Of a stretch of 64,000 bases of DNA, positions 1-64,000 are shown piece after piece. The position numbers were made by a program, and so were the translations under genes. The stretch covers positions 1-64,000 of the forward strand of contig DAIDHX010000071.1 in NCBI GenBank assembly GCA_027451885.1, read 5' to 3'. Under the pieces are notes generated by a model, which saw only the letters and a program-made list of their open reading frames with translations, did not search any database and was not told where the DNA came from. Each line of letters begins with the position of its first letter. The first letter of the stretch is position 1. The stretch comes from Planctomycetales bacterium (GTDB lineage: Bacteria > Planctomycetota > Planctomycetia > Isosphaerales > Isosphaeraceae).

Positions 1-354
1 AACGGCGTGGCGATCGCCGCGGGCGCCCTGGGCACCTTCGAGGTTGAGACGGCCAATTTCAACTTCACGAAGTTTGGCCTGATCCACAACTTCAAGACCA
101 GGACCTGGAACGGCGTGGTCAAGATCACCAATAATGGCGACGCGTCGATCACCGGTCCGATCTTCCTGGTTCTCACCGGGTTGACTCCCGGCGCGACCTT
201 GCTGAACGCCACCGGAACGTACAATGGCAACTACTACATCGAGATCCCCGCGGGAACGCTCGATGTGGGCCAGGCGATCTCCCGGGTGCTTAGCTTTAAT
301 CAGGGAATCGTGAACTACACGCCGGTGTTCTACATCGGCTCGCTTGGCGCTTGA
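1..354 (+). CDS. C-terminal part of a secreted/surface protein (5' end outside window)
   Basis: The reading frame is open from base 1, so only the last 117 or so residues are visible. They form a beta-rich domain with a phrase (ITNNGDASITGPIFLVLTGL) typical of the immunoglobulin-like tail seen at the C-terminus of many extracellular planctomycete and acidobacterial proteins. Asn, Thr and Gly are enriched and cysteine is absent, which fits an exported protein. The enzymatic or binding part lies upstream of the window, so no function can be given. It ends ahead of the strong hairpin at 485-527. The family resemblance is from memory and not from a search. Confidence 0.7.
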   Translation, partial: NGVAIAAGALGTFEVETANFNFTKFGLIHNFKTRTWNGVVKITNNGDASITGPIFLVLTGLTPGATLLNATGTYNGNYYIEIPAGTLDVGQAISRVLSFNQGIVNYTPVFYIGSLGA

Positions 355-484
355 TTTGATGTGATCTCCAGTCGTCAAAGCGCTCGCTGCCGATCACAAC
401 CGGGATCGGCGGCGAGTTCCCGAGCTGATCCAGTCTGAGGGCAGCTTAGAGCTTGCCGCCGAACTGTGAGTCCACGAAACAATA

Positions 485-527
485 AATCCGGGCGGGTGTC
501 TCGCGGGACACCGCCCGGATTTTTTTG
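485..527. terminator. Bidirectional rho-independent terminator
   Basis: A long, nearly perfect hairpin (arms beginning aatccgggcgg and ending ccgcccggatt) is followed by a run of seven T on the plus strand. On the minus strand it is followed by an A/T-rich tract. It lies between the plus-strand gene ending at 354 and the minus-strand phosphoesterase ending at 612, so it probably stops transcription from both sides. Confidence 0.85.
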
Positions 528-611
528 CGCAGCGCGATGGAATTTTCACCGACGACGCGCGCTTTCGAAAGTCCCGGCACGGCCGGAGAAAAATCATCTC
601 AGGCGAATGCG

Positions 612-1385
612 TCAGCTTTCTGAAAGATCGCTGACGGTGTCAGGATCGGATGGTCCCTGCAAGCTGGTGCCAAGCCCACTCGACATGGAGTCAAGAGGCA
701 ACCGACCCGTTCTCAGAACATGCGCGGTCATTTGTTTGGCGCGTGGCTCCCAGTCCATCGACTCCACGCGCTGGACCGTCTCTTCGATATCGTACTTCAC
801 GCGTTTAAGCTCGATCCGATTGTCGTCAATGATCGCATAAGCGGCGTCCGGTACTCCGTCTCGAGGCATCCCCACGCTGCCCGGATTGAGGACGACCACT
901 TCACCGACTTTCATATTGAATTGCATGTGACTATGGCCGACGCAGACCACATCCGCCTCCGCGCGTTCGACGCGTTTGGCCCAGGTTTCTGGATCCTTGA
1001 GTAAATACTCATCGAGCGGGTCGCGGGGCGTCGCATGGACGAGCAAGTACCGCTTTGATCCCAGGGTAACGCGAGTGGTCACGGGGAGTCGTAAGAGATA
1101 TTTTCGCTCTTCTGGTCCGAGCGCTTGCCACATGGAGGGTCGGGTGATTCGGGTGAGGTAGCGAAAACCGGTGTTTCCCGCGACTGGGATGCCCTGGCTC
1201 ACGCCGTGGTCATGGTTGCCTCGGATTGCGTGTGTCGCATGGGTCATTGCCCAGCGTACGCATGGAACGGGGTCGGGTCCGTAATCGACCAGGTCTCCCA
1301 GGCAAAGGCAGACATCGAAGTCGAGTGGGATGGCACGCAGCGCGGCCCAGTTCGCGTGGATGTCCGAGACGATCAAGATCCGCAT
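612..1385 (-). CDS. Calcineurin-like metallophosphoesterase (YfcE/MJ0936-like)
   Basis: About 257 aa. The order of metal-binding motifs is that of the calcineurin-like phosphoesterase superfamily: DIH at residues 8-10, GD at 30-31, GNHDH at 56-60, then a VHATP histidine and a GHSH motif. This single-domain architecture resembles YfcE/MJ0936 phosphodiesterases that use a di-metal (often Mn) centre. The substrate cannot be predicted. I placed the start at the ATG at 1385, because it begins directly with the core strand MRILIVSDIH; the longer ORF adds 39 residues that do not look like the family. It lies downstream of asnB on the same strand with a gap of about 137 bases, possibly co-transcribed. 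No clear Shine-Dalgarno sequence was seen. Confidence 0.85.
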   Translation of the reverse strand: MRILIVSDIHANWAALRAIPLDFDVCLCLGDLVDYGPDPVPCVRWAMTHATHAIRGNHDHGVSQGIPVAGNTGFRYLTRITRPSMWQALGPEERKYLLRLPVTTRVTLGSKRYLLVHATPRDPLDEYLLKDPETWAKRVERAEADVVCVGHSHMQFNMKVGEVVVLNPGSVGMPRDGVPDAAYAIIDDNRIELKRVKYDIEETVQRVESMDWEPRAKQMTAHVLRTGRLPLDSMSSGLGTSLQGPSDPDTVSDLSES

Positions 1386-1522
1386 AAGGCTCGCCGACAG
1401 GGATTCGAGTCCGTAAGTCCCGAGTTTGGCCCATCTGCTATGGAAACGCAATGATTCGTGGCCTGTGGGTCGATCCTTGCCGAGACCTGAGCCAGGACAC
1501 AAGCAATTACTTTCGTTCTGGT

Positions 1523-3394
1523 CTAGTTCTGCCAGTGGTCGTACCAGGTTTGAAACATCAAGAGCGTCCAGAGAGGCTTGCGGTGGTCAAATCGCCCACT
1601 TTGATGCTCGTCGATCAAGCGGGTGATCTCGTGGGAATGGAAAAGTCCCTGTCGTCTAATTCGCTCTGGAGCGAGCAATTCCTCGAGCAGCGGCTTGAGA
1701 GGTCCGCGTAACCAGCGCGCGACCGGGATCCCGAAGCCTTTTTTGCTGCGGGCGAGGGTTGATTCCGGTAGTCGACCCTTAACGGCTGCCCGTAGGATGC
1801 GCTTGCTATGACGGCCCTGGAGCTTGTAGGAGGACGGTAGAGAGTGAATCCAGGCCACGAGCTCGGCATCCAGAAACGGCGCCCGTACCTCGAGTCCACG
1901 GGCCATGCTGGCGCGGTCCACCTTTGTGAGGATGTCTTCGGGCAGGTATGTGTCTTGATAGAGTTCGAGTGTGAGTGAGAGTGAATCGTTGGCAACGAGT
2001 TGGCTGGCACGATCGAGATGCTCGCGTTCCACATCGACCGGAGCGCCACCCACGAGCAGGCGCTCGATCTCAGCGCCTGAGAAGGAACCGAGCCATCGCT
2101 GGTGCGCGAGCGCAGGGGGCTCGGCAGCGCCCTTCAAGAATTGCTTGACCTTGAAGTCGAAGGAGAAATTGCGGTAATCGACGGGTAAACGCCGGGCCGC
2201 TGCTCCCACCAGTGCCTGTGCAGGCCGAGGCATTCCGCGAAAAAACGCGGCCGCGCGTGCCGCGGCAAAGGTGGGATAGCCGGCGAGCAGTTCGTCCGCG
2301 CCATCTCCGCCCAAAATCACTTTGACGTGCTCGCGTGCGAAACGACAGAGCAGGTGGGTTGGCAAAATCGAGGCGTCGCCAAACGGCTCGTCAAGCCAGC
2401 TTGCGACATCTGGCAAGAGCGCCCGGAGCGTCTCAACCGAGAAGACACGCTCGTGATGCCGAGTGCCAAGTTTCTGTGCGACTTCGAGCGCGGACGCACG
2501 CTCATCGAAGCTGGGGTCGTCAAAGCCGATCGAAAAGGTGTCAACGCGATCAGGCGGTTCCAGCTCGCAAAGCGCGGCCGCAACGCTCGACGAGTCGATC
2601 CCTCCGGAGAGAAAAACCCCGATCGGAACGTCGGAGCGACGATGCCGAGCAACCGACTGCCGAAAGAGCGACCAGAAATCGCACGCGGCCTGCTCAAAAG
2701 GAGGGATCTCCAGAGTCGTCTGCGCGGGTGTCCAGTAACGCCAGACGTGAATGGCATTCGCATGCCAGGCGAGGGCGCAGCCGCGCGGGAGCTTGCGCAT
2801 CGCGCGGTAAATTGAATGGGGCGCTGGGATGTATTCATAGAACAGGTATCGAGCCAGGCTTTCAGGGTCGATTTGCCGGCTCACGTCGGGATGAGCGAGC
2901 AGCGCTTTGGGCTCGGATCCGAAGACCAACCCGCCGCATGGGAGCGGGGCATAGTAGAGCGGTTTCTGGCCCATCCGATCCCGCGCCAAGATGAGCTGCT
3001 TTCGCGGTCGATCCCAGATCGCGAGCCCGTACATGCCGTTGAGTCTCGCGAAACTCTCGTGACCCTCTTCTTCGTATAAGTGAACGATTGTTTCGGTGTC
3101 GCAATGAGACCGGTAACGATGTCCCTTGGACTCAAGCTCGCGCCTGAGCTCGGGATCGTTGTAGAGCTCTCCGTTGTACGCGATCCAGACTGAGCCGTCC
3201 TCGTTACAGAGCGGCTGGCTGCCGCCAGCCAGGTCGATGATCGAGAGCCGACGGTTTCCGAGCGCGACCGGACCCTCAAGATGAAAGCCCTCGCCATCTG
3301 GTCCTCGGTGCTCGATCCGGCGAGTCATTCGCGCGAGGATTGATGCATCTGCGGCACAGCCTGATCCGTTGATAAATCCAGCGATCCCACACAT
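1523..3394 (-). CDS. asnB: Asparagine synthase (glutamine-hydrolysing)
   Basis: About 623 aa. It converts aspartate, glutamine and ATP to asparagine and glutamate. The N-terminus MCGIAGF is the hallmark of class II glutamine amidotransferases: Met is removed and Cys2 becomes the nucleophile, so I start at 3394 and not at the ATG five codons upstream. The glutaminase domain spans roughly residues 1-210 (RGPDGEG, YNGELYN). The synthetase domain follows, with the pyrophosphatase loop SGGIDSS near residue 262. Length fits the AsnB/AsnO type. Paralogues of this family also act in cell-surface polysaccharide or peptide modification, so housekeeping asparagine synthesis is likely but not certain. 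Confidence 0.92.
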   Translation of the reverse strand: MCGIAGFINGSGCAADASILARMTRRIEHRGPDGEGFHLEGPVALGNRRLSIIDLAGGSQPLCNEDGSVWIAYNGELYNDPELRRELESKGHRYRSHCDTETIVHLYEEEGHESFARLNGMYGLAIWDRPRKQLILARDRMGQKPLYYAPLPCGGLVFGSEPKALLAHPDVSRQIDPESLARYLFYEYIPAPHSIYRAMRKLPRGCALAWHANAIHVWRYWTPAQTTLEIPPFEQAACDFWSLFRQSVARHRRSDVPIGVFLSGGIDSSSVAAALCELEPPDRVDTFSIGFDDPSFDERASALEVAQKLGTRHHERVFSVETLRALLPDVASWLDEPFGDASILPTHLLCRFAREHVKVILGGDGADELLAGYPTFAAARAAAFFRGMPRPAQALVGAAARRLPVDYRNFSFDFKVKQFLKGAAEPPALAHQRWLGSFSGAEIERLLVGGAPVDVEREHLDRASQLVANDSLSLTLELYQDTYLPEDILTKVDRASMARGLEVRAPFLDAELVAWIHSLPSSYKLQGRHSKRILRAAVKGRLPESTLARSKKGFGIPVARWLRGPLKPLLEELLAPERIRRQGLFHSHEITRLIDEHQSGRFDHRKPLWTLLMFQTWYDHWQN

Positions 3395-3639
3395 GGACGA
3401 ATGCGACACCTAAGGTTCGAGGCGCTGGCTGATGGAGGCTGAAACGAACTGACTGATGTTCCTGGCGAGTGTTCCAGGGCGAGACTGGAATCTCGTGTCA
3501 GCTCGAATGCCTTGATTGATTTTACACTCGTGAAAGGATCACAATGAGTCCATCACGCTAAAAGCGGGACAAGACGTCGAGCGAGTTGTTGCCGACGTTG
3601 ACGCGGGAACGGCGCGGCGCCGATCGGAGAACGCACTTC

Positions 3640-5145
3640 ATGCCCACGATCGACCTGGACGATCCGGACGAATTTTCCTTCGACGAGCCCCCGCCGCGTC
3701 CTACGACTCCCCCAGTCCGAAGGGGTTTCGTGCTGATTTTGCTGGTGCTTTCGTCCGCGACGCTCCTCGTCTATGGGGTGCCGTACGTCACCGAGCGGGC
3801 GGGGTACGCCTGGGAAGCGGGCCGGGCGCGTGCGGCTTCCGAGGCGCTTGCGAAACTGGACAAGGCGGGAATTGTTGATCGAGCTGGAGAACTGTTTCGC
3901 CTGGCGACTGCGGCGGTTTCTCCCGCGGTGGTCAACGTGCAATCCCAACGCGTGAGGCGAGTCGGCGACGATCGCGTCAGTCCCGCACCTGGGGGCCCGT
4001 TTGGTGGCGGTTACCAGGCAGTCGAGCTGGGGTCAGGCGTCATTATCGACAAGCAGAAGGGATACATCGTCACCAACTATCACGTGGTGAAAGAGGCAGA
4101 CCGCGTGGTGGTGCGTCTCGCGCAAGGGGACGATGTGGCAGCGAGGATCGTGGGAGTGGATCCCAAGGTCGACATTGCCGTGATCCAGGTGCGTGGGGAT
4201 CTGAAGGCCGAGGCAGAGTGGGGTGATTCCGACAAACTGGACGTCGGCGACTGGGTGCTGGCGATCGGTAGTCCACTTGGCTTCGACCATTCGGTCACAG
4301 CGGGGATTGTGTCCGCAACCGAGCGAAACGGCGTACGCATCTCGGAGTACGAGTCTTACATCCAGACGGATGCCGCGATCAATCCAGGAAATTCCGGTGG
4401 GCCACTGATCAACCTGGGAGGAAAAATCGTCGGAATCAACACCGCGATCATCACCCAGACGGGAGCCTATGAGGGAATTGGTCTGGCGATTCCTTCCAGG
4501 CTGGCTCGTAGCGTTGCGGAGAGTTTAATCAGGGAGGGTCGGGTCGTCCGGGGCTACCTCGGCGTCAGAATCCAGGGACTAAGCGCGGCTTTGGCACGAC
4601 AGCTCAAGCTTCCCGATACGCATGGAACCCTCATTATCGAAGTCCAACCAGGAGGGCCCGCGGAAGCCGCCGGGCTCAAGGTTGGCGATGTACTCATAAA
4701 ACTGGACGGGCAAGATATCATCGATCCCCAGTCACTACGAGTTCTCACTTCGAGCAAGCGAGTCGGAACAAGTGTGCCTGTCGAGTATGTACGCGAGGGC
4801 AAGCATCAGACTTGCGATGTGGTCATTCAGGAACTGCCCCCTGCCCCGGAGATCATTCCCAGTCTGGGACTCAAGCTCAAGGAACGGCCGGCTGCCTCGC
4901 CCGATGGCCAGAGCGTGATTGAAGTCGAAGAGGTGATCGTTGGCAGCCCGGCATTTCAGGCTGGCATTCGTCCTCGTATGCTTGTTCTCGCCGTGGGAAA
5001 GTCGCGTGTCAGCACGCTCAGCCAGCTCGAGGATGCCGTCCGTGGCCTTGAGCTCTCACAAGGCATACCGCTGGTCGTCCAGGCGACCGACGGCCGAGTT
5101 GCCGCGATTCGTATTGGCGGAAAGAACGAAAACGCAGCACCTTGA
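3640..5145 (+). CDS. HtrA/DegP-type membrane-anchored serine protease with two PDZ domains
   Basis: About 501 aa. Residues 1-28 are acidic and proline-rich, then one hydrophobic helix (about 29-48) anchors the protein with the protease outside the cytoplasmic membrane. The trypsin-like triad is visible: His148 (TNYHVV), Asp178 (KVDIAV) and Ser252 (GNSGGP). Two PDZ domains follow at roughly 300-390 and 410-495. The architecture matches DegP/DegQ/HtrA quality-control proteases, which degrade misfolded envelope proteins. The start at 3640 is chosen because a GGAGA sequence precedes it by about 10 bases; the upstream in-frame ATG at 3586 lacks one. It is monocistronic and followed by a long intergenic region. 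Confidence 0.9.
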   Translation: MPTIDLDDPDEFSFDEPPPRPTTPPVRRGFVLILLVLSSATLLVYGVPYVTERAGYAWEAGRARAASEALAKLDKAGIVDRAGELFRLATAAVSPAVVNVQSQRVRRVGDDRVSPAPGGPFGGGYQAVELGSGVIIDKQKGYIVTNYHVVKEADRVVVRLAQGDDVAARIVGVDPKVDIAVIQVRGDLKAEAEWGDSDKLDVGDWVLAIGSPLGFDHSVTAGIVSATERNGVRISEYESYIQTDAAINPGNSGGPLINLGGKIVGINTAIITQTGAYEGIGLAIPSRLARSVAESLIREGRVVRGYLGVRIQGLSAALARQLKLPDTHGTLIIEVQPGGPAEAAGLKVGDVLIKLDGQDIIDPQSLRVLTSSKRVGTSVPVEYVREGKHQTCDVVIQELPPAPEIIPSLGLKLKERPAASPDGQSVIEVEEVIVGSPAFQAGIRPRMLVLAVGKSRVSTLSQLEDAVRGLELSQGIPLVVQATDGRVAAIRIGGKNENAAP

Positions 5146-5687
5146 GTTGCATTTCCTACATGCTCAACTCGCGAGGCACGCCTTTCCGAGCCTGGATTGG
5201 CGGGCACGCCCACTTACGCGAATCCCAGGAAGGGGTGGGATCGGCGAACGTCTTCGCTTGAATTGCACGTAGAAAGTGTCGCCAGGCAGAACATGCACTT
5301 GACTTGGACACCTGGTTTGCAGGACATGTGGAGATCGCTTGCGCCCGGATTATGAGGAATTGGATAAGAATATTGCAGGTCGGGATGGTGGGCAGATGAC
5401 TCTACGGATGTGCTCTAGATGGGTACGTATGTCAATGTGTAAAGGGGGGGTGAGGGTTGTTAAGCCTTGCCTAACCGGAATGAGCGTTGAGACTTATAAA
5501 AAATGCCACGTTGTCGGCAGAGGCTGCCCAAAACTTGACCAGAAATCGCTGAGGGTTATAATTGCCCTGAGTGCAGTAAGTGACAGAAGGGCACGGAAAG
5601 CGGGCGGCAGCGTGGCCTTGGCCACGTGTAACAGTGCGGCTCGCCGACCAAGGACTCGGGCCTGAGCCACCCATTCAGGAGCACCCG
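5146..5687. other. Long intergenic region upstream of dnaG
   Basis: 542 bases with no convincing gene. It holds a seven-G run near 5443-5452, AT-richer DNA around 5490-5515, and the near-consensus dnaG promoter at 5535-5562. The roughly 118-base leader between the promoter and the dnaG start contains no recognisable riboswitch. Confidence 0.6.
5535..5562 (+). promoter_or_regulatory. Sigma-70-type promoter for dnaG-rpoD
   Basis: TTGACC (5535-5540), a 16-base spacer and TATAAT (5557-5562): five of six and six of six matches to the housekeeping consensus. Transcription would start near 5569, about 120 bases upstream of the dnaG GTG. Confidence 0.75.
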
Positions 5688-7577
5688 GTGCCCCGTCAAT
5701 CCGATTCGACGCTCTCCGCTATTAAAGGCGCGATTGATATTGTTTCGCTGGTGGGTGAGTATCTCCCCCTCCGCAGGGCGGGATCTCGCTACAAGGCTCT
5801 TTGTCCGTTTCACGACGATCACAATCCTTCATTGGAGCTCAATCCAGAACGCCAATCCTTCAAGTGCTGGAGCTGTGGGGCAGGCGGTGACATTTTTGAT
5901 TTCGTGAAGGGTATTGAGCGAATTGAGTTTCCCGAGGCTCTTCGGATTCTGGCGGATCGCGCGGGGATAGCGCTCGAAACGCGGAGTGCGGAAGAGGGAT
6001 CGGGATTGAGCAAGAGCGAGCTCTTTCGAGTTAACGAATGGGCTCGTGGTTTCTTTGAGAGTGAACTCGCGGTGTCGGCCGAAGGGGCGCGGTATCTCGA
6101 GTCTCGGGGTATTACAACAGGCACTGGGCGGCGGTTTCATCTCGGTCTGTCAGGGGAGCGTGGGCGTTTGCAGTCGATGGCGCGGGTACAGGGCTTCAGT
6201 CTGGAGCTACTCGAGTCGGCGGGCCTGCTCGCACGTGGTGACGAGCCGGGCGCGGGACTTCGTGAGCGCTTTCGGGGCCGCCTGATTTTCCCAATTCACG
6301 ACGATCGCGGGCGAGTCGTCGGCTTTGGCGGGCGAATTTTGCCGCGTGTCGAGGAGGATTTGGCCGCTCGGGGCCAGCGTGTCGCAAAGTATCTGAATAG
6401 CCCAGAGACGAGCATTTTCCACAAGCGGTCACTGCTCTATGGTGCCGATCTGGCGAAGGCAGCCTGCCGGGAAGCGGGCTACGTGGCTGTTGTCGAAGGC
6501 TACACCGACGTGATCGCGGCACACCAGGCTGGACTGCGCAATGTGGTGGGCACGCTGGGTACGGCCTTTGGCGAGGAGCATCTACGCCAGCTCCGGCGGC
6601 TTGCCGAGCGTGTGGTTCTGATTTTCGACGGCGATGAAGCGGGCCTGGCGGCGGCGGATCGCGCGCTTGAGCTCTTCCTGGCGAGCGACCTTGACCTGCG
6701 CGTGCTGGCCTTACCGGAAGGTCTTGACCCCTGTGATCTGCTCAATCAGCAGGGCTCCGTCGCCTTTCGTGAGCTGATCGATCGTGCAGTCGATCCTGCT
6801 ACCTACGTCCTCGACCGTGCGGTCGGCCGCTTCGATGTGGAGTCTCCGGAGGGTTCACGGCGTGCTGCGGAATGGGTTTTTGGGCTTCTGAACCGTGTGC
6901 CTGCCGCTCACCGGCTGGGCGTTGAGCTCAAGCAGGCCAAGGTGATTGATCTCCTGTCGCAGCGGCTCCGAGTTCCGCTTGAAACCCTGAACAGGCTCCG
7001 CCGTAAACTGGTCCAGGCGACGGATCGACGGCGTGTGAGCCCAGTCTCCTGGTCGGAGCCCCAGGCGGCAGCGCCCCAGGTGGACGTGCTGCGGATCCGG
7101 GTTGAGGAACTCGACAAGACCGATCTTGAGCTCGTACGGATTGTGCTGAATGAGCCCACCGCGGCAGAAATTTTGTTGCCCAGGGTCGCCGCGGCGTCGC
7201 TTCGAGACCCCGTACTCCGCGAAATCCTTCAGGCTTGCCATGATTTGTACGCCCAGGATTTGACGCCGTCGTACGAGAACCTCATGCTTCGCCTGGTGGA
7301 TCCTTCGGTCCGAGCGTTCTTGACCGGCCTCATCGCGCCGACACCGCTCCGATCACCCGATGCTGCTCCCGAGCCGGAGCGGGCCGTCCCGGCCGCCTGG
7401 CGCGAGCGGCTGGAAAAAATGCTTGACGTACTGGATCGACGAGAATGGCGAAATCGCCTCGCGGACCTGAAGCGGGCTCGCGAGGAGACAGACAAGCTCG
7501 CCGACCCGGTGGCTTATCGTGCGATAGAGTTGGAATATTTGCGGCTTCTAACCAGCGGCAGGACCCAGAAGGCCTAA
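5688..7577 (+). CDS. dnaG: DNA primase
   Basis: About 629 aa; synthesises RNA primers at the replication fork and works with DnaB helicase. A CHC2 zinc-binding domain is visible at the N-terminus (Cys39, His42, Cys60, Cys63). It is followed by the TOPRIM catalytic core with VVEGYTDV near 268-275 and FDGDEAG near 312-318, whose acidic residues bind metal. The C-terminal part would be the helicase-interaction domain. The start is GTG at 5688: AGGAG lies seven bases upstream, and the family's usual N-terminus begins just there, whereas the longer ORF adds 36 atypical residues. rpoD follows after 41 bases, a replication/transcription pairing reminiscent of the rpsU-dnaG-rpoD operon but without rpsU. 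Confidence 0.95.
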
Positions 7578-7618
7578 ACGCCTTGAGATCCGTCGTGACG
7601 CTCGCGGGGAGGATTGGG

Positions 7619-9292
7619 ATGGACAAGTTGGACGAGGGGCTCAAGACGCTGCTTGACCTCGGCAAGCGGCGTGGGTTTTTGACCTTTGACCAGGTCAACG
7701 ACTATCTCCCTGACGAGGCGGCGAGCCCCGAGCGCATCCACAACCTGCTCGAAACCCTCGACGAGATGGGCATCGAGCTCATCAACGAGGACGAGGCTGA
7801 AGCACGCAGGCTCACCTCCGGCGACAGCGACGAGGAACCTGACGACGAGGCCATCGACGAACAGGCCGAGGAAGAGGACGGCGAAATCACCCCCGAGGAT
7901 CTCGACGAGATCTCACGGCGAATCGATGACCCCGTGCGTATGTATCTCACCCAGATGGGCGAGATTCCCTTGCTCACACGGGAACAGGAAATCAATCTGG
8001 CCAAGCGGATCGAGATCACCCGCAAGCAGTTCCGCGGCAAGGTGCTCGAGTGCCATTACGCCCTGGTTCAGGCCGTTGATACACTTCGCAAGGTGCATGA
8101 AGGCGAGCTCCCCTTCGACCGCACCATCAAGGTTTCGGTCACCGAGAATCTCGAAAAAGACCAGATCCTCGGCCGTATGCAGCACAACCTGGGCACGCTC
8201 AAGCCACTCATGGAAGCAAACGTACGTGAGTTCAAGGAGGTGATCCGGGAACGTGACAAGCGCACTCGCGCTGGACTCGTGCAGCGGATCCGCCGCCGCC
8301 GGCTCAAAAATGTGATGCTGGTTGAGGAGCTCTCGATCCGGACCCAGAAGATTCAGCCGCTGATGAAGCGGCTCGAGCAGGTCGCCATCCGGATGAATGA
8401 GCTCAAGGCTCAGCTCAAGGAGTTCCGCGCTGGCCGAGGACCCAGGGACGAGCGGGCGAACGTGGTCAAGGAACTCAAGGATCTGATGCGAATCACCCTT
8501 GAGAATCCCAAGTCGCTCACCAAGCGCGTCCATCAGATGAACGTGCTCTTCCGCAAGTATGAGCAGGCCAAACGCGAGCTCTCCGGCGGCAACCTGAGGC
8601 TTGTCGTCTCGATTGCCAAGAAATACCGCAACCGCGGCCTGTCCTTCCTCGATCTGATTCAGGAAGGCAACACAGGGCTCATGCGTGCGGTGGACAAGTA
8701 CGAATACCGCCGGGGGTACAAGTTCAGCACCTATGCGACATGGTGGATCCGGCAGGCGATCACGCGGGCGATCGCTGATCAGGCGCGAACGATCCGGATC
8801 CCGGTGCACATGATCGAGACGATGTCCAAGTTGCGGAACGTCTCCAAGAAGTTGCTCCAGGAAAAGGGTCGCGAGCCAACGATCGAGGAAACGGCACGCG
8901 CGGCCAACATCTCGGTCGAGGAAACGCGCAGGGTGATGAAGATCTCGCGGCACCCAATCTCGCTCGACAGGCCGGTCGGCGAAAGCGAGGACAGCTACTT
9001 CGGTGACTTCATCGAAGACGAAGCTGCCGAGAGCCCGATCAACGCGGCCACGCAGGAAATGCTCAAGGAGAAGATCGACTCGGTGCTCAAGACGCTGACC
9101 TATCGCGAGCGAGAGATCATCAAGTTGAGATACGGTCTCGGCGATGGTTATACCTACACGCTTGAAGAAGTGGGGCGGATCTTCAAGGTGACGCGCGAGC
9201 GTGTTCGGCAAATTGAGGCCAAGGCGGTTCGCAAACTGCAACATCCGGTGAGGAGTCGACAGCTCGAGGGTTTCCTCGAGAGCACAGGCTGA
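7619..9292 (+). CDS. rpoD: Primary RNA polymerase sigma factor (sigma-70/SigA)
   Basis: About 557 aa. Region 1.1-like sequence (1-75) is followed by a very acidic linker, region 1.2 ([16 protein letters not shown]) near 105, a non-conserved charged insert of roughly 150 residues, region 2 near 323-385 ([25 protein letters not shown]), region 3, and region 4 at about 493-545 ([12 protein letters not shown]). All promoter-recognition regions are present, so this is the housekeeping sigma. The start at 7619 has GGGGAGG nine bases upstream; the ORF opening at 7445 overlaps dnaG and is spurious. The consensus-like promoters found in this window fit recognition by such a sigma. A terminator follows at 9301. 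Confidence 0.95.
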
Positions 9293-9300
9293 ACCTTCGG

Positions 9301-9333
9301 AACCCCCGGCGCCCTGGCGACCGGGGGTTTTTT
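9301..9333 (+). terminator. Rho-independent terminator after rpoD
   Basis: Stem acccccgg / ccgggggt with a loop of about 11 bases and a T-run immediately after, nine bases past the rpoD stop codon. It ends the dnaG-rpoD transcript. Confidence 0.88.
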
Positions 9334-9396
9334 GTTGGGGAGACCCGAACCGTCGGACCCCGTCCATCGAAGCCCGAAAGGAGACGACAACGACTC

Positions 9397-10134
9397 ATGC
9401 CCGCAACGGCTGACCAACTTCGCGACTTGCATCAGCTCCATCAGCGTGCTCGCGCCTTGAGGGACCGGCTCACCTCCGGTCCCAAGACGGTCGCCGCCCG
9501 GCAGGCCGCGCTCCAGATGCGCCAAAACGAGCTTGACCAGGCAACCAAGGAGCTGCAGGAAGCCAAGCTCCAGCTCAAGAAGCACGAGCACGTCCTCCAG
9601 GGTATCGAGAGCAAAATCGACGACCACAAGGTCAAATTGAACCAGGTCAAGAAGAACGACGAGTACAAGGCGATCCAGAACCAGATCGCTCATGAGACCG
9701 TCTCCAAGGGCAAACTCGAGGAAGACGTGCTCCACGCGCTCGACGCGATCGAGACCAAATCCGCCCGGGTCGCTCAACTCCAGGCCGATTTCAAGCGATT
9801 CTCTGAAGAGGTCGCTACCCTCAAGCGCCAGATCGAGGAACTTTCGGTCTCCCAGTCGAGTCAGCTCCGAGAGCTCGAGACCGCGATCATCCAGAGCGAG
9901 ACCGCGATCCCCGAGGATTACCGTGACCGCTACCGCAGAATCGTCGCTCGCTATGGCGCCGATGCGCTCGCTCCTTGCGAAGAGGGCTCTTGCCTCGGTT
10001 GCTACACCGCGGTGACCCCTCAGACCATGAATGATCTGCTCAACGGCAATCTGCTCTCGTTCTGTCTGAGCTGCGGCCGTCTGCTCTACCTGGCCGAACA
10101 CGACGAGGTTGCCACCCGTCGAACGAGCAGCTAG
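9397..10134 (+). CDS. Coiled-coil protein with C-terminal C4 zinc ribbon (CT398/DUF164-like)
   Basis: 245 aa. Residues 1-175 are a long charged, heptad-like coiled coil with high Gln, Lys and Glu. The C-terminal 55 residues carry four cysteines in two pairs (CLGC and CLSC), a C4 zinc ribbon. This is the architecture of the widespread CT398/DUF164 'zinc ribbon domain' proteins; in some bacteria relatives interact with sigma-54 or flagellar components, but no general function is established. AGGAG lies about 13 bases upstream of the ATG. The gene stands between terminators at 9301 and about 10159, so it is probably transcribed alone, although no clear promoter was seen. Confidence 0.8.
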   Translation: MPATADQLRDLHQLHQRARALRDRLTSGPKTVAARQAALQMRQNELDQATKELQEAKLQLKKHEHVLQGIESKIDDHKVKLNQVKKNDEYKAIQNQIAHETVSKGKLEEDVLHALDAIETKSARVAQLQADFKRFSEEVATLKRQIEELSVSQSSQLRELETAIIQSETAIPEDYRDRYRRIVARYGADALAPCEEGSCLGCYTAVTPQTMNDLLNGNLLSFCLSCGRLLYLAEHDEVATRRTSS

Positions 10135-10158
10135 ACGCTGGCTCGCACTCCAACCCGA

Positions 10159-10195
10159 GATCGGGGATTGTTGACTCATTTCCCCGGTCTTTTAT
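10159..10195 (+). terminator. Probable terminator hairpin overlapping the trxA promoter
   Basis: GATCGGGGA and TCCCCGGTC form a nine-pair stem (one G-T pair) around a loop of about 14 bases, ending in CTTTTAT. It lies 25 bases after the zinc-ribbon gene. The trxA promoter is embedded in the loop, 3' arm and T-run. Confidence 0.5.
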
Positions 10196-10198
10196 AAT
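10171..10198 (+). promoter_or_regulatory. Sigma-70-type promoter for trxA
   Basis: TTGACT (10171-10176), 16-base spacer, TATAAT (10193-10198). Transcription would start near 10205, about 75 bases before the thioredoxin ATG. Confidence 0.7.
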
Positions 10199-10278
10199 GC
10201 GTAGTGAGCGGTTGGGCGGCACGTTGTTGCTCTAAACCACTAGCTCATCTGGACTTTCGCGGTTCCTGAGGCATCCCA

Positions 10279-10611
10279 ATGTCAAGCGGCTTGAAGGAAT
10301 TCACCGACGGCAACTGGCAGTCGGAAGTGCTGGATTCACCAATCCCCGTGCTGGTCGACTTCTGGGCGCCCTGGTGCGGCCCCTGCCGCACTCTGACCCC
10401 TGTGATCGAACGGCTCGCCGCTGCCTACGACGGAAAAGTGAAGGTCGGTAAGCTCAATACCGACGACAACCCGATGACCCCTTCGGACCTGCGTATCACT
10501 TCGATTCCCACGGTCCTTCTGGTTCACCAGGGGCGCGAGGTGGAGCGTGTCTCTGGGGTCAATCGTGAGAATACCTACAAGGAAATGCTCGATCGCGTGA
10601 TCGGCTACTGA
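10279..10611 (+). CDS. trxA: Thioredoxin
   Basis: 110 aa, the normal thioredoxin length. It is a cytoplasmic dithiol oxidoreductase that reduces protein disulphides and is itself recycled by thioredoxin reductase. The redox motif WCGPC sits at residues 32-36 (Cys33, Cys36), and the conserved cis-proline follows in the SIPTVLL segment. GAGG lies eight bases before the ATG. It has its own near-consensus promoter at 10171 and is separated from trpF by about 120 bases, so it may lead the following run of plus-strand genes. No signal peptide was seen. Confidence 0.95.
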   Translation: MSSGLKEFTDGNWQSEVLDSPIPVLVDFWAPWCGPCRTLTPVIERLAAAYDGKVKVGKLNTDDNPMTPSDLRITSIPTVLLVHQGREVERVSGVNRENTYKEMLDRVIGY

Positions 10612-10734
10612 GGCACAGTCGAAACTTGCCGATGCCGGCCCCTGGCACGCCGGCTCGTCCTGTCCACTCCGATTCGGCTTGCGCGATCTGCGGCCGCTTG
10701 CCTGCGTGCCCGCTCGGTGAGCGATGACGTCTGA

Positions 10735-11439
10735 ATGACACGAAAACGCATCCTGATCAAGATTTGCGGCGTCACTCAACCCGACCAGGCGCAGGATTGC
10801 GAACGCGCGGGAGCGGATTGGCTGGGGCTGAACTTCCACCCCGCCTCGCCTCGTTCGGTTTCAGTACAAAAGGCGTCGGAGATCCGCCAGGCGCTGGCTG
10901 AGAGCACCAGGGCTATCGGTGTTTTCGTGGATCGCCCCCCAGGCGAGATCCGCACCATCGCGACCCAGGTTGGTCTCTGGGGAATTCAGCTCCATGGATC
11001 CGAGTCCCCTGAGTCTCTCGTTGAGTTGACGGGTTTTCGTCTCATCAAGGCGTTCCGGCTGCGGGAACCTAGCGATGCCGACCGGATTCGCGAATACCTG
11101 CAGGCAGTCAGAAGTATTGGTGTTTCCCTCGAAGGCGTCCTTGTGGATGCATTCGATCCTCGGCTCGCCGGTGGGACTGGCCAAACCATACCTCAAGCCT
11201 TGCTCGGCGGCCTCTTCACGCTGCCCCGGTTGATTCTCGCCGGCGGCCTTACCCCAGCGAATGTTGAACAGATGGCTGTGCACGTGCGGCCGTGGATGGT
11301 CGATGTGGCAAGTGGGGTCGAGTCGAAGCCTGGGATCAAGGACCCTGCGCGAGTGGCCGAGTTTATTGCGGCCGTCCGGCGCGCTGAAAATGAGATTGAA
11401 CGTCGGGACACAGCCTCAGGAGCGAATCCAAACCGCTGA
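10735..11439 (+). CDS. trpF: Phosphoribosylanthranilate isomerase
   Basis: 234 aa TIM-barrel enzyme of tryptophan biosynthesis that isomerises N-(5-phosphoribosyl)anthranilate to CdRP. The signature KICGVT near residues 9-14 contains the catalytic Cys11. The general acid Asp lies in VDAFDP. The phosphate-binding AGGLTPANV and VDVASGVE segments close the barrel. No other trp genes are nearby, so the pathway is dispersed here. It is followed by rnc after about 100 bases on the same strand, possibly in one transcript. The last 15 or so residues are polar and probably disordered. Confidence 0.92.
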   Translation: MTRKRILIKICGVTQPDQAQDCERAGADWLGLNFHPASPRSVSVQKASEIRQALAESTRAIGVFVDRPPGEIRTIATQVGLWGIQLHGSESPESLVELTGFRLIKAFRLREPSDADRIREYLQAVRSIGVSLEGVLVDAFDPRLAGGTGQTIPQALLGGLFTLPRLILAGGLTPANVEQMAVHVRPWMVDVASGVESKPGIKDPARVAEFIAAVRRAENEIERRDTASGANPNR

Positions 11440-11538
11440 TCGGACCACCGGTCCGAGGGCGAGGCGGGCGATTGACAATGCCTGGCATGGGATTTACGTT
11501 GACAATCCTGTGCGAGGACTTTCGGGCACGGTTGTGGA

Positions 11539-12264
11539 ATGGCTGCACCCAAGCGACGGGCCAAGACCGATCCTCTCGACGATTGCCAGTCGGCAATCGG
11601 CTATCGATTCCGCGATCTTGGATTGCTCCAGGAGGCGCTCACGCACGCCTCGAGCGCTGATCACCGCCTGGTTTCGAATGAAAGGCTTGAGTTTCTCGGC
11701 GACGCTGTTCTGGGAGCGATCGTTTGCGAGGCACTTTTCAGGCGTTTTCCCCATCTGCTCGAAGGCGAGCTGACGCGAATCAAGTCGGTCGTCGTCTCCC
11801 GAGCAACCTGTGCGGGGATTTCGCGTCGGCTTGGGATCGACGGTTACCTGGTGATGGGTAAGGGAATGGGGCCTTATCAGAAGACTCCACCTTCGGTCGT
11901 GGCGGACGTTTTTGAAAGCCTTGTCGGAGCGATCTTTCTCGACGGCGGTATGAGCGCAGCGAGGTGTTTTGTGCTCACGAACCTCGAGGAGGAGATCGCG
12001 GCCGCGGCCGACAATCAGGACGGTCTCAACCACAAGAGCAGCCTGCAACAGATTGCCCAGCGAGATTTCGGCGAGACTCCTCGCTACCTGCTGCTCGATG
12101 AGAAGGGCCCCGACCACTCGAAGTGCTTCAAAATCTCCGCCCAGGTGGGAGATCGCGGTTATACGCCCGCCTGGGGGAGCAACAAAAAAGAGGCTGAGCA
12201 GCGCGCAGCGTTCAACGCGCTGCGCGAGCTCGCGGGGCTTCCTGTCCTTCCACAGCCCGAATAA
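11539..12264 (+). CDS. rnc: Ribonuclease III
   Basis: 241 aa. Cleaves double-stranded RNA, including rRNA precursors. The RNase III signature NERLEFLGDAVLG lies at residues 47-59, with catalytic Glu51 and Asp55. A second acidic patch (ADVFESLVGAIFLDGG) is near 120-135. A double-stranded RNA-binding domain occupies about 165-235 with the typical KKEAEQRAAFNAL helix. Length and domain order are normal. The next gene begins only 10 bases after the stop, so the two are probably co-transcribed. No strong ribosome-binding site precedes the ATG; a weak GTGGA is present. Confidence 0.95.
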   Translation: MAAPKRRAKTDPLDDCQSAIGYRFRDLGLLQEALTHASSADHRLVSNERLEFLGDAVLGAIVCEALFRRFPHLLEGELTRIKSVVVSRATCAGISRRLGIDGYLVMGKGMGPYQKTPPSVVADVFESLVGAIFLDGGMSAARCFVLTNLEEEIAAAADNQDGLNHKSSLQQIAQRDFGETPRYLLLDEKGPDHSKCFKISAQVGDRGYTPAWGSNKKEAEQRAAFNALRELAGLPVLPQPE

Positions 12265-12274
12265 TGAGGTCGCC

Positions 12275-13534
12275 ATGAATGGATCGTTAGTGGGCGACCT
12301 GGGATTGGGACCGGAAGTGTGGCTGTTTTTGTCCTTGCTCGGCTGTCTCACGCTTTTCTTCAAATTCACACGAGTCTGGAGCATTCGAAACCTGGATCTG
12401 GTGCTCCTGTTTGTACTTGCGCCGGGGATGATGCTCATTTCCGGCAAGCAGACGAGCCATCCCTGGACGGCGTATCTGTGGCTCTTTGCGGGCTCCTTTC
12501 TCTGGATTATCCGCTGCATGATGGATCTGGGGCTCGCTCGGCGGCCCTTGCTTGAGCCGAACCTGAACATGTCAGGGCTTGTTTGTTTATCGGCGGGAAT
12601 TCTCGGCCTGCTGGTTGTGGAGACGGTGAGCCTTCCCGTCGAGGATGGAGCGGCGAGAAATCCTGCCGAACCCGCAAGCCGGGAAGATCGCCCCCCTGCA
12701 AGCAGCGACATCCCCGCCGTCAAGAAGATGATTACTATCGCGCCTTTGCCCCCGTCGCTGAAGCGCGAGCTTCCCCAGGTGATTGTCTCGCGCGTGCTGG
12801 CGAGCCTGGCGCATGTGGGACTTGTCCTGAGCCTGGTCGGAATCGGCTGGCGCCTGTTCGGGCAGCGTTCAACCGGCCTGGCCATGGCTGCCTGCTATCT
12901 GTTGCTGCCATACACCAGAATGGCAGTGGTGGATAGTGGTCAATTAATCCCGGCTGCGCTCATCACCGCCGCGGTATTATTTCATGAGAGGCCGATGGTC
13001 GCGGGAGCGTTTATCGGGCTTGCGGCAGGATGGATTCCTGCCTGTTTGGGATTGGTCGCGCTTTGGACAGGTTACTACGCGCCACGGCGAAGCGCCTGGC
13101 GTTTTGTACTCGTCGCCGCCGCGGTGGTGAGTGTCTGCGCCCTACTGGGATGGTTGGTTCCAACCCTGGCGGAATGGGCACGCGACCTGGGAGCACGGAG
13201 CATCTCCGAGGTTGGGATGTTGCCTCATTTCGAGCCGCGCGGCACCTCGAGCTTTTGGGTGGGGATCGACTCCAGCTATCGACTCCCTGTCCTGATTGTG
13301 TATCTCGCGCTTGTGATTCTCACATCGCTTTGGCCTGATCGGAAGAGCCTGGGCGAGTTAATCGCGCTTTCCGCCGCATTGCTCGTCGCCAGCCAGTTCT
13401 GGTACCTCGAAAAGGGCGGCACACTCGTCATGCTTTACATCCCGATGATCCTGGCGATGATGTTTCGGCCGACATCCTCGAGTCGGCGGCCGAGTGTTCA
13501 GGTCAAGGCACGCCAGGCAGCCGTGACAATGTGA
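12275..13534 (+). CDS. Polytopic membrane protein, possibly GT87-like (DUF2029)
   Basis: 419 aa with about ten hydrophobic helices interrupted by a hydrophilic stretch of roughly 50 residues (about 125-175). The segment reading GAFIGLAAGWIPACLGLVALW followed by a basic loop recalls the later helices of GT87/DUF2029 mannosyltransferase-like proteins. The catalytic N-terminal acidic motif of those enzymes is not obvious, so the family call is tentative. The start at 12275 has ATGAGG seven bases upstream; the ORF extending back to 11969 overlaps rnc and is an artefact. The stop codon overlaps a possible GTG start for deoC. Confidence 0.7.
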   Translation: MNGSLVGDLGLGPEVWLFLSLLGCLTLFFKFTRVWSIRNLDLVLLFVLAPGMMLISGKQTSHPWTAYLWLFAGSFLWIIRCMMDLGLARRPLLEPNLNMSGLVCLSAGILGLLVVETVSLPVEDGAARNPAEPASREDRPPASSDIPAVKKMITIAPLPPSLKRELPQVIVSRVLASLAHVGLVLSLVGIGWRLFGQRSTGLAMAACYLLLPYTRMAVVDSGQLIPAALITAAVLFHERPMVAGAFIGLAAGWIPACLGLVALWTGYYAPRRSAWRFVLVAAAVVSVCALLGWLVPTLAEWARDLGARSISEVGMLPHFEPRGTSSFWVGIDSSYRLPVLIVYLALVILTSLWPDRKSLGELIALSAALLVASQFWYLEKGGTLVMLYIPMILAMMFRPTSSSRRPSVQVKARQAAVTM

Positions 13535-13575
13535 TCAAGCGAGCGAATCTTTCTTTAGCCAGGAGTACTGTTCTT

Positions 13576-14265
13576 ATGAGCCTGCCCCTCAGTGTTCAGG
13601 AAGTTGCCCAGAGAATCGACCATTCCCTGCTCTCCCCGACGCTGGGTGGCGAGGCGCTCGAGTTGGGCTGTCGATTGGCTGCGGAGTATGGCGTAGCCAG
13701 CGTTTGCATCAAGCCTTACGCGGTGAAGCTGGCTTCTCGGATTCTGGCTGGGACCAATACCGCGGTCGGTACGACCGTGGGATTTCCTCACGGAGGGCAT
13801 TCGACCGCGATCAAGGTCATTGAAACCGAGCTGGCGATCGCGGAGGGCGCGACCGAGCTCGATATGGTCGTGAATATCGGCCAGGTACTCGCGGGCGAAT
13901 GGAACTCGGTTGCAGACGATATCGCGGCGGTGACGTCAGCCTGCCACCGGTCGAGCACCCTCGTGAAGGTGATCTTCGAGAATTGTTATCTGAACGATAC
14001 GCAGAAGATTCGCCTCTGCCAGATCTGCGAGCAAGTGGGCGCGGACTACATCAAGACCTCGACGGGCTACGGAACCAGTGGCGCAACACTCGACGATCTT
14101 CGCTTGATGCGGCAATCGGCGGGACCGAAGGTGAAGCTGAAGGCTGCTGGCGGCGTGCGCGACCTTGACACCTTGCTCAAGGTGATCGAGCTGGGGTGTG
14201 ACCGCGTGGGACTTTCCCGCACGGCCGAACTGCTCGACGAACTCAGGTCGCGCGTGAATCGTTAA
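13576..14265 (+). CDS. deoC: Deoxyribose-phosphate aldolase
   Basis: 229 aa. Cleaves 2-deoxyribose-5-phosphate to acetaldehyde and glyceraldehyde-3-phosphate in deoxynucleoside catabolism. The class I aldolase machinery is visible: Asp96 (TELDMVVN), the Schiff-base Lys160 in DYIKTSTGYG, and Lys189 in KLKAAGGVRD. The start at 13576 has AGGAG about 11 bases upstream and gives a family-typical N-terminus. A GTG at 13531 overlapping the previous stop would add 15 residues and cannot be excluded. It is convergent with rpiA only nine bases away; both enzymes handle pentose phosphates, but opposite strands rule out a shared transcript. Confidence 0.93.
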   Translation: MSLPLSVQEVAQRIDHSLLSPTLGGEALELGCRLAAEYGVASVCIKPYAVKLASRILAGTNTAVGTTVGFPHGGHSTAIKVIETELAIAEGATELDMVVNIGQVLAGEWNSVADDIAAVTSACHRSSTLVKVIFENCYLNDTQKIRLCQICEQVGADYIKTSTGYGTSGATLDDLRLMRQSAGPKVKLKAAGGVRDLDTLLKVIELGCDRVGLSRTAELLDELRSRVNR

Positions 14266-14274
14266 CGAAGTTCT

Positions 14275-14988
14275 TCAACCAGTCGCGGTCCGCGCAGAGG
14301 GATCAGACTCTATGACCTCAACTCGGTCTGAATAGCCCACGATCAGGACGTCGCAAAGCCCGACGAAGAGGCCGGTTTCGAGGACGCCCGGCAGACCCTG
14401 AATCGTCTGGTCCAGGACTGCGGGATCGGCGATTGCCGGGAATTTACAGTCGACAATCGCGTTGCCGCCGTCGGTGATCGCAAGGTTCCCGGAGGATCTA
14501 CGGAGTGAAGTCACTGCGCCCAGGCTGGCGAGCCTGCGCTCGATGTGCGACATGCCGAAGCGGCTCACCTCAACCGGCAAGGGGCAAGCAACGCCCAGCC
14601 GTTCAACCCGTTTCTCGGCGGTGATTAGAGTGACCCGGCGTCGCGAAGCAGCGGCGACGATTTTCTCACGCAGAAGCGCTCCGCCACGGCCCTTGATCAT
14701 GGCAAAGCGAGAATCAATCTCGTCGGCTCCATCGAGACTAATGTCGAGTTCGCCTACCTGATCGAGCTCGAGCACCGTGATCCCCAGCTCGCGCGCAAGC
14801 TGAGCCGTTGCTTCAGAAGTGGCGACGGCTGTGATCGCGAGCCCTTCCGACACAACGCGACGACCTAGCCATTCAACCATAAGTGCGGACGTGGTACCTG
14901 ACCCCAGACCCACAAGCATTCCATTGCCGACCAGCTCCGCCCCTGCCCTGGCTACCCGAGCCTTGGCCGAATTTGCGTCGACGCTCAC
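14275..14988 (-). CDS. rpiA: Ribose-5-phosphate isomerase A
   Basis: 237 aa. Interconverts ribose-5-phosphate and ribulose-5-phosphate in the pentose phosphate pathway. RpiA signatures are clear: GLGSGTT at 27-33 (phosphate-binding loop), DGADE at 86-90, and KGRGGALLREK at 99-109, which supplies the catalytic Lys and Glu. The open frame continues another 138 codons upstream through the tRNA-Pro gene. The true start is GTG at 14988, since GGAGGAG sits about seven bases before it and the conserved region begins there. It lies downstream of tRNA-Pro on the same strand and may share that promoter. Confidence 0.93.
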   Translation of the reverse strand: MSVDANSAKARVARAGAELVGNGMLVGLGSGTTSALMVEWLGRRVVSEGLAITAVATSEATAQLARELGITVLELDQVGELDISLDGADEIDSRFAMIKGRGGALLREKIVAAASRRRVTLITAEKRVERLGVACPLPVEVSRFGMSHIERRLASLGAVTSLRRSSGNLAITDGGNAIVDCKFPAIADPAVLDQTIQGLPGVLETGLFVGLCDVLIVGYSDRVEVIESDPSARTATG

Positions 14989-15125
14989 CGTGTCTCTCCT
15001 CCGCGCTCGCTCGGACTCACCCAATCCAATCCCTGGCCGGGGGCCGGGAGTGGAATGTACGCGACGTGAGGCGAACTCCGGGGCAGGAACCGAGGAATTC
15101 GATTCCACCCCGAGCGCTACATGAA

Positions 15126-15200
15126 TCGGGGCGACCAGATTCGAACTGGTGACCTCCTGCTCCCAAGGCAGGCGCGCTAACCAGGCTGCGCTACGCCCCG
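15126..15200 (-). tRNA. tRNA-Pro (anticodon TGG)
   Basis: A full cloverleaf is visible on the minus strand: seven-pair acceptor CGGGGCG/CGCCCCG, a D-arm, anticodon stem CCTGC/GCAGG with loop CTTGGGA, and T-arm with GTTCGAATC. The anticodon TGG reads proline CCA codons. The CCA tail is not encoded. Confidence 0.92.
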
Positions 15201-15216
15201 CGTCAAATGTCGTTGA

Positions 15217-15246
15217 AATGTAGGCTGACTGGAGCACGGCCGTCAA
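15217..15246 (-). promoter_or_regulatory. Probable promoter of tRNA-Pro
   Basis: On the minus strand TTGACG, an 18-base spacer and TACATT end about 16 bases before the mature tRNA 5' end. The same layout is seen for tRNA-Glu. Confidence 0.6.
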
Positions 15247-15292
15247 GTCAAGCCGGCCGAGACTTAGCAAACCCGGCCGTAACTCATTGCGT

Positions 15293-16060
15293 CTAACTCG
15301 ACGCTGAACCCACTGCGGGGGTTCGCTCATCGGCACGAAACCGCGGCCATCGGAGCTCAAGCTCGATCCCGGAGTCGTCGGAGAATTCCAGGCACCCCCC
15401 ATGCATCACGATGCTTCGTCCGAGTAATGGCAAGGCCAGCGAATCGAGCTGGGACCGAGCTGACGATCGGCGCCCGTCTCCGAGAGCCAATTTCAGATTG
15501 CTTCGTAACCATGACGAAGCAATCTCGCGCCAGTTGGCTTGAACCTCATCGCCTTTGACCTGAAAACCAAACCGAACGTGCGTACCGGGTTTCATTGTCT
15601 CAGCACGCCAGGAAACAAATGCGTCGAGGCCAATCGAGAGCATCGACGGATCAAAGTCGACTTCCCACGATTCGTCTGGATCTTCGAGCTCGAGCGTGCA
15701 CCGGCCCTGCTCGACCCACCGACGCCAGGTCGGACCGCGGTCCTGGATGAAGCACTCGAGTGGGCAACGAATCACCTGCATTCTGGGCGTCTTGTAGATC
15801 AGCCGCAATCGGTCGAGCAGCGTCTCGAGCGAGGAGCAGTGGTGCTCGTACCCCAGCCATCTTGCCGCGCTGGCTTCATCCGTGCTCCGCTTCAGGAAGT
15901 AAAGGCTCATCTTGAGGATGTTGAGCGCATTGCGAATTCGGTGCAAATAAGTGCTGGAAACATGTTTGAACGTCTCGATGTGGTCATTGCTGGCAACGAC
16001 CTCCATGATCGAGAACGAGAGACACGATTCCGGTGCTTCCTTGATGCCAGCCTGATTCAT
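15293..16060 (-). CDS. Degenerate histidine-kinase-like protein
   Basis: About 255 aa from the ATG at 16060. Residues 28-50 (HVSSTYLHRIRNALNILKM region) resemble the dimerisation/phosphoacceptor helix of histidine kinases. The C-terminal third has a segment like the end of a HATPase_c fold (LALPLLGRSIVMHGGCLEF), and SMLSIGLDAFVSWRAE occupies the place of the N-box. The glycine-rich ATP-binding motifs (DxGxG, GTGLG) are not visible, so ATP binding is doubtful. It may be a phosphotransfer or scaffold protein. No transmembrane segment and no adjacent response regulator were seen. The start is uncertain, as the frame stays open to 16321 and no good ribosome-binding site was found. Confidence 0.55.
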   Translation of the reverse strand: MNQAGIKEAPESCLSFSIMEVVASNDHIETFKHVSSTYLHRIRNALNILKMSLYFLKRSTDEASAARWLGYEHHCSSLETLLDRLRLIYKTPRMQVIRCPLECFIQDRGPTWRRWVEQGRCTLELEDPDESWEVDFDPSMLSIGLDAFVSWRAETMKPGTHVRFGFQVKGDEVQANWREIASSWLRSNLKLALGDGRRSSARSQLDSLALPLLGRSIVMHGGCLEFSDDSGIELELRWPRFRADERTPAVGSASS

Positions 16061-16329
16061 GGGGCGACGCTCGCGTCCACTTGAGGTGTCCGTGCACGTA
16101 GTGAGACGAAGTCTAGTGGAAAACGCAGGTGGATGGAATCCACCAACAAGCAAAGGAAGTGCCGCTCGCCCTGGTCGATTCGATTCGTGGACGAAGTCGA
16201 AGGGTGAAAAGGACAAAGGCGCGGCGGATCGCTCCGCCGCGCCTGCTGCGCTTCGATAAGTGTGAACCGAGATTCCCAAATTACGCGACGAGATTCGCCC
16301 AGGTGGGAAGTCGCAGCGCAACTCGATGA

Positions 16330-17235
16330 TCAGTCTGAACTCGTGGCAGCCATCGCGGACTTCATGAGCTCACCCAGGCGTTCGAGCTCAGCGCGTGAGG
16401 TATAGTCAATGATGATTTGTCCACGTTCGGTGTCCTTCTCCTTGACGAACACCCGTGTGCCAAGACGCTCATGAAAGACCCGTTCGATATCGACCAGGTG
16501 GGGGGCCTTGGGAGCACTTGAATGTGCTGCGTCACGTCTCAGACGTGGGCGAGCCGGGGTCGGCACTCCGGTTGATACGAGTGCTTCGGTTTGGCGCACC
16601 GAGAGATGTTGCGAGAGCACCTGGTGGAAGGCAGCCAACTGCGCCTCCACGTCGGTCAGGCCGAGTAGAGCCCGAGCGTGCCCCTGCGTGATCTTCTCAG
16701 TACGGACCGCATCGAGGACCTCTTCGGGCAGATCCAGGATTCGAATCAGGTTAGAGATCGTCGAGCGATCGAGTCCGAGACGGCCAGCCAATTCTTCCTG
16801 GGTACCACCGTAGCGGCTGAGATACTCGCGGAATGCTGTGGCTTTGTCCACTGCATTCAGGTCCTCGCGCTGCAAGTTTTCGACCATTGCGAGCTCGAAG
16901 ACCTGTTTGTCGTCGAGCTCGAGCACCCGCGCAGGGATCTCGATCAAGCGGGCTTCGAGGCTGGCACGATACCTGCGTTCGCCGGCGATGAGCTGGTAGC
17001 GTCCCCCCACTGCGCGGACGAGGATGGGCTGCAACATCCCGTGCTGGCGCAGAGAATCTGCCAGGGTCGCGATTTCGGCTTCTGGGAAGCGTTTGCGAGG
17101 CTGGTAGGGATTGGGGTCGATCTGGTCTACGCCCAGGTGCAAAAGTTCACTAGAAGTCACCCCTGTTTCCTCAAAGCCCATTTCCTCGCGGCCGAGCAAG
17201 GCTTCCAATCCGCGCCCAAGACGTCGCCTGTTCAC
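16330..17235 (-). CDS. parB: ParB/Spo0J-family chromosome partition protein
   Basis: 301 aa. Family members bind parS DNA and spread as CTP-dependent clamps to segregate the origin region. The N-terminus (RRLGRGLEALLG) is a typical ParA-interacting tail. The ParB/Srx CTPase domain spans about 32-125 with GERRYRA and ENLQRED motifs. A helix-turn-helix follows near 150-175 (TQEELAGRLGLDRSTISNLIRIL), and a dimerisation region ends the protein. The start is GTG at 17235 with GGGAGG seven bases upstream. No parA gene adjoins it, which is unusual. parS-like sequences occur at 20606 and 23875. Confidence 0.9.
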   Translation of the reverse strand: MNRRRLGRGLEALLGREEMGFEETGVTSSELLHLGVDQIDPNPYQPRKRFPEAEIATLADSLRQHGMLQPILVRAVGGRYQLIAGERRYRASLEARLIEIPARVLELDDKQVFELAMVENLQREDLNAVDKATAFREYLSRYGGTQEELAGRLGLDRSTISNLIRILDLPEEVLDAVRTEKITQGHARALLGLTDVEAQLAAFHQVLSQHLSVRQTEALVSTGVPTPARPRLRRDAAHSSAPKAPHLVDIERVFHERLGTRVFVKEKDTERGQIIIDYTSRAELERLGELMKSAMAATSSD

Positions 17236-17458
17236 AGCAGATCCTCCCTGTCAATCCTGCCCGAGACCTCCTCGGAGACGATCCAGGCACTAGATCGGCT
17301 GAGATGCAAATCGGCTGGAGTGGCGGATGCGAGAACTCCGGAAACCGTGTCGTTCGTGACGAGGTGTGGGTTTAGGGGTGATCTCGCTTGCTGGGCAAGC
17401 TCGAAGTATCGCGCCAATCGTTGCGCTCTGGGAGGGCCAGCGATGCCCTGCCCTGGTG

Positions 17459-18811
17459 CTAGCGCATCATGAGGCGTCTGCCGTCTTCCTCGAGGCGGTC
17501 GCTGTAGGTCACTGGGTAAACCGCCGCCGCGTCAAGAGAGCGGAGCTGGGGCGGCAAAGAAGCAAGCTGCTCGCATACTCTTTGACGAATTTCCTCAAGC
17601 GATGGTAGTTCGCGAACCAGCTCTCCGCCTCGAATCACTGGAACGAGCAAGGGCTCGCCTGGCTGGTTTTCGTCGTGGCGCGCGACTCGATCTCCGCTGA
17701 ACCAGCCGTGGGGATCTCGATTGCGAAAGACCTGCTTGGCCATGGGATAGGTACGTTTGCCAGGGCTGAGCTTGTACGCGCCTCGGTCCTCGAGCTGGAC
17801 CAGCTTGTAGACCATGGAAAGCGTGGGGGCGTCTCGGGGCGCAACGAGTTCCGCGCCCACACCGAAGCCGTCAATGGGTGCATTGGCGGCAGCGAGCTGA
17901 GCGATGCTCCGTTCAGTCAGGTCGCCCGAGACGATGATCTTAACGTCGCGACGGCCACATTCATCGAGGATGGATCGCGCTTTGCGTGAGAGTGCATCAA
18001 GGTCGCCGCTATCGATGCGTACCGCGGCGATGGGTGGCTCGATCGCTGCCGCCCTGCGCACAGCGGATTCTACCTCGTAAGTATCAACAAGTAGGGTGGT
18101 TTGACCAGGAAAAGTGGTTGCATACGCCTGGAAGGCTTCTTGCTCAGTGTCAAACGCCTGAACCCAGGAATGAGCCATGGTACCCACGGCAGGGATTCCG
18201 AGCTGGCGTGCGGCTTCGACAAGACTCGTACCGGCGAAGCCCGCCAGGTAGGCCGCCCTGGCGACGAGTAATCCTGCCTGGGGCCCCTGCCCCCGTCGTG
18301 CTCCAAATTCGAACAACTGCCGTCCCTGGGCCGCCGTTGCCATTCGTGCCCCTTTTGAGGCGATCAGGGTTTGTGAGGCCAGAGTCGAGAGAAGGAACGT
18401 CTCAAGCCACTGGGCCTCAGGTAAACGCGCTGTGATCCGCATCAGTGTCTCGCCCGGGAAGACAAGGGTGCCCTCCGGAACCGACCAGACGTCTCCTTGA
18501 AATCGTGTGCGCCCGAGCGCATCGAGCACTGCGCGATCCACCCCCGCAAAGGCAGGTAGACTGCCAAGCCAGGCAATCTGTTCTGGGGTGAAACGAATTT
18601 CCAGGATGCCGGCGATTGCCTGTTCTAATCCTGCGAAAATGAGATAGGAGCGGTCTTGCGGCAGGCGGCGAAAGAAGACCTCAAAGCTGGCGTTTTTGTC
18701 TGCCAGGCCTGAGCGGAGATAACCCGCCATCATGGTCAGCTCATAGAGATCCGTCATGAGCCCGATCTGGTCGTGCTCGTTGCGAAACGCCAATGGCTGG
18801 CGGAAACTCAT
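17459..18811 (-). CDS. pncB: Nicotinate phosphoribosyltransferase
   Basis: 450 aa. Makes nicotinate mononucleotide from nicotinate and PRPP in NAD salvage. The N-terminal LMTDLYELTMMAGY motif, the FEFGARRGQGPQA segment carrying the active-site region, VRIDSGDLDAL and the VSGDLTE phosphate-binding region are all present in family order. Length matches the bacterial PncB/NAPRT2 type. The ATG overlaps the stop of the upstream GT39 gene by four bases (ATGA), so the two are translationally coupled. The pairing with a glycosyltransferase has no obvious functional logic. Confidence 0.9.
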   Translation of the reverse strand: MSFRQPLAFRNEHDQIGLMTDLYELTMMAGYLRSGLADKNASFEVFFRRLPQDRSYLIFAGLEQAIAGILEIRFTPEQIAWLGSLPAFAGVDRAVLDALGRTRFQGDVWSVPEGTLVFPGETLMRITARLPEAQWLETFLLSTLASQTLIASKGARMATAAQGRQLFEFGARRGQGPQAGLLVARAAYLAGFAGTSLVEAARQLGIPAVGTMAHSWVQAFDTEQEAFQAYATTFPGQTTLLVDTYEVESAVRRAAAIEPPIAAVRIDSGDLDALSRKARSILDECGRRDVKIIVSGDLTERSIAQLAAANAPIDGFGVGAELVAPRDAPTLSMVYKLVQLEDRGAYKLSPGKRTYPMAKQVFRNRDPHGWFSGDRVARHDENQPGEPLLVPVIRGGELVRELPSLEEIRQRVCEQLASLPPQLRSLDAAAVYPVTYSDRLEEDGRRLMMR

Positions 18812-20529
18812 CGCCGCACCCCCGGTTGAACCTTGCGCAGGAGCAGCAATCCCCCCTGCTCGTTCTGGTGCCCTTCAGCGAGACCCGAGGCGGGGTCGAG
18901 ATCGAGTCGCACTGGAAGCGTAATGCTGGCGGGAAGCATTCGAGCCACTTGCCAGCCTCGGTCAAGGACTTCGCTGGGCACCTCCTGAAATCCTTCTTGT
19001 TTGAGCATCACCTGATCGATCACGCCCCACCCCGTCTGTTCATCACTCTGCTCAAAACCCTGGAGATTGGCTTTGCGGTCGAGATTCACTCCTGCGAGTG
19101 CCAGGTAATAGAGGATCGACGGCCGGCCCAGAAAAGTCACTCGCGACCCGTTGCGCGGTAGCAACTGGGAAGCCGCGCCCGAGGCGATTCGCAAAGAATC
19201 AGTTGGCTCCAAAACCGAGTGTGTTCCACGCAACACAACGATTTGCGCCCCTGCGGCAGATGCAAGCAGGAGACACGTCATTATGATGCTGAAACGGGAA
19301 GGAGCTGGCATCCGAACGTTTTCTACGCGGTGAGAAGGGATGCAAGTGAGGAACGATTCCAGCCAGACGGCCACGACGAGCCATTCCAGGACTGCCACTG
19401 GGAGCCAAAGCCGTGCATAGGGATGATAGAACGGAGTTAGTGCCGCGAGCGCGAGCCATGCGATTAGCAGATAGCCAGCGCCACTGGGTTCAAGCCGCTC
19501 GCGTTTGAACCAGGCCAGGCTCGCGACCGCGAGTGGAGCGGCGAGCGCGGGTTCTGACACAGGAAACAGTGAGATGAGGATCACTCCCGTCACACGTGCG
19601 CCAGGGATTGGCAACCCGGGAAGGCCTGGAAGGCCAGGTCTGAGATACCAGTACGAGCCTGTCGTAGCGAGACTCGCGAGTACGGCCCGCCAAACGCCGC
19701 CGTTCAAGGAAGCTTGTTGGACCTGTTGCGCGAGCAGGTGGTGAGGCCAGGCTGACGTCGGCCCAAGATAGGATCTTTGGTGAGCAAGCAATGCTGAGTA
19801 ACCGCCGTGCTTTTGCACAAACCAGAGCCAGGGAGCATAGACCAGGAGGGCAATTCCAGCGGCGAGCATTCCCCAGGCCCAGACGGAGACAAGACGCGAG
19901 CGCTGGCTGCGCCCTGCCCAGATTGTCTGGGCGCTCGCTGCCAGGACGACAATCGCACCAGCGACCCAGCCGCTGTATTTGAAGAGCATGGACAGCCCGA
20001 CCGCGATCCCGAGCACGAACGCGCGCAACCCACCTGGTTTTTGCAGGAACCGTGCCCCAGCCCAGATTGCAATTAGCCAGACTGCGGTGAAGGAGACGTC
20101 GACCAGAGCCATGCGGGAAAACGCGATGTGCGGCCCGGAGAAGGCCGCGATCGAGGCGGCTAGTACGCCAACAGTCGATCCGAACAGATCCCTGCCCACA
20201 AGCCATACGAGCACGACCGTCCCCGTTCCCAGAGCGATTGATACGCTGATCGCTGCCAGATCGCTTGGCCCGAGGAGCCAATAGGCGCATCCGACAAGGA
20301 ATGGAAAACCCGGAGGCGCATAAGGAATCAGTCCCGGATCGATCGCGGCCAGTCCACCGGGATTCAGCGACCAGGCGCCCGCGAGAGCATAGATCCCTTC
20401 ATCGAAATGATTGAGTCCAAGCCGACCTGGGTTCCAGAGTCGTAGCCCTGCCCCGACGAGCGCCAGTATCAGGATCACGGAGATCGCACCACGAGTCTCG
20501 TCTGGCAAAAAGTTGGATGTTCGGTTCAT
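18808..20529 (-). CDS. GT39-like (ArnT/PMT type) integral membrane glycosyltransferase
   Basis: 573 aa with about ten to twelve hydrophobic helices. The first loop contains NHFDEGIYALAGAW, matching the Asp-Glu motif of the ArnT/PMT fold that binds a lipid-phosphate sugar donor. A later helix pair carries RMALVDVSFTAVWLIAIWAG, the segment following the second acidic loop in these enzymes. Such proteins transfer sugars from polyprenyl phosphates to lipids or proteins at the outer face of the inner membrane. The C-terminal 150 or so residues are soluble. The acceptor cannot be predicted. It overlaps pncB by four bases. Confidence 0.8.
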   Translation of the reverse strand: MNRTSNFLPDETRGAISVILILALVGAGLRLWNPGRLGLNHFDEGIYALAGAWSLNPGGLAAIDPGLIPYAPPGFPFLVGCAYWLLGPSDLAAISVSIALGTGTVVLVWLVGRDLFGSTVGVLAASIAAFSGPHIAFSRMALVDVSFTAVWLIAIWAGARFLQKPGGLRAFVLGIAVGLSMLFKYSGWVAGAIVVLAASAQTIWAGRSQRSRLVSVWAWGMLAAGIALLVYAPWLWFVQKHGGYSALLAHQRSYLGPTSAWPHHLLAQQVQQASLNGGVWRAVLASLATTGSYWYLRPGLPGLPGLPIPGARVTGVILISLFPVSEPALAAPLAVASLAWFKRERLEPSGAGYLLIAWLALAALTPFYHPYARLWLPVAVLEWLVVAVWLESFLTCIPSHRVENVRMPAPSRFSIIMTCLLLASAAGAQIVVLRGTHSVLEPTDSLRIASGAASQLLPRNGSRVTFLGRPSILYYLALAGVNLDRKANLQGFEQSDEQTGWGVIDQVMLKQEGFQEVPSEVLDRGWQVARMLPASITLPVRLDLDPASGLAEGHQNEQGGLLLLRKVQPGVRR

Positions 20530-20605
20530 GGGATCTGATCTTACGGTGGTCGCCAGGTCTCAACCATGCGACCTCTGGTCCCTCCGAGTCAGGCGCCCCA
20601 GGCGC

Positions 20606-20621
20606 GGTTTCACGTGGAACC
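20606..20621. promoter_or_regulatory. parS-like palindrome
   Basis: GGTTTCACGTGGAACC matches 13 of 16 positions of the widely conserved parS TGTTTCACGTGAAACA and keeps the CACGTG core. It sits in the divergent intergenic region between the GT39 gene and the deacetylase gene, 3.4 kb from parB. Resemblance only. Confidence 0.4.
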
Positions 20622-20714
20622 GGTCTTCCGGCCACCCCGGTTTGTGCCCCCGCGCCTTGTTAGAATGAGGACTCCAGGGTCGTGCAAAGGCCGTTGGTGG
20701 AAGGAGTGATCTCC

Positions 20715-21650
20715 ATGGCAGTCGCGGTGTTCACCGATCCTCGCATGCTCGATCATCGCGTGCCCGACAAGCATCCGGAACGACCGGAGCGACTGGCGGC
20801 CGTGCTCCGGCATCTGGAGCGGACAAAGCTCATCGAAACGTGCGTCCGGGGCAAGGTCCGAGAAGCGACGGACAAGGAACTCAAGCTGGTCCACCCACTC
20901 GAGTACGTGGCCCGGGTTCGAGAAGTGGAACAAGGCGGCGGGGGCATGCTCGATCCCGATACGTGGGTCGGCAAGGGATCAGAACTGGCTGCCCGTCTTG
21001 CCGCGGGAGCGGCGATTGAGGCTGGAGCATACGCCGTTGCCGGGCCGGGGCGCCGCGCCCTTGTCCTCGCCCGCCCCCCCGGCCACCACGCGCTGCCAGG
21101 CGCAGGCATGGGCTTTTGCATCTTCGCGAACATCGCCCTCTGCGCTCAGACGCTGGTTCACAACGAGAACGTGAACCGCCTCCTGATCGTCGATTTCGAT
21201 GTTCACCACGGCAACGGCACGCAGGAGGTCTTCTACGAATCCTCGCAGGTCGCCTTTCTCTCGATCCATCGACATCCCTTTTACCCCGGTACCGGTCTCC
21301 GCAACGAGACTGGCAGCGGACCTGGGATCGGTCGAATCGTCAACATCCCCGTGCGATATGGCACCTCACGAGCAGACTACCTTGCGGCCTTTCGCAACGA
21401 TCTGGAAAAACTGGCCGATCGAATCCGGCCCGAGGTGGTGCTCATCAGCGCGGGATTCGACGCCCACGAAGAAGACCCAGTCGGCGATCTTGGCCTGCAA
21501 AACGAGGACTTCGTCTCTCTCACAAAGCTGATCATCGATGTGGCCAGGACACACGCCGAGGGACGCATCGTCAGCCTTCTCGAAGGCGGCTACAACGTGC
21601 CCATCCTTGCAGGGGCTGTGGCCGCTCATCTGGAAACGCTCAGCAGCTAG
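20715..21650 (+). CDS. Histone-deacetylase-superfamily amidohydrolase (AcuC/HDAC-like)
   Basis: 311 aa. The arginase-deacetylase fold signatures are complete: RPPGHHA with paired His124-His125, DFDVHHGNG giving zinc ligands Asp162 and His164, and SAGFDAHEEDP giving Asp249. The catalytic Tyr lies in the LEGGYN segment near the C-terminus. Bacterial members deacetylate acetyl-CoA synthetase (AcuC), polyamines or other small acetyl-amides, so the substrate is open. The start at 20715 has AAGGAG nine bases upstream; the in-frame ATG at 20682 does not. It stands alone, divergent from GT39, with tRNA-Glu just downstream on the other strand. Confidence 0.9.
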   Translation: MAVAVFTDPRMLDHRVPDKHPERPERLAAVLRHLERTKLIETCVRGKVREATDKELKLVHPLEYVARVREVEQGGGGMLDPDTWVGKGSELAARLAAGAAIEAGAYAVAGPGRRALVLARPPGHHALPGAGMGFCIFANIALCAQTLVHNENVNRLLIVDFDVHHGNGTQEVFYESSQVAFLSIHRHPFYPGTGLRNETGSGPGIGRIVNIPVRYGTSRADYLAAFRNDLEKLADRIRPEVVLISAGFDAHEEDPVGDLGLQNEDFVSLTKLIIDVARTHAEGRIVSLLEGGYNVPILAGAVAAHLETLSS

Positions 21651-21667
21651 TCCGCGCTGAGCGAAAA

Positions 21668-21742
21668 TGACCCCGACGGGATTCGAACCCGTGTTGCATG
21701 CGTGAAAGGCATGTGTCCTAGACCTGGCTAGACGACGGGGCC
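21668..21742 (-). tRNA. tRNA-Glu (anticodon TTC)
   Basis: Minus-strand cloverleaf beginning GGCCCCGTCGTCTAG and ending CGGGGTCA. The anticodon stem is CATGC/GCATG with loop CTTTCAC, and the T-arm is ACGGGTTCGAATCCCGT. The anticodon TTC reads glutamate GAA. The CCA tail is not encoded. Confidence 0.93.
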
Positions 21743-21766
21743 GTCGGCAGGCTTGCGTGCCCCAGG

Positions 21767-21796
21767 AATGTAATCGGCCGGGGCCGAAATCGTCAA
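21767..21796 (-). promoter_or_regulatory. Probable promoter of tRNA-Glu
   Basis: Minus strand TTGACG, 18-base spacer, TACATT, about 24 bases upstream of the mature tRNA 5' end. Both hexamers and the spacing are identical to those upstream of tRNA-Pro. Confidence 0.62.
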
Positions 21797-21918
21797 GCGA
21801 GCCAAACACGATCTGCGATGCATTCGACCTTCTTGCGTTCGAGTAAAAGTCTTTGTAGCTTCATCACGGTCCTGACTCTGCCAGATCTGGCCGGCCGTGT
21901 TTTAAGGGTGTTCGTGCG

Positions 21919-22470
21919 ATGAAGCGAATCCTGATCCTGACGGGCGATGCGGGAGAGGCGCAGGAAATCTACTACGCCAAGTTTCGTCTTGAGGAAGAGG
22001 GTTGGCAGGTCAAGATCGCGACCACCACGGCCCGTGTGTTCCTGTCGGTGGTGCACGACTTCGAGCCGGGTTTCGACACCTACACCGAGAAGCCGGGGTA
22101 TCGTGTCCAGGCCGATCTTGGTCTCGATGAAGTCAAGCCTGAGGAGTTCGACGCGCTCGTATTACCGGGCGGCCGTGCACCGGAGTTCCTTCGCAATCGA
22201 TCCGCTGCCGTTGCAATCGTGCGGCACTTTCTTGAAACCGGCAAGCCGATCGGCGCGAACTGCCACGGGCCGCTCCTGCTCCTGGCCGCAGGCGCAAGCA
22301 AGGGACGGACCATGACCTCATTTCCTGACCTCGAACCCGACCTCAAGCAATGCGGGGTCGTGTTCGTAAACCAGGAGGTCGTGGTGGACGGCTCGATCGT
22401 CACGGTGCGTGGTTGGCCGGACAACGGACCCTGGATGAGGGAATTTGTCCGGATGATCAAGCAGTCGTAA
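21919..22470 (+). CDS. DJ-1/PfpI-family protein
   Basis: 183 aa, single class I glutamine-amidotransferase-like domain. The nucleophile elbow is GANCHGP with Cys115 followed by His116, the arrangement of PfpI/YhbO/DJ-1 proteins. LVLPGGRAPEFLR supplies the conserved glycine-rich loop. Relatives include intracellular peptidase-like and stress-protective proteins, and some have been proposed as deglycases, which is disputed. The substrate is unknown. It is the only plus-strand gene between tRNA-Glu and csrA. A weak AAGGGTG lies about 12 bases upstream of the ATG. Confidence 0.87.
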   Translation: MKRILILTGDAGEAQEIYYAKFRLEEEGWQVKIATTTARVFLSVVHDFEPGFDTYTEKPGYRVQADLGLDEVKPEEFDALVLPGGRAPEFLRNRSAAVAIVRHFLETGKPIGANCHGPLLLLAAGASKGRTMTSFPDLEPDLKQCGVVFVNQEVVVDGSIVTVRGWPDNGPWMREFVRMIKQS

Positions 22471-22543
22471 GGGACGAGACGTACCCAGTGACTGGGGCAC
22501 GCGACAGGCTAGGAGAGAAGGGAAAAATCCGCGCCTTGGCCTT

Positions 22544-22753
22544 TTAAGCCTCGGGTCGCACGACTTTCGCATCCTGCCCTACCGCGCGGGCCTGGCTCTG
22601 GATCGCTTCGTAAACCTCACGACGATGGACGGAGACATGCTTCGGCGCTTCAATGCCGAGTCGAACCTTGTCTCCGCGAATCTCGATCACCGTGACCGTG
22701 ATATCGTCGTTGATGATGATGCTTTCGTTTTTCTTGCGGGAGAGAACCAGCAT
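22544..22753 (-). CDS. csrA: Carbon storage regulator CsrA
   Basis: 69 aa. RNA-binding dimer that controls translation and mRNA stability by binding GGA motifs near ribosome-binding sites. The N-terminus [14 protein letters not shown] is near-universal for the family. The beta-strand [15 protein letters not shown] and the [11 protein letters not shown] helix, which bears the RNA-contacting Arg, are intact. The start at 22753 has GAGG about nine bases upstream; the longer frame to 22816 adds 21 unlike residues. In flagellated bacteria CsrA often neighbours flagellar genes such as fliW, but none is visible here, so its targets cannot be inferred from context. Confidence 0.95.
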
Positions 22754-22864
22754 CGCCGCTCCTCTCTGATGCTTATCGCACAGGTGCGTCTCGTTCCCGT
22801 CATTAGCCACAAGCAAGTTTGCACAATGACACGGTGGTGACGCTGCGCAGACCAGCTAATTCAA

Positions 22865-22892
22865 CTGTACAAGCACAACCCCCATGGTCAAG
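22865..22892 (-). promoter_or_regulatory. Possible csrA promoter
   Basis: Minus strand TTGACC, 16-base spacer, TACAGT, roughly 110 bases upstream of the csrA ATG. The -10 box matches four of six positions. Confidence 0.45.
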
Positions 22893-23020
22893 GGGACGCG
22901 TCTTTTTTCATCGTCCCCACAACACTTTAGGCGAAAATCTTCCCCAGAGGGCCTGGCTCTAATCAGCCGGGTGAGCGTAGTGCGCAGGCTCCCCCACGTG
23001 ACGCAACACCTTTGTGGAGC

Positions 23021-23797
23021 CTACTTTTCGGCCTGATGATAGCGCCGATAGAGATGCCCGAGGCCGAGGTCGTTGATCTCTGCCTCAACATCCTCGATTC
23101 GGGCAGGGTGGATGGTTTCTCTCAACTCTTGGACAAGCAGGTCAATCCATTTGGCGCGAGCGCGCTGGAGACTCTTACGAAAAGCCTCGGGGGTGACGGC
23201 GGTCTGGGTGAGCTTACCCAGCTTTTCGGCAATTTCCTCGATCGAGGCATCGGGATGGTCGCGGCGGAGTTGGAGCACGGTGGAATAACGGTTCTTGGGA
23301 TTGTCGACCTGGTAGCGCTCGAGCCTGCGCCAAACGCGATTGAGCACGGTTTCGCGCCAGACTCGATCGAAGTCCTGATCGGTTTGTTCTGGATCGACAA
23401 TATCGCCGGGCGGAAGGCTCTGGAGTTTCCGGCTACGAAAATGATCGATGATTAGCCTGTGCAGGACTGTCCGAAGGTAATCGCGGAACCGCCCCTTGCT
23501 GCGATCCGCCCCCGCGAGCTTACCGCCCAGGAGCTTCTTCCAGAATTCCTGAACGACCTCGTCGGCGAGGTTCTTATCGCGGACCTTGAGGTTGATGTAG
23601 CGGGTCACTGCGTCCAGGTAGCGAGCGACCAGATCCTCCATGGCAGCCTGGCGCTGAGGGCCGGGCGAGTGGGCCTGCGAGATCGTGGTCCACATCGTTG
23701 TGATTTCAGTGAGTCCCTGGGAGGACTTATCTGCGTCTGGCGCGGAAGCCGCCATGGCTTCGCCGGACGCGTCGTCGCTTCGTCCCGTTGCCGCCAT
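23021..23797 (-). CDS. ECF-type RNA polymerase sigma factor
   Basis: 258 aa. Residues 55-125 carry sigma region 2 (DLVARYLDAVTRYINLKV, then a FRDYLRTVLHRLIIDHFRSR helix). The middle is a charged linker, and about 165-225 resembles a diverged region 4 (ASIEEIAEKLGKLTQTAVTPEAFRKSLQRARAKW). This matches the large sigma-70 family group common in planctomycetes. No anti-sigma factor, kinase or WD40 partner gene is adjacent. I chose the ATG at 23797 because GGAAGAG precedes it; the ATG at residue 35 (MWTTISQA) is also plausible. Its upstream region contains a parS-like site. Confidence 0.8.
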   Translation of the reverse strand: MAATGRSDDASGEAMAASAPDADKSSQGLTEITTMWTTISQAHSPGPQRQAAMEDLVARYLDAVTRYINLKVRDKNLADEVVQEFWKKLLGGKLAGADRSKGRFRDYLRTVLHRLIIDHFRSRKLQSLPPGDIVDPEQTDQDFDRVWRETVLNRVWRRLERYQVDNPKNRYSTVLQLRRDHPDASIEEIAEKLGKLTQTAVTPEAFRKSLQRARAKWIDLLVQELRETIHPARIEDVEAEINDLGLGHLYRRYHQAEK

Positions 23798-23874
23798 CGT
23801 TGCTCTTCCGGTCCAGGATCACGCCTGGAACTAGTGTGCTCCGAAGCGGCCAGGACCGGCCGCCTCTCCTTGAG

Positions 23875-23890
23875 CGTTTCACGCGAAACG
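23875..23890. promoter_or_regulatory. parS-like inverted repeat
   Basis: CGTTTCACGCGAAACG matches 13 of 16 positions of canonical parS, with perfect GTTTC/GAAAC arms. It lies in the intergenic region upstream of the ECF sigma gene, 6.6 kb from parB. It could equally be an operator for that gene. Confidence 0.35.
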
Positions 23891-24072
23891 TCCCGTCCGG
23901 CCAATCCCTGCCCAGACGCCCTCACTTATTCTTTAGCAGACTAACTGGCACTTGTCATCCCGCTAAATTCTTTCTATAGAGCTAACCTGTGCCCGGGTCA
24001 ATGCTTGAGAAATGTTAACAAGTCAGCAGTGAGACAAGCAAAACAGTCGAGACGCTGGAGGCTATGCCGAAT

Positions 24073-24146
24073 TACGCCCGGCAGGATTCGAACCTGCGAC
24101 CGACGGTTTAGAAAACCGTTGCTCTGTCCGACTGAGCTACGGGCGC
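24073..24146 (-). tRNA. tRNA-Arg (anticodon TCT)
   Basis: Minus-strand cloverleaf starting GCGCCCGTAGCTCAGTCGG. The anticodon stem is ACGGT/ACCGT with loop TTTCTAA and the T-arm is GCAGGTTCGAATCCTGC. Acceptor pair 1-72 is G-T. The anticodon TCT reads AGA. Confidence 0.93.
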
Positions 24147-24197
24147 CTCGAGCTTCAGACGTTGTGCGCCTGAACCCGGAATTCCATCGAAGGTTGA

Positions 24198-24271
24198 TGC
24201 GCCCGGCAGGATTCGAACCTGCGACCTGCGGTTTAGGAAACCGCCGCTCTATCCTACTGAGCTACGAGCGC
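24198..24271 (-). tRNA. tRNA-Arg (anticodon CCT)
   Basis: Minus-strand cloverleaf starting GCGCTCGTAGCTCAGTAGG. The anticodon stem is GCGGT/ACCGC with loop TTCCTAA and the T-arm is identical to that of its neighbour. The anticodon CCT reads AGG. It sits 51 bases upstream of tRNA-Arg(TCT), so the pair is probably one transcript and one duplicated lineage. Confidence 0.93.
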
Positions 24272-24282
24272 TTCGAGGACTG

Positions 24283-24312
24283 ATTCTCCAGACCGGCCTC
24301 GGTTTCTGTCAA
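24283..24312 (-). promoter_or_regulatory. Probable promoter of the tRNA-Arg pair
   Basis: Minus strand TTGACA (perfect -35), 18-base spacer, GAGAAT, about 12 bases before the tRNA-Arg(CCT) 5' end. The spacer length equals that of the other two tRNA promoters. Confidence 0.55.
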
Positions 24313-24343
24313 TGATTCGCCTCTCATGGTTCGGAGAAGCCCT

Positions 24344-25132
24344 ATGGAATCGAATTCGCAGGGTCGAGTGGCGCTGGTGACAGGTGGGAGTCGAGGAATT
24401 GGCCGTGGGATCGTGCATGCGCTGGCTAGCCAGGCGTATTCCGTGGTTGTGAACTACCGTAGCGACCGCCAGGCTGCGGAGGAGACCTGCCGGCAGGCGC
24501 GGGAGCTCGGAGCGCCCGAGGCGATCGCGATCGGAGCGGACATCGCAAATCTGAGTGCAGGCCGGGCCTTGCTCGAGGAGTCACACAGCCGACTCGGGAG
24601 ACTCGATCTGCTTGTCAACAACGCAGGTGTTGCTCCCGAAGTTCGGGCCGACCTGCTGGAGGCAACGCCGGAAAGCTGGGATCGCGTCCTGGGAATCAAC
24701 CTTCGCGGAGTTTATTTCCTGACCCAGAGCGCGGCTCGGATCATGATCCACGATCGTCGCCAGGGGTTGGTTCGAGAGCCGAGGATCATCTTCATAACCT
24801 CGGTTTCAAGCAGCATGGCAAGCGTATCGCGAGGGGAATACTGCGTAGCAAAGGCCGGTCTCAGCATGGCCGCCAAGCTCTTCGCCTTGCGTCTCGCGGC
24901 CGAGGGGGTGCTTGTCCACGAGATTCGTCCGGGTCTGATCGAGACCAGTATGACGGCTCCCGTCAAGCAAGCCTATGATGACCGGATCGCGGCGGGCCTT
25001 GTTCCGCTGGGACGATGGGGAACTCCGGACGACGTCGGTCACGCTGTGGCGCAGCTCGCGAAGGGCGCGCTCCCCTACGCAACGGGTTCTGTGCTGGAAA
25101 TCGACGGTGGACTCCACCTCGAGCGGCTCTAA
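24344..25132 (+). CDS. Short-chain dehydrogenase/reductase (FabG-like)
   Basis: 262 aa Rossmann-fold oxidoreductase. It shows the nucleotide-binding TGGSRGIG at 13-20, NNAG at 92-95, catalytic Ser near 155, and YxxxK with Tyr166 and Lys170. The RPGLIETSM segment and the C-terminal GSVLEIDGGLHL are typical of classical SDRs such as 3-ketoacyl reductases. NVVNYRSD after strand 2 lacks an acidic residue at its end, which hints at NADP(H) preference. The substrate is unknown. The start at 24344 has GGAGAAG six bases upstream. It stands between the tRNA-Arg pair and the kinase gene. Confidence 0.87.
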   Translation: MESNSQGRVALVTGGSRGIGRGIVHALASQAYSVVVNYRSDRQAAEETCRQARELGAPEAIAIGADIANLSAGRALLEESHSRLGRLDLLVNNAGVAPEVRADLLEATPESWDRVLGINLRGVYFLTQSAARIMIHDRRQGLVREPRIIFITSVSSSMASVSRGEYCVAKAGLSMAAKLFALRLAAEGVLVHEIRPGLIETSMTAPVKQAYDDRIAAGLVPLGRWGTPDDVGHAVAQLAKGALPYATGSVLEIDGGLHLERL

Positions 25133-25301
25133 ACGTACGGCCTTGGCTGCCTGGACTGTCGCAGTTGGCGGGTGGCGACGTACAATCGTATGAACGGGAT
25201 CTTTAGAATCTGGCCTCGCTCCTGACGCACTCGATCGCCTGGAAGCGGCGATTGGGCGGGGTGCGGAGTCGCCGTGACGTCATTTCCCACGAGCGAGCGT
25301 G

Positions 25302-28300
25302 ATGGCGACGGTCGACCCAAAACCCGAGAAGGAACCGAGCAAGCCGACGGCGGAAGCCCCCCGGATCGGGAGCTACCGCATCATCCGCCCGCTTGGCTCA
25401 GGCGGAATGAGCACCGTCTACCACGGGGTGCACGTCGAGTCAGGCCATGAGGTCGCGCTCAAGGTCCTCACGCGCTCACTCGCGCGAAACAACAGCCTTC
25501 TCCAGCGTTTTCTCCGGGAGGCGAAGAGCGCGCTTGCGCTCGAGCATCCGAATATTGTTTCGATTTATGACCGTGGGATCGACCAGGGTAGGCATTACCT
25601 CGTCCTGGAGTACGTGGCCGGTGGTGATCTCCACGACTATGTGCGCCGCAATGGGCCGCTGTCCGTCGAGGAGGCCGTGGAGGCGATTCGGTCAGTGACG
25701 AACGGGCTCCGTTACGCGGCGGCCCGTGGCTTGATCCATCGGGATATCAAGCCCTCAAATCTACTTCGTGAGCCAAACGGCAAGGTCAAGATCATCGATC
25801 TGGGCCTCGCGCTCCACTACGACAACGAAGACGAGCGGGTGACGCGTGAGGGTACAACGGTTGGAACCGTTGATTACATGGCGCCGGAACAGGCGCGCGA
25901 CAGCCGGGCGACCAGCATTCAGAGCGATCTCTACTCGCTTGGGTGCACGTTCTACTATCTGCTGGCAGGAGTTCCGCCGTTCCCTGGCGGGGACGTGACT
26001 GACAAGCTCACCCGCCATGCAACCGCGCCCGCGCCAAACATCCGCGACCTGCGCCCCGAGGTATCCGAGGGCTTGTCGTGGGTGATCCGGCGGATGATGT
26101 CCAAGAATCCGCGGGATCGGTTTGTGTCGTACGACGCGCTGCTCGAGGCACTCGGCCGCGCGATGGCTGGCGATGATCCGTCGTCGCCGCCCGTGCTCGA
26201 CGCCATCGTCCTCGACGACGATGACGACGACGACGTTTCGCTTCTCAGGGAATCTTCTCCCGCCGAGGATCGGCGGCGGAGTTCGCCGCTCGCGGGAGCC
26301 TCCTCGAAGTCGTCTGTTCTGAGACGCTGGGATGCGCAAGAAGCCTCGGACGATGACGATTTGCCCTGGCCGGAGCCAGAGATCGCTCCCGATCCCTTTC
26401 AGGATCTGGGTGATGCCGAAGAGGGCTTTGAACCCGCGCCGCTCGTCGGTCGCGGTTACACCACAGCAACACGAGCGGGCAGTTTCGGTGTCGGTAAAAT
26501 CGGCAAGGAATACTGGGTGATCGGCGGGGTGGCTCTCGCGATCGCCGTGCTCCTGTTTGTGATCCACGGCATCCTGCAACTTCAGGAAGGTGGAGCTCAG
26601 GCGATCGCCAGGTCGGGCGAAACCTCAGAGACGGCTGCAGTGGAACCTGCCGCGGCCCCGGTGATCGAGCCCGCTCCCGTGGTGCCCAGCCGGGGGCCAG
26701 GGCCCATCTCGAAGCGTATTCCGGCAAAAAAGACCGCCCCGGCTCAGCCTGTGGTTCAGACCTGGGTCGAGCCGGTGGATCTGGAGCCTCCTGCTCCCGA
26801 CCCGCGATCCGCCAAGGATCGTGAGCTGCTGCCGGCCTGGGCTCGTGTTCCAATTCCGGAACGTGTACCGGGACCGTTTGTAGAGGTCTCGCGGATCGCT
26901 GCTTCGATGGAAAGCAACGCAGTGGGATCGCTCCACGTCGCGCTCGATCGGAACATCGGCGGGACGGTTGAGCTGATTGACGAGGGGCCGTTGCCAATCG
27001 ACGCCTTTCGCGTGTCAGGGTCCTTGCGACTGATCCGCGCCAGAAAGGGACGAAGATCCATCATCAAAATCGAGACTCCCACGATTGCTGGAGCCAGGGA
27101 GAGCGCGGCGGTGTGTACGCTTGAACGTAAGCATTTGATCCTCGATGGGATCGATGTGATCGTCAACGTGCGCGAGCTGACGACGCGGCAGACCGCTCTA
27201 TTTGCACTGAAATCGGCCGAGCTCACACTCAGGGATTGCACTGTCACGATTATCAACCCCGGGGGTCAGGCGTTTGTTTTTGCTCGAGCTGACTCAACGG
27301 CCGCGCAGCCTTCGCGCATCCGAATCGAGCGATCACTTCTCCGCGGGGGTTTTGGGCCGAGCTTCGAACTGGCGGGCGGTCACGGCCAGCTTTCTCTGTT
27401 TGAATCCGCGGTCATTGCTTCTGGTGGACCCCTCGTTCGTCTCACCAATGTCGAGGCAGGCGAGACCAGGCGGCTGTGGTTTGTCGACAGTTTTCTGTTT
27501 GGTCCGGGGCCAATCGTGGACCTTCGGGCCGTGGAAGTCAAGCTCAACGCTGCGCTTGGAATTACCGCCCACGGTTCAACCTTCGGTCGGTGGCAGGGGG
27601 CCGGGGTTGCGAGTGTCATCTCGGCCGCCGATGCCATTCAAAGCCCCGCCAAGCAGATCGCGTGGACGGGAGACGAAAATACCTACGCAGGGTGGATGGG
27701 GTATTTCGCTTGTGGGAAGGAGAATGCGATCCGCGTTGGAAATCTGGACGAACTACGTTCCACGTGGAGCGCTCGTGAATCGGAGAGCCAGGAGGTTCTT
27801 TCGCGTTGGCCGCGGCCAACGGATGCATCCGCAAGTGTGCTCGCGGAACTTGCGACCTACACACCGAACGCCGAGCGTATTGCCCTCCAGGTGGCACGGC
27901 CGCGCGAGGGGCTTTACGAAAAGACCTATGGCATGTTCGCGCTGCCGCCGATTCCAATCCCCCTGGGCTGGTCTCAAGTGGCGGTTTCGCCTCCCCAGGA
28001 CAGGTTTACGTCACGGCGGAACAAGCGGGGACCGATGTCCGCGCCCAACCAGGCGGCGGGCGGATTTGGGCCAGGTTTTCCGCGTCCTGGTGCTTCGCCG
28101 GCCACGGCAGTCGACCCTGGCGAGATCGTTTTTGACGCGAATGCAAAGCCCTGGAACGGTGATCTTGGCCGGTTTCTCAACGAGCAGTTCGCGAAAGGAC
28201 CACGCGGTTTGCGAGTCCGCGCAAGGGGCGGCGGAGAATTCCGTTCGACCCCGGTTCGGATTCCTCGGGGATCAACGCTGACAATCCGGGTCGACCTGCC

Positions 28301-29285
28301 GTCAGGAGGCCTGGCTCCTTCGTGGACCCCCAGTCCAGGCGCTTCGGCCAAGGCTCTCATTGATGCTTCGGGCAGTGCAGTCTTCCTCGCGGGAGTGGTT
28401 TTCAAGCACGCCGACGACGAAAACGTGGAGCATCTGATCAGCGTCGATGAAGGGCATCTGGCCCTGTCGCGTTGCCGTCTTCTTGCCCATGGCAGCCGAG
28501 TGGGCAGGGGCGCGGATCTCATTTTCTTCGCAGCGAAAACGACCCAATCGATCCCGGGCGCATTTAACCCGCCACTTTTTCAATCGCCACTCGATCGACC
28601 GACCTGCTTGATTCTCGAAAGCACGTTGATCACGAGCGGCGTTGCCCTTCACTGCGAGCTCGGACGCGGCCTCATCGCGATCTCGGAATCCGCCATTTTT
28701 GCGGGAGAATGCGGCTTCGATCTCGTCCCTGCAAAAGTTGCGAAGAATCGGTTTGTCGCGGATCTGGTCCTGTCCCGGTGCACCCTGGTCGCTGAACGCG
28801 AGATCATGCGTACGCGCGGCTGGATTGGCGCGGATCCCGGCCCGGATCGGCCGTGGCTCGTGAGCTCCGCTGGATGTGCCTTCTTGACGCCTTTCGAACG
28901 GCGTCAACGCAAAAGCGTGTTGCTCCGCGCGTACGACGACTCGCTCGGTAAGGGAGCATTTTTCTGGCAAGCCAACGACGATGCGCTTGAAGTCGACGCG
29001 TTTGCGCTCCCCCCGGAAGCCATGACGGCGCCCAACCGCTTGCATGACGTCGCGTTCTGGCGATCGATTTGGGGCAAGTCGCGTACAACGCGGCTCACAG
29101 GTCCCAATGGGAGCGGAGCGCCTGCTTCGATTCGATTGCTTTCTCGACTCCAGACAGGCCACGTCGAGCCCGAGGATCTGGTGCTTGATCCGGACTATCA
29201 TCCTGGCCGCAAGGAGCTTACGGTCGGTGCCAATCTGGAGCTTCAGGGCGTGGCCGCCCGTCCCACCTCGCGGCGGCGGAACTAA
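25302..29285 (+). CDS. Transmembrane Ser/Thr protein kinase with large beta-helix ectodomain
   Basis: 1327 aa. Residues 24-285 form a Hanks-type kinase: GSGGMSTVY (32-40), Lys54 in VALKVL, HRDIKPSN with Asp148, DLG in place of DFG near 167, and YMAPEQ. An acidic linker includes a run of Asp near 305-312, followed by a single transmembrane helix at about 404-428. The remaining 900 residues lie outside. A Pro/Ala-rich stalk leads to two regions (roughly 540-760 and 970-1180) with repeating short hydrophobic strands such as LILDGIDVIV and LTLRDCTVTI, which suggest right-handed beta-helices. The ligand is unknown. ATG at 25302 immediately follows a GTG; no strong ribosome-binding site was found. 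Confidence 0.85.
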   Translation: MATVDPKPEKEPSKPTAEAPRIGSYRIIRPLGSGGMSTVYHGVHVESGHEVALKVLTRSLARNNSLLQRFLREAKSALALEHPNIVSIYDRGIDQGRHYLVLEYVAGGDLHDYVRRNGPLSVEEAVEAIRSVTNGLRYAAARGLIHRDIKPSNLLREPNGKVKIIDLGLALHYDNEDERVTREGTTVGTVDYMAPEQARDSRATSIQSDLYSLGCTFYYLLAGVPPFPGGDVTDKLTRHATAPAPNIRDLRPEVSEGLSWVIRRMMSKNPRDRFVSYDALLEALGRAMAGDDPSSPPVLDAIVLDDDDDDDVSLLRESSPAEDRRRSSPLAGASSKSSVLRRWDAQEASDDDDLPWPEPEIAPDPFQDLGDAEEGFEPAPLVGRGYTTATRAGSFGVGKIGKEYWVIGGVALAIAVLLFVIHGILQLQEGGAQAIARSGETSETAAVEPAAAPVIEPAPVVPSRGPGPISKRIPAKKTAPAQPVVQTWVEPVDLEPPAPDPRSAKDRELLPAWARVPIPERVPGPFVEVSRIAASMESNAVGSLHVALDRNIGGTVELIDEGPLPIDAFRVSGSLRLIRARKGRRSIIKIETPTIAGARESAAVCTLERKHLILDGIDVIVNVRELTTRQTALFALKSAELTLRDCTVTIINPGGQAFVFARADSTAAQPSRIRIERSLLRGGFGPSFELAGGHGQLSLFESAVIASGGPLVRLTNVEAGETRRLWFVDSFLFGPGPIVDLRAVEVKLNAALGITAHGSTFGRWQGAGVASVISAADAIQSPAKQIAWTGDENTYAGWMGYFACGKENAIRVGNLDELRSTWSARESESQEVLSRWPRPTDASASVLAELATYTPNAERIALQVARPREGLYEKTYGMFALPPIPIPLGWSQVAVSPPQDRFTSRRNKRGPMSAPNQAAGGFGPGFPRPGASPATAVDPGEIVFDANAKPWNGDLGRFLNEQFAKGPRGLRVRARGGGEFRSTPVRIPRGSTLTIRVDLPSGGLAPSWTPSPGASAKALIDASGSAVFLAGVVFKHADDENVEHLISVDEGHLALSRCRLLAHGSRVGRGADLIFFAAKTTQSIPGAFNPPLFQSPLDRPTCLILESTLITSGVALHCELGRGLIAISESAIFAGECGFDLVPAKVAKNRFVADLVLSRCTLVAEREIMRTRGWIGADPGPDRPWLVSSAGCAFLTPFERRQRKSVLLRAYDDSLGKGAFFWQANDDALEVDAFALPPEAMTAPNRLHDVAFWRSIWGKSRTTRLTGPNGSGAPASIRLLSRLQTGHVEPEDLVLDPDYHPGRKELTVGANLELQGVAARPTSRRRN

Positions 29286-29376
29286 AGAAATCGCGATTCA
29301 GTGGCTCGTCCATTGCTCAGGCTCGACCTAAGATGAAATAATGAGGCCTGTGCAATTCGTGGAAGGAGTCGCGGGG

Positions 29377-30228
29377 ATGGCACACAAATTCGCCCGCCGA
29401 CCTCTGGCGGCTCTGTGGCTGGCCGTGCTTTTTGTCGTCCTGATTGACGCCGCGCCGGTTCATGCCTGGCACGGCGGTCACGGTGGGGGCATGCACGGCG
29501 GCGGAATGATGTACGGTCATCATCCGTGCGGCGGCCCGCTTGTGGGAGTGGGTTTCGGCGTGGGAGGCTTCGGCGCCTTCGCACCTGGCCTTTTTATGAT
29601 GCCGACGTTCATTCCTGTCCCCTTGGCGTATCCACCCATCATCGTGCCGGCTGGGATGCACGGTCCGATGCTGCCTCCGCCACCGCCCGGCTTTGCACCT
29701 CGGGCGACCCCAACGGTGCGGAACCTGGTCCTCAAGCGTGCTGACCCCGCTCGGGCGGCTCAATTGACCACCATTGGAGACCGTCTGTTCCGCGTCGCCA
29801 ACCTCAAGCGGGCTGAAGAGCGCTATCAGCAAGCGATCCGAGCCAATCCCGATGCCGCCGCGCCGCGGGTCCATCTGGCGCAGGTGGCCATGACACGGGG
29901 CCGTTACGATCTCGCGGCCGAATACTTGCGCCGGGCCGAACTCGCGGAGCCTGGCTGGATCCTCAAGGCGGCCGATATTCAGACGCTTTACAGCGAGCCC
30001 ACCGACTTCGCGCGTGAACTCGCCAAGCTCGAGACGCATCTGCAAATCAATCCGGGAGACCGAAACGCCTGGCTGGTCCTGGGGGCGGAGTGGTTTCTCT
30101 CGGGCCGCACAGCCAAGGCGGCGGATGTCTTTGCGCGCCTGGCTGATCCGAACCGCCGCCCGGATATCGCGCTTGAAGCATTCCTGGAAGCCACGAACCA
30201 GAAGACGCCGCGAGGCGTACAGCAGTGA
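29377..30228 (+). CDS. Secreted TPR protein with Gly/His- and Pro-rich N-terminus
   Basis: 283 aa. A signal peptide occupies about 1-30 (basic start, hydrophobic core, AHA-like cleavage site). A Gly/His/Met-rich stretch follows (WHGGHGGGMHGGGMM), then a Pro-rich segment. Residues about 130-275 contain tetratricopeptide-like helices (RFRVANLKRAEERYQQAIRANPD, then RGRYDLAAEYLRRAELAEP). The His/Met-rich part might bind metal, but this is speculation; the TPR part implies protein-protein contacts outside the cytoplasm. The start at 29377 has AAGGAG eight bases upstream, which favours it over ATG at 29341. The nitrilase-like gene begins 64 bases downstream. Confidence 0.78.
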   Translation: MAHKFARRPLAALWLAVLFVVLIDAAPVHAWHGGHGGGMHGGGMMYGHHPCGGPLVGVGFGVGGFGAFAPGLFMMPTFIPVPLAYPPIIVPAGMHGPMLPPPPPGFAPRATPTVRNLVLKRADPARAAQLTTIGDRLFRVANLKRAEERYQQAIRANPDAAAPRVHLAQVAMTRGRYDLAAEYLRRAELAEPGWILKAADIQTLYSEPTDFARELAKLETHLQINPGDRNAWLVLGAEWFLSGRTAKAADVFARLADPNRRPDIALEAFLEATNQKTPRGVQQ

Positions 30229-30292
30229 TCCTGCGGTGGATCACGTCTCATTCCGCTGGTTCGCTGCCTTTCTGGAGGGTCTTCTTGAGGCG

Positions 30293-31234
30293 ATGAGCAC
30301 CATTTCGCGCTATTACGCGGCAGCCTGCCAGACGGACTTGCCTTGCATCCAGGGTCGCGACGAACTGCCCGCGCGCGTCGCCTATTTGCTGGGCATGATT
30401 GATCGCGCTGTGGTTGGTTACGAACCCTTCTTCGACATTCGTCTGCTCGTATTTCCGGAGTTCGCGCACGCTGCGCCGATCTACGAAAGCCCCCAGGAAC
30501 TCCTCGACCGGCTGGCTGTTCCAATACCGAATGAACACACCGACCGTTATACCAGGAAGGCTCGGGAGCGCGGCATCTACATTCAGACCGGCTCGTTTCT
30601 CGAAAGCGATCCACAGTGGCCTGGGGTCGTCTTTAACACAACGTGCCTGATTGGTCCGGACGGTTTGATTGGGCGCTATCGCAAGGTAAATCCCTGGCTC
30701 CCGTGGGAAGTTCATGCGAGCCCTTGCGACCTGCCGGACTACGACCTGCCGCTCTTCCCAGTGTTCGATACTGAGATCGGCAAGCTGGGCGCGGCGATCT
30801 GTTACGACTGGCTTTTCCCGGAGGCGATTCGCGCCCTTGGGCTGGGCGGGGCGGAGGTGCTCATCCGCGTTTCGGCCTACATGGATCCCTGGGGCGCCAC
30901 GCCCCCCATGGACTGGTGGACGCTGTTCAATCGAGCCCGTGCGGTGGAGAATCTCGCGTTCGTCGTCGCGGCCAACCAGGGTGCGAGCGCCGCACATTAC
31001 CCACCGTTCTCCTGGCCAGGCGGTAGCATGGTCGTGGATTTTGATGGCCGAATCACCGCGCAGGCCGATCCAGGGCCAGGCGAAAAAATCGTCGTTGCCC
31101 CGATCGACATCGCCGCCCTCCGCGCTGAGCGGGAGCGCAGGCGCGGCCATCATTTGCTTTCTCATTTGCGAACCGCTGCCTATACTCCGTATTACGAGCG
31201 TGCCAGGCCATGGCGGTCGCCCGGCCAGGCCTAG
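30293..31234 (+). CDS. Carbon-nitrogen hydrolase (nitrilase superfamily)
   Basis: 313 aa. The superfamily's catalytic triad is present: Glu56 in LVFPEFAH, Lys131 in GRYRKVNPW, and Cys170 in GAAICYDWLFPE. Length and motif spacing match amidase/carbamoylase-like members, which hydrolyse nonpeptide C-N bonds. The exact branch cannot be assigned. The ATG at 30293 sits beside a GAGG. The reading frame extends back to 30014 only because it overlaps the preceding TPR gene. The C-terminal ERRRGHHLLSHLR segment is basic. Confidence 0.87.
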   Translation: MSTISRYYAAACQTDLPCIQGRDELPARVAYLLGMIDRAVVGYEPFFDIRLLVFPEFAHAAPIYESPQELLDRLAVPIPNEHTDRYTRKARERGIYIQTGSFLESDPQWPGVVFNTTCLIGPDGLIGRYRKVNPWLPWEVHASPCDLPDYDLPLFPVFDTEIGKLGAAICYDWLFPEAIRALGLGGAEVLIRVSAYMDPWGATPPMDWWTLFNRARAVENLAFVVAANQGASAAHYPPFSWPGGSMVVDFDGRITAQADPGPGEKIVVAPIDIAALRAERERRRGHHLLSHLRTAAYTPYYERARPWRSPGQA

Positions 31235-31296
31235 CCATCCCCGAACCAGAGCGGTTTAGGGGCGTGCGGCCATCATCCTCTCCGTGAGATGCACCG

Positions 31297-34200
31297 ATGC
31301 AATTTGCTCGCTTCACGCGGAAGCCCGCGTGTGCTCTCGTGATCGCGATCCTGGTGCTGGGAGCGGCCTGCCAGTCGAACACTCCCGAGCCGGAAGTACG
31401 TCCCGCTCCAGGTGCCGCTCTGCTTCCCAGCCAGGTGACCGCCACGCCCAGGAACGAGATCCCCCCCGCGGAGCTCGAGGCCGTTTCCGCAGCCCATTTC
31501 CAGGGGCTGGGGTACATGGAGCAATTCGAATATGCAAAGGCCGTTGACTCATTTCGCCAGGTCGTGAAGCGCGCTCCGGGGTGGATCCCAGGCATGGTCA
31601 ACCTGTCGATCGCGTTGCTCAACGACACAGGCGTGAAGAAGGAAGAGGCCAAGAAGGCAGGCTCAAACGAGGCTGAGGCGGGCAATTTCGACGAGGCCCT
31701 GGAGATTTTGAGCGGGGTGATCGCCCGTGATCCCAATAATGCATACGCGCATTATTGCCGCGGGGTGATTCTCGAGCAGCAGGGACAGATCAAGGAAGCC
31801 CACGAGCACTTCAAGCGCGTGACAGAGATCGATCCTGCCGATCCCGCCGCCTGGTACTGGGCCGGCAATACACTCGCAGATCCGGAGAACCCAACCCGGC
31901 CGAGCAAGGCAATCGCAATGGAACAGGTGAAGTATCTCACTCGGGCGCTTGAGCTCGATCCATACCTCACGCCGGCGATTTACCGGTTGTCGTTCGCGTA
32001 CGTGATGGCGGGAGAGCGGAGCAAGCAGGCAGCCTTGCTCAAGCGATGGGGGGAGTTGAATCCCGATCGGCCAGGTTCCACGCCAGGCCCCGGGAATCCG
32101 CTCGAGAAACGATACGGTGCAATGGGCCGGTACGCCATGGTTGTCGATCCCTTTGTGAAAACGACAACTCCCACCGGCACTCCTCTTATTCCACCTCGTT
32201 TTGCCGCGGCCTCGGCGCTCGAGATTCCGCTTGCCGCGGGCGAGCACTGGTCAAGACCGGAGGACTTTCGAGACGCTGCCGCGGTTGTCGGCCGAATTCG
32301 CGCTCGCTTTGGCGCAGCGATCACCGCGTTCGACGCGAATGGAGACGGCAAGCTCGATCTGTTCCTGGCCTCGTCCGTCGCTGGCGAAAAAGGGGTGAGG
32401 GACTGCCTGCTCGTCAATCAAGCAGACGGGCGATTTGCCGACAGGACAAGAGAATTCGGCCTGCCGGTGGGCCGGGGGAGCGTGGGCATCGCCGCCGCCG
32501 ACTTCGACGCCGATGGGTACATCGATCTGTTTCTCACGAGCACTCAGGGCAATCGCCTGCTGCGCAATCGCGAAGGTAAAGGGTTCGAGGACGTCTCAAA
32601 CGTGCTCAAGCCTGCCCAGGCTCAAGCGATCTCGCTCGCCGCGCGCTGGCTCGACCTGGATCAGGACGGTGACCTTGATCTGTATGTGATCAATTATTGT
32701 TCGAGCGAACATTCCGCGCGGGCATTCACGGCAGCGCCGCCGCCGCCGGGAATTGCGAATTCCGTCTTCCGCAACGACGGCCAGCCCCCGCCGATCCCGG
32801 GTAGCCCACCCCCCACGTTCGCACCTCTGGCCGTTGCCACGGAGGACGTTGCCTCAAGGGGAGGGCTCTCGCTCGCGTTCTCGGCCTGGCCAGATGCAAA
32901 GGTGCTTTCTGGCGATGCCGCGGCGCATACCGGCATCGCCGCGCTCGATGTCGATAACGATCGCGACATCGATCTGGTTCTGTCCGCTGATGGCAAACCG
33001 CCCACGCTTTTGCTCAATGAACGCCTCGGTGTTTTTCGAGCGGCCCAGGATTCAGGTCTCGGCGACCCCGTCGCGACCTCGGGAATCCTGACCATTGACT
33101 TCGACAGCGACGGCAGATCCGATCTCGCCGCTCCACAGGCCGACGGTAGTCTTGTCGCCCTGCGCAACACCACGAGCCGCGCAGCGGGTGGAAGGCCGAG
33201 GATTGCCTTTGAGCCCTGGCCGAGCAATGTGGCACGCTGGCGCGTCGCCCAGGTCGCCGATCTGGATCTCGACGGCCGGATGGATTTGCTCGGCGTAGCC
33301 GCGGCACCCGCAAGAGCGGGGGAGCTGTCGATCCCGGTCTGGGCTCGCAACGAATCGTCGCGCCATACCCGCGCTGATTTGCCGGTGGTCCTCGATCAGC
33401 CAGGGATCGAAGGGGCGCTCGCCGTGGATCTGATCGGCGACCCCTTACCGGAGTTCGTCGCGGTTCGCGCGGGTGCTCCGCCGGTCGTCGCCCTCAATCA
33501 AGGAAACGGACGCAAGTACCTTGCTCTCGAGCTCGGCGGGCACTGGCATGTCCAGCCCAAGCTGATGCGCACCAACGCGCAGGCCATCGGCACCCGGGTA
33601 CTCGTGGAAGGCAATGGTGTTCATTCATCATATGACCATACTACTCCAGAATCGGGACTTGGCCAATCGGTTGCCCCTGTTGTGCTCGGACTGGGCGACC
33701 ACCCGCGCGCCGATCTGGTACACCTGCTCTGGCCCGACGGCGTGCTCCAGTGCGAGCTCAACGTTGCCGCGGACCAGAAGCTAGAGCTGACCGAAAACAA
33801 CCGCAAGACCGGAAGTTGCCCCGTCCTTTTCACGTGGAACGGCACGCGCTTTGAGTGCCTGGGCGATTTTCTGGGGGGCGGCGGCATGGGTTACCTGGTC
33901 GCCCCAGGCGTCTATGGCAAGCCTGACCGCGACGAATCCATGTTCATTGAAGGATCGCAGCTCAAATCCGCGGCGGGGATGTACCGGATCTCGGTGGCTG
34001 AACCAATGGACGAAGTTGTATATCTTGATCATGTCGTGCTCGACGTGGTCGATCGTCCGCCAGGTGTGAAGGTTGTGCTCGACGAGCGCTTCGCCCCCGA
34101 TGGCGAGCGGCCAACAGGGGCCCTCCGCGCCTGGACCAGGTCCATCGAACCAGTCCGGGCCACCGACCTGGAAGGGCGCGATATCTCAAATGCCCTCAGA

Positions 34201-35088
34201 GACTTTGATCGCAATACCGTCGATCAGTTCCGTCGGCGTGAAGGCTGGATTGGCTACGCCGAGACCCACGGCATTGTGCTCGATTTCGGCACCCGACTGA
34301 GCAATCTTTCCAGCGCAGCCGAGATCCTGCTCTGCCTGGCCGGCTGGGTCGAGTACCCTTACTCGCAAACGAATTACGCCGCCTCCACCGCGGGAGTTGC
34401 ACTCAAGCCGCCGACCATCGAACGCAAGCAGCCGGACGGCACCTGGCGCTTGATCGAGCCGCATCCTGGATACCCCGCTGGGCTGCCGCGGATGATGTCG
34501 ATCCCGCTCACCGGCAAACTGGGCGGAGCAAGCTGTGTGTTGCGAATCACAACGAACATGGAATGCTACTATGATCAAGCCTTCCTCGCGATTCGCGACC
34601 GTGCGGCGGAATCACGGCTCCGGCTGACGACCTTGCCCGTCGCGGCCGCCAGGCTCTCAAGCAAGGGCTACATGCGTGAAATATCGCCCGACGGCCGGCA
34701 GCCGCTGCTCTATTCGTACGAGCACGTCGATCCGGCTCCTCTTGCCCGCATGGCGGGCATGCTGACGCGGTTCGGCGATGTTGCATCCTTGCTCCAAAGT
34801 GATGACGATCGCTACTGCGTGGTCGGTCCGGGAGACGAGGCGCGGATCGACTTCAAGGCCGGCGGAGTGCCCGCTCTCGAGCCAGGCTGGAGTCGCTGCT
34901 ACGTGCTTCGAAGCTACGGCTACTGCAAGGACGCGGATCCGTTCACAGCCGGCAGCGATTCCGTTGAGCCCTTGCCCTGGAAGGGCATGCCCGATTTTCC
35001 CTTCAAACCGGGCGTGAAACAGCCCAATGATCAGACGCGGCAGACTTACGTGCGCGAGTATCAAACGCGCCCCGCGGGTGGCAATTAG
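31297..35088 (+). CDS. Giant lipoprotein: TPR + FG-GAP/VCBS + ASPIC/UnbV domains
   Basis: 1263 aa. A lipobox LGAAC places the modified Cys at residue 25, so the protein is lipid-anchored outside the inner membrane. Residues 60-265 contain TPR-like repeats. Roughly 325-690 carry FG-GAP/VCBS beta-propeller repeats with calcium-loop motifs (DANGDGKLDLF, DFDADGYIDLF, DLDQDGDLDLY, DFDSDGRSDLA). About 735-830 is ASPIC/UnbV-like (NAQAIGTRVLVEGNG, LWPDGVLQ). The last 430 residues are an unassigned beta-rich region with several Cys. The first three modules commonly occur together in planctomycete proteins of unknown function. The next gene follows 25 bases later and is probably co-transcribed. Confidence 0.8.
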   Translation: MQFARFTRKPACALVIAILVLGAACQSNTPEPEVRPAPGAALLPSQVTATPRNEIPPAELEAVSAAHFQGLGYMEQFEYAKAVDSFRQVVKRAPGWIPGMVNLSIALLNDTGVKKEEAKKAGSNEAEAGNFDEALEILSGVIARDPNNAYAHYCRGVILEQQGQIKEAHEHFKRVTEIDPADPAAWYWAGNTLADPENPTRPSKAIAMEQVKYLTRALELDPYLTPAIYRLSFAYVMAGERSKQAALLKRWGELNPDRPGSTPGPGNPLEKRYGAMGRYAMVVDPFVKTTTPTGTPLIPPRFAAASALEIPLAAGEHWSRPEDFRDAAAVVGRIRARFGAAITAFDANGDGKLDLFLASSVAGEKGVRDCLLVNQADGRFADRTREFGLPVGRGSVGIAAADFDADGYIDLFLTSTQGNRLLRNREGKGFEDVSNVLKPAQAQAISLAARWLDLDQDGDLDLYVINYCSSEHSARAFTAAPPPPGIANSVFRNDGQPPPIPGSPPPTFAPLAVATEDVASRGGLSLAFSAWPDAKVLSGDAAAHTGIAALDVDNDRDIDLVLSADGKPPTLLLNERLGVFRAAQDSGLGDPVATSGILTIDFDSDGRSDLAAPQADGSLVALRNTTSRAAGGRPRIAFEPWPSNVARWRVAQVADLDLDGRMDLLGVAAAPARAGELSIPVWARNESSRHTRADLPVVLDQPGIEGALAVDLIGDPLPEFVAVRAGAPPVVALNQGNGRKYLALELGGHWHVQPKLMRTNAQAIGTRVLVEGNGVHSSYDHTTPESGLGQSVAPVVLGLGDHPRADLVHLLWPDGVLQCELNVAADQKLELTENNRKTGSCPVLFTWNGTRFECLGDFLGGGGMGYLVAPGVYGKPDRDESMFIEGSQLKSAAGMYRISVAEPMDEVVYLDHVVLDVVDRPPGVKVVLDERFAPDGERPTGALRAWTRSIEPVRATDLEGRDISNALRDFDRNTVDQFRRREGWIGYAETHGIVLDFGTRLSNLSSAAEILLCLAGWVEYPYSQTNYAASTAGVALKPPTIERKQPDGTWRLIEPHPGYPAGLPRMMSIPLTGKLGGASCVLRITTNMECYYDQAFLAIRDRAAESRLRLTTLPVAAARLSSKGYMREISPDGRQPLLYSYEHVDPAPLARMAGMLTRFGDVASLLQSDDDRYCVVGPGDEARIDFKAGGVPALEPGWSRCYVLRSYGYCKDADPFTAGSDSVEPLPWKGMPDFPFKPGVKQPNDQTRQTYVREYQTRPAGGN
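33826..33841. other. Intragenic parS-like CACGTG site
   Basis: CTTTTCACGTGGAACG matches 12 of 16 positions of canonical parS and lies inside the lipoprotein gene. A related sequence, CGTTCCACGTGGAGCG, lies at 27756-27771 inside the kinase gene. They are weaker than the intergenic copies and may be chance. Confidence 0.2.
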
Positions 35089-35113
35089 CGGTTCGAATGC
35101 CGGCGGAAAACCG

Positions 35114-37093
35114 ATGCATCTCATCTCTGCGACCCTACTCTTTCTGGCGGCCGTAATCGATCCTGCGCCGGTGATCCGTTCCCGCGCGAGCGGCCCATGG
35201 TCGGCGCGGAGTACCTGGGAAGGAAACACCCTGCCAGGCGCCCAGGCACGGGTTCAAATCAGGTCGGGCGATCTCGTGACGTACGACCTCGCGAATGGAC
35301 CTGTCATCCGATCGATCCACGTGGCCGGCGTACTGCGATTCGCGGCAGATCAAAGCACCAACCTCCGCGTTGGACTGATTAAGATCGAGCCGGGTGAAGA
35401 TGCGTCTGAGACCGGCCTCGAAGCCTCGTCACATCTGAAGGCAGCCGATCCTGCACAGGCAGGGCTCGAGATTGGTCAGGCAGGCACACCCCTGGATCCG
35501 CGGTTTCATGCAACGATCCGACTCGAGCCATGCCCAGGGCTCGATCCCGAGCTGACACCAGTACTCGTATGCCGAGGCGGGAGAATCGAGCTCCACGGGG
35601 CGCCTGTCTCGCCAAGCTGGATCAAATTGTCCCAGACCGCCGAGCCAGGTTCGACGGCGCTCAAGGTGTCCACGGCACCGGTGGGATGGAGCAGGGGAGA
35701 TCGGTTAATCGTCACCGCAACCGAGCGTCAGCGCGTTGCCGATCACGGCAAGATCGCGAGCGTGCGCGAACATCCCCAAACGGAAGAACGCACCCTCACC
35801 GCAATCCGCGACAACACGGTCGTTCTCGACAAAGCACTTGCCTTTAAGCATCTTGGGCAGAATGGGAGGCTTGGCGAGATCGCCAATCTCAGCCGCAATA
35901 TCGTGATCGAATCCGCTGACATGGGGCCAGGACGCGGGCATGTCATGATCCACGAGGGATCACGGACGTCGATCGAGTACGCGGAATTCCGACATTTGGG
36001 CAAGCTTGGCCGACTGGGTCGCTACAGTCTCCATTTTCACAAGGCAGGAGACTCGATCCGTGGCGCATCGGTCGTCGGGACTTCGATCTGGGATTCGGCC
36101 AATCGCTGGATAACCGTGCACGGCACCAATCGCCTGGTCATTCGTGACTGCGTCGGATACCGCTCGATCGGTCACGGTTTTTTTCTCGAGGACGGAACCG
36201 AGGTCGAGAACGTCTTCGATCATTGCCTGGCGGTGCAGGCCTGTCAGGGAGATCCCTTACCGGGACAGGTGCTCGAGTTCGATCACAACGAGGGAGCGGG
36301 GTTCTGGTGGGCCAACAATCATAACGCATTCATCGGTAATGTCGCCGCAGAATGCGACCAGTATGGATTTCGGTACGAGTGCGAGCCGGGACCCCGCTTC
36401 GATCCCGTTCTCCGGGTTCGCATGCCAGGTAGAAAGCCTGCCCCTGTCGACATTCGCACGCTTCCATTCCTGCGATTTGAATCCAACGAGGCCCACACCC
36501 AACGTCGGTACGGACTCAATCACGGCGGGGGAGCGGAAGATGGCGCGACAGGCGGCGTGGGTGACGTCGGCGCGGATGTTCGCCATCCCTTTCAGTTTCG
36601 AAGGATTAAAATCTGGGACGCGCACTGGGCCGTCACCCTCAGCGCTCCTGGTTCATTGCTCGATGGTCTCGAGGTGAACGACTGCGAGTTCGGCCTCTGG
36701 CGCCCACGCTACAAAAAACACGCGTACCGCGACCTTGAGATTCGCCGAACCAAGTGGGCGTTCTTCGCGGAGAATGGCTCCAAACCGAATCCAGACGCTT
36801 TCCCTGAACCACTCACGCCCACGGACGATCAGGCCCCCGTGACCATGATCACATCATCATTTGTCGACAAGATTGGCACCATCACGATTCGCGGCACAAC
36901 GGTGGACGACGGTTCGATTGAATCCGTGCTCGTGAACGGCCGACGGGCGCGTGCGACCGCAGCGGGGTTCTTGCAGTGGGAGGCGACGCTTGAACGCCCC
37001 GAACACCCGCCGCTTTTGGTTTCCGCCCATGCCCGAGACGCGGCCGGGAATGTGGAATCCACCCCTCATCGCATCGCGGTGAGCTGGCCCTGA
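35114..37093 (+). CDS. Secreted G8-domain / right-handed beta-helix protein (CEMIP/TMEM2-like layout)
   Basis: 659 aa. A short signal peptide (1-18) precedes a region beginning SGPWSARSTWEGNTLPGAQARV, which has the W-x5-W spacing, PGA turn and following beta-strands of a G8 domain. A long beta-helix section follows (about 240-560) with motifs such as IEYAEFRHLGK, YSLHFHKAGD and GHGFFLEDGTEVEN, resembling the CEMIP/TMEM2/fibrocystin group. Those eukaryotic relatives act on or bind extracellular polysaccharides such as hyaluronan. The last 90 residues look Ig-like (ESVLVNGRRARAT). A carbohydrate-related function is inference. ATG at 35114 lies 25 bases after the preceding stop. Confidence 0.72.
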   Translation: MHLISATLLFLAAVIDPAPVIRSRASGPWSARSTWEGNTLPGAQARVQIRSGDLVTYDLANGPVIRSIHVAGVLRFAADQSTNLRVGLIKIEPGEDASETGLEASSHLKAADPAQAGLEIGQAGTPLDPRFHATIRLEPCPGLDPELTPVLVCRGGRIELHGAPVSPSWIKLSQTAEPGSTALKVSTAPVGWSRGDRLIVTATERQRVADHGKIASVREHPQTEERTLTAIRDNTVVLDKALAFKHLGQNGRLGEIANLSRNIVIESADMGPGRGHVMIHEGSRTSIEYAEFRHLGKLGRLGRYSLHFHKAGDSIRGASVVGTSIWDSANRWITVHGTNRLVIRDCVGYRSIGHGFFLEDGTEVENVFDHCLAVQACQGDPLPGQVLEFDHNEGAGFWWANNHNAFIGNVAAECDQYGFRYECEPGPRFDPVLRVRMPGRKPAPVDIRTLPFLRFESNEAHTQRRYGLNHGGGAEDGATGGVGDVGADVRHPFQFRRIKIWDAHWAVTLSAPGSLLDGLEVNDCEFGLWRPRYKKHAYRDLEIRRTKWAFFAENGSKPNPDAFPEPLTPTDDQAPVTMITSSFVDKIGTITIRGTTVDDGSIESVLVNGRRARATAAGFLQWEATLERPEHPPLLVSAHARDAAGNVESTPHRIAVSWP

Positions 37094-37396
37094 AACCTTG
37101 CATCCAGCGAAACCTGGAATGACGAGCCGGGATTCCAGGCCACTTGCGGCCCTTTGGTGAATCGAAGCATCACTGACGCGAGCGAATCGTTGCGAATCGC
37201 GACAAGTTTGGATAGTGTTCCGGAATAACTCCAGGAGCAACTTGACCTGAATGAATCCGGCTGGCGCCTGGACGCCTGTCACGCGACGCTGCGCTGGGCG
37301 GTTGCTCCTGGGAGACACAACGCCTTTTTCCGGTCGTGTCGGCCTGGTTTTTCTCGTGCGTGATTAGCAACGAAAGAAATGAATGGAGTGATAGCC
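37094..37396. other. Intergenic region, no gene seen
   Basis: 303 bases between the G8-domain gene and the next secreted protein. No convincing promoter, hairpin or small ORF with a ribosome-binding site was found. Confidence 0.5.
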
Positions 37397-39160
37397 ATGT
37401 GGGTTCGGCAAAGCGGCAGACTGGCGCCTGGTCGATTCAGCGTTTTATTGGGAGTGGTTGCAACTGCGAGCCTCATGGGAAGCCCGGCGGCGGCAGGGGA
37501 TTGGGTCTCATTTGCTGGCAATGCGCAACACACCGCGCGCGTTCCAGGGCCGTCGCAACTCCCCCAGCAGATTCGCTGGTCAACGCCTGTCGATCTCAAC
37601 CCGCAGTATTCCGGCGGGTCGCTTTACATCCACTATGGTTCACCGGTGATTTCAGCCGCGAATCACGTGTTCGTGCCCCAGAAGGTTGGGGCAACCGGCG
37701 GATTTGTGGTCAATGCTTTCCAGGCGGCCAATGGAATGCCCCTCTGGTCGCTTCCGACAGACTACATTCTCCCCAACCATAACTGGACACCCTCCATGGG
37801 GATCACGCTGGTACCGGATCAGAAGCTCCTCGCAATCCCCGGCGCGGGTGGAACGGTGCTACTGCGCACAGCGCCAAATACCAAGGTGGGGAGAGTGATC
37901 CGCATGGCGTTTTACGGAATCAACAACTACAACTTGAATCCTGATGCGTTCAACAGCGCGATCCAGATCTGCACTCCGATCCTTGCTGACGCGCGCAACA
38001 CCCTCTATTTCGGCTATACCTCGAATGGCGCAGCGCTTCCGGGATATCCGAACGGCATCCCCGGGGGCGTTGCAAGGTTGCCGCTCAGGGGCAACGGATC
38101 GTTCCTTTCGGCGGCAGCGATCACCGGTGACGCCCACATGGCAAAGCCGGCCTTCAACTGCGCCCCAGCCATGACCCACGACGGCGCCTCGCTCTACATC
38201 GCTGTCAATCAAAACAATTTCTCATATGGATATCTTTGCAAGCTCAAGGCCACCGATCTCTCTCCCGAAGCCGCAATCCTTCTCCGGGATCCCCGGAACG
38301 CAAGCTGGAATGTGCCAGTGCCAGATGATGGCACCGCATCGCCGACGATCGGTCCGGATGGCGATGTGTATTACGGCGTTCTGGAAGCAAGTTTTCCGTC
38401 GAATCACGCACGTGGGTGGATGCTTCACTTTGACTCTGATCTGAAGACCGTGAAGACTCCGGGCGCGTTCGGCTGGGATAACACAGCGGCAATTGTGCCT
38501 TCGAATCTGGTGGCAGGCTACACCGGGAGCTCGGAATACCTGGTTCTCACGAAATACAACAATTACGCTGACTCGGGCGTGGGCGGCAACGGCCAGAACA
38601 AGGTCGCCATTCTCGACCCAGGCGCCACGATGACCGATCCCGTGACGGGCGCGACCGTGATGAACGAAGTCATTACAGTTCTGGGCCCAACCGCGAATCC
38701 GAAACTGCCTGGAGTAGACGAATGGTGTATCAACTCCGTCGCTGTTGATACCGCCAACGCCTGCGCGGTTGTGAACAGCGAGGACGGCCACGTCTATCGC
38801 TGGACCTTCGCCACCAACAGCCTTTCGCCTGGGCTCAAGCTTGCGCCGCCGACAGGAGAGGCGTATACGCCGACGGTGATCGGGCCAGATGGTGCGATCT
38901 ATGCGATTAACAACGCAGTGCTTTCGTGCTGTGAGGCGAGCGGCTCCGGAGTTCATCGGCTGACGCCGTTCGGGGGCGTAGATCTTCCCGCGAAGGCCAG
39001 GCAGCAAGGGCAGGGGCTAACTGGACTCTCCGATCGAGCAGGAAAGCTTTTGCTCTACGGGCTTGTCGGCTTCGGAGCGCTTGCCGCCTTTTCCTTCCAG
39101 GTTGGCAGCTCGCGTATCAGGCGGGCGCGGACGTCGTCCAAGAGTTTCTTGTCCCGGTGA
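37397..39160 (+). CDS. Secreted PQQ-like beta-propeller protein with C-terminal membrane helix
   Basis: About 587 aa. A signal peptide ends near residue 34 (GSPAAAG). The body repeats short blade-like segments typical of PQQ/WD-like propellers (GSPVISAANHVFVP, PTIGPDGDVYYGV, PTVIGPDGAIYAINN), without recognisable PQQ-binding residues. Near the C-terminus a hydrophobic stretch (LLLYGLVGFGALAAFSFQV) followed by a basic tail resembles a membrane-retention signal. The start at 37397 has GGAG eight bases upstream; ATG at 37379 does not. The last 106 bases overlap the tail of the minus-strand O-antigen-ligase gene. Function is unknown, with an envelope scaffold or sensor possible. Confidence 0.7.
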   Translation: MWVRQSGRLAPGRFSVLLGVVATASLMGSPAAAGDWVSFAGNAQHTARVPGPSQLPQQIRWSTPVDLNPQYSGGSLYIHYGSPVISAANHVFVPQKVGATGGFVVNAFQAANGMPLWSLPTDYILPNHNWTPSMGITLVPDQKLLAIPGAGGTVLLRTAPNTKVGRVIRMAFYGINNYNLNPDAFNSAIQICTPILADARNTLYFGYTSNGAALPGYPNGIPGGVARLPLRGNGSFLSAAAITGDAHMAKPAFNCAPAMTHDGASLYIAVNQNNFSYGYLCKLKATDLSPEAAILLRDPRNASWNVPVPDDGTASPTIGPDGDVYYGVLEASFPSNHARGWMLHFDSDLKTVKTPGAFGWDNTAAIVPSNLVAGYTGSSEYLVLTKYNNYADSGVGGNGQNKVAILDPGATMTDPVTGATVMNEVITVLGPTANPKLPGVDEWCINSVAVDTANACAVVNSEDGHVYRWTFATNSLSPGLKLAPPTGEAYTPTVIGPDGAIYAINNAVLSCCEASGSGVHRLTPFGGVDLPAKARQQGQGLTGLSDRAGKLLLYGLVGFGALAAFSFQVGSSRIRRARTSSKSFLSR

Positions 39161-41439
39161 GGCGTCAGCGCGTCGAGCTTGAGCGCTTCCTCGGCCTCAC
39201 GGGCGGCATCCTGGAACATTGAGATACCCGCGCTTGCCAGGGCGAGCCGGGCGTGAAGATCGGCGTTTGTGGGATAGAGCCGTGAGGCGGTACGCGTGGC
39301 CTCGACGATATTCGCCTGGTAGGGCAACGCCTTGCGCGGGTCGAGCTTGGGGCCGATTCGCGCAAGCAATTGAGCGGTGATCTCTGCGCGCTCCTTGTGC
39401 AGGCTCCAGACGTCCGGGTTGCGTGGCGGCGTCACCGCCTTCAGCAGCGCAATCGGGATGGTCTTCCAGCGCTCGTCCTCGACCTTCGCCCCGCGTGATT
39501 CCCAGATCGCCGCTTGAACATAGGCCAGTCCCAGCCAGGGCCGGCTATCGTATGGTTCCGCCTTGATCGCCGCGTCATATGCTGCATACGCGCGCTCGAG
39601 ATCCGGCGGCATGCGCTGCATGGCCTGATCCCCCGTATCCAGCAGGCTCTCGAATTGCCAGTACGGGATCGCGTTTCCAAGAAATGCGCCAATCAGGCCG
39701 GCCCAGCCGCAAGAAAGTGCGAACGCGGGCAGTCGCGACTCGACCTCACGTAAACGGGCTGAAGCCTGAGAATCCGCGAGATTGAGGCCGAGCGCGAGCA
39801 TCACCCAGAGCTCGATTGCAACGGTTGGGATGCCGATCCCGCCCGCGGCGAGCAGGTTAATCACAAGGCCGGCGACCGCGGCGCCGAGGATTCCCGACGT
39901 GACGGATTTCGCGGTCCACAGCGGGCGCGACAAAAGTGCGGCCGTGGCCCATCCTGCGCCCAGAATGAGCCAGCGGAAGAACAGGTCGCCCATGAACGGG
40001 TTGAGCTTGCCGAGCACGATCACCACGAGCCAGCCTGCACCGGCGGAAACAAGGAGCCAGCCGGGGGCGAGCCCATCTTGTATTGCCCCCTGAGTTCCAG
40101 GCGGGTCGACCTGAGCCTGGCTTGATCTCAGGAGCATGGCGATTCCAATGGCCAGGGTGACGACCAGGATCAGAGCCGCGAAGACTCCCGCCACGGCCCA
40201 GACCTCGAGCACCAGGTTATGGGGATCCAGGATCTCCTCGCTCGATTGCGGCAGTTTGTGCCGCAAGTAAGGGCCGGCGAAATTGCCCGGTCCGACGCCG
40301 CTCCAGAAGTTGCGGGAATCCAGTACGCCGCGATCGGGGGTTGCGCCTTCCGTGATGACGCCCCAGGCTCCTTGCCAGAATTCCCAGCGGTAGCGCAGGG
40401 AGCGAGTGGACTGGGTGAGGACCTCCCGATCCAGCTTGCCAAGCGCCACGCCCGCGGCCGCAAGTCCGACAGCAATCAGCAAGACCCCTGCGCCGATCAT
40501 GACGAGCGCGCGTTTCGACAGGACATGCCGGTTCCACCATGCCACGATGAGAAGCGCAACGGCGACCCCAATCCAGGCACTTCGGCTCTTACAAAGGACG
40601 AGGCAAACCGCCACAACCAACGTGAGAGGCGCAACCGCCAGCACGCGGTTGAGCCGCGAGTCTCCCCGGCCGGGTCGAAGGATTGACTCGAGACCCGCGC
40701 CCAGTGCAAGTACGAGCGGACCGATCAGGAAGCCTGCTAGCGAGTTCGCCAGAGCGAAGGTTGAGAAGATCTCCGAGGAATAGAGCAGTCGATCACGAAA
40801 GAGTGCCTCAGACGGGGTGCCCTGTCTCACGTGTGCGGCGGCGAGCATTGGTCCAGGATTCCGCAGGAACTGCGCCTGCATGGCCGGCAGCTCGACAAAT
40901 TCCTGGTAAAGCCCATAGAGCGAAGTTGCCACGGCGGTGGCAAAGAGCGCTGCGGCGAGGGCGATCGACTCGCTCCGGGTCCGGGGCAGATTTCTGACCA
41001 GAAAGTAGACCGAAGCGCATGCCGCGCACTCCCAGGCGAGATGGATCGCCGGGCCGGGATCAAGCGCATGCCCAGCGCTTGAAGCGATCAAGCCGCAGAG
41101 TGCCAGCACTCCGAGGTCGATCCAGGACCAGCGAAATCGAAATCGGCCCGGAAGCAGCAGGGAGACAAGAGCGACCCCCATGGTGATGAACAGCCACAGA
41201 ATCCAGGACTGTCCATCGCTCGCGCCCGTCTTGAGATCAGGCTCGCTTGGCCAGAACGCGCGCGCAGTGACAAGCGCGGCGGTCATCCCGAGCGCTATCT
41301 TGCGGAGGCGTTCCGCCCAGAGCTCGAGAGCGCCTGTTGAATCCCATCGAGCCCTGGCGGCTCCGCGCTCCAGCGCCTTTGAGTCGGGCTCGGATCGTCG
41401 CGTGAGCCCCGCCGTCTTACCCGCGCCGCGTCTCGCCAT
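39055..41439 (-). CDS. O-antigen ligase/polymerase-like membrane protein with TPR tail
   Basis: About 794 aa. The first 480 residues form about ten or more hydrophobic helices. A large loop (near 330-390) contains RYRWEFWQGAWGVI and GVGPGNF, the Wzy_C/O-antigen ligase signature. Residues about 600-770 are soluble and TPR-like (DLERAYAAYDAAIKAEPYDSRPWLGLAYVQ). Such proteins join or polymerise undecaprenyl-linked glycans at the outer face of the inner membrane. The start at 41439 overlaps the upstream transferase gene by 23 bases, which supports one operon; the longer frame to 41529 adds atypical residues. The tail overlaps a convergent gene by 106 bases. Confidence 0.82.
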   Translation of the reverse strand: MARRGAGKTAGLTRRSEPDSKALERGAARARWDSTGALELWAERLRKIALGMTAALVTARAFWPSEPDLKTGASDGQSWILWLFITMGVALVSLLLPGRFRFRWSWIDLGVLALCGLIASSAGHALDPGPAIHLAWECAACASVYFLVRNLPRTRSESIALAAALFATAVATSLYGLYQEFVELPAMQAQFLRNPGPMLAAAHVRQGTPSEALFRDRLLYSSEIFSTFALANSLAGFLIGPLVLALGAGLESILRPGRGDSRLNRVLAVAPLTLVVAVCLVLCKSRSAWIGVAVALLIVAWWNRHVLSKRALVMIGAGVLLIAVGLAAAGVALGKLDREVLTQSTRSLRYRWEFWQGAWGVITEGATPDRGVLDSRNFWSGVGPGNFAGPYLRHKLPQSSEEILDPHNLVLEVWAVAGVFAALILVVTLAIGIAMLLRSSQAQVDPPGTQGAIQDGLAPGWLLVSAGAGWLVVIVLGKLNPFMGDLFFRWLILGAGWATAALLSRPLWTAKSVTSGILGAAVAGLVINLLAAGGIGIPTVAIELWVMLALGLNLADSQASARLREVESRLPAFALSCGWAGLIGAFLGNAIPYWQFESLLDTGDQAMQRMPPDLERAYAAYDAAIKAEPYDSRPWLGLAYVQAAIWESRGAKVEDERWKTIPIALLKAVTPPRNPDVWSLHKERAEITAQLLARIGPKLDPRKALPYQANIVEATRTASRLYPTNADLHARLALASAGISMFQDAAREAEEALKLDALTPHRDKKLLDDVRARLIRELPTWKEKAASAPKPTSP

Positions 41440-42526
41440 CCCCGTTGTCCGTCCGCGACGCGGAAAACTCAAGAATCGCCACCACGCCCAGCAGAGATGC
41501 CGTCTGAGCAAGAACCACGAGCGCACCAACCGCGTCGAGCCGGTGCAAGAGAAGAGCGCCCATGCCGCTTGCGAGCGTGACCAGGATAATCGTCCAGACC
41601 GCTTGCGGCGGCGTCAAGCCATGCGCAACGAGCCGGTGTGAGAAATGCCGCCGATCAGCCTGGAACGGGCTTCGCCCTTCGCGCAGCCGGATTACGATGA
41701 CCGACGTCATGTCGTAGAGCGGCACCGCCATCACAAGCAAGGGCGCAAGCACGCTGTACGGAGAGTAATTCTCGCGGGTGAATGTTCCGGCCACGGTGAG
41801 CGAACCCAGCAAAAAGCCCAGATAATTACTCCCTGCGTCGCCCATGTAAAGTCGCGCGGGCGCGTGATTATGCAGCAGGAAGCCGGCGAGCGCGCCTGCG
41901 ATCACCAGCAAGACCCCAGGCGCGAACAGACCGCCGACGGCGATTTGAGCCATGCAGAACACGAGTGAGACCACCAGCCCCACTCCCGCGGCGAGCCCAT
42001 CCATGTTGTCGAGCATATTGAAGGAATTGGTGAGGCCGGCGATCCAGAGGACGGTCACCATGCCGCCGAGGAGGGGATGCGTGAAGGGTCCAAACAGCGT
42101 GATCCGGACGCCGCCGATCACCACAGCCGCGGCACACCCAAATTGAACGCTGATCCGGATCCGCCAGTCGAGGTCGTAGCGGTCGTCAAGAAAGCCCATG
42201 ATCATGATGATGGTGGCCGTGGACAGGATCAGGAGCAGCTCGCCCGATTGGGCCGCTGCGCCTGCCGTGTGTTGCGACAAGGACTTCGGCAGATAGGGCA
42301 GGGCTGCGAGCGCAAGGCCGAGGCTCAACCCTGTGGTAATCCAGATCGCAATGCCGCCACCCAAAGGCACGGGCGCCTTGTGCCCCTTGTGCCCGCCGGG
42401 ACGGTCCAGCAGCCCGAGCCGAGGAGCGTACTTTCGCGCCAGCGAACAAAGGCCAGCGCTCACCAGGGCGGCGATCAGGAACAGCCCAAGTCCAGCGGGA
42501 ACGAGCGTCGAGAGAGGAACAGTCAT
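41417..42526 (-). CDS. WecA/MraY-family polyprenyl-phosphate sugar-1-phosphate transferase
   Basis: 369 aa, about eleven membrane helices. Family motifs are in order: KAPVPLGGGIAIW near the N-terminus, GFLDDRYDLDW, NMLDNMDGLAAG with the metal-binding acidic residues, and LYMGDAGSNYLGFLLG, then a cytoplasmic loop ending RRHFSHRL. The HFSHRL ending resembles the WecA/TagO His-loop more than MraY. It would start glycan assembly by moving a sugar-1-phosphate onto undecaprenyl phosphate. The start at 42526 overlaps the stop of the 96-aa gene by four bases (ATGA), so translation is coupled. The downstream ligase continues the pathway logically. Confidence 0.88.
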   Translation of the reverse strand: MTVPLSTLVPAGLGLFLIAALVSAGLCSLARKYAPRLGLLDRPGGHKGHKAPVPLGGGIAIWITTGLSLGLALAALPYLPKSLSQHTAGAAAQSGELLLILSTATIIMIMGFLDDRYDLDWRIRISVQFGCAAAVVIGGVRITLFGPFTHPLLGGMVTVLWIAGLTNSFNMLDNMDGLAAGVGLVVSLVFCMAQIAVGGLFAPGVLLVIAGALAGFLLHNHAPARLYMGDAGSNYLGFLLGSLTVAGTFTRENYSPYSVLAPLLVMAVPLYDMTSVIVIRLREGRSPFQADRRHFSHRLVAHGLTPPQAVWTIILVTLASGMGALLLHRLDAVGALVVLAQTASLLGVVAILEFSASRTDNGDGETRRG

Positions 42527-42813
42527 GTGCTCGTTGTGCGCCCGTGTAAATGCGAGGAGTTGCCGTAACGAGGGGCCGATTTTGGATCGACCCAGCGCCG
42601 CCACCATCCGACGGTCAGGCAAGTGAAGAACAGCGTAAGGTGGAGGGCGATCACAGCGCCGAGCACGATCCACTCGACAGGGCGGTCGGGGGGCCAGCGC
42701 TCGCTTTCACCGCCTTTCACAACCCCCAGGATCACGAAGGGGCCGCCGAAGGAGACGAGCGTCAATCCGCCGAGCATGGCGAGCGGCAGCCTCGCTCGCC
42801 CCAGCCTGATCAT
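42523..42813 (-). CDS. Small two-helix membrane protein, unknown function
   Basis: 96 aa from the ATG at 42813. Two hydrophobic helices are visible: about 10-30 (LPLAMLGGLTLVSFGGPFVILG) and 45-67 (VEWIVLGAVIALHLTLFFTCL). A WWRRW motif and a polar tail of about 25 residues follow. Both ends overlap neighbours as ATGA: its start with the proS stop, and its stop with the start of the WecA-like gene. That arrangement strongly supports it being translated. I do not recognise the family. The longer open frame to 42954 lies inside proS and is spurious. Confidence 0.75.
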   Translation of the reverse strand: MIRLGRARLPLAMLGGLTLVSFGGPFVILGVVKGGESERWPPDRPVEWIVLGAVIALHLTLFFTCLTVGWWRRWVDPKSAPRYGNSSHLHGRTTST

Positions 42814-44585
42814 GACGACTTCGCGGCGTTCCGCGCCCGCTGCCGATCCGCGCATTCGCCAGCACGACGAGACATCGCTGTCGCGAGCCGCGACAGGATC
42901 GCCTCCGCCGCGCCCTCCGCCGAGATCGTTTCCGCCGCCGCCTGGTCTCGCCACTTTAGCTCGATCACGCCGTCCTTGAGCCCGCGCTCGCCGATCACAA
43001 CCCGCAGCGGAATTCCAATCAAATCAATGTCATTGAATTTGACGCCCGGGCGCTGATCGCGATCATCGGTGAGAACGTCCACGCCCGCGGCCTCAAGCGC
43101 ATGCTCGATCGCGGCGGTGCGCTCCATCACGGCGTCGTTTTTCACTTGCAATGGCGCGATCACAACCTGGTAGGGAGCAAGCGCGAGCGGCCACACGATC
43201 CCCGCCTTATCGTGCGATGCCTCCACCGCGCCGGCGATGATGCGATTCACGCCGATGCCGTAGCAGCCCATCACGATCTCGACCTCGCGTCCGGCCTCGT
43301 CCAGATACCGGGCGCCCATCGCGCGCGAATACTTGGTACCCAGTTTGAAAACGTGGCCGATTTCCAGCCCCGCCTTGATCGCAAGCGCCTTGCCACAGCG
43401 CGGGCAGGGATCGCCTTCCTGAGCGTTGCGCAGGTCGTAAACCGCGGGGACAGGGAAGTCACGCCCCGGGATCACATTTACCGTATGCACGTCGAGCGCA
43501 TTTCCCCCGACAACCAGCCGCGACAAGGAGGCGACAGCACGATCAATATACAGAGGAATCTTGATGCCAATCGGCCCCAGAAAGCCGATCGGTACGCCGG
43601 TTGCCTTTTCCACCTCGGCAGGATCAGCAGGTGCAATCGCAACCGCACCCGCCACCCTGCGGAGCTTGGCCTCATTGAGCTCGTGATCGCCTCTGAGAAG
43701 CGCCGCGATTGGCTTGCCATCCGCCATGTAAACCAGCAGCTTGGCCGATTCGGACTCCGGCACGCCCAGAAATTCGCAGACCTCGCGAATCGTGCGCTTG
43801 CCCGGCGTCGGCACGCTCTGGCACGCCGCGGGATTGGATTCGACGACGAGCGTGGCGGCCACAGGCTCGCCGATCTCAGCCCGCTCTTGATTGGCCGCAT
43901 ATCCGCATGAAGAGCACTGGATGACCTTATCCTCGCCGGTGGAGCAGGGGACCATGAACTCGTGCGACGAATCGCCGCCGATCGGTCCGCTTTCGGCCTC
44001 CACGACCACATATGGCACGCCGCAGCGGTCGAAGATGCGGCAGTAGGCCTCGAACATGGCGTCATAGCTCACGTTCAATTGCTGTACATTTGTGCCCAGG
44101 CTATAGGCGTCCTTCATCAGGAATTCGCGGGTGCGCACCACGCCGAACCGGGGCCTGGGCTCGTCGCGAAACTTGGTTTGAATCTGGTAAACCGTGAGGG
44201 GGAGCTGCTTGTAGGAGCGAACGAGCCCCCGCGCCATCTCGGTGACCACTTCCTCGTGAGTCGGTCCCAGGGCCATGGGGTGCGACTTGCTCACCATGAG
44301 CCTCATGAGCAGGTCGCCGTAATCGTCGTAACGGCCTGATTCCTTCCAGAGTTCCACCGGCTGTAGCGCGGGCATCAGGAGCTCGAGCGCCCCTGCGCGG
44401 TCCATCTCCTCGCGGATGATCGCCACGGCCTTGTGAAGCACGCGGAAACCGAGCGGCAGATAGGTATAGGCCCCGGCGCCGAGCTGGCGGATCATGCCCG
44501 CGCGGAGGAGCAGAACGTGGGAGGGGGCGACCGCGTCGGCCGGGGTTTCCTTCAGGGTCGGGATCAGGGCCTTCGACCAGCGCAC
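42810..44585 (-). CDS. proS: Prolyl-tRNA synthetase (bacterial type)
   Basis: 591 aa class II aminoacyl-tRNA synthetase. Motif 2 region TKFRDEPRPRFGVVRTREFLMKDAYSL is present. An editing (INS/YbaK-like) insertion spans roughly 225-390 (CEFLGVPESESAKLLVY, LRGDHELNEAKL). Motif 3 (GCYGIGVNRIIAGAVE) and the C-terminal anticodon-binding domain (VLTDDRDQRPGVKFNDIDLIGIP) complete it. The INS domain identifies the bacterial, editing-competent form. The start codon is GTG at 44585. The stop overlaps the start of the small membrane protein gene, placing a housekeeping enzyme at the head of an envelope-glycan operon. Confidence 0.95.
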   Translation of the reverse strand: MRWSKALIPTLKETPADAVAPSHVLLLRAGMIRQLGAGAYTYLPLGFRVLHKAVAIIREEMDRAGALELLMPALQPVELWKESGRYDDYGDLLMRLMVSKSHPMALGPTHEEVVTEMARGLVRSYKQLPLTVYQIQTKFRDEPRPRFGVVRTREFLMKDAYSLGTNVQQLNVSYDAMFEAYCRIFDRCGVPYVVVEAESGPIGGDSSHEFMVPCSTGEDKVIQCSSCGYAANQERAEIGEPVAATLVVESNPAACQSVPTPGKRTIREVCEFLGVPESESAKLLVYMADGKPIAALLRGDHELNEAKLRRVAGAVAIAPADPAEVEKATGVPIGFLGPIGIKIPLYIDRAVASLSRLVVGGNALDVHTVNVIPGRDFPVPAVYDLRNAQEGDPCPRCGKALAIKAGLEIGHVFKLGTKYSRAMGARYLDEAGREVEIVMGCYGIGVNRIIAGAVEASHDKAGIVWPLALAPYQVVIAPLQVKNDAVMERTAAIEHALEAAGVDVLTDDRDQRPGVKFNDIDLIGIPLRVVIGERGLKDGVIELKWRDQAAAETISAEGAAEAILSRLATAMSRRAGECADRQRARNAAKSS

Positions 44586-45023
44586 GAACTCGTCCTCAAC
44601 AGAAAGCAGGAATCAGGGGGTTGGGGCGGTCCGAACAGTGGTCTCGCCCTGGAGGTGGGAGTGTACCACAAAACGTGGACGCAAGCCGCGTCGCCTGGGT
44701 TCGCGGGGACGGCCTCAGGTCAACCAATCGTCAAATGCGCAAGAACAGCGAAGCCTGATTCGAGCGTAACGGCGCGTACAAGACGAACTCGCGGGTTTGA
44801 AATCCAGGAAAAGCGGCCAATTTGCCGCCGCGAGGGGTCGAATTGTGTAAACAAGTGGTTCGACCGCGCTGCCTGATTGAGAAGCGCGCGCTGGCACGGT
44901 TTTGATCCACGCCACACCCGCGTACGACGAACGGTATCCAGTCGGCTCACGATCCGCGCGGGGCGAACCGCGACCTTTCCCGGTGAGGGTAGGGCGTGGC
45001 CCCCGGAATCAGGGAGGTGTTCG
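44586..45023. other. Divergent intergenic region between proS and the surface-protein gene
   Basis: 438 bases. It must hold the proS operon promoter (a TACACT-like -10 lies near 44665 on the minus strand without a good -35) and the promoter of the plus-strand gene. A ribosome-binding site AGGGAGG is at 45011-45017. No RNA gene or hairpin was recognised. Confidence 0.5.
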
Positions 45024-46058
45024 GTGTTGTCCAGGTCATCTCGATCCACCGCGAAGGGACGTCGCTTGGCGCGCAGGAGCCTCACTCGAGTGCTCGAGCG
45101 TCTGGAGGAGCGTACAGTTCTCTCGTTCAGCTCGCTTGGCTTTTCGTTGCCCCAGCTTGTGATCACAGGCGACGCCGGGCCGCGCGCTGCCTGGGGCGGC
45201 ATGCTCGACGTCAACGCCTATCTTCAAAACATCGGCTCCAGCACAATTACGGAGCCATTCGCCCAGGCACCTGGCGCGACGAGTACGGCTGATGCCCCAG
45301 ACTCGGTTATTACCGTGATTGCTACCCCTACCCGAAACTCGCTCAAGGGTGCGATTTCGATCGGGACCATTCAGGCCCCGCCAGTGAGCCAGAACAGCCT
45401 TGAGCAGCTTGCCGCCGAATTCACTCTGCCTTCTCGTCCGGCTGGATTCCAGGGTCCCGGCGGTCGCTTCTTCGTTCGCTTCGAGGTCAACTCGAGCTAC
45501 CTGAGCAGGCCCGTGCCAGTACGGATCACGAACTACGTACTCCCCGAGCTCCGCGCCATCTCGCTTTACACACCCCCGACCATGCAGCCCGGCGACACGA
45601 TCGCGCCCGTGATCCAGATCGAGAATCTGGGCACGGCCCCGACGGATACTCAGGGACCGCTCACTGTTGCACTGGTGGCCTCGGTCACCCCCAGCTTCAC
45701 CATCGGTAGCTCGATCGTGGCCGAGTACACGATCAACAATATCCCTGGAGTCTCCCAGACTCCGACTCGCGGCGACTACAAGACGTTCGCCAGGCGAAAT
45801 CTGACCGCCCCGAATAACGTCGTCACCATCAATGGCTCGCCGGTGACGCTCCCAACCATGCCCGCGAACTACTACCTGGGCGTCGTGGTCGATCCCAACG
45901 GCTCGTTCCGCCAGCTCAGTTTGCCTGCGAATCCGTTCCAGGTCTTCCGCAAGGTCGGCCCGCCGATCTCCAACCTGCCGCCCGCCGGCGTCGTGAGTGC
46001 GCCCTTGACCGGGGTCTTCCCGACCCCGCCCGCCGGCCAGTTGATCGGCAACGGCTAG
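45024..46058 (+). CDS. Planctomycete surface protein with LEPR-xLL-like N-terminal motif
   Basis: About 344 aa. The N-terminus has a basic stretch (AKGRRLARRSLTR) followed by VLERLEERTVLSF, a variant of the LExLExRxLLS motif that marks the start of many large extracellular planctomycete proteins. The rest is Pro/Thr/Ser-rich and beta-stranded, with CARDB-like segments (VIQIENLGTAPTDTQGPLTVAL), consistent with adhesion or cell-wall localisation. I place the start at GTG 45024 (TTG 45027 is also possible) because AGGGAGG lies six bases upstream; the open frame back to 44877 has no such signal. A hairpin follows the stop. Function is unknown. Confidence 0.72.
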   Translation: MLSRSSRSTAKGRRLARRSLTRVLERLEERTVLSFSSLGFSLPQLVITGDAGPRAAWGGMLDVNAYLQNIGSSTITEPFAQAPGATSTADAPDSVITVIATPTRNSLKGAISIGTIQAPPVSQNSLEQLAAEFTLPSRPAGFQGPGGRFFVRFEVNSSYLSRPVPVRITNYVLPELRAISLYTPPTMQPGDTIAPVIQIENLGTAPTDTQGPLTVALVASVTPSFTIGSSIVAEYTINNIPGVSQTPTRGDYKTFARRNLTAPNNVVTINGSPVTLPTMPANYYLGVVVDPNGSFRQLSLPANPFQVFRKVGPPISNLPPAGVVSAPLTGVFPTPPAGQLIGNG

Positions 46059-46090
46059 GCCCGCTCGCCAGGAGTCGAGGACATTCCTCC

Positions 46091-46127
46091 ACCGCCGGGC
46101 AGGCGCACACGCGCTTCGCCCGGCGGT
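46091..46127. terminator. GC-rich hairpin after the surface-protein gene
   Basis: ACCGCCGGGC and GCCCGGCGGT form a perfect ten-pair stem around a 17-base loop, 33 bases past the stop codon. The following U-tract is weak (CCTTTTG about 10 bases later). Confidence 0.6.
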
Positions 46128-46181
46128 TCCGCGCGCCTTTTGCCGAAATCGTGTACATGCGTGCTCGCTCGGACCGCATTC

Positions 46182-46211
46182 TTGACCCTGGTTGCGGCGT
46201 GCGCCTAGAAT
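46182..46211 (+). promoter_or_regulatory. Sigma-70-type promoter for yhaM-rnr
   Basis: TTGACC (46182-46187), 18-base spacer, TAGAAT (46206-46211). Transcription would start near 46218, about 60 bases before the ATG. Confidence 0.6.
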
Positions 46212-46279
46212 CGCCCTCCGTGACGATGAGCCGGCGAGGCGCACGCATCACGAATCGGCCTTCGAGTCAATAGCCACGC

Positions 46280-47275
46280 ATGTCGCGCCGTACCGTGAAT
46301 CAATTGACCCATGGCGACTCGGTAGACGACGTCTTCCTGGTGTCTGACAAGCAGCTCCGCGTGAATCGTCAGGGAGGGCTCTACCTCCATCTCGAGCTGC
46401 GAGATAACACCGGCTGCGTGCAGGGCCGAGTCTGGAATACCACGGAAGATCAGTCCAGGCGGTTTGAGTCCGGCGACTTCTTGCACGTGAAAGGCAAGAT
46501 CCAGCTCTTTCAGGGCTCACTTCAGCTCATCATCAGCCAGTTCGAGACGCTCGATCCTGCCACCATCGACGCCGAGGAGTTCTTGCCTCGCCCGCGCGAA
46601 GACGCCGATCGCATGATAGCCCGGCTGCGCCAGGTCCTCGACAGCATGAGCAATCCCCACCTCCGTGCACTCATCGACTGCTTCCTGATCGACGACGAAT
46701 TCGTGCGGAAGCTGCGCATCGCCCCTGCCGGAATCAAAAATCACCATGCCTACCATGGCGGATTGCTCGAGCACATGGTCTCCGTGCTCAACGTGGCTGA
46801 CCGAATCATGGATCTTTATCCCGAGGTCGACCGCGACGTGCTTCTGACGGGGATTTTTCTCCACGATCTGGCCAAGGTTGACGAGCTTTCATATGACCGC
46901 GGGTTTGGTTACAGCGATGAAGGGCAGTTGATCGGCCATCTCGTGATGGGAGTCGAGATGCTCTCGGAGAAAGCGGCGCGTTGCTCGGACTTGCTGGGCG
47001 AGCCTTTTCCTGCTGAGCTTCTGATGCGTCTGAAGCACATGATCGTGAGCCATCACGGCACCCACGAATTCGGCAGCCCCAAACTGCCGATGACGCTTGA
47101 GGCCGTTGTGCTGCATTACCTGGACAACCTGGACGCCAAGATCCACTCATTCAGCCGCGAGATTCGCGACGATCCCGGGGATTCGAGCTGGACCCCATTT
47201 CATCAAACGCTGGGGCGCAGGCTCTACAAGGGATCGAAGACCGATGAAAAGGACGCGGTGGGTCTCGAGGCCTAG
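46280..47275 (+). CDS. YhaM-like 3'-5' exoribonuclease (OB fold + HD domain)
   Basis: 331 aa. Residues 12-95 form an OB-fold nucleic-acid-binding domain (YLHLELRDNTGCVQGRVWN). Residues about 150-290 are an HD phosphohydrolase domain with NHHAYHGGLLEHM and FLHDLAKVDEL supplying the metal-binding His and Asp residues. This order is that of the YhaM/CBF1 family, whose Firmicute members are manganese-dependent 3'-5' exonucleases acting on RNA and sometimes DNA. The adjacent RNase R gene, 18 bases downstream, supports a role in RNA turnover. The promoter at 46182 probably drives both. Confidence 0.85.
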   Translation: MSRRTVNQLTHGDSVDDVFLVSDKQLRVNRQGGLYLHLELRDNTGCVQGRVWNTTEDQSRRFESGDFLHVKGKIQLFQGSLQLIISQFETLDPATIDAEEFLPRPREDADRMIARLRQVLDSMSNPHLRALIDCFLIDDEFVRKLRIAPAGIKNHHAYHGGLLEHMVSVLNVADRIMDLYPEVDRDVLLTGIFLHDLAKVDELSYDRGFGYSDEGQLIGHLVMGVEMLSEKAARCSDLLGEPFPAELLMRLKHMIVSHHGTHEFGSPKLPMTLEAVVLHYLDNLDAKIHSFSREIRDDPGDSSWTPFHQTLGRRLYKGSKTDEKDAVGLEA

Positions 47276-47293
47276 CTCGAGCATGACCCCACG

Positions 47294-49555
47294 ATGGACG
47301 ACTACGCCGATCGCTTGCTCACCCTTGTGCTGTCTCCGGGGTACACGCCGCTCAAGTTGAAGGCGCTTGCCCGCCGTCTTGAGATCGCGGATGAGGAGCG
47401 TCCCCAGCTTCGAGCCGCGGTGCGCGATCTTGTTCGCGCGGGGAAGGTCGACGTCGGCCGCGACAAAACGATCCGCCTCCCCGATCGGCGAGGTCTCATC
47501 CCGGGAACGTTTCGCCGCTCATCTCGCGGCTTTGGCTTTGTCAAACCCGATGAGGCGAACGCGGGGCGCGGGTCGATCTTTATTCCCTTGAAGGGAGCAC
47601 GTGACGCCGCGACCGGCGACCGAGTGCTCGTGAAGCTCGTGCGCCGCGGCCGTCGACCAGGCGAAAGCGACGAGGGCCGCGTGGTCCGCGTGGAGTCGCG
47701 GGGAGCAGGCTCGTTTGTGGGCGTGTATCGCGAGCGCGGCGGAACGGGATACGTCACCGTTGATGGCGGGCTGTTTCGTGACCCAATCCCCGTGGGAGAT
47801 CCAGGCGCGAAGGGCGTCAAGCCGGAAGACAAGGTCGTGATCGAGCTCGCGCGCTATCCCACGCACGAGCGCGAAGGCGAAGGCGTGATCGTGGAGATTC
47901 TGGGCCCACGGGGCGCGCCCGGGGTCGACACCCTCTCGGTCATCCGCGCCTTCAATTTACCCGATCGCTTTTCTGACGAAGCACTCGCCGAAGCGCGCGA
48001 ACAGGCCAGGCTTTTCGACGAGGAGCAGCTCGACGGCAGGCTCGACCTGCGCTTGACCCCCACGATCACGATCGACCCGGCAACCGCGCGTGACTTCGAC
48101 GACGCCATTTCGCTCGACCGCGATCACAATGGCTACTACAACCTCGCGGTACATATTGCCGATGTCTCTCACTTCGTTCCCGCTGGCTCGCCACTCGACC
48201 GCGAGGCCCGCGAACGCGGCACGAGTGTTTATCTGCCCGATGTCGTGATCCCGATGCTCCCGGAACTGATCTCGAACAATCTGGCGAGCTTGCAAGCCGA
48301 TCGGACCCGCTTCACCGTGAGCGTGTTCATGGAGTTTAATTGCGACGGAGTGCTGACCAGCCGGCGCTTCGGCCGGTCCGCGATCAAGGTGGATCGCCGC
48401 TTCTCCTACGAGCAAGTGATGGAGTTCTTCGCTCATCCCGAAACTCCGCCGGCGGATCTCTCAGCGGAGATCATCGGGATGCTCACCCTCATGCGCGGAC
48501 TGGCCGCCAGGCTCCGCGCGCGCAGATTCACGCGCGGCTCGCTCGAGCTGACCTTGCCTGAAGTTGAGATCGACCTCGAGTCTGGTCGCGTCGCGGGCGC
48601 CCACCTGGCCATTCAGGACGAGAGCCACCAACTGATCGAGGAATTCATGCTGGCCGCCAACGAAGCCGTTGCGGCCGAGCTCCACGAACGCCAGATCGCC
48701 TTCATCCGCCGCTCGCATCCAGATCCAGACCCATTTAAACTTGATGATTTCGCAGAGTTCGTGCGCGGGCTAGGGCTCAAGCTCGACTTGCCCCAAAGCC
48801 GCTTCGAGCTCCAGAGGATCCTGAGCGAGACCAAGGGTCAGCCCGAGGAATATGCAGTCCACTTCGCCCTGCTTCGCAGCCTGAAGCAAGCGCGCTATAC
48901 CACCGAACCGGAAGGGCATTACGCGCTCGCGAGCGATACCTACTGCCATTTCACCTCGCCGATTCGGCGCTATCCGGATCTGACGGTTCATCGTCAGCTC
49001 GTCGCGCTCCTGGCAGGGGAGACGCCACGGCTCAAGCTCGATCAGGCCGCCGCGCTCGCCGAGCACTGCACCAAAACCGAGCGCAGAGCACAGGCAGCCG
49101 AGCGCGATCTCGTGCGAATTAAGCTGCTAACACATTTGCTAGACCACGTGGGCGACTCTTTTCACGCGGTCGTGGTCGGCGTCGAAGAGTTCGGGCTCTT
49201 CTGCCGTCTCATCGAGCTCCCCGTGGAAGGGCTCGTCCATATCACAACGCTTACTGAGGATTACTACTATCTCGAACCCGGTACCCACACTCTCGTGGGA
49301 CGCCGAGGAGGCTCACGCAGGCGACTGGGAGACCGTCTAATCGTCCGAGTGGCACGCGTTGACGTCGATCGCCGCCAGCTCGATCTCGTGCTCGACGAAC
49401 CCGCACCTCAGGCGAGTCGCCCTGGCACAATTCGAAAACCGGCTACAACCGAATCACGCCCTCATCCCCGGCTCGCTCGCCCAGCTCACCCAAAGTCGCG
49501 AGGCCCCTTCAAAGCCTTGCCACACCCTAAAAAGAAAAAGCGACGGCATCGCTAG
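47294..49555 (+). CDS. rnr: Ribonuclease R
   Basis: 753 aa. Processive 3'-5' exoribonuclease able to digest structured RNA. Domain order is canonical: a winged-helix-like N-terminus (1-65), a cold-shock/OB region (about 65-210, GFGFVKPDEA), the RNB catalytic domain near 230-580 with TIDPATARDFDDAIS (metal-binding Asp cluster) and YCHFTSPIRRYPDL, and an S1 domain at about 615-700. The Lys/Arg-rich tail (PKKKKRRHR) is typical of RNase R. It follows yhaM by 18 bases on the same strand. Confidence 0.95.
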   Translation: MDDYADRLLTLVLSPGYTPLKLKALARRLEIADEERPQLRAAVRDLVRAGKVDVGRDKTIRLPDRRGLIPGTFRRSSRGFGFVKPDEANAGRGSIFIPLKGARDAATGDRVLVKLVRRGRRPGESDEGRVVRVESRGAGSFVGVYRERGGTGYVTVDGGLFRDPIPVGDPGAKGVKPEDKVVIELARYPTHEREGEGVIVEILGPRGAPGVDTLSVIRAFNLPDRFSDEALAEAREQARLFDEEQLDGRLDLRLTPTITIDPATARDFDDAISLDRDHNGYYNLAVHIADVSHFVPAGSPLDREARERGTSVYLPDVVIPMLPELISNNLASLQADRTRFTVSVFMEFNCDGVLTSRRFGRSAIKVDRRFSYEQVMEFFAHPETPPADLSAEIIGMLTLMRGLAARLRARRFTRGSLELTLPEVEIDLESGRVAGAHLAIQDESHQLIEEFMLAANEAVAAELHERQIAFIRRSHPDPDPFKLDDFAEFVRGLGLKLDLPQSRFELQRILSETKGQPEEYAVHFALLRSLKQARYTTEPEGHYALASDTYCHFTSPIRRYPDLTVHRQLVALLAGETPRLKLDQAAALAEHCTKTERRAQAAERDLVRIKLLTHLLDHVGDSFHAVVVGVEEFGLFCRLIELPVEGLVHITTLTEDYYYLEPGTHTLVGRRGGSRRRLGDRLIVRVARVDVDRRQLDLVLDEPAPQASRPGTIRKPATTESRPHPRLARPAHPKSRGPFKALPHPKKKKRRHR

Positions 49556-49590
49556 AATTCTGGCTAAAACGCCCGAACCCCCTGGTCCTC

Positions 49591-49893
49591 TCAGGCGCAC
49601 TCGCTCTCGAATTCCAACAACTTCCGCCTGATTTGCTCCCACTCTGGAAGCTCCACCAGCAACGGCTGCTCAAGCTCCAGCCCATCCTGGATCCAGAGAT
49701 ACCACCGCTGGCAAGCAAGGCATACACCCAGCAGATTGCCCGGTTGGGTCTCATCCGGCTGGTGAAAATCCAGCGGTTCCTGACACGCCGGACATTCGAC
49801 CAGGGGTGAATCCGTATCCGTATCCACTGGGTAGGCCGACATCGAAAAGGCGAACGTCGTCAGGCGCCGATTCGTGGCGCGGAAGGGCAACAT
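49591..49893 (-). CDS. Small zinc-ribbon-like protein
   Basis: About 100 aa from the ATG at 49893, which has AAGGAGG six bases upstream. Two CxxC pairs (ECPACQ near residue 34 and VCLACQ near 57) suggest one zinc site. Trp, Tyr and acidic residues dominate the rest (WYLWIQDGLELEQPLLVELPEW). I do not recognise the family. It is convergent with rnr, 35 bases away, so it is transcribed independently. The in-frame ATG at 49944 lacks a ribosome-binding site. Confidence 0.65.
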   Translation of the reverse strand: MLPFRATNRRLTTFAFSMSAYPVDTDTDSPLVECPACQEPLDFHQPDETQPGNLLGVCLACQRWYLWIQDGLELEQPLLVELPEWEQIRRKLLEFESECA

Positions 49894-50280
49894 CGATCCC
49901 TCCTTGTTCGACTCAACATCCAGATTAACTGCCGCATCTTCCAACCCTACGACGAATTTGGGGCTCCTCAGATTTAGTTAAGCGTCGTGACCGCTTAATG
50001 ATCATAGTCCTCTCTTATAGCAATGCAATAAGGAAAAGACGAAATAAAAGGCGTCTGAAAAGGTTACGCCATATATTGCCACATGGAAGCTGAGTGAAAC
50101 AGGTGCTGGAGAGAACCTGGGAATACGAACGGACAGCCACAAGCTGCGGTGTTCGCCACCAGGAGTGACTGTCGATTCTGGCTTCCCAAGATTCGCGAAG
50201 ACGGACAGAATTCGACTTCCTCGAGGGATGAGGCGCGGGTCGATTTCGATCCCCGTGGATGTCTGCAAGGAGTAATAGCC
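49894..50280. other. AT-rich divergent intergenic region
   Basis: 387 bases between the zinc-ribbon gene and the HEAT-repeat gene, clearly more AT-rich than its surroundings (notably 49970-50095). It contains the inverted repeat at 49978-49998. No promoter of good quality was found. An AAGGAG at about 50264 serves the plus-strand gene. Confidence 0.5.
49978..49998. repeat. Inverted repeat, possible operator
   Basis: TTAAGCG and CGCTTAA flank seven bases, a perfect 7-bp dyad in an AT-rich region between divergent genes. It is suitable for a dimeric repressor, but no cognate regulator gene is adjacent. Confidence 0.4.
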
Positions 50281-51234
50281 ATGGATGGATGGTCTTTTGG
50301 AGTGAAGTTTGGAACGATCGTCGCTGGTGTGTTTGCGACGAGCTTTGGATCACTGCAAGCCCAGACGATTGAGAGAAATACGACGATTACCGGCCCTCGC
50401 GGGCGTTCGGTTGAACGCCAGGTTGAGATACAGCGAACGCCTGGAGGGATCGAGCGTGAGCTGAAGATCACGCGTCCTGGGGGAACGTTCGAGCGTCAGG
50501 TCCAGATCCAGCGTATCCCTGGTCCTGGTGGGTTTCGCCCTGGCCCGATGTTCCGTGGCGGCTGGGGTCCTCCTGGCCCGGTGATCCTGGCCCAGCCGGC
50601 GCCTTTCGTGGGCCTGGGGCTGGTCGGGGCGCCCATGCTCAATTTTTCGTTCGGCGGCGGAGGCATGATGGGCCCCGTGGCACCCGTTCCTCCTGTTGCG
50701 CCCGCGCCGCCGCCGGATCAGGTGGCGATCGAGACCCAGCGCCTCCAGAGTTTCTACTCCGGCACCCGGAAAGAAGCAGCCTATGCGCTTGGTAGGCTCC
50801 ACGATCCGCGGGCAACACCTTCGTTGATCAACGCGCTTAAACATGATTATTTCAAGGATGTGCGTGTCGCATCTGCGATAGCACTCGGTGAAATCGGCGG
50901 GTCGGACGCCGCGGTGGCTCTCGAACGGGCTGCGATTTACGACCACAAGGACGACGTGAAGCGTGCGGCCAGGACAGCGCTTGAGCGGTTAAATGCGCGT
51001 ACCACGGCTGCGGCAGCGGCCGCCAGGGCCGCTCGGCCTCTGGCACGCGTCCCCGCGCCACGACCTGCGCCTCCGCCTTCAACGCCGGGCGGCTCGCCCT
51101 TTACGCCCGAATCAGCCCGCCGGGCGTTTGGTGTGCCGCCGGCTCAGTCGATCGGCGAACCCGCGGCAGCCGCACCGGCGCAGGACGAGACACCGCCGCC
51201 GCCACCAACTCCCGTTGGGCCAGGTGCACGCTAG
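50281..51234 (+). CDS. Exported HEAT-repeat protein with low-complexity flanks
   Basis: 317 aa. A signal peptide spans about 1-28 (ending SLQA). Residues 30-80 contain imperfect repeats (RSVERQVEIQRTPGG, GTFERQVQIQRIPGP). A Gly/Pro-rich stretch follows, then two or three HEAT-type helical repeats at about 160-240 (RKEAAYALGRLHDPRATPSLINALK; RVASAIALGEIGGSDAAVALERA). The C-terminal 80 residues are Ala/Pro-rich. HEAT repeats usually mediate protein binding; an envelope scaffold is a guess. The start at 50281 has AAGGAG about 10 bases upstream. A strong hairpin lies just past the stop. Confidence 0.72.
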   Translation: MDGWSFGVKFGTIVAGVFATSFGSLQAQTIERNTTITGPRGRSVERQVEIQRTPGGIERELKITRPGGTFERQVQIQRIPGPGGFRPGPMFRGGWGPPGPVILAQPAPFVGLGLVGAPMLNFSFGGGGMMGPVAPVPPVAPAPPPDQVAIETQRLQSFYSGTRKEAAYALGRLHDPRATPSLINALKHDYFKDVRVASAIALGEIGGSDAAVALERAAIYDHKDDVKRAARTALERLNARTTAAAAAARAARPLARVPAPRPAPPPSTPGGSPFTPESARRAFGVPPAQSIGEPAAAAPAQDETPPPPPTPVGPGAR

Positions 51235-51243
51235 GGGAGAATG

Positions 51244-51270
51244 AGCGGCGGAGCAGAGGTCTCCGCCGCT
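51244..51270. terminator. Hairpin between convergent genes
   Basis: AGCGGCGGAG and CTCCGCCGCT form a perfect ten-pair stem with a seven-base loop, nine bases past the HEAT-gene stop and directly abutting the GT39 stop codon. It lacks T-runs, so its terminating strength is uncertain. Confidence 0.6.
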
Positions 51271-53010
51271 CTAGTTCGCGTTCGGCCAGGGATTCTGCTT
51301 GTAGTTGGCAAGCCCGCGGTAGTCGTTGCAGATGGCGATATCCCACGCTCCGACCACGAGTCCGTTCTCTTCAACCGCCAGCCGCTCGATCGACTCCATC
51401 GACGCAAACACGCCCTTTTTCACCATCTGATTCGAGAAACTTGGCGGCATGTTGGCGTCGTCGATCAGGATGCCGACACGTCCCTTGAAGGCTTCATAAT
51501 CCAGCCGTGGATTGGGGCGCCAGAGGTCATGCTGGCAAACCGGGTCTGGCGTCATACCGTAATTCCAGCCCAGGCAGTATGTCTCTGGCTGGCCGGCCAG
51601 TTGGAATTCCAGCGTGGCGGTGAGAGCGTATGTCGTGGTGAGTACGAACGGATTCTCGCCGCGCGCGCGGAGCTGGGCGAGCTTCTGGTCAATGACGCGG
51701 GCGAGCTCCTTGTGTCCGCGCATTCTGCAGGTGGGATCAACGAGGCGGAGTGGGGCAGGCCAGCGCTTGGTGGGGGCAGGTATCACTCGTGCCAGGAGTG
51801 GAAAGGTCCACTCGGTGTGATGCAGCACCACGATCACGCCGAGCGAGACGCACCAGGCTGCCACCCATCCCCTGGCGTTGCCGCCGCCGTGAGCCAGGAT
51901 TCGTTCTCCCTTCAGACCCATCAAAATCAGCAGGGGAATGTATCCAGGCACCATCCAGTTGAGCTCGGATTCACCGAGGACGCTTGCGCCCAGGCAAGCC
52001 GCCCAGACAACAGCCCAGATGCAGAGCAGATAGACAATTTGCGGGCTCTGGCTTGCGGATGCCAGAGGGGCGTCCGCGTTCTTCTGCTGACCACGCATGA
52101 CGAGCTTGATCGATGAGACGATTGCCAGGAGCGCCAGGAACCACCAGGCGATTCCGAGTGCGAGAATCTCGCCCCCCAGAAACGAGATCAGGGGACCAAT
52201 CGAGCCCCAGACGGAGTGTTCCGCGAATCCCAGTCGATCCGCAAGCTGAGCGAACGCCACCCAGTGATTCATCGCGTTCCAGATCACGATTGGGGCCAGG
52301 CCAAGAACCACGCCAATCGTGCACATGAGCCAGAACCCAGGACGGAGCAGGGCAGATCGGCGTGAACGATCGAGGAGTAAAAACAGGCCGATCGCGGCGG
52401 GAAGCGCGAGCATCGTGTACTTGGCCAGGATGCCGATTGCCACGAGAAAACCAGTGAAGATCCAGGCTCCTGGCCGATTATCGCGCCAGGCTCGGTAGGC
52501 CCAGAGCGTTGCCCAGGTCCACGCGCAGACCAGTGGCGTATCGCTCGTGGCCAGGATTGCTCCCACCATCAGGGCAGGGATCACCGGCATCAGAAAAACG
52601 GCGATGGCTGCCGCCCGAGGTCGTGCGAAAAGCTCGAGCGCGAGTCGGTAAACGCCCCACGCGGTCAAGCCTCCCAGCAGAATCGAGGAGATCCGGATCG
52701 CGAACATGGTGTCGGTTGTGGATCCGGGCGAAACCAGGCGAGCGAGCTCCGTGCTCAGGCGAATCAACCAGGCGCTCAGTGGGCCCCGCGTGAAGTAGCT
52801 CAGATCGAGCCTGCGCGACCAGGACCAGTACTCGGCCTCGTCCCCAGCGAGATCCCAATCGCAGCCGACCAGCAGGAACACGATCTGGAGGGTCATCGCC
52901 CCCAGGATGACCCCAGTCACCAGGGTCGACCAGGAAAGGCCCCTCGAGTGCGCTGGCGAGGGTGGAACGAATAACTTCCGCTTCGTGACCGACTGCGTAA
53001 TCAGTGACAT
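51271..53010 (-). CDS. GT39-like membrane glycosyltransferase
   Basis: About 579 aa with eleven or so hydrophobic helices. The first periplasmic loop carries CDWDLAGDEAEYWSWSRRLDLSYFTRGPLSAWLIR, the Asp-Glu and Tyr motif layout of ArnT/PMT enzymes. A second acidic site (LATSDTPLVCAW) lies near helix 4. The last 180 residues are soluble and include a proline-rich basic loop. It would transfer a lipid-linked sugar at the outer face of the inner membrane; the acceptor is unknown. The start at 53010 is preceded by GGGGGT; the longer frame to 53070 is less likely. Confidence 0.82.
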   Translation of the reverse strand: MSLITQSVTKRKLFVPPSPAHSRGLSWSTLVTGVILGAMTLQIVFLLVGCDWDLAGDEAEYWSWSRRLDLSYFTRGPLSAWLIRLSTELARLVSPGSTTDTMFAIRISSILLGGLTAWGVYRLALELFARPRAAAIAVFLMPVIPALMVGAILATSDTPLVCAWTWATLWAYRAWRDNRPGAWIFTGFLVAIGILAKYTMLALPAAIGLFLLLDRSRRSALLRPGFWLMCTIGVVLGLAPIVIWNAMNHWVAFAQLADRLGFAEHSVWGSIGPLISFLGGEILALGIAWWFLALLAIVSSIKLVMRGQQKNADAPLASASQSPQIVYLLCIWAVVWAACLGASVLGESELNWMVPGYIPLLILMGLKGERILAHGGGNARGWVAAWCVSLGVIVVLHHTEWTFPLLARVIPAPTKRWPAPLRLVDPTCRMRGHKELARVIDQKLAQLRARGENPFVLTTTYALTATLEFQLAGQPETYCLGWNYGMTPDPVCQHDLWRPNPRLDYEAFKGRVGILIDDANMPPSFSNQMVKKGVFASMESIERLAVEENGLVVGAWDIAICNDYRGLANYKQNPWPNAN

Positions 53011-53250
53011 ATTACCCCCAGCCGTCCGTAGCTCCCGAAGTCGTTTGGCAATCCGCCATTCCGCCTGCACTCACGAATCAGCGATCGAGACGCGCGGGCG
53101 TGACCTAGGGGGCAATATCTCTTTTATCGTCGAACTAAACGGGATTGATCAAGCCGATCAGGGCTTGGTCTCGGCGAAGTCTCGCCAGCTCGTGGCGGCC
53201 TCCTGGTGCTCCCTCGCGGAGCCAGCGTGATGGAAACGGAAAGCGGTGTT

Positions 53251-54549
53251 TTAGTCGAGGTCTCGCAAGGGGTTCAAGACCAGTCCGGTCAGAAGCTTGG
53301 GATAAAAGTAAGTACTCTTGGGTGGCATCGTCTCGAGTTGGGAAGCGATCTTCTCAACGTGTGCCATCCGGGCAGGTGGAACGAGGCAGACGAGGTCGGA
53401 CCCCTTGGCCGCAACATCGGCCGCAACTTCCGCGAGCGAATGGACATAGCGGCACGTGGGCGTTCCGAGCGGCTTGAGCAGGTGATTGAGCACAAGCACA
53501 TGCAGAACGCTGACTCCCAGGTCGCGCCAGTCGGGTGAGTGTTCCGGGGCGAGCTTATCCATTGTGACGTCGGAGCGGAGCCGAGCCGTGATCCACTCGG
53601 AGTCGCTGAGCGTGCCGAATCCGAGAACATCCTGGTCCCCGCCGTGCTCGATGAGTTCCCACGCGGCCTTGCAGCCGGCCTCGCCGCGCCCAGCCGACTT
53701 GACCTCAAACTCATTCGAAAGCCGTTCCGCGAGCGTCCTGGAATCGAGCCCGGCAAATCCCGAGACCAAACGGTGGGTGGGCAAGATCAAGAGTCCGGGA
53801 TCGCTCATGCCCACAAGCATCATCATGCAGAAGCGGGCGGGGTCGTCGCTGGAAAGCGCGCCCGCGTCGGCGCGTTCCTCGGCATACTTGAGGCCGGTCT
53901 CGTAGCGATGGTGGCCGTCGGCGATGAAGATCGAGCGATCCGCCATGAGGCCGCTCACGAGCGTGTGCACCTCGGGATTGGTCACTGGCCAGAGCTGGTT
54001 CGCAACACCGAGATGGTCGTGTGCCACAAGTGGTGGCTGTGACCGGCCCTTTTCCACCGCGGCCTGCACTGCACCTTCGGGGTCTGGGAACAGCCCGAAG
54101 ATCGGGCTTAGATTGAAACCCGTGGCCTTGTAAAGCGCAAGGCGATCGGCCTTGGGACCTGAAAGCGTTTGTTCGTGAGGGAAGATGCGTCCCTTGCCGA
54201 ATGGCTCCAGCCGAACCCGTGCCAGAAATCCCTTGCGGGTGTACTCGGCGCCATCGACCTTGAACGTTTGGTGGTAGACATAAAGCGAGGAAGCCGAATC
54301 CTGCCTGAGCACGCCGCCGCGGAGCCATTCGCGCAGGAGGCGTGAGGCGCGGGTGTAGCGATCGCCCGGGGAATCGCCGGGCTCGTCGCGGTTGAGCTCG
54401 AGCCGGATCACGTTGTACGGACTGGCCTGGTAGAGCCGCTCCTGGAGCGGAGCGTCGATCACGTCGTACGGCGGCGCAACCTGGTCGGAAAGAGCGCCCA
54501 CGCGCGCAACATCGTACCGGACTCCAGGAAATGGTCGAACCTCAGGCAT
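53251..54549 (-). CDS. DUF1015-family protein
   Basis: 432 aa. The conserved pattern of DUF1015 is clear from the first residues: PFPGVRYD, VAPPYDVID, NVIRLELNRD, then RIFPHEQTLSGPKADRLAL, FIADGHHRYETGLKYAEE and the C-terminal FLVPP-like LVCLVPPARM. The family is widespread, and its members are believed to be enzymes of unassigned activity; the paired His of DGHHRYET look like catalytic or metal-binding residues. It lies next to ahcY on the same strand with a gap of about 107 bases. No function should be inferred from that. Confidence 0.85.
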   Translation of the reverse strand: MPEVRPFPGVRYDVARVGALSDQVAPPYDVIDAPLQERLYQASPYNVIRLELNRDEPGDSPGDRYTRASRLLREWLRGGVLRQDSASSLYVYHQTFKVDGAEYTRKGFLARVRLEPFGKGRIFPHEQTLSGPKADRLALYKATGFNLSPIFGLFPDPEGAVQAAVEKGRSQPPLVAHDHLGVANQLWPVTNPEVHTLVSGLMADRSIFIADGHHRYETGLKYAEERADAGALSSDDPARFCMMMLVGMSDPGLLILPTHRLVSGFAGLDSRTLAERLSNEFEVKSAGRGEAGCKAAWELIEHGGDQDVLGFGTLSDSEWITARLRSDVTMDKLAPEHSPDWRDLGVSVLHVLVLNHLLKPLGTPTCRYVHSLAEVAADVAAKGSDLVCLVPPARMAHVEKIASQLETMPPKSTYFYPKLLTGLVLNPLRDLD

Positions 54550-54656
54550 CGGGCGTCCCTTTCAGCTACGCAATCAAGTCGCCAGTCGGGGAGAAACCAA
54601 ACGAGCGAAGCGCGCGGCCTGCACCACGCGCTCCGCGATCCGAAAACGCGTGGGAA

Positions 54657-56021
<1,365 letters not shown>

Positions 56022-56142
56022 TCAAAAGGACAGGAAAAACGAGACTGTTGCACGATCGGCCGCGAGCACGCTCGCCGTCCGGCCGCACCCATCCCGTACA
56101 AACAAACAAGCAAGCTTAGCTCAGGTTAGAACGCGCCTGGGC

Positions 56143-56484
56143 TCACTGAGCCCTTCTGAGTGCAGGCAATAGCTTGAGCGCCTTGCGACGCTCCCAATCC
56201 TGCCAGTCGCGGAGACCGGACTCGGCGCGTGTCTCCGCGTCCTCGAGCAGGCGAGAGATCACCGCGCCATAAGCCCGCGCCTGGGTTGGCGCGGCCAGAA
56301 TCGCCCGCGCAGCCAGCCTCTCGAACCGATCCCAGTCCGATTCCGGCATCGCCAGCCGCACCACCCGACTAATCCACTCCTCGGGAAGCGGAGGATGAAG
56401 CGGACGCAAACCCCGCTCCTGATCAGGCGCTCGACGCCGACCAAGCCGATCCTGATCCATCTCCATACCCCCCACGCACACCAT
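56143..56484 (-). CDS. Hypothetical protein, helical
   Basis: About 113 aa. It has an Arg/Asp-rich N-terminus and predicted amphipathic helices (WDRFERLAARAILAA, AYGAVISRLLEDAETRAE, LRDWQDWERRKALKLL). No cysteines or motifs identify it. The frame is open to 56526, but a TTGACA-17-TAACAC promoter-like sequence at 56505-56533 would start transcription near 56498. A start at 56484 (preceded by GAGGGT), or at 56466 or 56460, is therefore more likely. It is divergent from the EF-P-like gene. Coding status is moderately supported. Confidence 0.5.
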   Translation of the reverse strand: MVCVGGMEMDQDRLGRRRAPDQERGLRPLHPPLPEEWISRVVRLAMPESDWDRFERLAARAILAAPTQARAYGAVISRLLEDAETRAESGLRDWQDWERRKALKLLPALRRAQ

Positions 56485-56504
56485 ACCCTCAAACTCAGGA
56501 TGAT

Positions 56505-56533
56505 GTGTTATCACGTGCGTACACATGTGTCAA
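56505..56533 (-). promoter_or_regulatory. Possible promoter for the 113-aa hypothetical gene
   Basis: Minus strand TTGACA (perfect), 17-base spacer, TAACAC (weak -10). It also contains the palindrome ACACATGTGT at 56521-56530. Confidence 0.4.
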
Positions 56534-56630
56534 GCCGTCTGCGAAGCCCGGCCGACATCGTGTGAAATCTGTTGCTCCAGGACAACGCACAGGTGCGCCC
56601 GATGTTCCGCGACCTTTGCAACGCGGGATT

Positions 56631-56660
56631 TTGACCCCTGCCGCTGGTCGCCGGTAAAAT
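56631..56660 (+). promoter_or_regulatory. Sigma-70-type promoter for efpL
   Basis: TTGACC (56631-56636), 18-base spacer, TAAAAT (56655-56660). Transcription would begin near 56667, 50 bases before the GTG start, which argues against the upstream start at 56525. Confidence 0.6.
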
Positions 56661-56716
56661 CGCATGACGTCTTTGAACCCCCACTTGCTCTCGTCTCGCA
56701 GAAAGGCCTCGACGCC

Positions 56717-57289
56717 GTGGTTCCCGCCAAGGACTTCAAGCGCAGGATGGTCGTGGAAATCGAAGGTGCGCCGCACATGATCGAACAGATTCAGGTGCAG
56801 ACGCCGTCGGCCCGAGGTGCGGCAACGCTCTACAAAATCAAGGCCCGGAACCTGAAGACCAAGAATCGCATTGAGAAAACGTACCGCGGCACCGATTCGC
56901 TCTCGGAATCAAGCTTCGAGCGCAGGCCCGTGCAGTTTCTTTACCGCGACCCAGAAGCGTTCCATTTCATGGATTCAGAGTCGTTCAACCAGTTCTCATT
57001 TACCCTTGAGGACCTGGGCGAACAGGCCTCGTTCATGACCGAGAACATGGCCGACATCGAGGCCCTTGTGGTTGATGACGAGGTGATCGCGATTGAGCTG
57101 CCCGACACCGTCGACCTGCCGATTGCGGAGACGGCTCCAGGCGTTCGAGGCAATTCCGCGACCGGGCGCACCAAGCCGGCGACACTGAGCACGGGCTTCA
57201 TTGTGCAGGTTCCAGAGCATCTCGAACCGGGCACGCTCGTTCGCGTCGACACGCGGACCGGCGAGTATCTCGGCCGGGCGAACTCGTGA
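56717..57289 (+). CDS. yeiP: Elongation factor P-like protein (YeiP/EfpL)
   Basis: 190 aa. Three EF-P domains are recognisable: a KOW-like N-domain (FKRRMVVEIEGAPHMIEQIQVQTPSARGAATLY region), a central OB domain (RRPVQFLYRDPEAFHFMD), and a C-terminal OB domain (VDLPIAETAPGVRGNSAT...KPATLSTGFIVQVPEHLEPGT). The loop tip reads PSARGAATLY, so Arg occupies the position that is the modified Lys in EF-P. This is the YeiP/EfpL signature, and the factor relieves ribosome stalling at difficult peptide sequences. The start is GTG at 56717, supported by the family N-terminus and a promoter 50 bases upstream. Confidence 0.9.
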   Translation: MVPAKDFKRRMVVEIEGAPHMIEQIQVQTPSARGAATLYKIKARNLKTKNRIEKTYRGTDSLSESSFERRPVQFLYRDPEAFHFMDSESFNQFSFTLEDLGEQASFMTENMADIEALVVDDEVIAIELPDTVDLPIAETAPGVRGNSATGRTKPATLSTGFIVQVPEHLEPGTLVRVDTRTGEYLGRANS

Positions 57290-57317
57290 GATCGCGCCCG
57301 AATTCCCGGTTGCCTGC

Positions 57318-59237
57318 TCAATTTCCCCCGCCCGGGATGATCGGGAAAATCACCCGCGACAGATGACCTGCGTCATGGTGCAGCGTGTTCTGCGCCGGCT
57401 GCATTCTTCGAAAGTCTCCGAGAGCTTCCCCCGTGTTGGGATTGCGATCGAACCTGGGATAGTTGCTGCTCGACACGTCAACGCGAATCCGGCTCCCCTT
57501 CTTGAAGACGTTTGAGGTGGGGTAAAGCGTGACCACTGCCTCGACAATCTCGCCCGGCGTGAGCGGCCTCGCCTGGTGGTCGAGCCCCTCTCGGTATCGC
57601 ATGCGGAGGATCGAGTCGCCCAGATTGAGTGCAAATCCCAGGGGGTAGTCGGGGTTCGGTGGAATCTCCTCGATGAGTTTCACCGTGAAATCGGTGTCAG
57701 GGGCGTCCGAGCTGACGAACAGGCGCGCCTCGACGGTTCCTGTGACCTCGACTTCGTTCTCGAGCGGCTCGGTGCGGAAGACGAGGACGTCCCTGCGCTC
57801 GGCAAGCGGCAGGCGGTTCTGTGCGGCGTGGGTGTCTTCGCGCGCCCGCTGGTCGTACCCTCCGTTGGTGATGAGCCCCTGGTTCGATGAGATATTCCCG
57901 CCGATGGTCGGCACGGGGTGCGCAGGGTCGTAGGTGTATGTTGTGGCGAAGGCGGGCTCGGTCTGGGGCTCGCGGGCAAGCCGGCCGTCGCTGTGAAGAT
58001 AAAACGCAGTCGGGCGCGTGCGAGCAAGGGGCCACTCGCGCTCGGCTCGCCACCGGCCGCCGTGGAGCAATCGTCCCGCGGGCGACTTTCGGTCGTCGCC
58101 GCTCCCCATCACATAGATCAGGACAGGCGGGTCATCCCCGGCGACCCCAGTTGTCTCGCCCATCCAGCGGTCGTACCACCGGAGACGAAACGCCAGCAAG
58201 TTGATCGCGGCGTCCCGGGAAAACTCAACCTCACCCGCCACGTTCGACTCCTGAGATCCGTGCACCCACGGACCAATCACCAGTCTTTGCGGCGATTTCT
58301 TGGCCCTGGAAAGCGCCTGGTAGCTGAGCACCGTCTGCCGGGTCCAGGAGTCGTACCAACCCGTCACATGGAGCACGGGCACATCGGCATATTTGTCGAC
58401 ATGATCCACCACAGACATTCCCCGGGCATGCCACAAGGGGGCTTCGGGGCCGCTGCGTAGCGCTTCGACCAGCCACGCCTCGTACTCGGGAGCCACCTTG
58501 AGCGGGCTCAGTCCCGCGCGGAGTGGAAGCGAGTCGACGTGCTCCCGAATCCTACGCCCATTCTCGATGAGCGCGTCCCTGAGCGCAGGGTTGGCCAGTG
58601 CCGCTCGGCTGTTAGGCGCTCCAGTTTGAAAGATCCAGTTCATGAATCGCAGCTCGAACGCGCCCCCGTGTCGCATTCCGCTAACCCCGCAATTCGCGAG
58701 CGCATCAATCGGAATCAGCGTGGTCAAGTGCGGGGGCCGCAGCTCCGCGAGTGCGTGCTGAGTCCCTCCCGGATAACTCGTCCCAAACGTCCCAATCTTG
58801 CCATTCGACCAGGGTTGCGCGGCGATCCATTCCACGACGTCGTACCCGTCAGCCGGGTCATCGGCCATCATCCGCCAGCTTCCCTCGCTGGCGTATCGGC
58901 CCCGGACGTCGTTGGCCACGACCACGTAACCTCGCTGTGCGTAATACCAGCCCTCGCGCTCCGCGCCTCGCTTGTTATAAGGAGTGCGTGTCAGAAGCGT
59001 GGGGAACCGAGACCCTTGCTTAACCAGTGCACCCGCGGGTCGATAAAGATCGACGGCCAGCTTCGTCCCGTCACGTACCACGACCGCCTTGTCATGCTCG
59101 ATCGCAACGTCATAAGTTGCTGCTTTGTTAGTGACTTGCGGAGCTTGAGCAAGCGCACGCGGCGCGGCGAGGCTGGTCACGATGCCAAACCCAAGCACGA
59201 TCCGCGCTCTCAATTGAATCACACGTTTGCTGTCCAT
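57318..59237 (-). CDS. Exported CocE/NonD-family serine hydrolase (X-Pro dipeptidyl-peptidase S15-like)
   Basis: 639 aa. A signal peptide ends near residue 30 (APRALA). An alpha/beta-hydrolase domain shows DGTKLAVDLYRP, the oxyanion segment DVRGRYASEGSW, and nucleophile Ser154 in GTSYPGGTQ. The His is probably in the GPWVHGSQ segment. The C-terminal 200 residues are a jelly-roll domain (XPDPII C-terminal type; SRIRVDVSSSNYPRFDRNPNTG). The family includes cocaine esterase, glutaryl-7-ACA acylase and Xaa-Pro peptidases; the substrate is unknown. GGAG lies about eight bases before the ATG. It is convergent with efpL, 28 bases away. Confidence 0.88.
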   Translation of the reverse strand: MDSKRVIQLRARIVLGFGIVTSLAAPRALAQAPQVTNKAATYDVAIEHDKAVVVRDGTKLAVDLYRPAGALVKQGSRFPTLLTRTPYNKRGAEREGWYYAQRGYVVVANDVRGRYASEGSWRMMADDPADGYDVVEWIAAQPWSNGKIGTFGTSYPGGTQHALAELRPPHLTTLIPIDALANCGVSGMRHGGAFELRFMNWIFQTGAPNSRAALANPALRDALIENGRRIREHVDSLPLRAGLSPLKVAPEYEAWLVEALRSGPEAPLWHARGMSVVDHVDKYADVPVLHVTGWYDSWTRQTVLSYQALSRAKKSPQRLVIGPWVHGSQESNVAGEVEFSRDAAINLLAFRLRWYDRWMGETTGVAGDDPPVLIYVMGSGDDRKSPAGRLLHGGRWRAEREWPLARTRPTAFYLHSDGRLAREPQTEPAFATTYTYDPAHPVPTIGGNISSNQGLITNGGYDQRAREDTHAAQNRLPLAERRDVLVFRTEPLENEVEVTGTVEARLFVSSDAPDTDFTVKLIEEIPPNPDYPLGFALNLGDSILRMRYREGLDHQARPLTPGEIVEAVVTLYPTSNVFKKGSRIRVDVSSSNYPRFDRNPNTGEALGDFRRMQPAQNTLHHDAGHLSRVIFPIIPGGGN

Positions 59238-59626
59238 GGCTTGCTCCAGACGTCACGAGGCATTCCGCTTTGACGTCTCATTCTCCGAGGTCACCCGTCC
59301 AACGCAAGGAATCTGTCCGGTTCCCTTGAGGTAGGACGAGAGAGCCCTGGCACCATTGACTGCACGCACGCGTGGTTCGTATCATTGGGTCATTCAAGAA
59401 CGAAATTGACCTCGATGTTTGGTTTGGATTTGATAAAGAGTGTCGTGGTGGCGAATGCGGGGTCGGCATCCTAGATTAAGTGCGGTAGAAGGTGGGCGTG
59501 CGATCGATTCGGGCGATTTGCTCGTATTCTTGGAAGTAGGGTGGTTGCGGTCTGACCGGATTGGCCGATGGAAGGCAATAGGATTGGTGTAAAGCCAGGG
59601 CGATTCGACACCAGAAGGTGGTGATC
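59238..59626. other. Divergent intergenic region before the sigma-like gene
   Basis: 389 bases. A possible plus-strand promoter is TTGACC (59406-59411), 17-base spacer, TTTGAT (59429-59434). An AGAAGG at 59613-59618 would serve a GTG start at 59627. No other element was recognised. Confidence 0.45.
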
Positions 59627-60463
59627 GTGGGCGTGGGCGACGACGGGAAAGCGCGAGCTCGGCGTGAGTATCGGCCGAGCCTTGAGGGTCTGGAGGCGGT
59701 GCGGCTGTTGTCGGCCGGCCAGACTCAGGCGTTCTCGCACGTATCGCCCTCGCTGGAGAGTAACTCCGCGGGGGGAGACGGCGCGGAGCCGTCGGCCCAT
59801 CGCGTGCGGGAGTCGCTGGCGAAGGCCGCGTGGGACGCTGCGCTCGTTGAGTCGAGCGTGTCGGACCTGCTGGCCGAGCAGCCCGCGGCGGTCTCGAAGT
59901 CTGAGCCGACGATTCAGGCGCCGAGTGATCCCGCCTCGGTTTCCACCGGTCTTGCTCAACTTGGCAAGTATTTGAATCGAGCCTGGTACCGCGCGGGAAT
60001 CCCCACGCAGTATCACGACGATAGCTCGCAGGCGGTCTACGAAACCCTGCTCAGGACAATGGGGCGGCCGCGCTTCGAGTCGCTGGTCTCAACGGTGGGC
60101 GTGTCGCGCGTCAAGGACGTCTTCAATCGCGACACGAGCCAGGGCGTTGCATTCTTCCGCGCGGTGGATATGGTGAAAAAGCGGGCTCAGCGTGAGCGGA
60201 TCCACACGTCGCTGGATGCTGTGAATGCGTCGGCCGATCTTGCGCGGCAGGAGCACTCCAGCTCGCTGCGCGAGGCCCTGCGCGAGGCGATCGCCCACAA
60301 TCTGAGTGCCCGCGAAGCCGCGCTGATCCAGGACACGCTCGCCGGCAAGACGCCCGCGGAGATCGCCAGCTCCTGGGGTGTCACTCCCAAGACCGTTAGC
60401 AACGAAAAGTCCCGCGTTCTGCAAAAACTGCGGGACGCACTCGTCGATCACGAGCTGAACTGA
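59627..60463 (+). CDS. Sigma-70 region 4-like protein with surface-motif-like N-terminus
   Basis: About 278 aa. The C-terminal 60 residues (LSAREAALIQDTLAGKTPAEIASSWGVTPKTVSNEKSRVLQKL) are a helix-turn-helix typical of sigma region 4 or LuxR-like regulators. A middle section (YHDDSSQAVYETLLRTMGR, VAFFRAVDMVKKRAQRER) resembles a reduced sigma region 2. Oddly, residues 12-30 read RREYRPSLEGLEAVRLLSA, close to the LExLExRxLLSA motif of extracellular planctomycete proteins. GTG at 59627 has AGAAGG eight bases upstream; GTG at 59618 or 59621 is possible. It is followed by several overlapping small genes. Whether it binds RNA polymerase is unknown. Confidence 0.65.
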   Translation: MGVGDDGKARARREYRPSLEGLEAVRLLSAGQTQAFSHVSPSLESNSAGGDGAEPSAHRVRESLAKAAWDAALVESSVSDLLAEQPAAVSKSEPTIQAPSDPASVSTGLAQLGKYLNRAWYRAGIPTQYHDDSSQAVYETLLRTMGRPRFESLVSTVGVSRVKDVFNRDTSQGVAFFRAVDMVKKRAQRERIHTSLDAVNASADLARQEHSSSLREALREAIAHNLSAREAALIQDTLAGKTPAEIASSWGVTPKTVSNEKSRVLQKLRDALVDHELN

Positions 60464-60515
60464 CCCTCGTCGTATGTAATACCGAAGCGACTTTGGCGCG
60501 CATCGACTGGGAGCA

Positions 60516-60629
60516 ATGCACCAGGTGAAGTCGATCGCGGAGCTCAAGATGCTGATGAGCAAGAGCGACGACGAGCTAAGAGAGCTTGCCAGGACCGACC
60601 CGCGATTCAAGAAGGTGATCCGCCAATGA
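60516..60629 (+). CDS. 37-residue hypothetical peptide
   Basis: The ATG at 60516 is preceded by GGGAG about five bases upstream. It encodes a highly charged helical peptide (SIAELKMLMSKSDDELRELA) ending in a basic stretch (RFKKVIRQ). Its stop overlaps the start of the next gene as ATGA, an arrangement that suggests translational coupling. I do not recognise a family; the small size means coding status rests on the ribosome-binding site and the overlap. Confidence 0.5.
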   Translation: MHQVKSIAELKMLMSKSDDELRELARTDPRFKKVIRQ

Positions 60630-60994
60630 GCGTGACCATGCTGTTTGGAGACGACCAGATATCGGAGCAAGTCGCCACGAATCGGGGCTGGGTCGACTTC
60701 CTGGACTGGATCACCGACGACGAGGACGACGAAATGCTCGAGCGTTGCCCGGTCTTGCTCGCACTTGCTGAGCATCACGAATGCACCGACCTCGCGGGGC
60801 TGACGAAGGAAATCGACGAGCTGGTCAAGTCGGGCGACGTCGAAGATGAGACGATCAAAAGCACGTTGATCGGCATCGCCGGCTTCGCCAAAAAGTATAA
60901 GGCCGAGCGGTACGCAATTATCGGCGAGCGTTCGATTGATGAGTATGACGAGGACGGGAATCCGATCGAGACGGACGACGACGACGACGACTAA
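60626..60994 (+). CDS. Acidic hypothetical protein, N-terminal part (frame interrupted by TAA)
   Basis: 122 aa up to the TAA at 60992-60994. Residues 1-90 look folded and helical (GWVDFLDWITDD, LERCPVLLALAEHHECTDLAGLTKEIDELV, STLIGIAGFAKKYKAERYAIIGE). The end is a run of Asp. Immediately after the TAA the same frame continues as Asp-Glu codons to 61324, so the stop probably interrupts a longer gene of about 232 codons. Its start overlaps the 37-residue gene by four bases. Function is unknown and no homologue is recognised. Confidence 0.6.
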   Translation: MSVTMLFGDDQISEQVATNRGWVDFLDWITDDEDDEMLERCPVLLALAEHHECTDLAGLTKEIDELVKSGDVEDETIKSTLIGIAGFAKKYKAERYAIIGERSIDEYDEDGNPIETDDDDDD

Positions 60995-61036
60995 GACGAA
61001 GACGAGGACGAGGACGAAGACGAAGACGAGGACGAA
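60970..61036 (+). repeat. Low-complexity GAC/GAA/GAG codon tract
   Basis: About 22 consecutive Asp/Glu codons broken once by TAA at 60992-60994. Such triplet tracts expand and contract by slippage. Here the reading frame is preserved on both sides of the stop. Confidence 0.8.
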
Positions 61037-61324
61037 ACCACGCGAGCGCTTCAGGTGGAAGGCGGCAGCGAGCCCATCGAGTATGACGAGCGCCCTCCAG
61101 CCACGCGGGGCGGCGAGACCGAGGACAACACCGCCGAGGAAGACGAACCGCACGAGACCGATGATCCCGAGGACGTCGATGTCACATCCCCGGCACGATC
61201 AACTCCGGAGCGCGAGGACTACGACTACGACCGTGAGCCGGCCAACGACGCGGCCGACACGGAAGAGACCGAGGAATACGAGGGAATGACCAGCGATGAC
61301 TACGAGCCAGAGAAGGGCAAGTGA
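60995..61324 (+). pseudogene. Downstream in-frame continuation of the acidic gene
   Basis: The frame of the 60626 gene remains open for 109 sense codons after the TAA. They encode a strongly acidic, probably disordered segment (alternating Asp/Glu, then PIEYDERPPATRGGETEDN and EDYDYDREPANDAADTEE). It ends in TGA, overlapping a GTG of the next ORF. Translation could restart at GTG 61055, but no ribosome-binding site is evident. It is best read as the C-terminal half of a gene with a nonsense change, or of a readthrough product. Confidence 0.5.
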
Positions 61325-61626
61325 ACGAGCGGACGTTACTTAATATCGTCCGCGCCACGGTGGCCTTGAAGAAGGCCCGCATGGCTCGTGCGCGGCTGCA
61401 CAAGGCGCGGACGGCGTTTTCTCCCCTGGGCGACTCACGGCGAAGTCTCGGGCGTCGTTTCGTCCGAGGCTGGCGTGCACGCCTGGAAATCGCCAGAGGG
61501 ATGCGAGTCCGAGAGACCATTGACCAGGGGAGCCCTGGTTCGGTTGTTTCTGGTCTGATCGTTTTCGAACTCGCGGTCGTAGAGCTCGAGATTGTTATGC
61601 TCGTGCCCGGGATTTTCCGAGATTGA
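61321..61626 (+). CDS. Doubtful basic ORF overlapping the terC tail
   Basis: 101 codons starting at GTG, overlapping the previous stop as GTGA. The first 38 residues are strongly basic and helical (IVRATVALKKARMARARLHKAR). From 61435 on it is antisense to the C-terminal tail of the terC gene and becomes hydrophobic. The basic segment following an acidic partner is suggestive, but the remainder may be a shadow of terC. Low confidence. Confidence 0.25.
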   Translation: MNERTLLNIVRATVALKKARMARARLHKARTAFSPLGDSRRSLGRRFVRGWRARLEIARGMRVRETIDQGSPGSVVSGLIVFELAVVELEIVMLVPGIFRD

Positions 61627-62328
61627 CCGCGGCTTCACGAGCATGCTGGCGATGGCGATGACGACCATCCCGGTCCAGAAGACCGATTCCGGCATCCGGG
61701 AGGCGATCCATTCGGCCGTGTCGAGGCTGCTCAGAACCAGCTTGATCCCAATCCAGGCGACGAGGATGTACGCCCCCTCGGCCAGGCCGGGAAAGCGGTC
61801 GAGCAAGAGCACGAAGTAGCGGACCACGAACCGCATCGTGATGATGCCCAGCACTCCGCCCACATAAACGATGAAATACTTGCCGTTATCGCCGAAGCGA
61901 TCCGGGAAATCCTTGGCCATGGCCACTGCCGCGAGAATCGAGTCGATCGAGAAAGCGACGTCCGCGAGGGTGACGGAGACAACGGTTCGCCAGATCCCAC
62001 CGCTGCGGAGTTCGGCGGTCGAAGCCGGATCTTCGTGTTTGGAGCGAACGAAGTGGTCGATTGTCAGATAAATCAGGTACGCGCCGCCGAAGAACTGGAA
62101 GATCCAGAATTTGAAAAGAATCGCCGAGAGCAAGACTCCGACGAACCGGAAACCAATCGCTCCCCAGATCCCATAACGGAGGACGCGTTTCTGCTCGTCC
62201 TTGGGTAGGTGGCGGACCATGGCCGCCAGCACGAGCGCGTTGTCCGCGCTCAGGAGCCCTTCAAAAAAGACCAGCACTCCGATGTACCAGAGGATGAGCG
62301 GTAGATCGGAGAGCGTGAATGGGAACAT
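61435..62328 (-). CDS. TerC-family integral membrane protein
   Basis: 297 aa with about seven membrane helices. Conserved acidic motifs lie within helices: FFEGLLSADNALVLAAMV near residue 20-38 and VTLADVAFSIDSILAAVAM near 120-140. These define the TerC/Alx family, linked to tellurite resistance and, in recent work, manganese export coupled to metalation of exported proteins. Residues after about 233 form a hydrophilic tail (HEHNNLELYDREFENDQTRN) longer than usual for the family and antisense to another ORF. The start at 62328 has AGG just upstream and matches the family N-terminus; the ATG at 62379 adds 17 unlikely residues. Confidence 0.87.
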   Translation of the reverse strand: MFPFTLSDLPLILWYIGVLVFFEGLLSADNALVLAAMVRHLPKDEQKRVLRYGIWGAIGFRFVGVLLSAILFKFWIFQFFGGAYLIYLTIDHFVRSKHEDPASTAELRSGGIWRTVVSVTLADVAFSIDSILAAVAMAKDFPDRFGDNGKYFIVYVGGVLGIITMRFVVRYFVLLLDRFPGLAEGAYILVAWIGIKLVLSSLDTAEWIASRMPESVFWTGMVVIAIASMLVKPRSISENPGHEHNNLELYDREFENDQTRNNRTRAPLVNGLSDSHPSGDFQACTPASDETTPETSP

Positions 62329-62512
62329 TCCTATCGACCTCGAGCAAATCCTGGGTTGCGAGCATGCAAGGCTGGCCAAAGGGGCGGGCGGCCGTCGAGC
62401 GCGCCGTGGTGCTGGTCCGGGATGTTATCTTACATCGAATGCGCCACGGATTGCGAACGCTCGACCGCCGGCGATTCCACCGGGCTCCTGTTGTTTCCCC
62501 AGGTAACCACGC

Positions 62513-64000
62513 GTGAGCAGCGAGCAGCGACAGACGAGCGGCCGGAGCACGCGGTGGATTCCGTGGGGGCTTGGAGCGGTTGCGCTCCTGGCTGTGCTTG
62601 CAACCGTGGCGGGGCCAGGAATCACGGTCGATGAGCCGCTCGACGTGCGCCCTGGGCGGAATTACGTCGCCACATTGCTCAAGCAGGGCTGGCGCAGCTT
62701 GCAGCCCGACCTGGTTGCTCAGGTCTACGCCGACAATGCCGAGCATCCTCCCCTCGGGCGCTGGCTGCTCGGCATCGCGTCGAGCGTTTTCGAGCCGGTG
62801 GAAGTACTCTGGAAAGGCCCAGATCCCACAGGAACTTACGTGCTCGCGGGGCGGGTCGCCCCCGCCGTGTGCTTTGCATTGCTCGTCACCCTGGTCTCCC
62901 GCGCGGCGGGACGGTGGGGCAACGCCGCGGCCGCCAGCGCGGGACTCGCGCTTTTGCTCTCTCCACGCGCATTCGGGCATGCCCACCTCGGTGCGCTTGA
63001 TACCTTCCTCTGCCTCTTCTGGACGCTTGCCCTGCTTTCGCTTGAGCGCGCAGGACGCGTTCCACGCCCTCTGCTCGCCACCATCCTCGCCGGCCTCTGC
63101 TGGTCCCTTGCGCTGCTCACCAAGATCCATGCCTGGTTTCTGCCGCTCTTTGCCTTGCCGCTCTTTCTCGCGCGCTTCTCCATACGCAAGGCGCTTGCCC
63201 TGACGGGGCTTTGGCTGGGAGTCGGGCTCGCAGGCTTTTTTGCAGGTTGGCCCTGGCTCTGGTTCGATAGCAAGGCCAGGCTGCTTGCATATCTGGGAAC
63301 AGGCGTCGACCGAACCCCGATCCTCGTCGAGTACCTTGGCCGCGTGCTCCAGGATCGCAATGTTCCCTGGCATTACCCCATCGTCTATTTCTTGCTCACC
63401 ACCCCGCTCGGCTTTCTCTTGCTCGGTTTCGCGGGGATCGGGAGCACGCTCGCACGCGACTCCGCGCGCACGCTCGGGCGGGCGGCGATGGCGGTGGTCG
63501 CGTTTTTTCTTGCCCTCTTCGCTTGTCTCAGCCCGGTTTACGACCAGGATCGGCTTTTTCTCGTCGTCGTTCCCTTCTGGGCGATCCTGGTTGGACTGGG
63601 ATTCCAGCGCTTCTGGACGCGTTTTCAATCCCGGGCGGCACGCGGGCTTGCGTGCCTGCTTCTGGCCGGTCAGGGCGTTGGCATTGCGACCACGCATCCC
63701 TTTGAACTGAGTTATTACAACAGCCTGCTCGGGCCCGCGAGCCTGCGGACCGCCGTCCGGCTCGGGCTCGAGCCGACTTACTGGAACGACGCCGTCGATC
63801 CCGCGCTCCTCGATCGCCTGGCGCAGGCCGCGCCCGCCGGCGCGCGTCCAGCGCTCGTTCCCTCCCTCTATCCCGGACAGGGGATTTTCACGACATCGCG
63901 TTCGCTTGTGCAAAAGGACATCATCCTCGCCGACCAGGAAGCGGCCGGATCCGCCGAATGGGTCGTCGTCTCCCGCCGCACGGCTTACTGGCCCAGGGCA
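62513..64000 (+). CDS. GT39-like membrane glycosyltransferase (3' end outside window)
   Basis: At least 496 residues, open to the window edge. A TAA lies three codons before the GTG at 62513, so this is the first possible start; AGG lies about nine bases upstream. After one N-terminal helix comes TVDEPLDVRPG, the acidic loop expected in PMT/ArnT-type enzymes. The NAEHPPLGRWLLGI and FGHAHLGALDTFLCLFWTLALLSLERA segments recall the conserved HPPLG region and second acidic loop. Several further helices follow. It is divergent from terC by 184 bases. A 550-codon open frame on the opposite strand here is a GC-rich shadow. Confidence 0.8.
   Translation, partial: MSSEQRQTSGRSTRWIPWGLGAVALLAVLATVAGPGITVDEPLDVRPGRNYVATLLKQGWRSLQPDLVAQVYADNAEHPPLGRWLLGIASSVFEPVEVLWKGPDPTGTYVLAGRVAPAVCFALLVTLVSRAAGRWGNAAAASAGLALLLSPRAFGHAHLGALDTFLCLFWTLALLSLERAGRVPRPLLATILAGLCWSLALLTKIHAWFLPLFALPLFLARFSIRKALALTGLWLGVGLAGFFAGWPWLWFDSKARLLAYLGTGVDRTPILVEYLGRVLQDRNVPWHYPIVYFLLTTPLGFLLLGFAGIGSTLARDSARTLGRAAMAVVAFFLALFACLSPVYDQDRLFLVVVPFWAILVGLGFQRFWTRFQSRAARGLACLLLAGQGVGIATTHPFELSYYNSLLGPASLRTAVRLGLEPTYWNDAVDPALLDRLAQAAPAGARPALVPSLYPGQGIFTTSRSLVQKDIILADQEAAGSAEWVVVSRRTAYWPRA

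Follow-up and report, generated by a model that had tools for sequence, protein, structure and literature searches.

An ECF-type sigma protein of Isosphaeraceae opens with a conserved N-terminal motif resembling the LEPR-xLL export signal

Within a 64,000-nucleotide stretch of contig DAIDHX010000071.1 from a Planctomycetales bacterium (GCA_027451885.1; hereafter the window), one gene (59627..60463, + strand) encodes a protein that by its sequence is an ECF-type member of the sigma-70 family with regions 2 and 4, and that begins with a motif resembling the LEPR-xLL N-termini of extracellular planctomycete proteins. This pairing of an export-motif-like N-terminus with a sigma-type protein had been noticed in a first-pass annotation and is borne out here, by 25.2 bits with a matrix of LEPR-xLL N-termini and by a match to the ECF model TIGR02937 at E 2.2e-10. 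We read the gene, tentatively and at somewhat less than an even chance, as a core single-copy ECF sigma factor of the Isosphaeraceae that would be controlled by its N-terminal extension and tethered or captured through the export-type motif.

The open frame spans 59618..60463 (+) and offers GTG codons at 59618, 59621, 59627 and 59633; AGAAGG lies about 8 bases 5′ of the GTG at 59627, the most likely translation start, from which 278 residues are encoded. The product consists of five parts, all on the + strand: the LEPR-xLL-like N-terminal motif ARREYRPSLEGLEAVRLLSA (59657..59716, residues 11–30), a fast-evolving linker mostly predicted to be disordered (59717..59824, residues 31–66), a short WDAAL island (59825..59866, residues 67–80), a second fast-evolving linker (59867..59926, residues 81–100) and a sigma 2–sigma 4 core (residues 102–278). 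The core comprises a sigma region 2-like helical domain with the region 2.2 D..Q motif (59930..60205, residues 102–193) and a sigma region 4-like helix-turn-helix (HTH) domain (60227..60460, residues 201–278). W69, D70 and A72 of the WDAAL island are nearly invariant. Elsewhere in the window, an EF-P-like frame (56525-57289, +) carries about 65 extra residues before its EF-P domain, probably because the list of open reading frames starts it too far upstream.

The protein had been described at first pass as sigma-region-4-like, which is correct for the region 4 that it contains but too narrow: the match to TIGR02937 (the NCBIfam ECF model) covers model positions 28-165 of 165, so that region 2 is present as well, in agreement with the AlphaFold and Foldseek results. 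The score of 40.4 bits (41.5 when the genome was searched) lies just below the 42.9-bit cut-off. D132 and Q135 of the D..Q motif are invariant across 33 orthologues and align with the D..Q of the other ECFs of the genome, which holds 73 sigma-70-family matches in all; two more of these lie in the window, at 8573-9244 (+) and 23150-23644 (-). An AlphaFold model (mean pLDDT 78, most core blocks >90) has two helical domains, together with a helix at residues 17–35 over the N-terminal motif and another at residues 58–75 that precedes and overlaps the start of the WDAAL island. The best Foldseek matches were ECF sigma factors, headed by SigL of M. tuberculosis; the region-4 domain alone superposed well (TMt 0.76-0.82 to 3hug chains), and full-length TM scores against ECF sigma factors were low, which in the predicted structure probably stems from a different placement of the two sigma domains.

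The N-terminal motif RREYRPSLEGLEAVRLLSA (residues 12–30) is genuine and under strong purifying selection. The pattern R-x-Y-x-P-x-[VLI]-E-x-[LM]-E-x-[LVM]-R-[LM]-[LF] occurs in all 34 distinct orthologues from Isosphaeraceae whose 5′ end is complete, a set whose filter required much of the motif pattern and removed only sequences cut by a contig end; divergent orthologues fetched without the pattern filter carry the N-terminal motif as well. The residues Y, P and first E are invariant across the clade, and the second E and Arg-26 nearly so. Orthologues were present in nearly every Isosphaeraceae genome searched, the sample including Singulisphaera acidiphila, Aquisphaera insulae and Tautonia sociabilis, and no homologue within the orthologous clade lacked the first 35 residues, the observation that the first-pass annotation had named as a sign of a misplaced start. 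The genome survey that it had proposed found the same fusion throughout, with the motif on the sigma gene in all 45 Isosphaeraceae genomes: a motif-profile search recovered 43 of them at E <= 0.001 and only a handful of places elsewhere at that threshold, and the remaining two (G007 and G024) have divergent copies on the sigma orthologue. In G007 we also observed a 38-codon frame (L130, G007:C44:72060-72119) that stops right after a sigma-type motif, KRYRPMLEWLEILRVLVGW, and is perhaps a gene remnant.

Pooled codon comparisons gave a pN/pS of 0.18 for the motif, 0.68 and 0.81 for the two linkers, 0.18 for the WDAAL island and 0.11-0.13 for the core; the low value over the motif, together with its conservation, indicates that it is translated and functionally constrained. 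If the likeness were due to chance, or the start were misplaced, residues 1–35 would be unselected or untranslated, an explanation that could draw on the start codons at the motif end, which are GTG or TTG only in nearly all orthologues. Set against this are the pN/pS of the motif, its fixation in 45 genomes and a purine-rich, ribosome-binding-site-like sequence directly 5′ of the start in many orthologues, and we regard the explanation as refuted, with hardly any weight left to it. Domain shuffling had been put forward as a source of the N-terminus; a recent event is not supported, the motif–sigma architecture being fixed across the whole family. An amphipathic membrane-binding helix was rejected, as the hydrophobic moment of the predicted N-terminal helix did not exceed that of shuffled sequences.

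How closely the motif approaches LEPR-xLL itself can be stated more precisely. The published pattern is RRLxxExLExRxLLA (Studholme 2004, as given in PMC8567305), and the same source, again citing Studholme 2004, only infers that LEPR-xLL serves as an export signal. The original description of residues 12–30 as an instance of LExLExRxLLSA holds for a real, non-random likeness but not for the arginine. A matrix trained on the N-termini of 17 extracellular-type proteins encoded in this genome, which themselves score 35.6-48.6 bits, gave the sigma protein 25.2 bits, against 7.3 bits for the best of 2000 shuffles of its N-terminus (0/2000 reached its score). The core of its motif, LEGLEAVRLLSA, carries V at position 7, where LEPR-xLL has R, and an R one place further on, at position 8; position 7 is V, L, M or I in all sigma orthologues read, whereas Arg-7 is invariant in the 17 own-genome LEPR-xLL members, which had been picked by a pattern demanding it. 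One genus is without the shifted Arg (DSLCLL, SISLLN). Judged from the aligned family, the Arg shift is fixed and not noise.

Profile searches gave a divided answer to the HMM check suggested at first pass, in which the sigma model matched as described above. PF07595 matched neither the sigma protein nor its N-terminal pieces, and this model is insensitive here, as genuine-looking members from the same genome also stayed below its cut-off of 25.5 bits (best 20.3); NF012209, for the LEPR-8K sub-type, did not match the sigma protein either. An HMM of the own-genome LEPR-xLL proteins matched it marginally (E 0.0126), and hhalign placed the sigma motif on the LEPR-xLL profile ungapped and in register (probability 88%, E 2.9e-6), a likeness that covers about 20 positions and includes the basic run and RP. 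Thirty other sites in the genome outscore the sigma motif with the LEPR-xLL profile; those read are extracellular-type N-termini with [LVIF]Ex[LM][ED]xRx[LV]L after a basic run, and a reverse search with the sigma-motif profile likewise retrieves extracellular-type N-termini. Literal membership in LEPR-xLL is ruled out by the absent Arg-7 and by the failure to reach the PF07595 cut-off. Because the Arg shift is fixed and the curated models are unmatched, we call the motif, on its sequence, an LEPR-xLL-like variant and not a member: it shares with LEPR-xLL/Planc_extracel (PF07595) the N-terminal place, the basic run and the [LV]ExLE....LLS core in register, and differs in having V/L/M at position 7 and Arg at position 8 and in sitting on a sigma-type protein. 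An ELWxxDGT-repeat protein of extracellular type (L126:1378-3087 (+)) opens with the Arg-shifted RYLPEFETLELVRLLST, so the Arg difference is not confined to sigma proteins; VERLESMLLLST and MEGMEAMVLLSG, both without the canonical Arg, open other extracellular-type proteins.

When neighbours were compared between loci, no conserved anti-sigma gene adjoined the sigma gene: the genes upstream vary (S15-type peptidase in some cases, Gfo/Idh/MocA oxidoreductase in others), and in the window TerC lies downstream. A cognate anti-sigma next door is ruled out by these unconserved neighbours, which makes the N-terminal extension the likely regulator. Such regulation could be wholly internal, the motif and the WDAAL helix forming a built-in anti-sigma-like or partner-binding element of a cytoplasmic sigma factor, and the likeness to LEPR-xLL being convergence on a short, charged, leucine-rich helix. 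The replacement of Arg-7 throughout the sigma family, the unmatched curated models and the presence of a second conserved helix further along (WDAAL) would all fit this account, and N-terminal extensions have already been proposed to regulate planctomycete ECFs (PMC8103513). It accommodates less readily a likeness that stays in register over some 20 positions with basic run and RP, the occurrence of the Arg-shifted variant on an extracellular-type protein and a signal-peptide-like segment at the same end of the sister clade described below; we consider it the main rival, though a rather doubtful one.

That sister clade is represented in the same genome by a protein on another contig (G000:C200) with 36% identity to the 59627..60463 product, and comprises one gene per genome in the Isosphaeraceae and several related families, one of them probably the Gemmataceae. 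When members beyond the class were sought in 199 genomes drawn from the phylum, only the source genome itself returned a match to it. In a profile comparison, 159 columns of the two clades' cores aligned (99.8%), and a tree set both apart from other ECFs (support 99/98) with the motif-bearing clade as one group (98/93), although long branches leave the exact join of the two clades unsure. Directly before region 2, every sister-clade member read has a basic stretch and a hydrophobic segment of 13-15 residues (Kyte–Doolittle 1.5-2.5), often with an AxA-like end, as in MKKKAKLTGHRGYVTALLVGTALWTLASSAADAAA; visual inspection and hydropathy were the basis for likening it to a Sec signal peptide. The segment has a pN/pS of 0.22 against 0.21 for the region-2 core. 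In a control set of 30 of the 73 sigma-70-family matches in the genome, neither feature had a comparable counterpart, the motif score being at most 3.3 bits and the N-terminal hydropathy at most 1.25. Two sister clades of sigma-type proteins with different export-type N-termini are the strongest argument that the resemblance is meaningful.

Such N-termini would also be expected if this protein and its Sec-like sister were exported and acted outside the cytoplasm, their sigma function gone. In the sister clade (L100:1423-2112 (-), G000:C200; L093-L112, L174-L213), YCxxCW...DCTQ lies near the signal-peptide-like N-terminus, with C60 and C77 invariant and C63 nearly so, a pattern that could be a disulphide or metal site. 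These conserved cysteines, the export-type N-termini of both clades and the borderline sigma-model scores of the protein and its own-genome paralogue would suit a loss of sigma function. However, both clades keep the D..Q motif for RNA-polymerase binding and the HTH with little or no variation, another sister-clade member (L093) reaches 54.9 bits and so passes the ECF cut-off, and the fold matches ECF sigma factors; we therefore think exported proteins devoid of sigma function distinctly unlikely. On whether the protein is a cytoplasmic sigma factor, which the earlier annotation had questioned, the sequence points both ways: the polymerase-binding D..Q and the HTH are kept, yet the sister N-terminus resembles a signal peptide.

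Under the preferred reading of a tethered or captured sigma factor, the N-terminal extension, and not a neighbouring anti-sigma, would set the activity of the ECF-type protein. The motif would be recognised by the LEPR-xLL export or sorting apparatus or by the envelope membrane, and as long as there is spare export capacity the sigma factor would be held there, or taken up and removed. Once the apparatus is occupied or disturbed, cutting or displacement within the flexible linker of 60-70 residues would free the factor into the cytoplasm, and the sister clade would follow the same scheme for the Sec route through its signal-peptide-like segment. What the sequences show is the architecture, its conservation and selection, the likeness of the motif and a sister clade with Sec-like N-termini; that the protein binds the export apparatus, is tethered and released, and drives transcription is what we infer. 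That the motif is under constraint similar to that of the sigma core, with both linkers drifting, argues for tethering; the absence of Arg-7, the loss of even the shifted Arg in one genus, the unmatched curated models, the marginal genome-profile match (E 0.0126) and an N-terminal helix of no notable amphipathicity count against it. A bolder version, which we rate as rather unlikely, would have planctomycete initiation factors with export signals, LEPR-xLL in one clade and Sec in the other, whose sub-optimal signal (the shifted Arg) serves as a gauge of secretion capacity: held or exported while the route is free, the factor would become available to RNA polymerase only on saturation of the route. 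In the mitochondrial unfolded protein response, the transcription factor ATFS-1 bears a weak import signal and becomes active only on failure of import; provided that the export-capacity model is right, ATFS-1 would be an analogue in mechanism only, being a eukaryotic bZIP protein unrelated to the sigma protein.

Among bacterial systems, ECF48/52/53, ECF36 and IutY are ECFs that are joined to membrane-spanning regulatory segments and that proteolysis activates (PMC8999054). They resemble the present protein as sigma factors that bear their own membrane-linked regulator; their extensions, however, either lie at the C-terminus or, if N-terminal, contain DUF2275 and 3-4 transmembrane helices (PMC8999054), whereas the present protein has a single short export-like motif and lacks transmembrane helices. 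Comparable by description are the former groups ECF87-ECF89, planctomycete ECFs with N-terminal extensions of no known mechanism that share the sigma 2–sigma 4 core, the extension, the distribution and the absence of an adjacent anti-sigma; an export-like motif is not described for them in the available part of PMC8103513. In the literature, as far as its text was accessible, we found no description of export-signal-like extensions on planctomycete ECFs. In the planctomycete Tuwongella, it was the detergent-soluble rather than the Tris-soluble fractions that yielded several sigma factors (PMC8567305), which is compatible with, but not specific for, membrane association of sigma factors.

The use that planctomycetes make of LEPR-xLL and the control of planctomycete ECFs by their N-terminal extensions are both open questions, and PMC8103513 says so of the latter. 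A fixed LEPR-like motif on a core sigma protein, together with a signal-peptide-like sister, ties both to one testable gene and suggests that these sigma factors may be wired to the export machinery of the cell. If this is true, a transcription factor would here use an export signal of its own to report on protein export.
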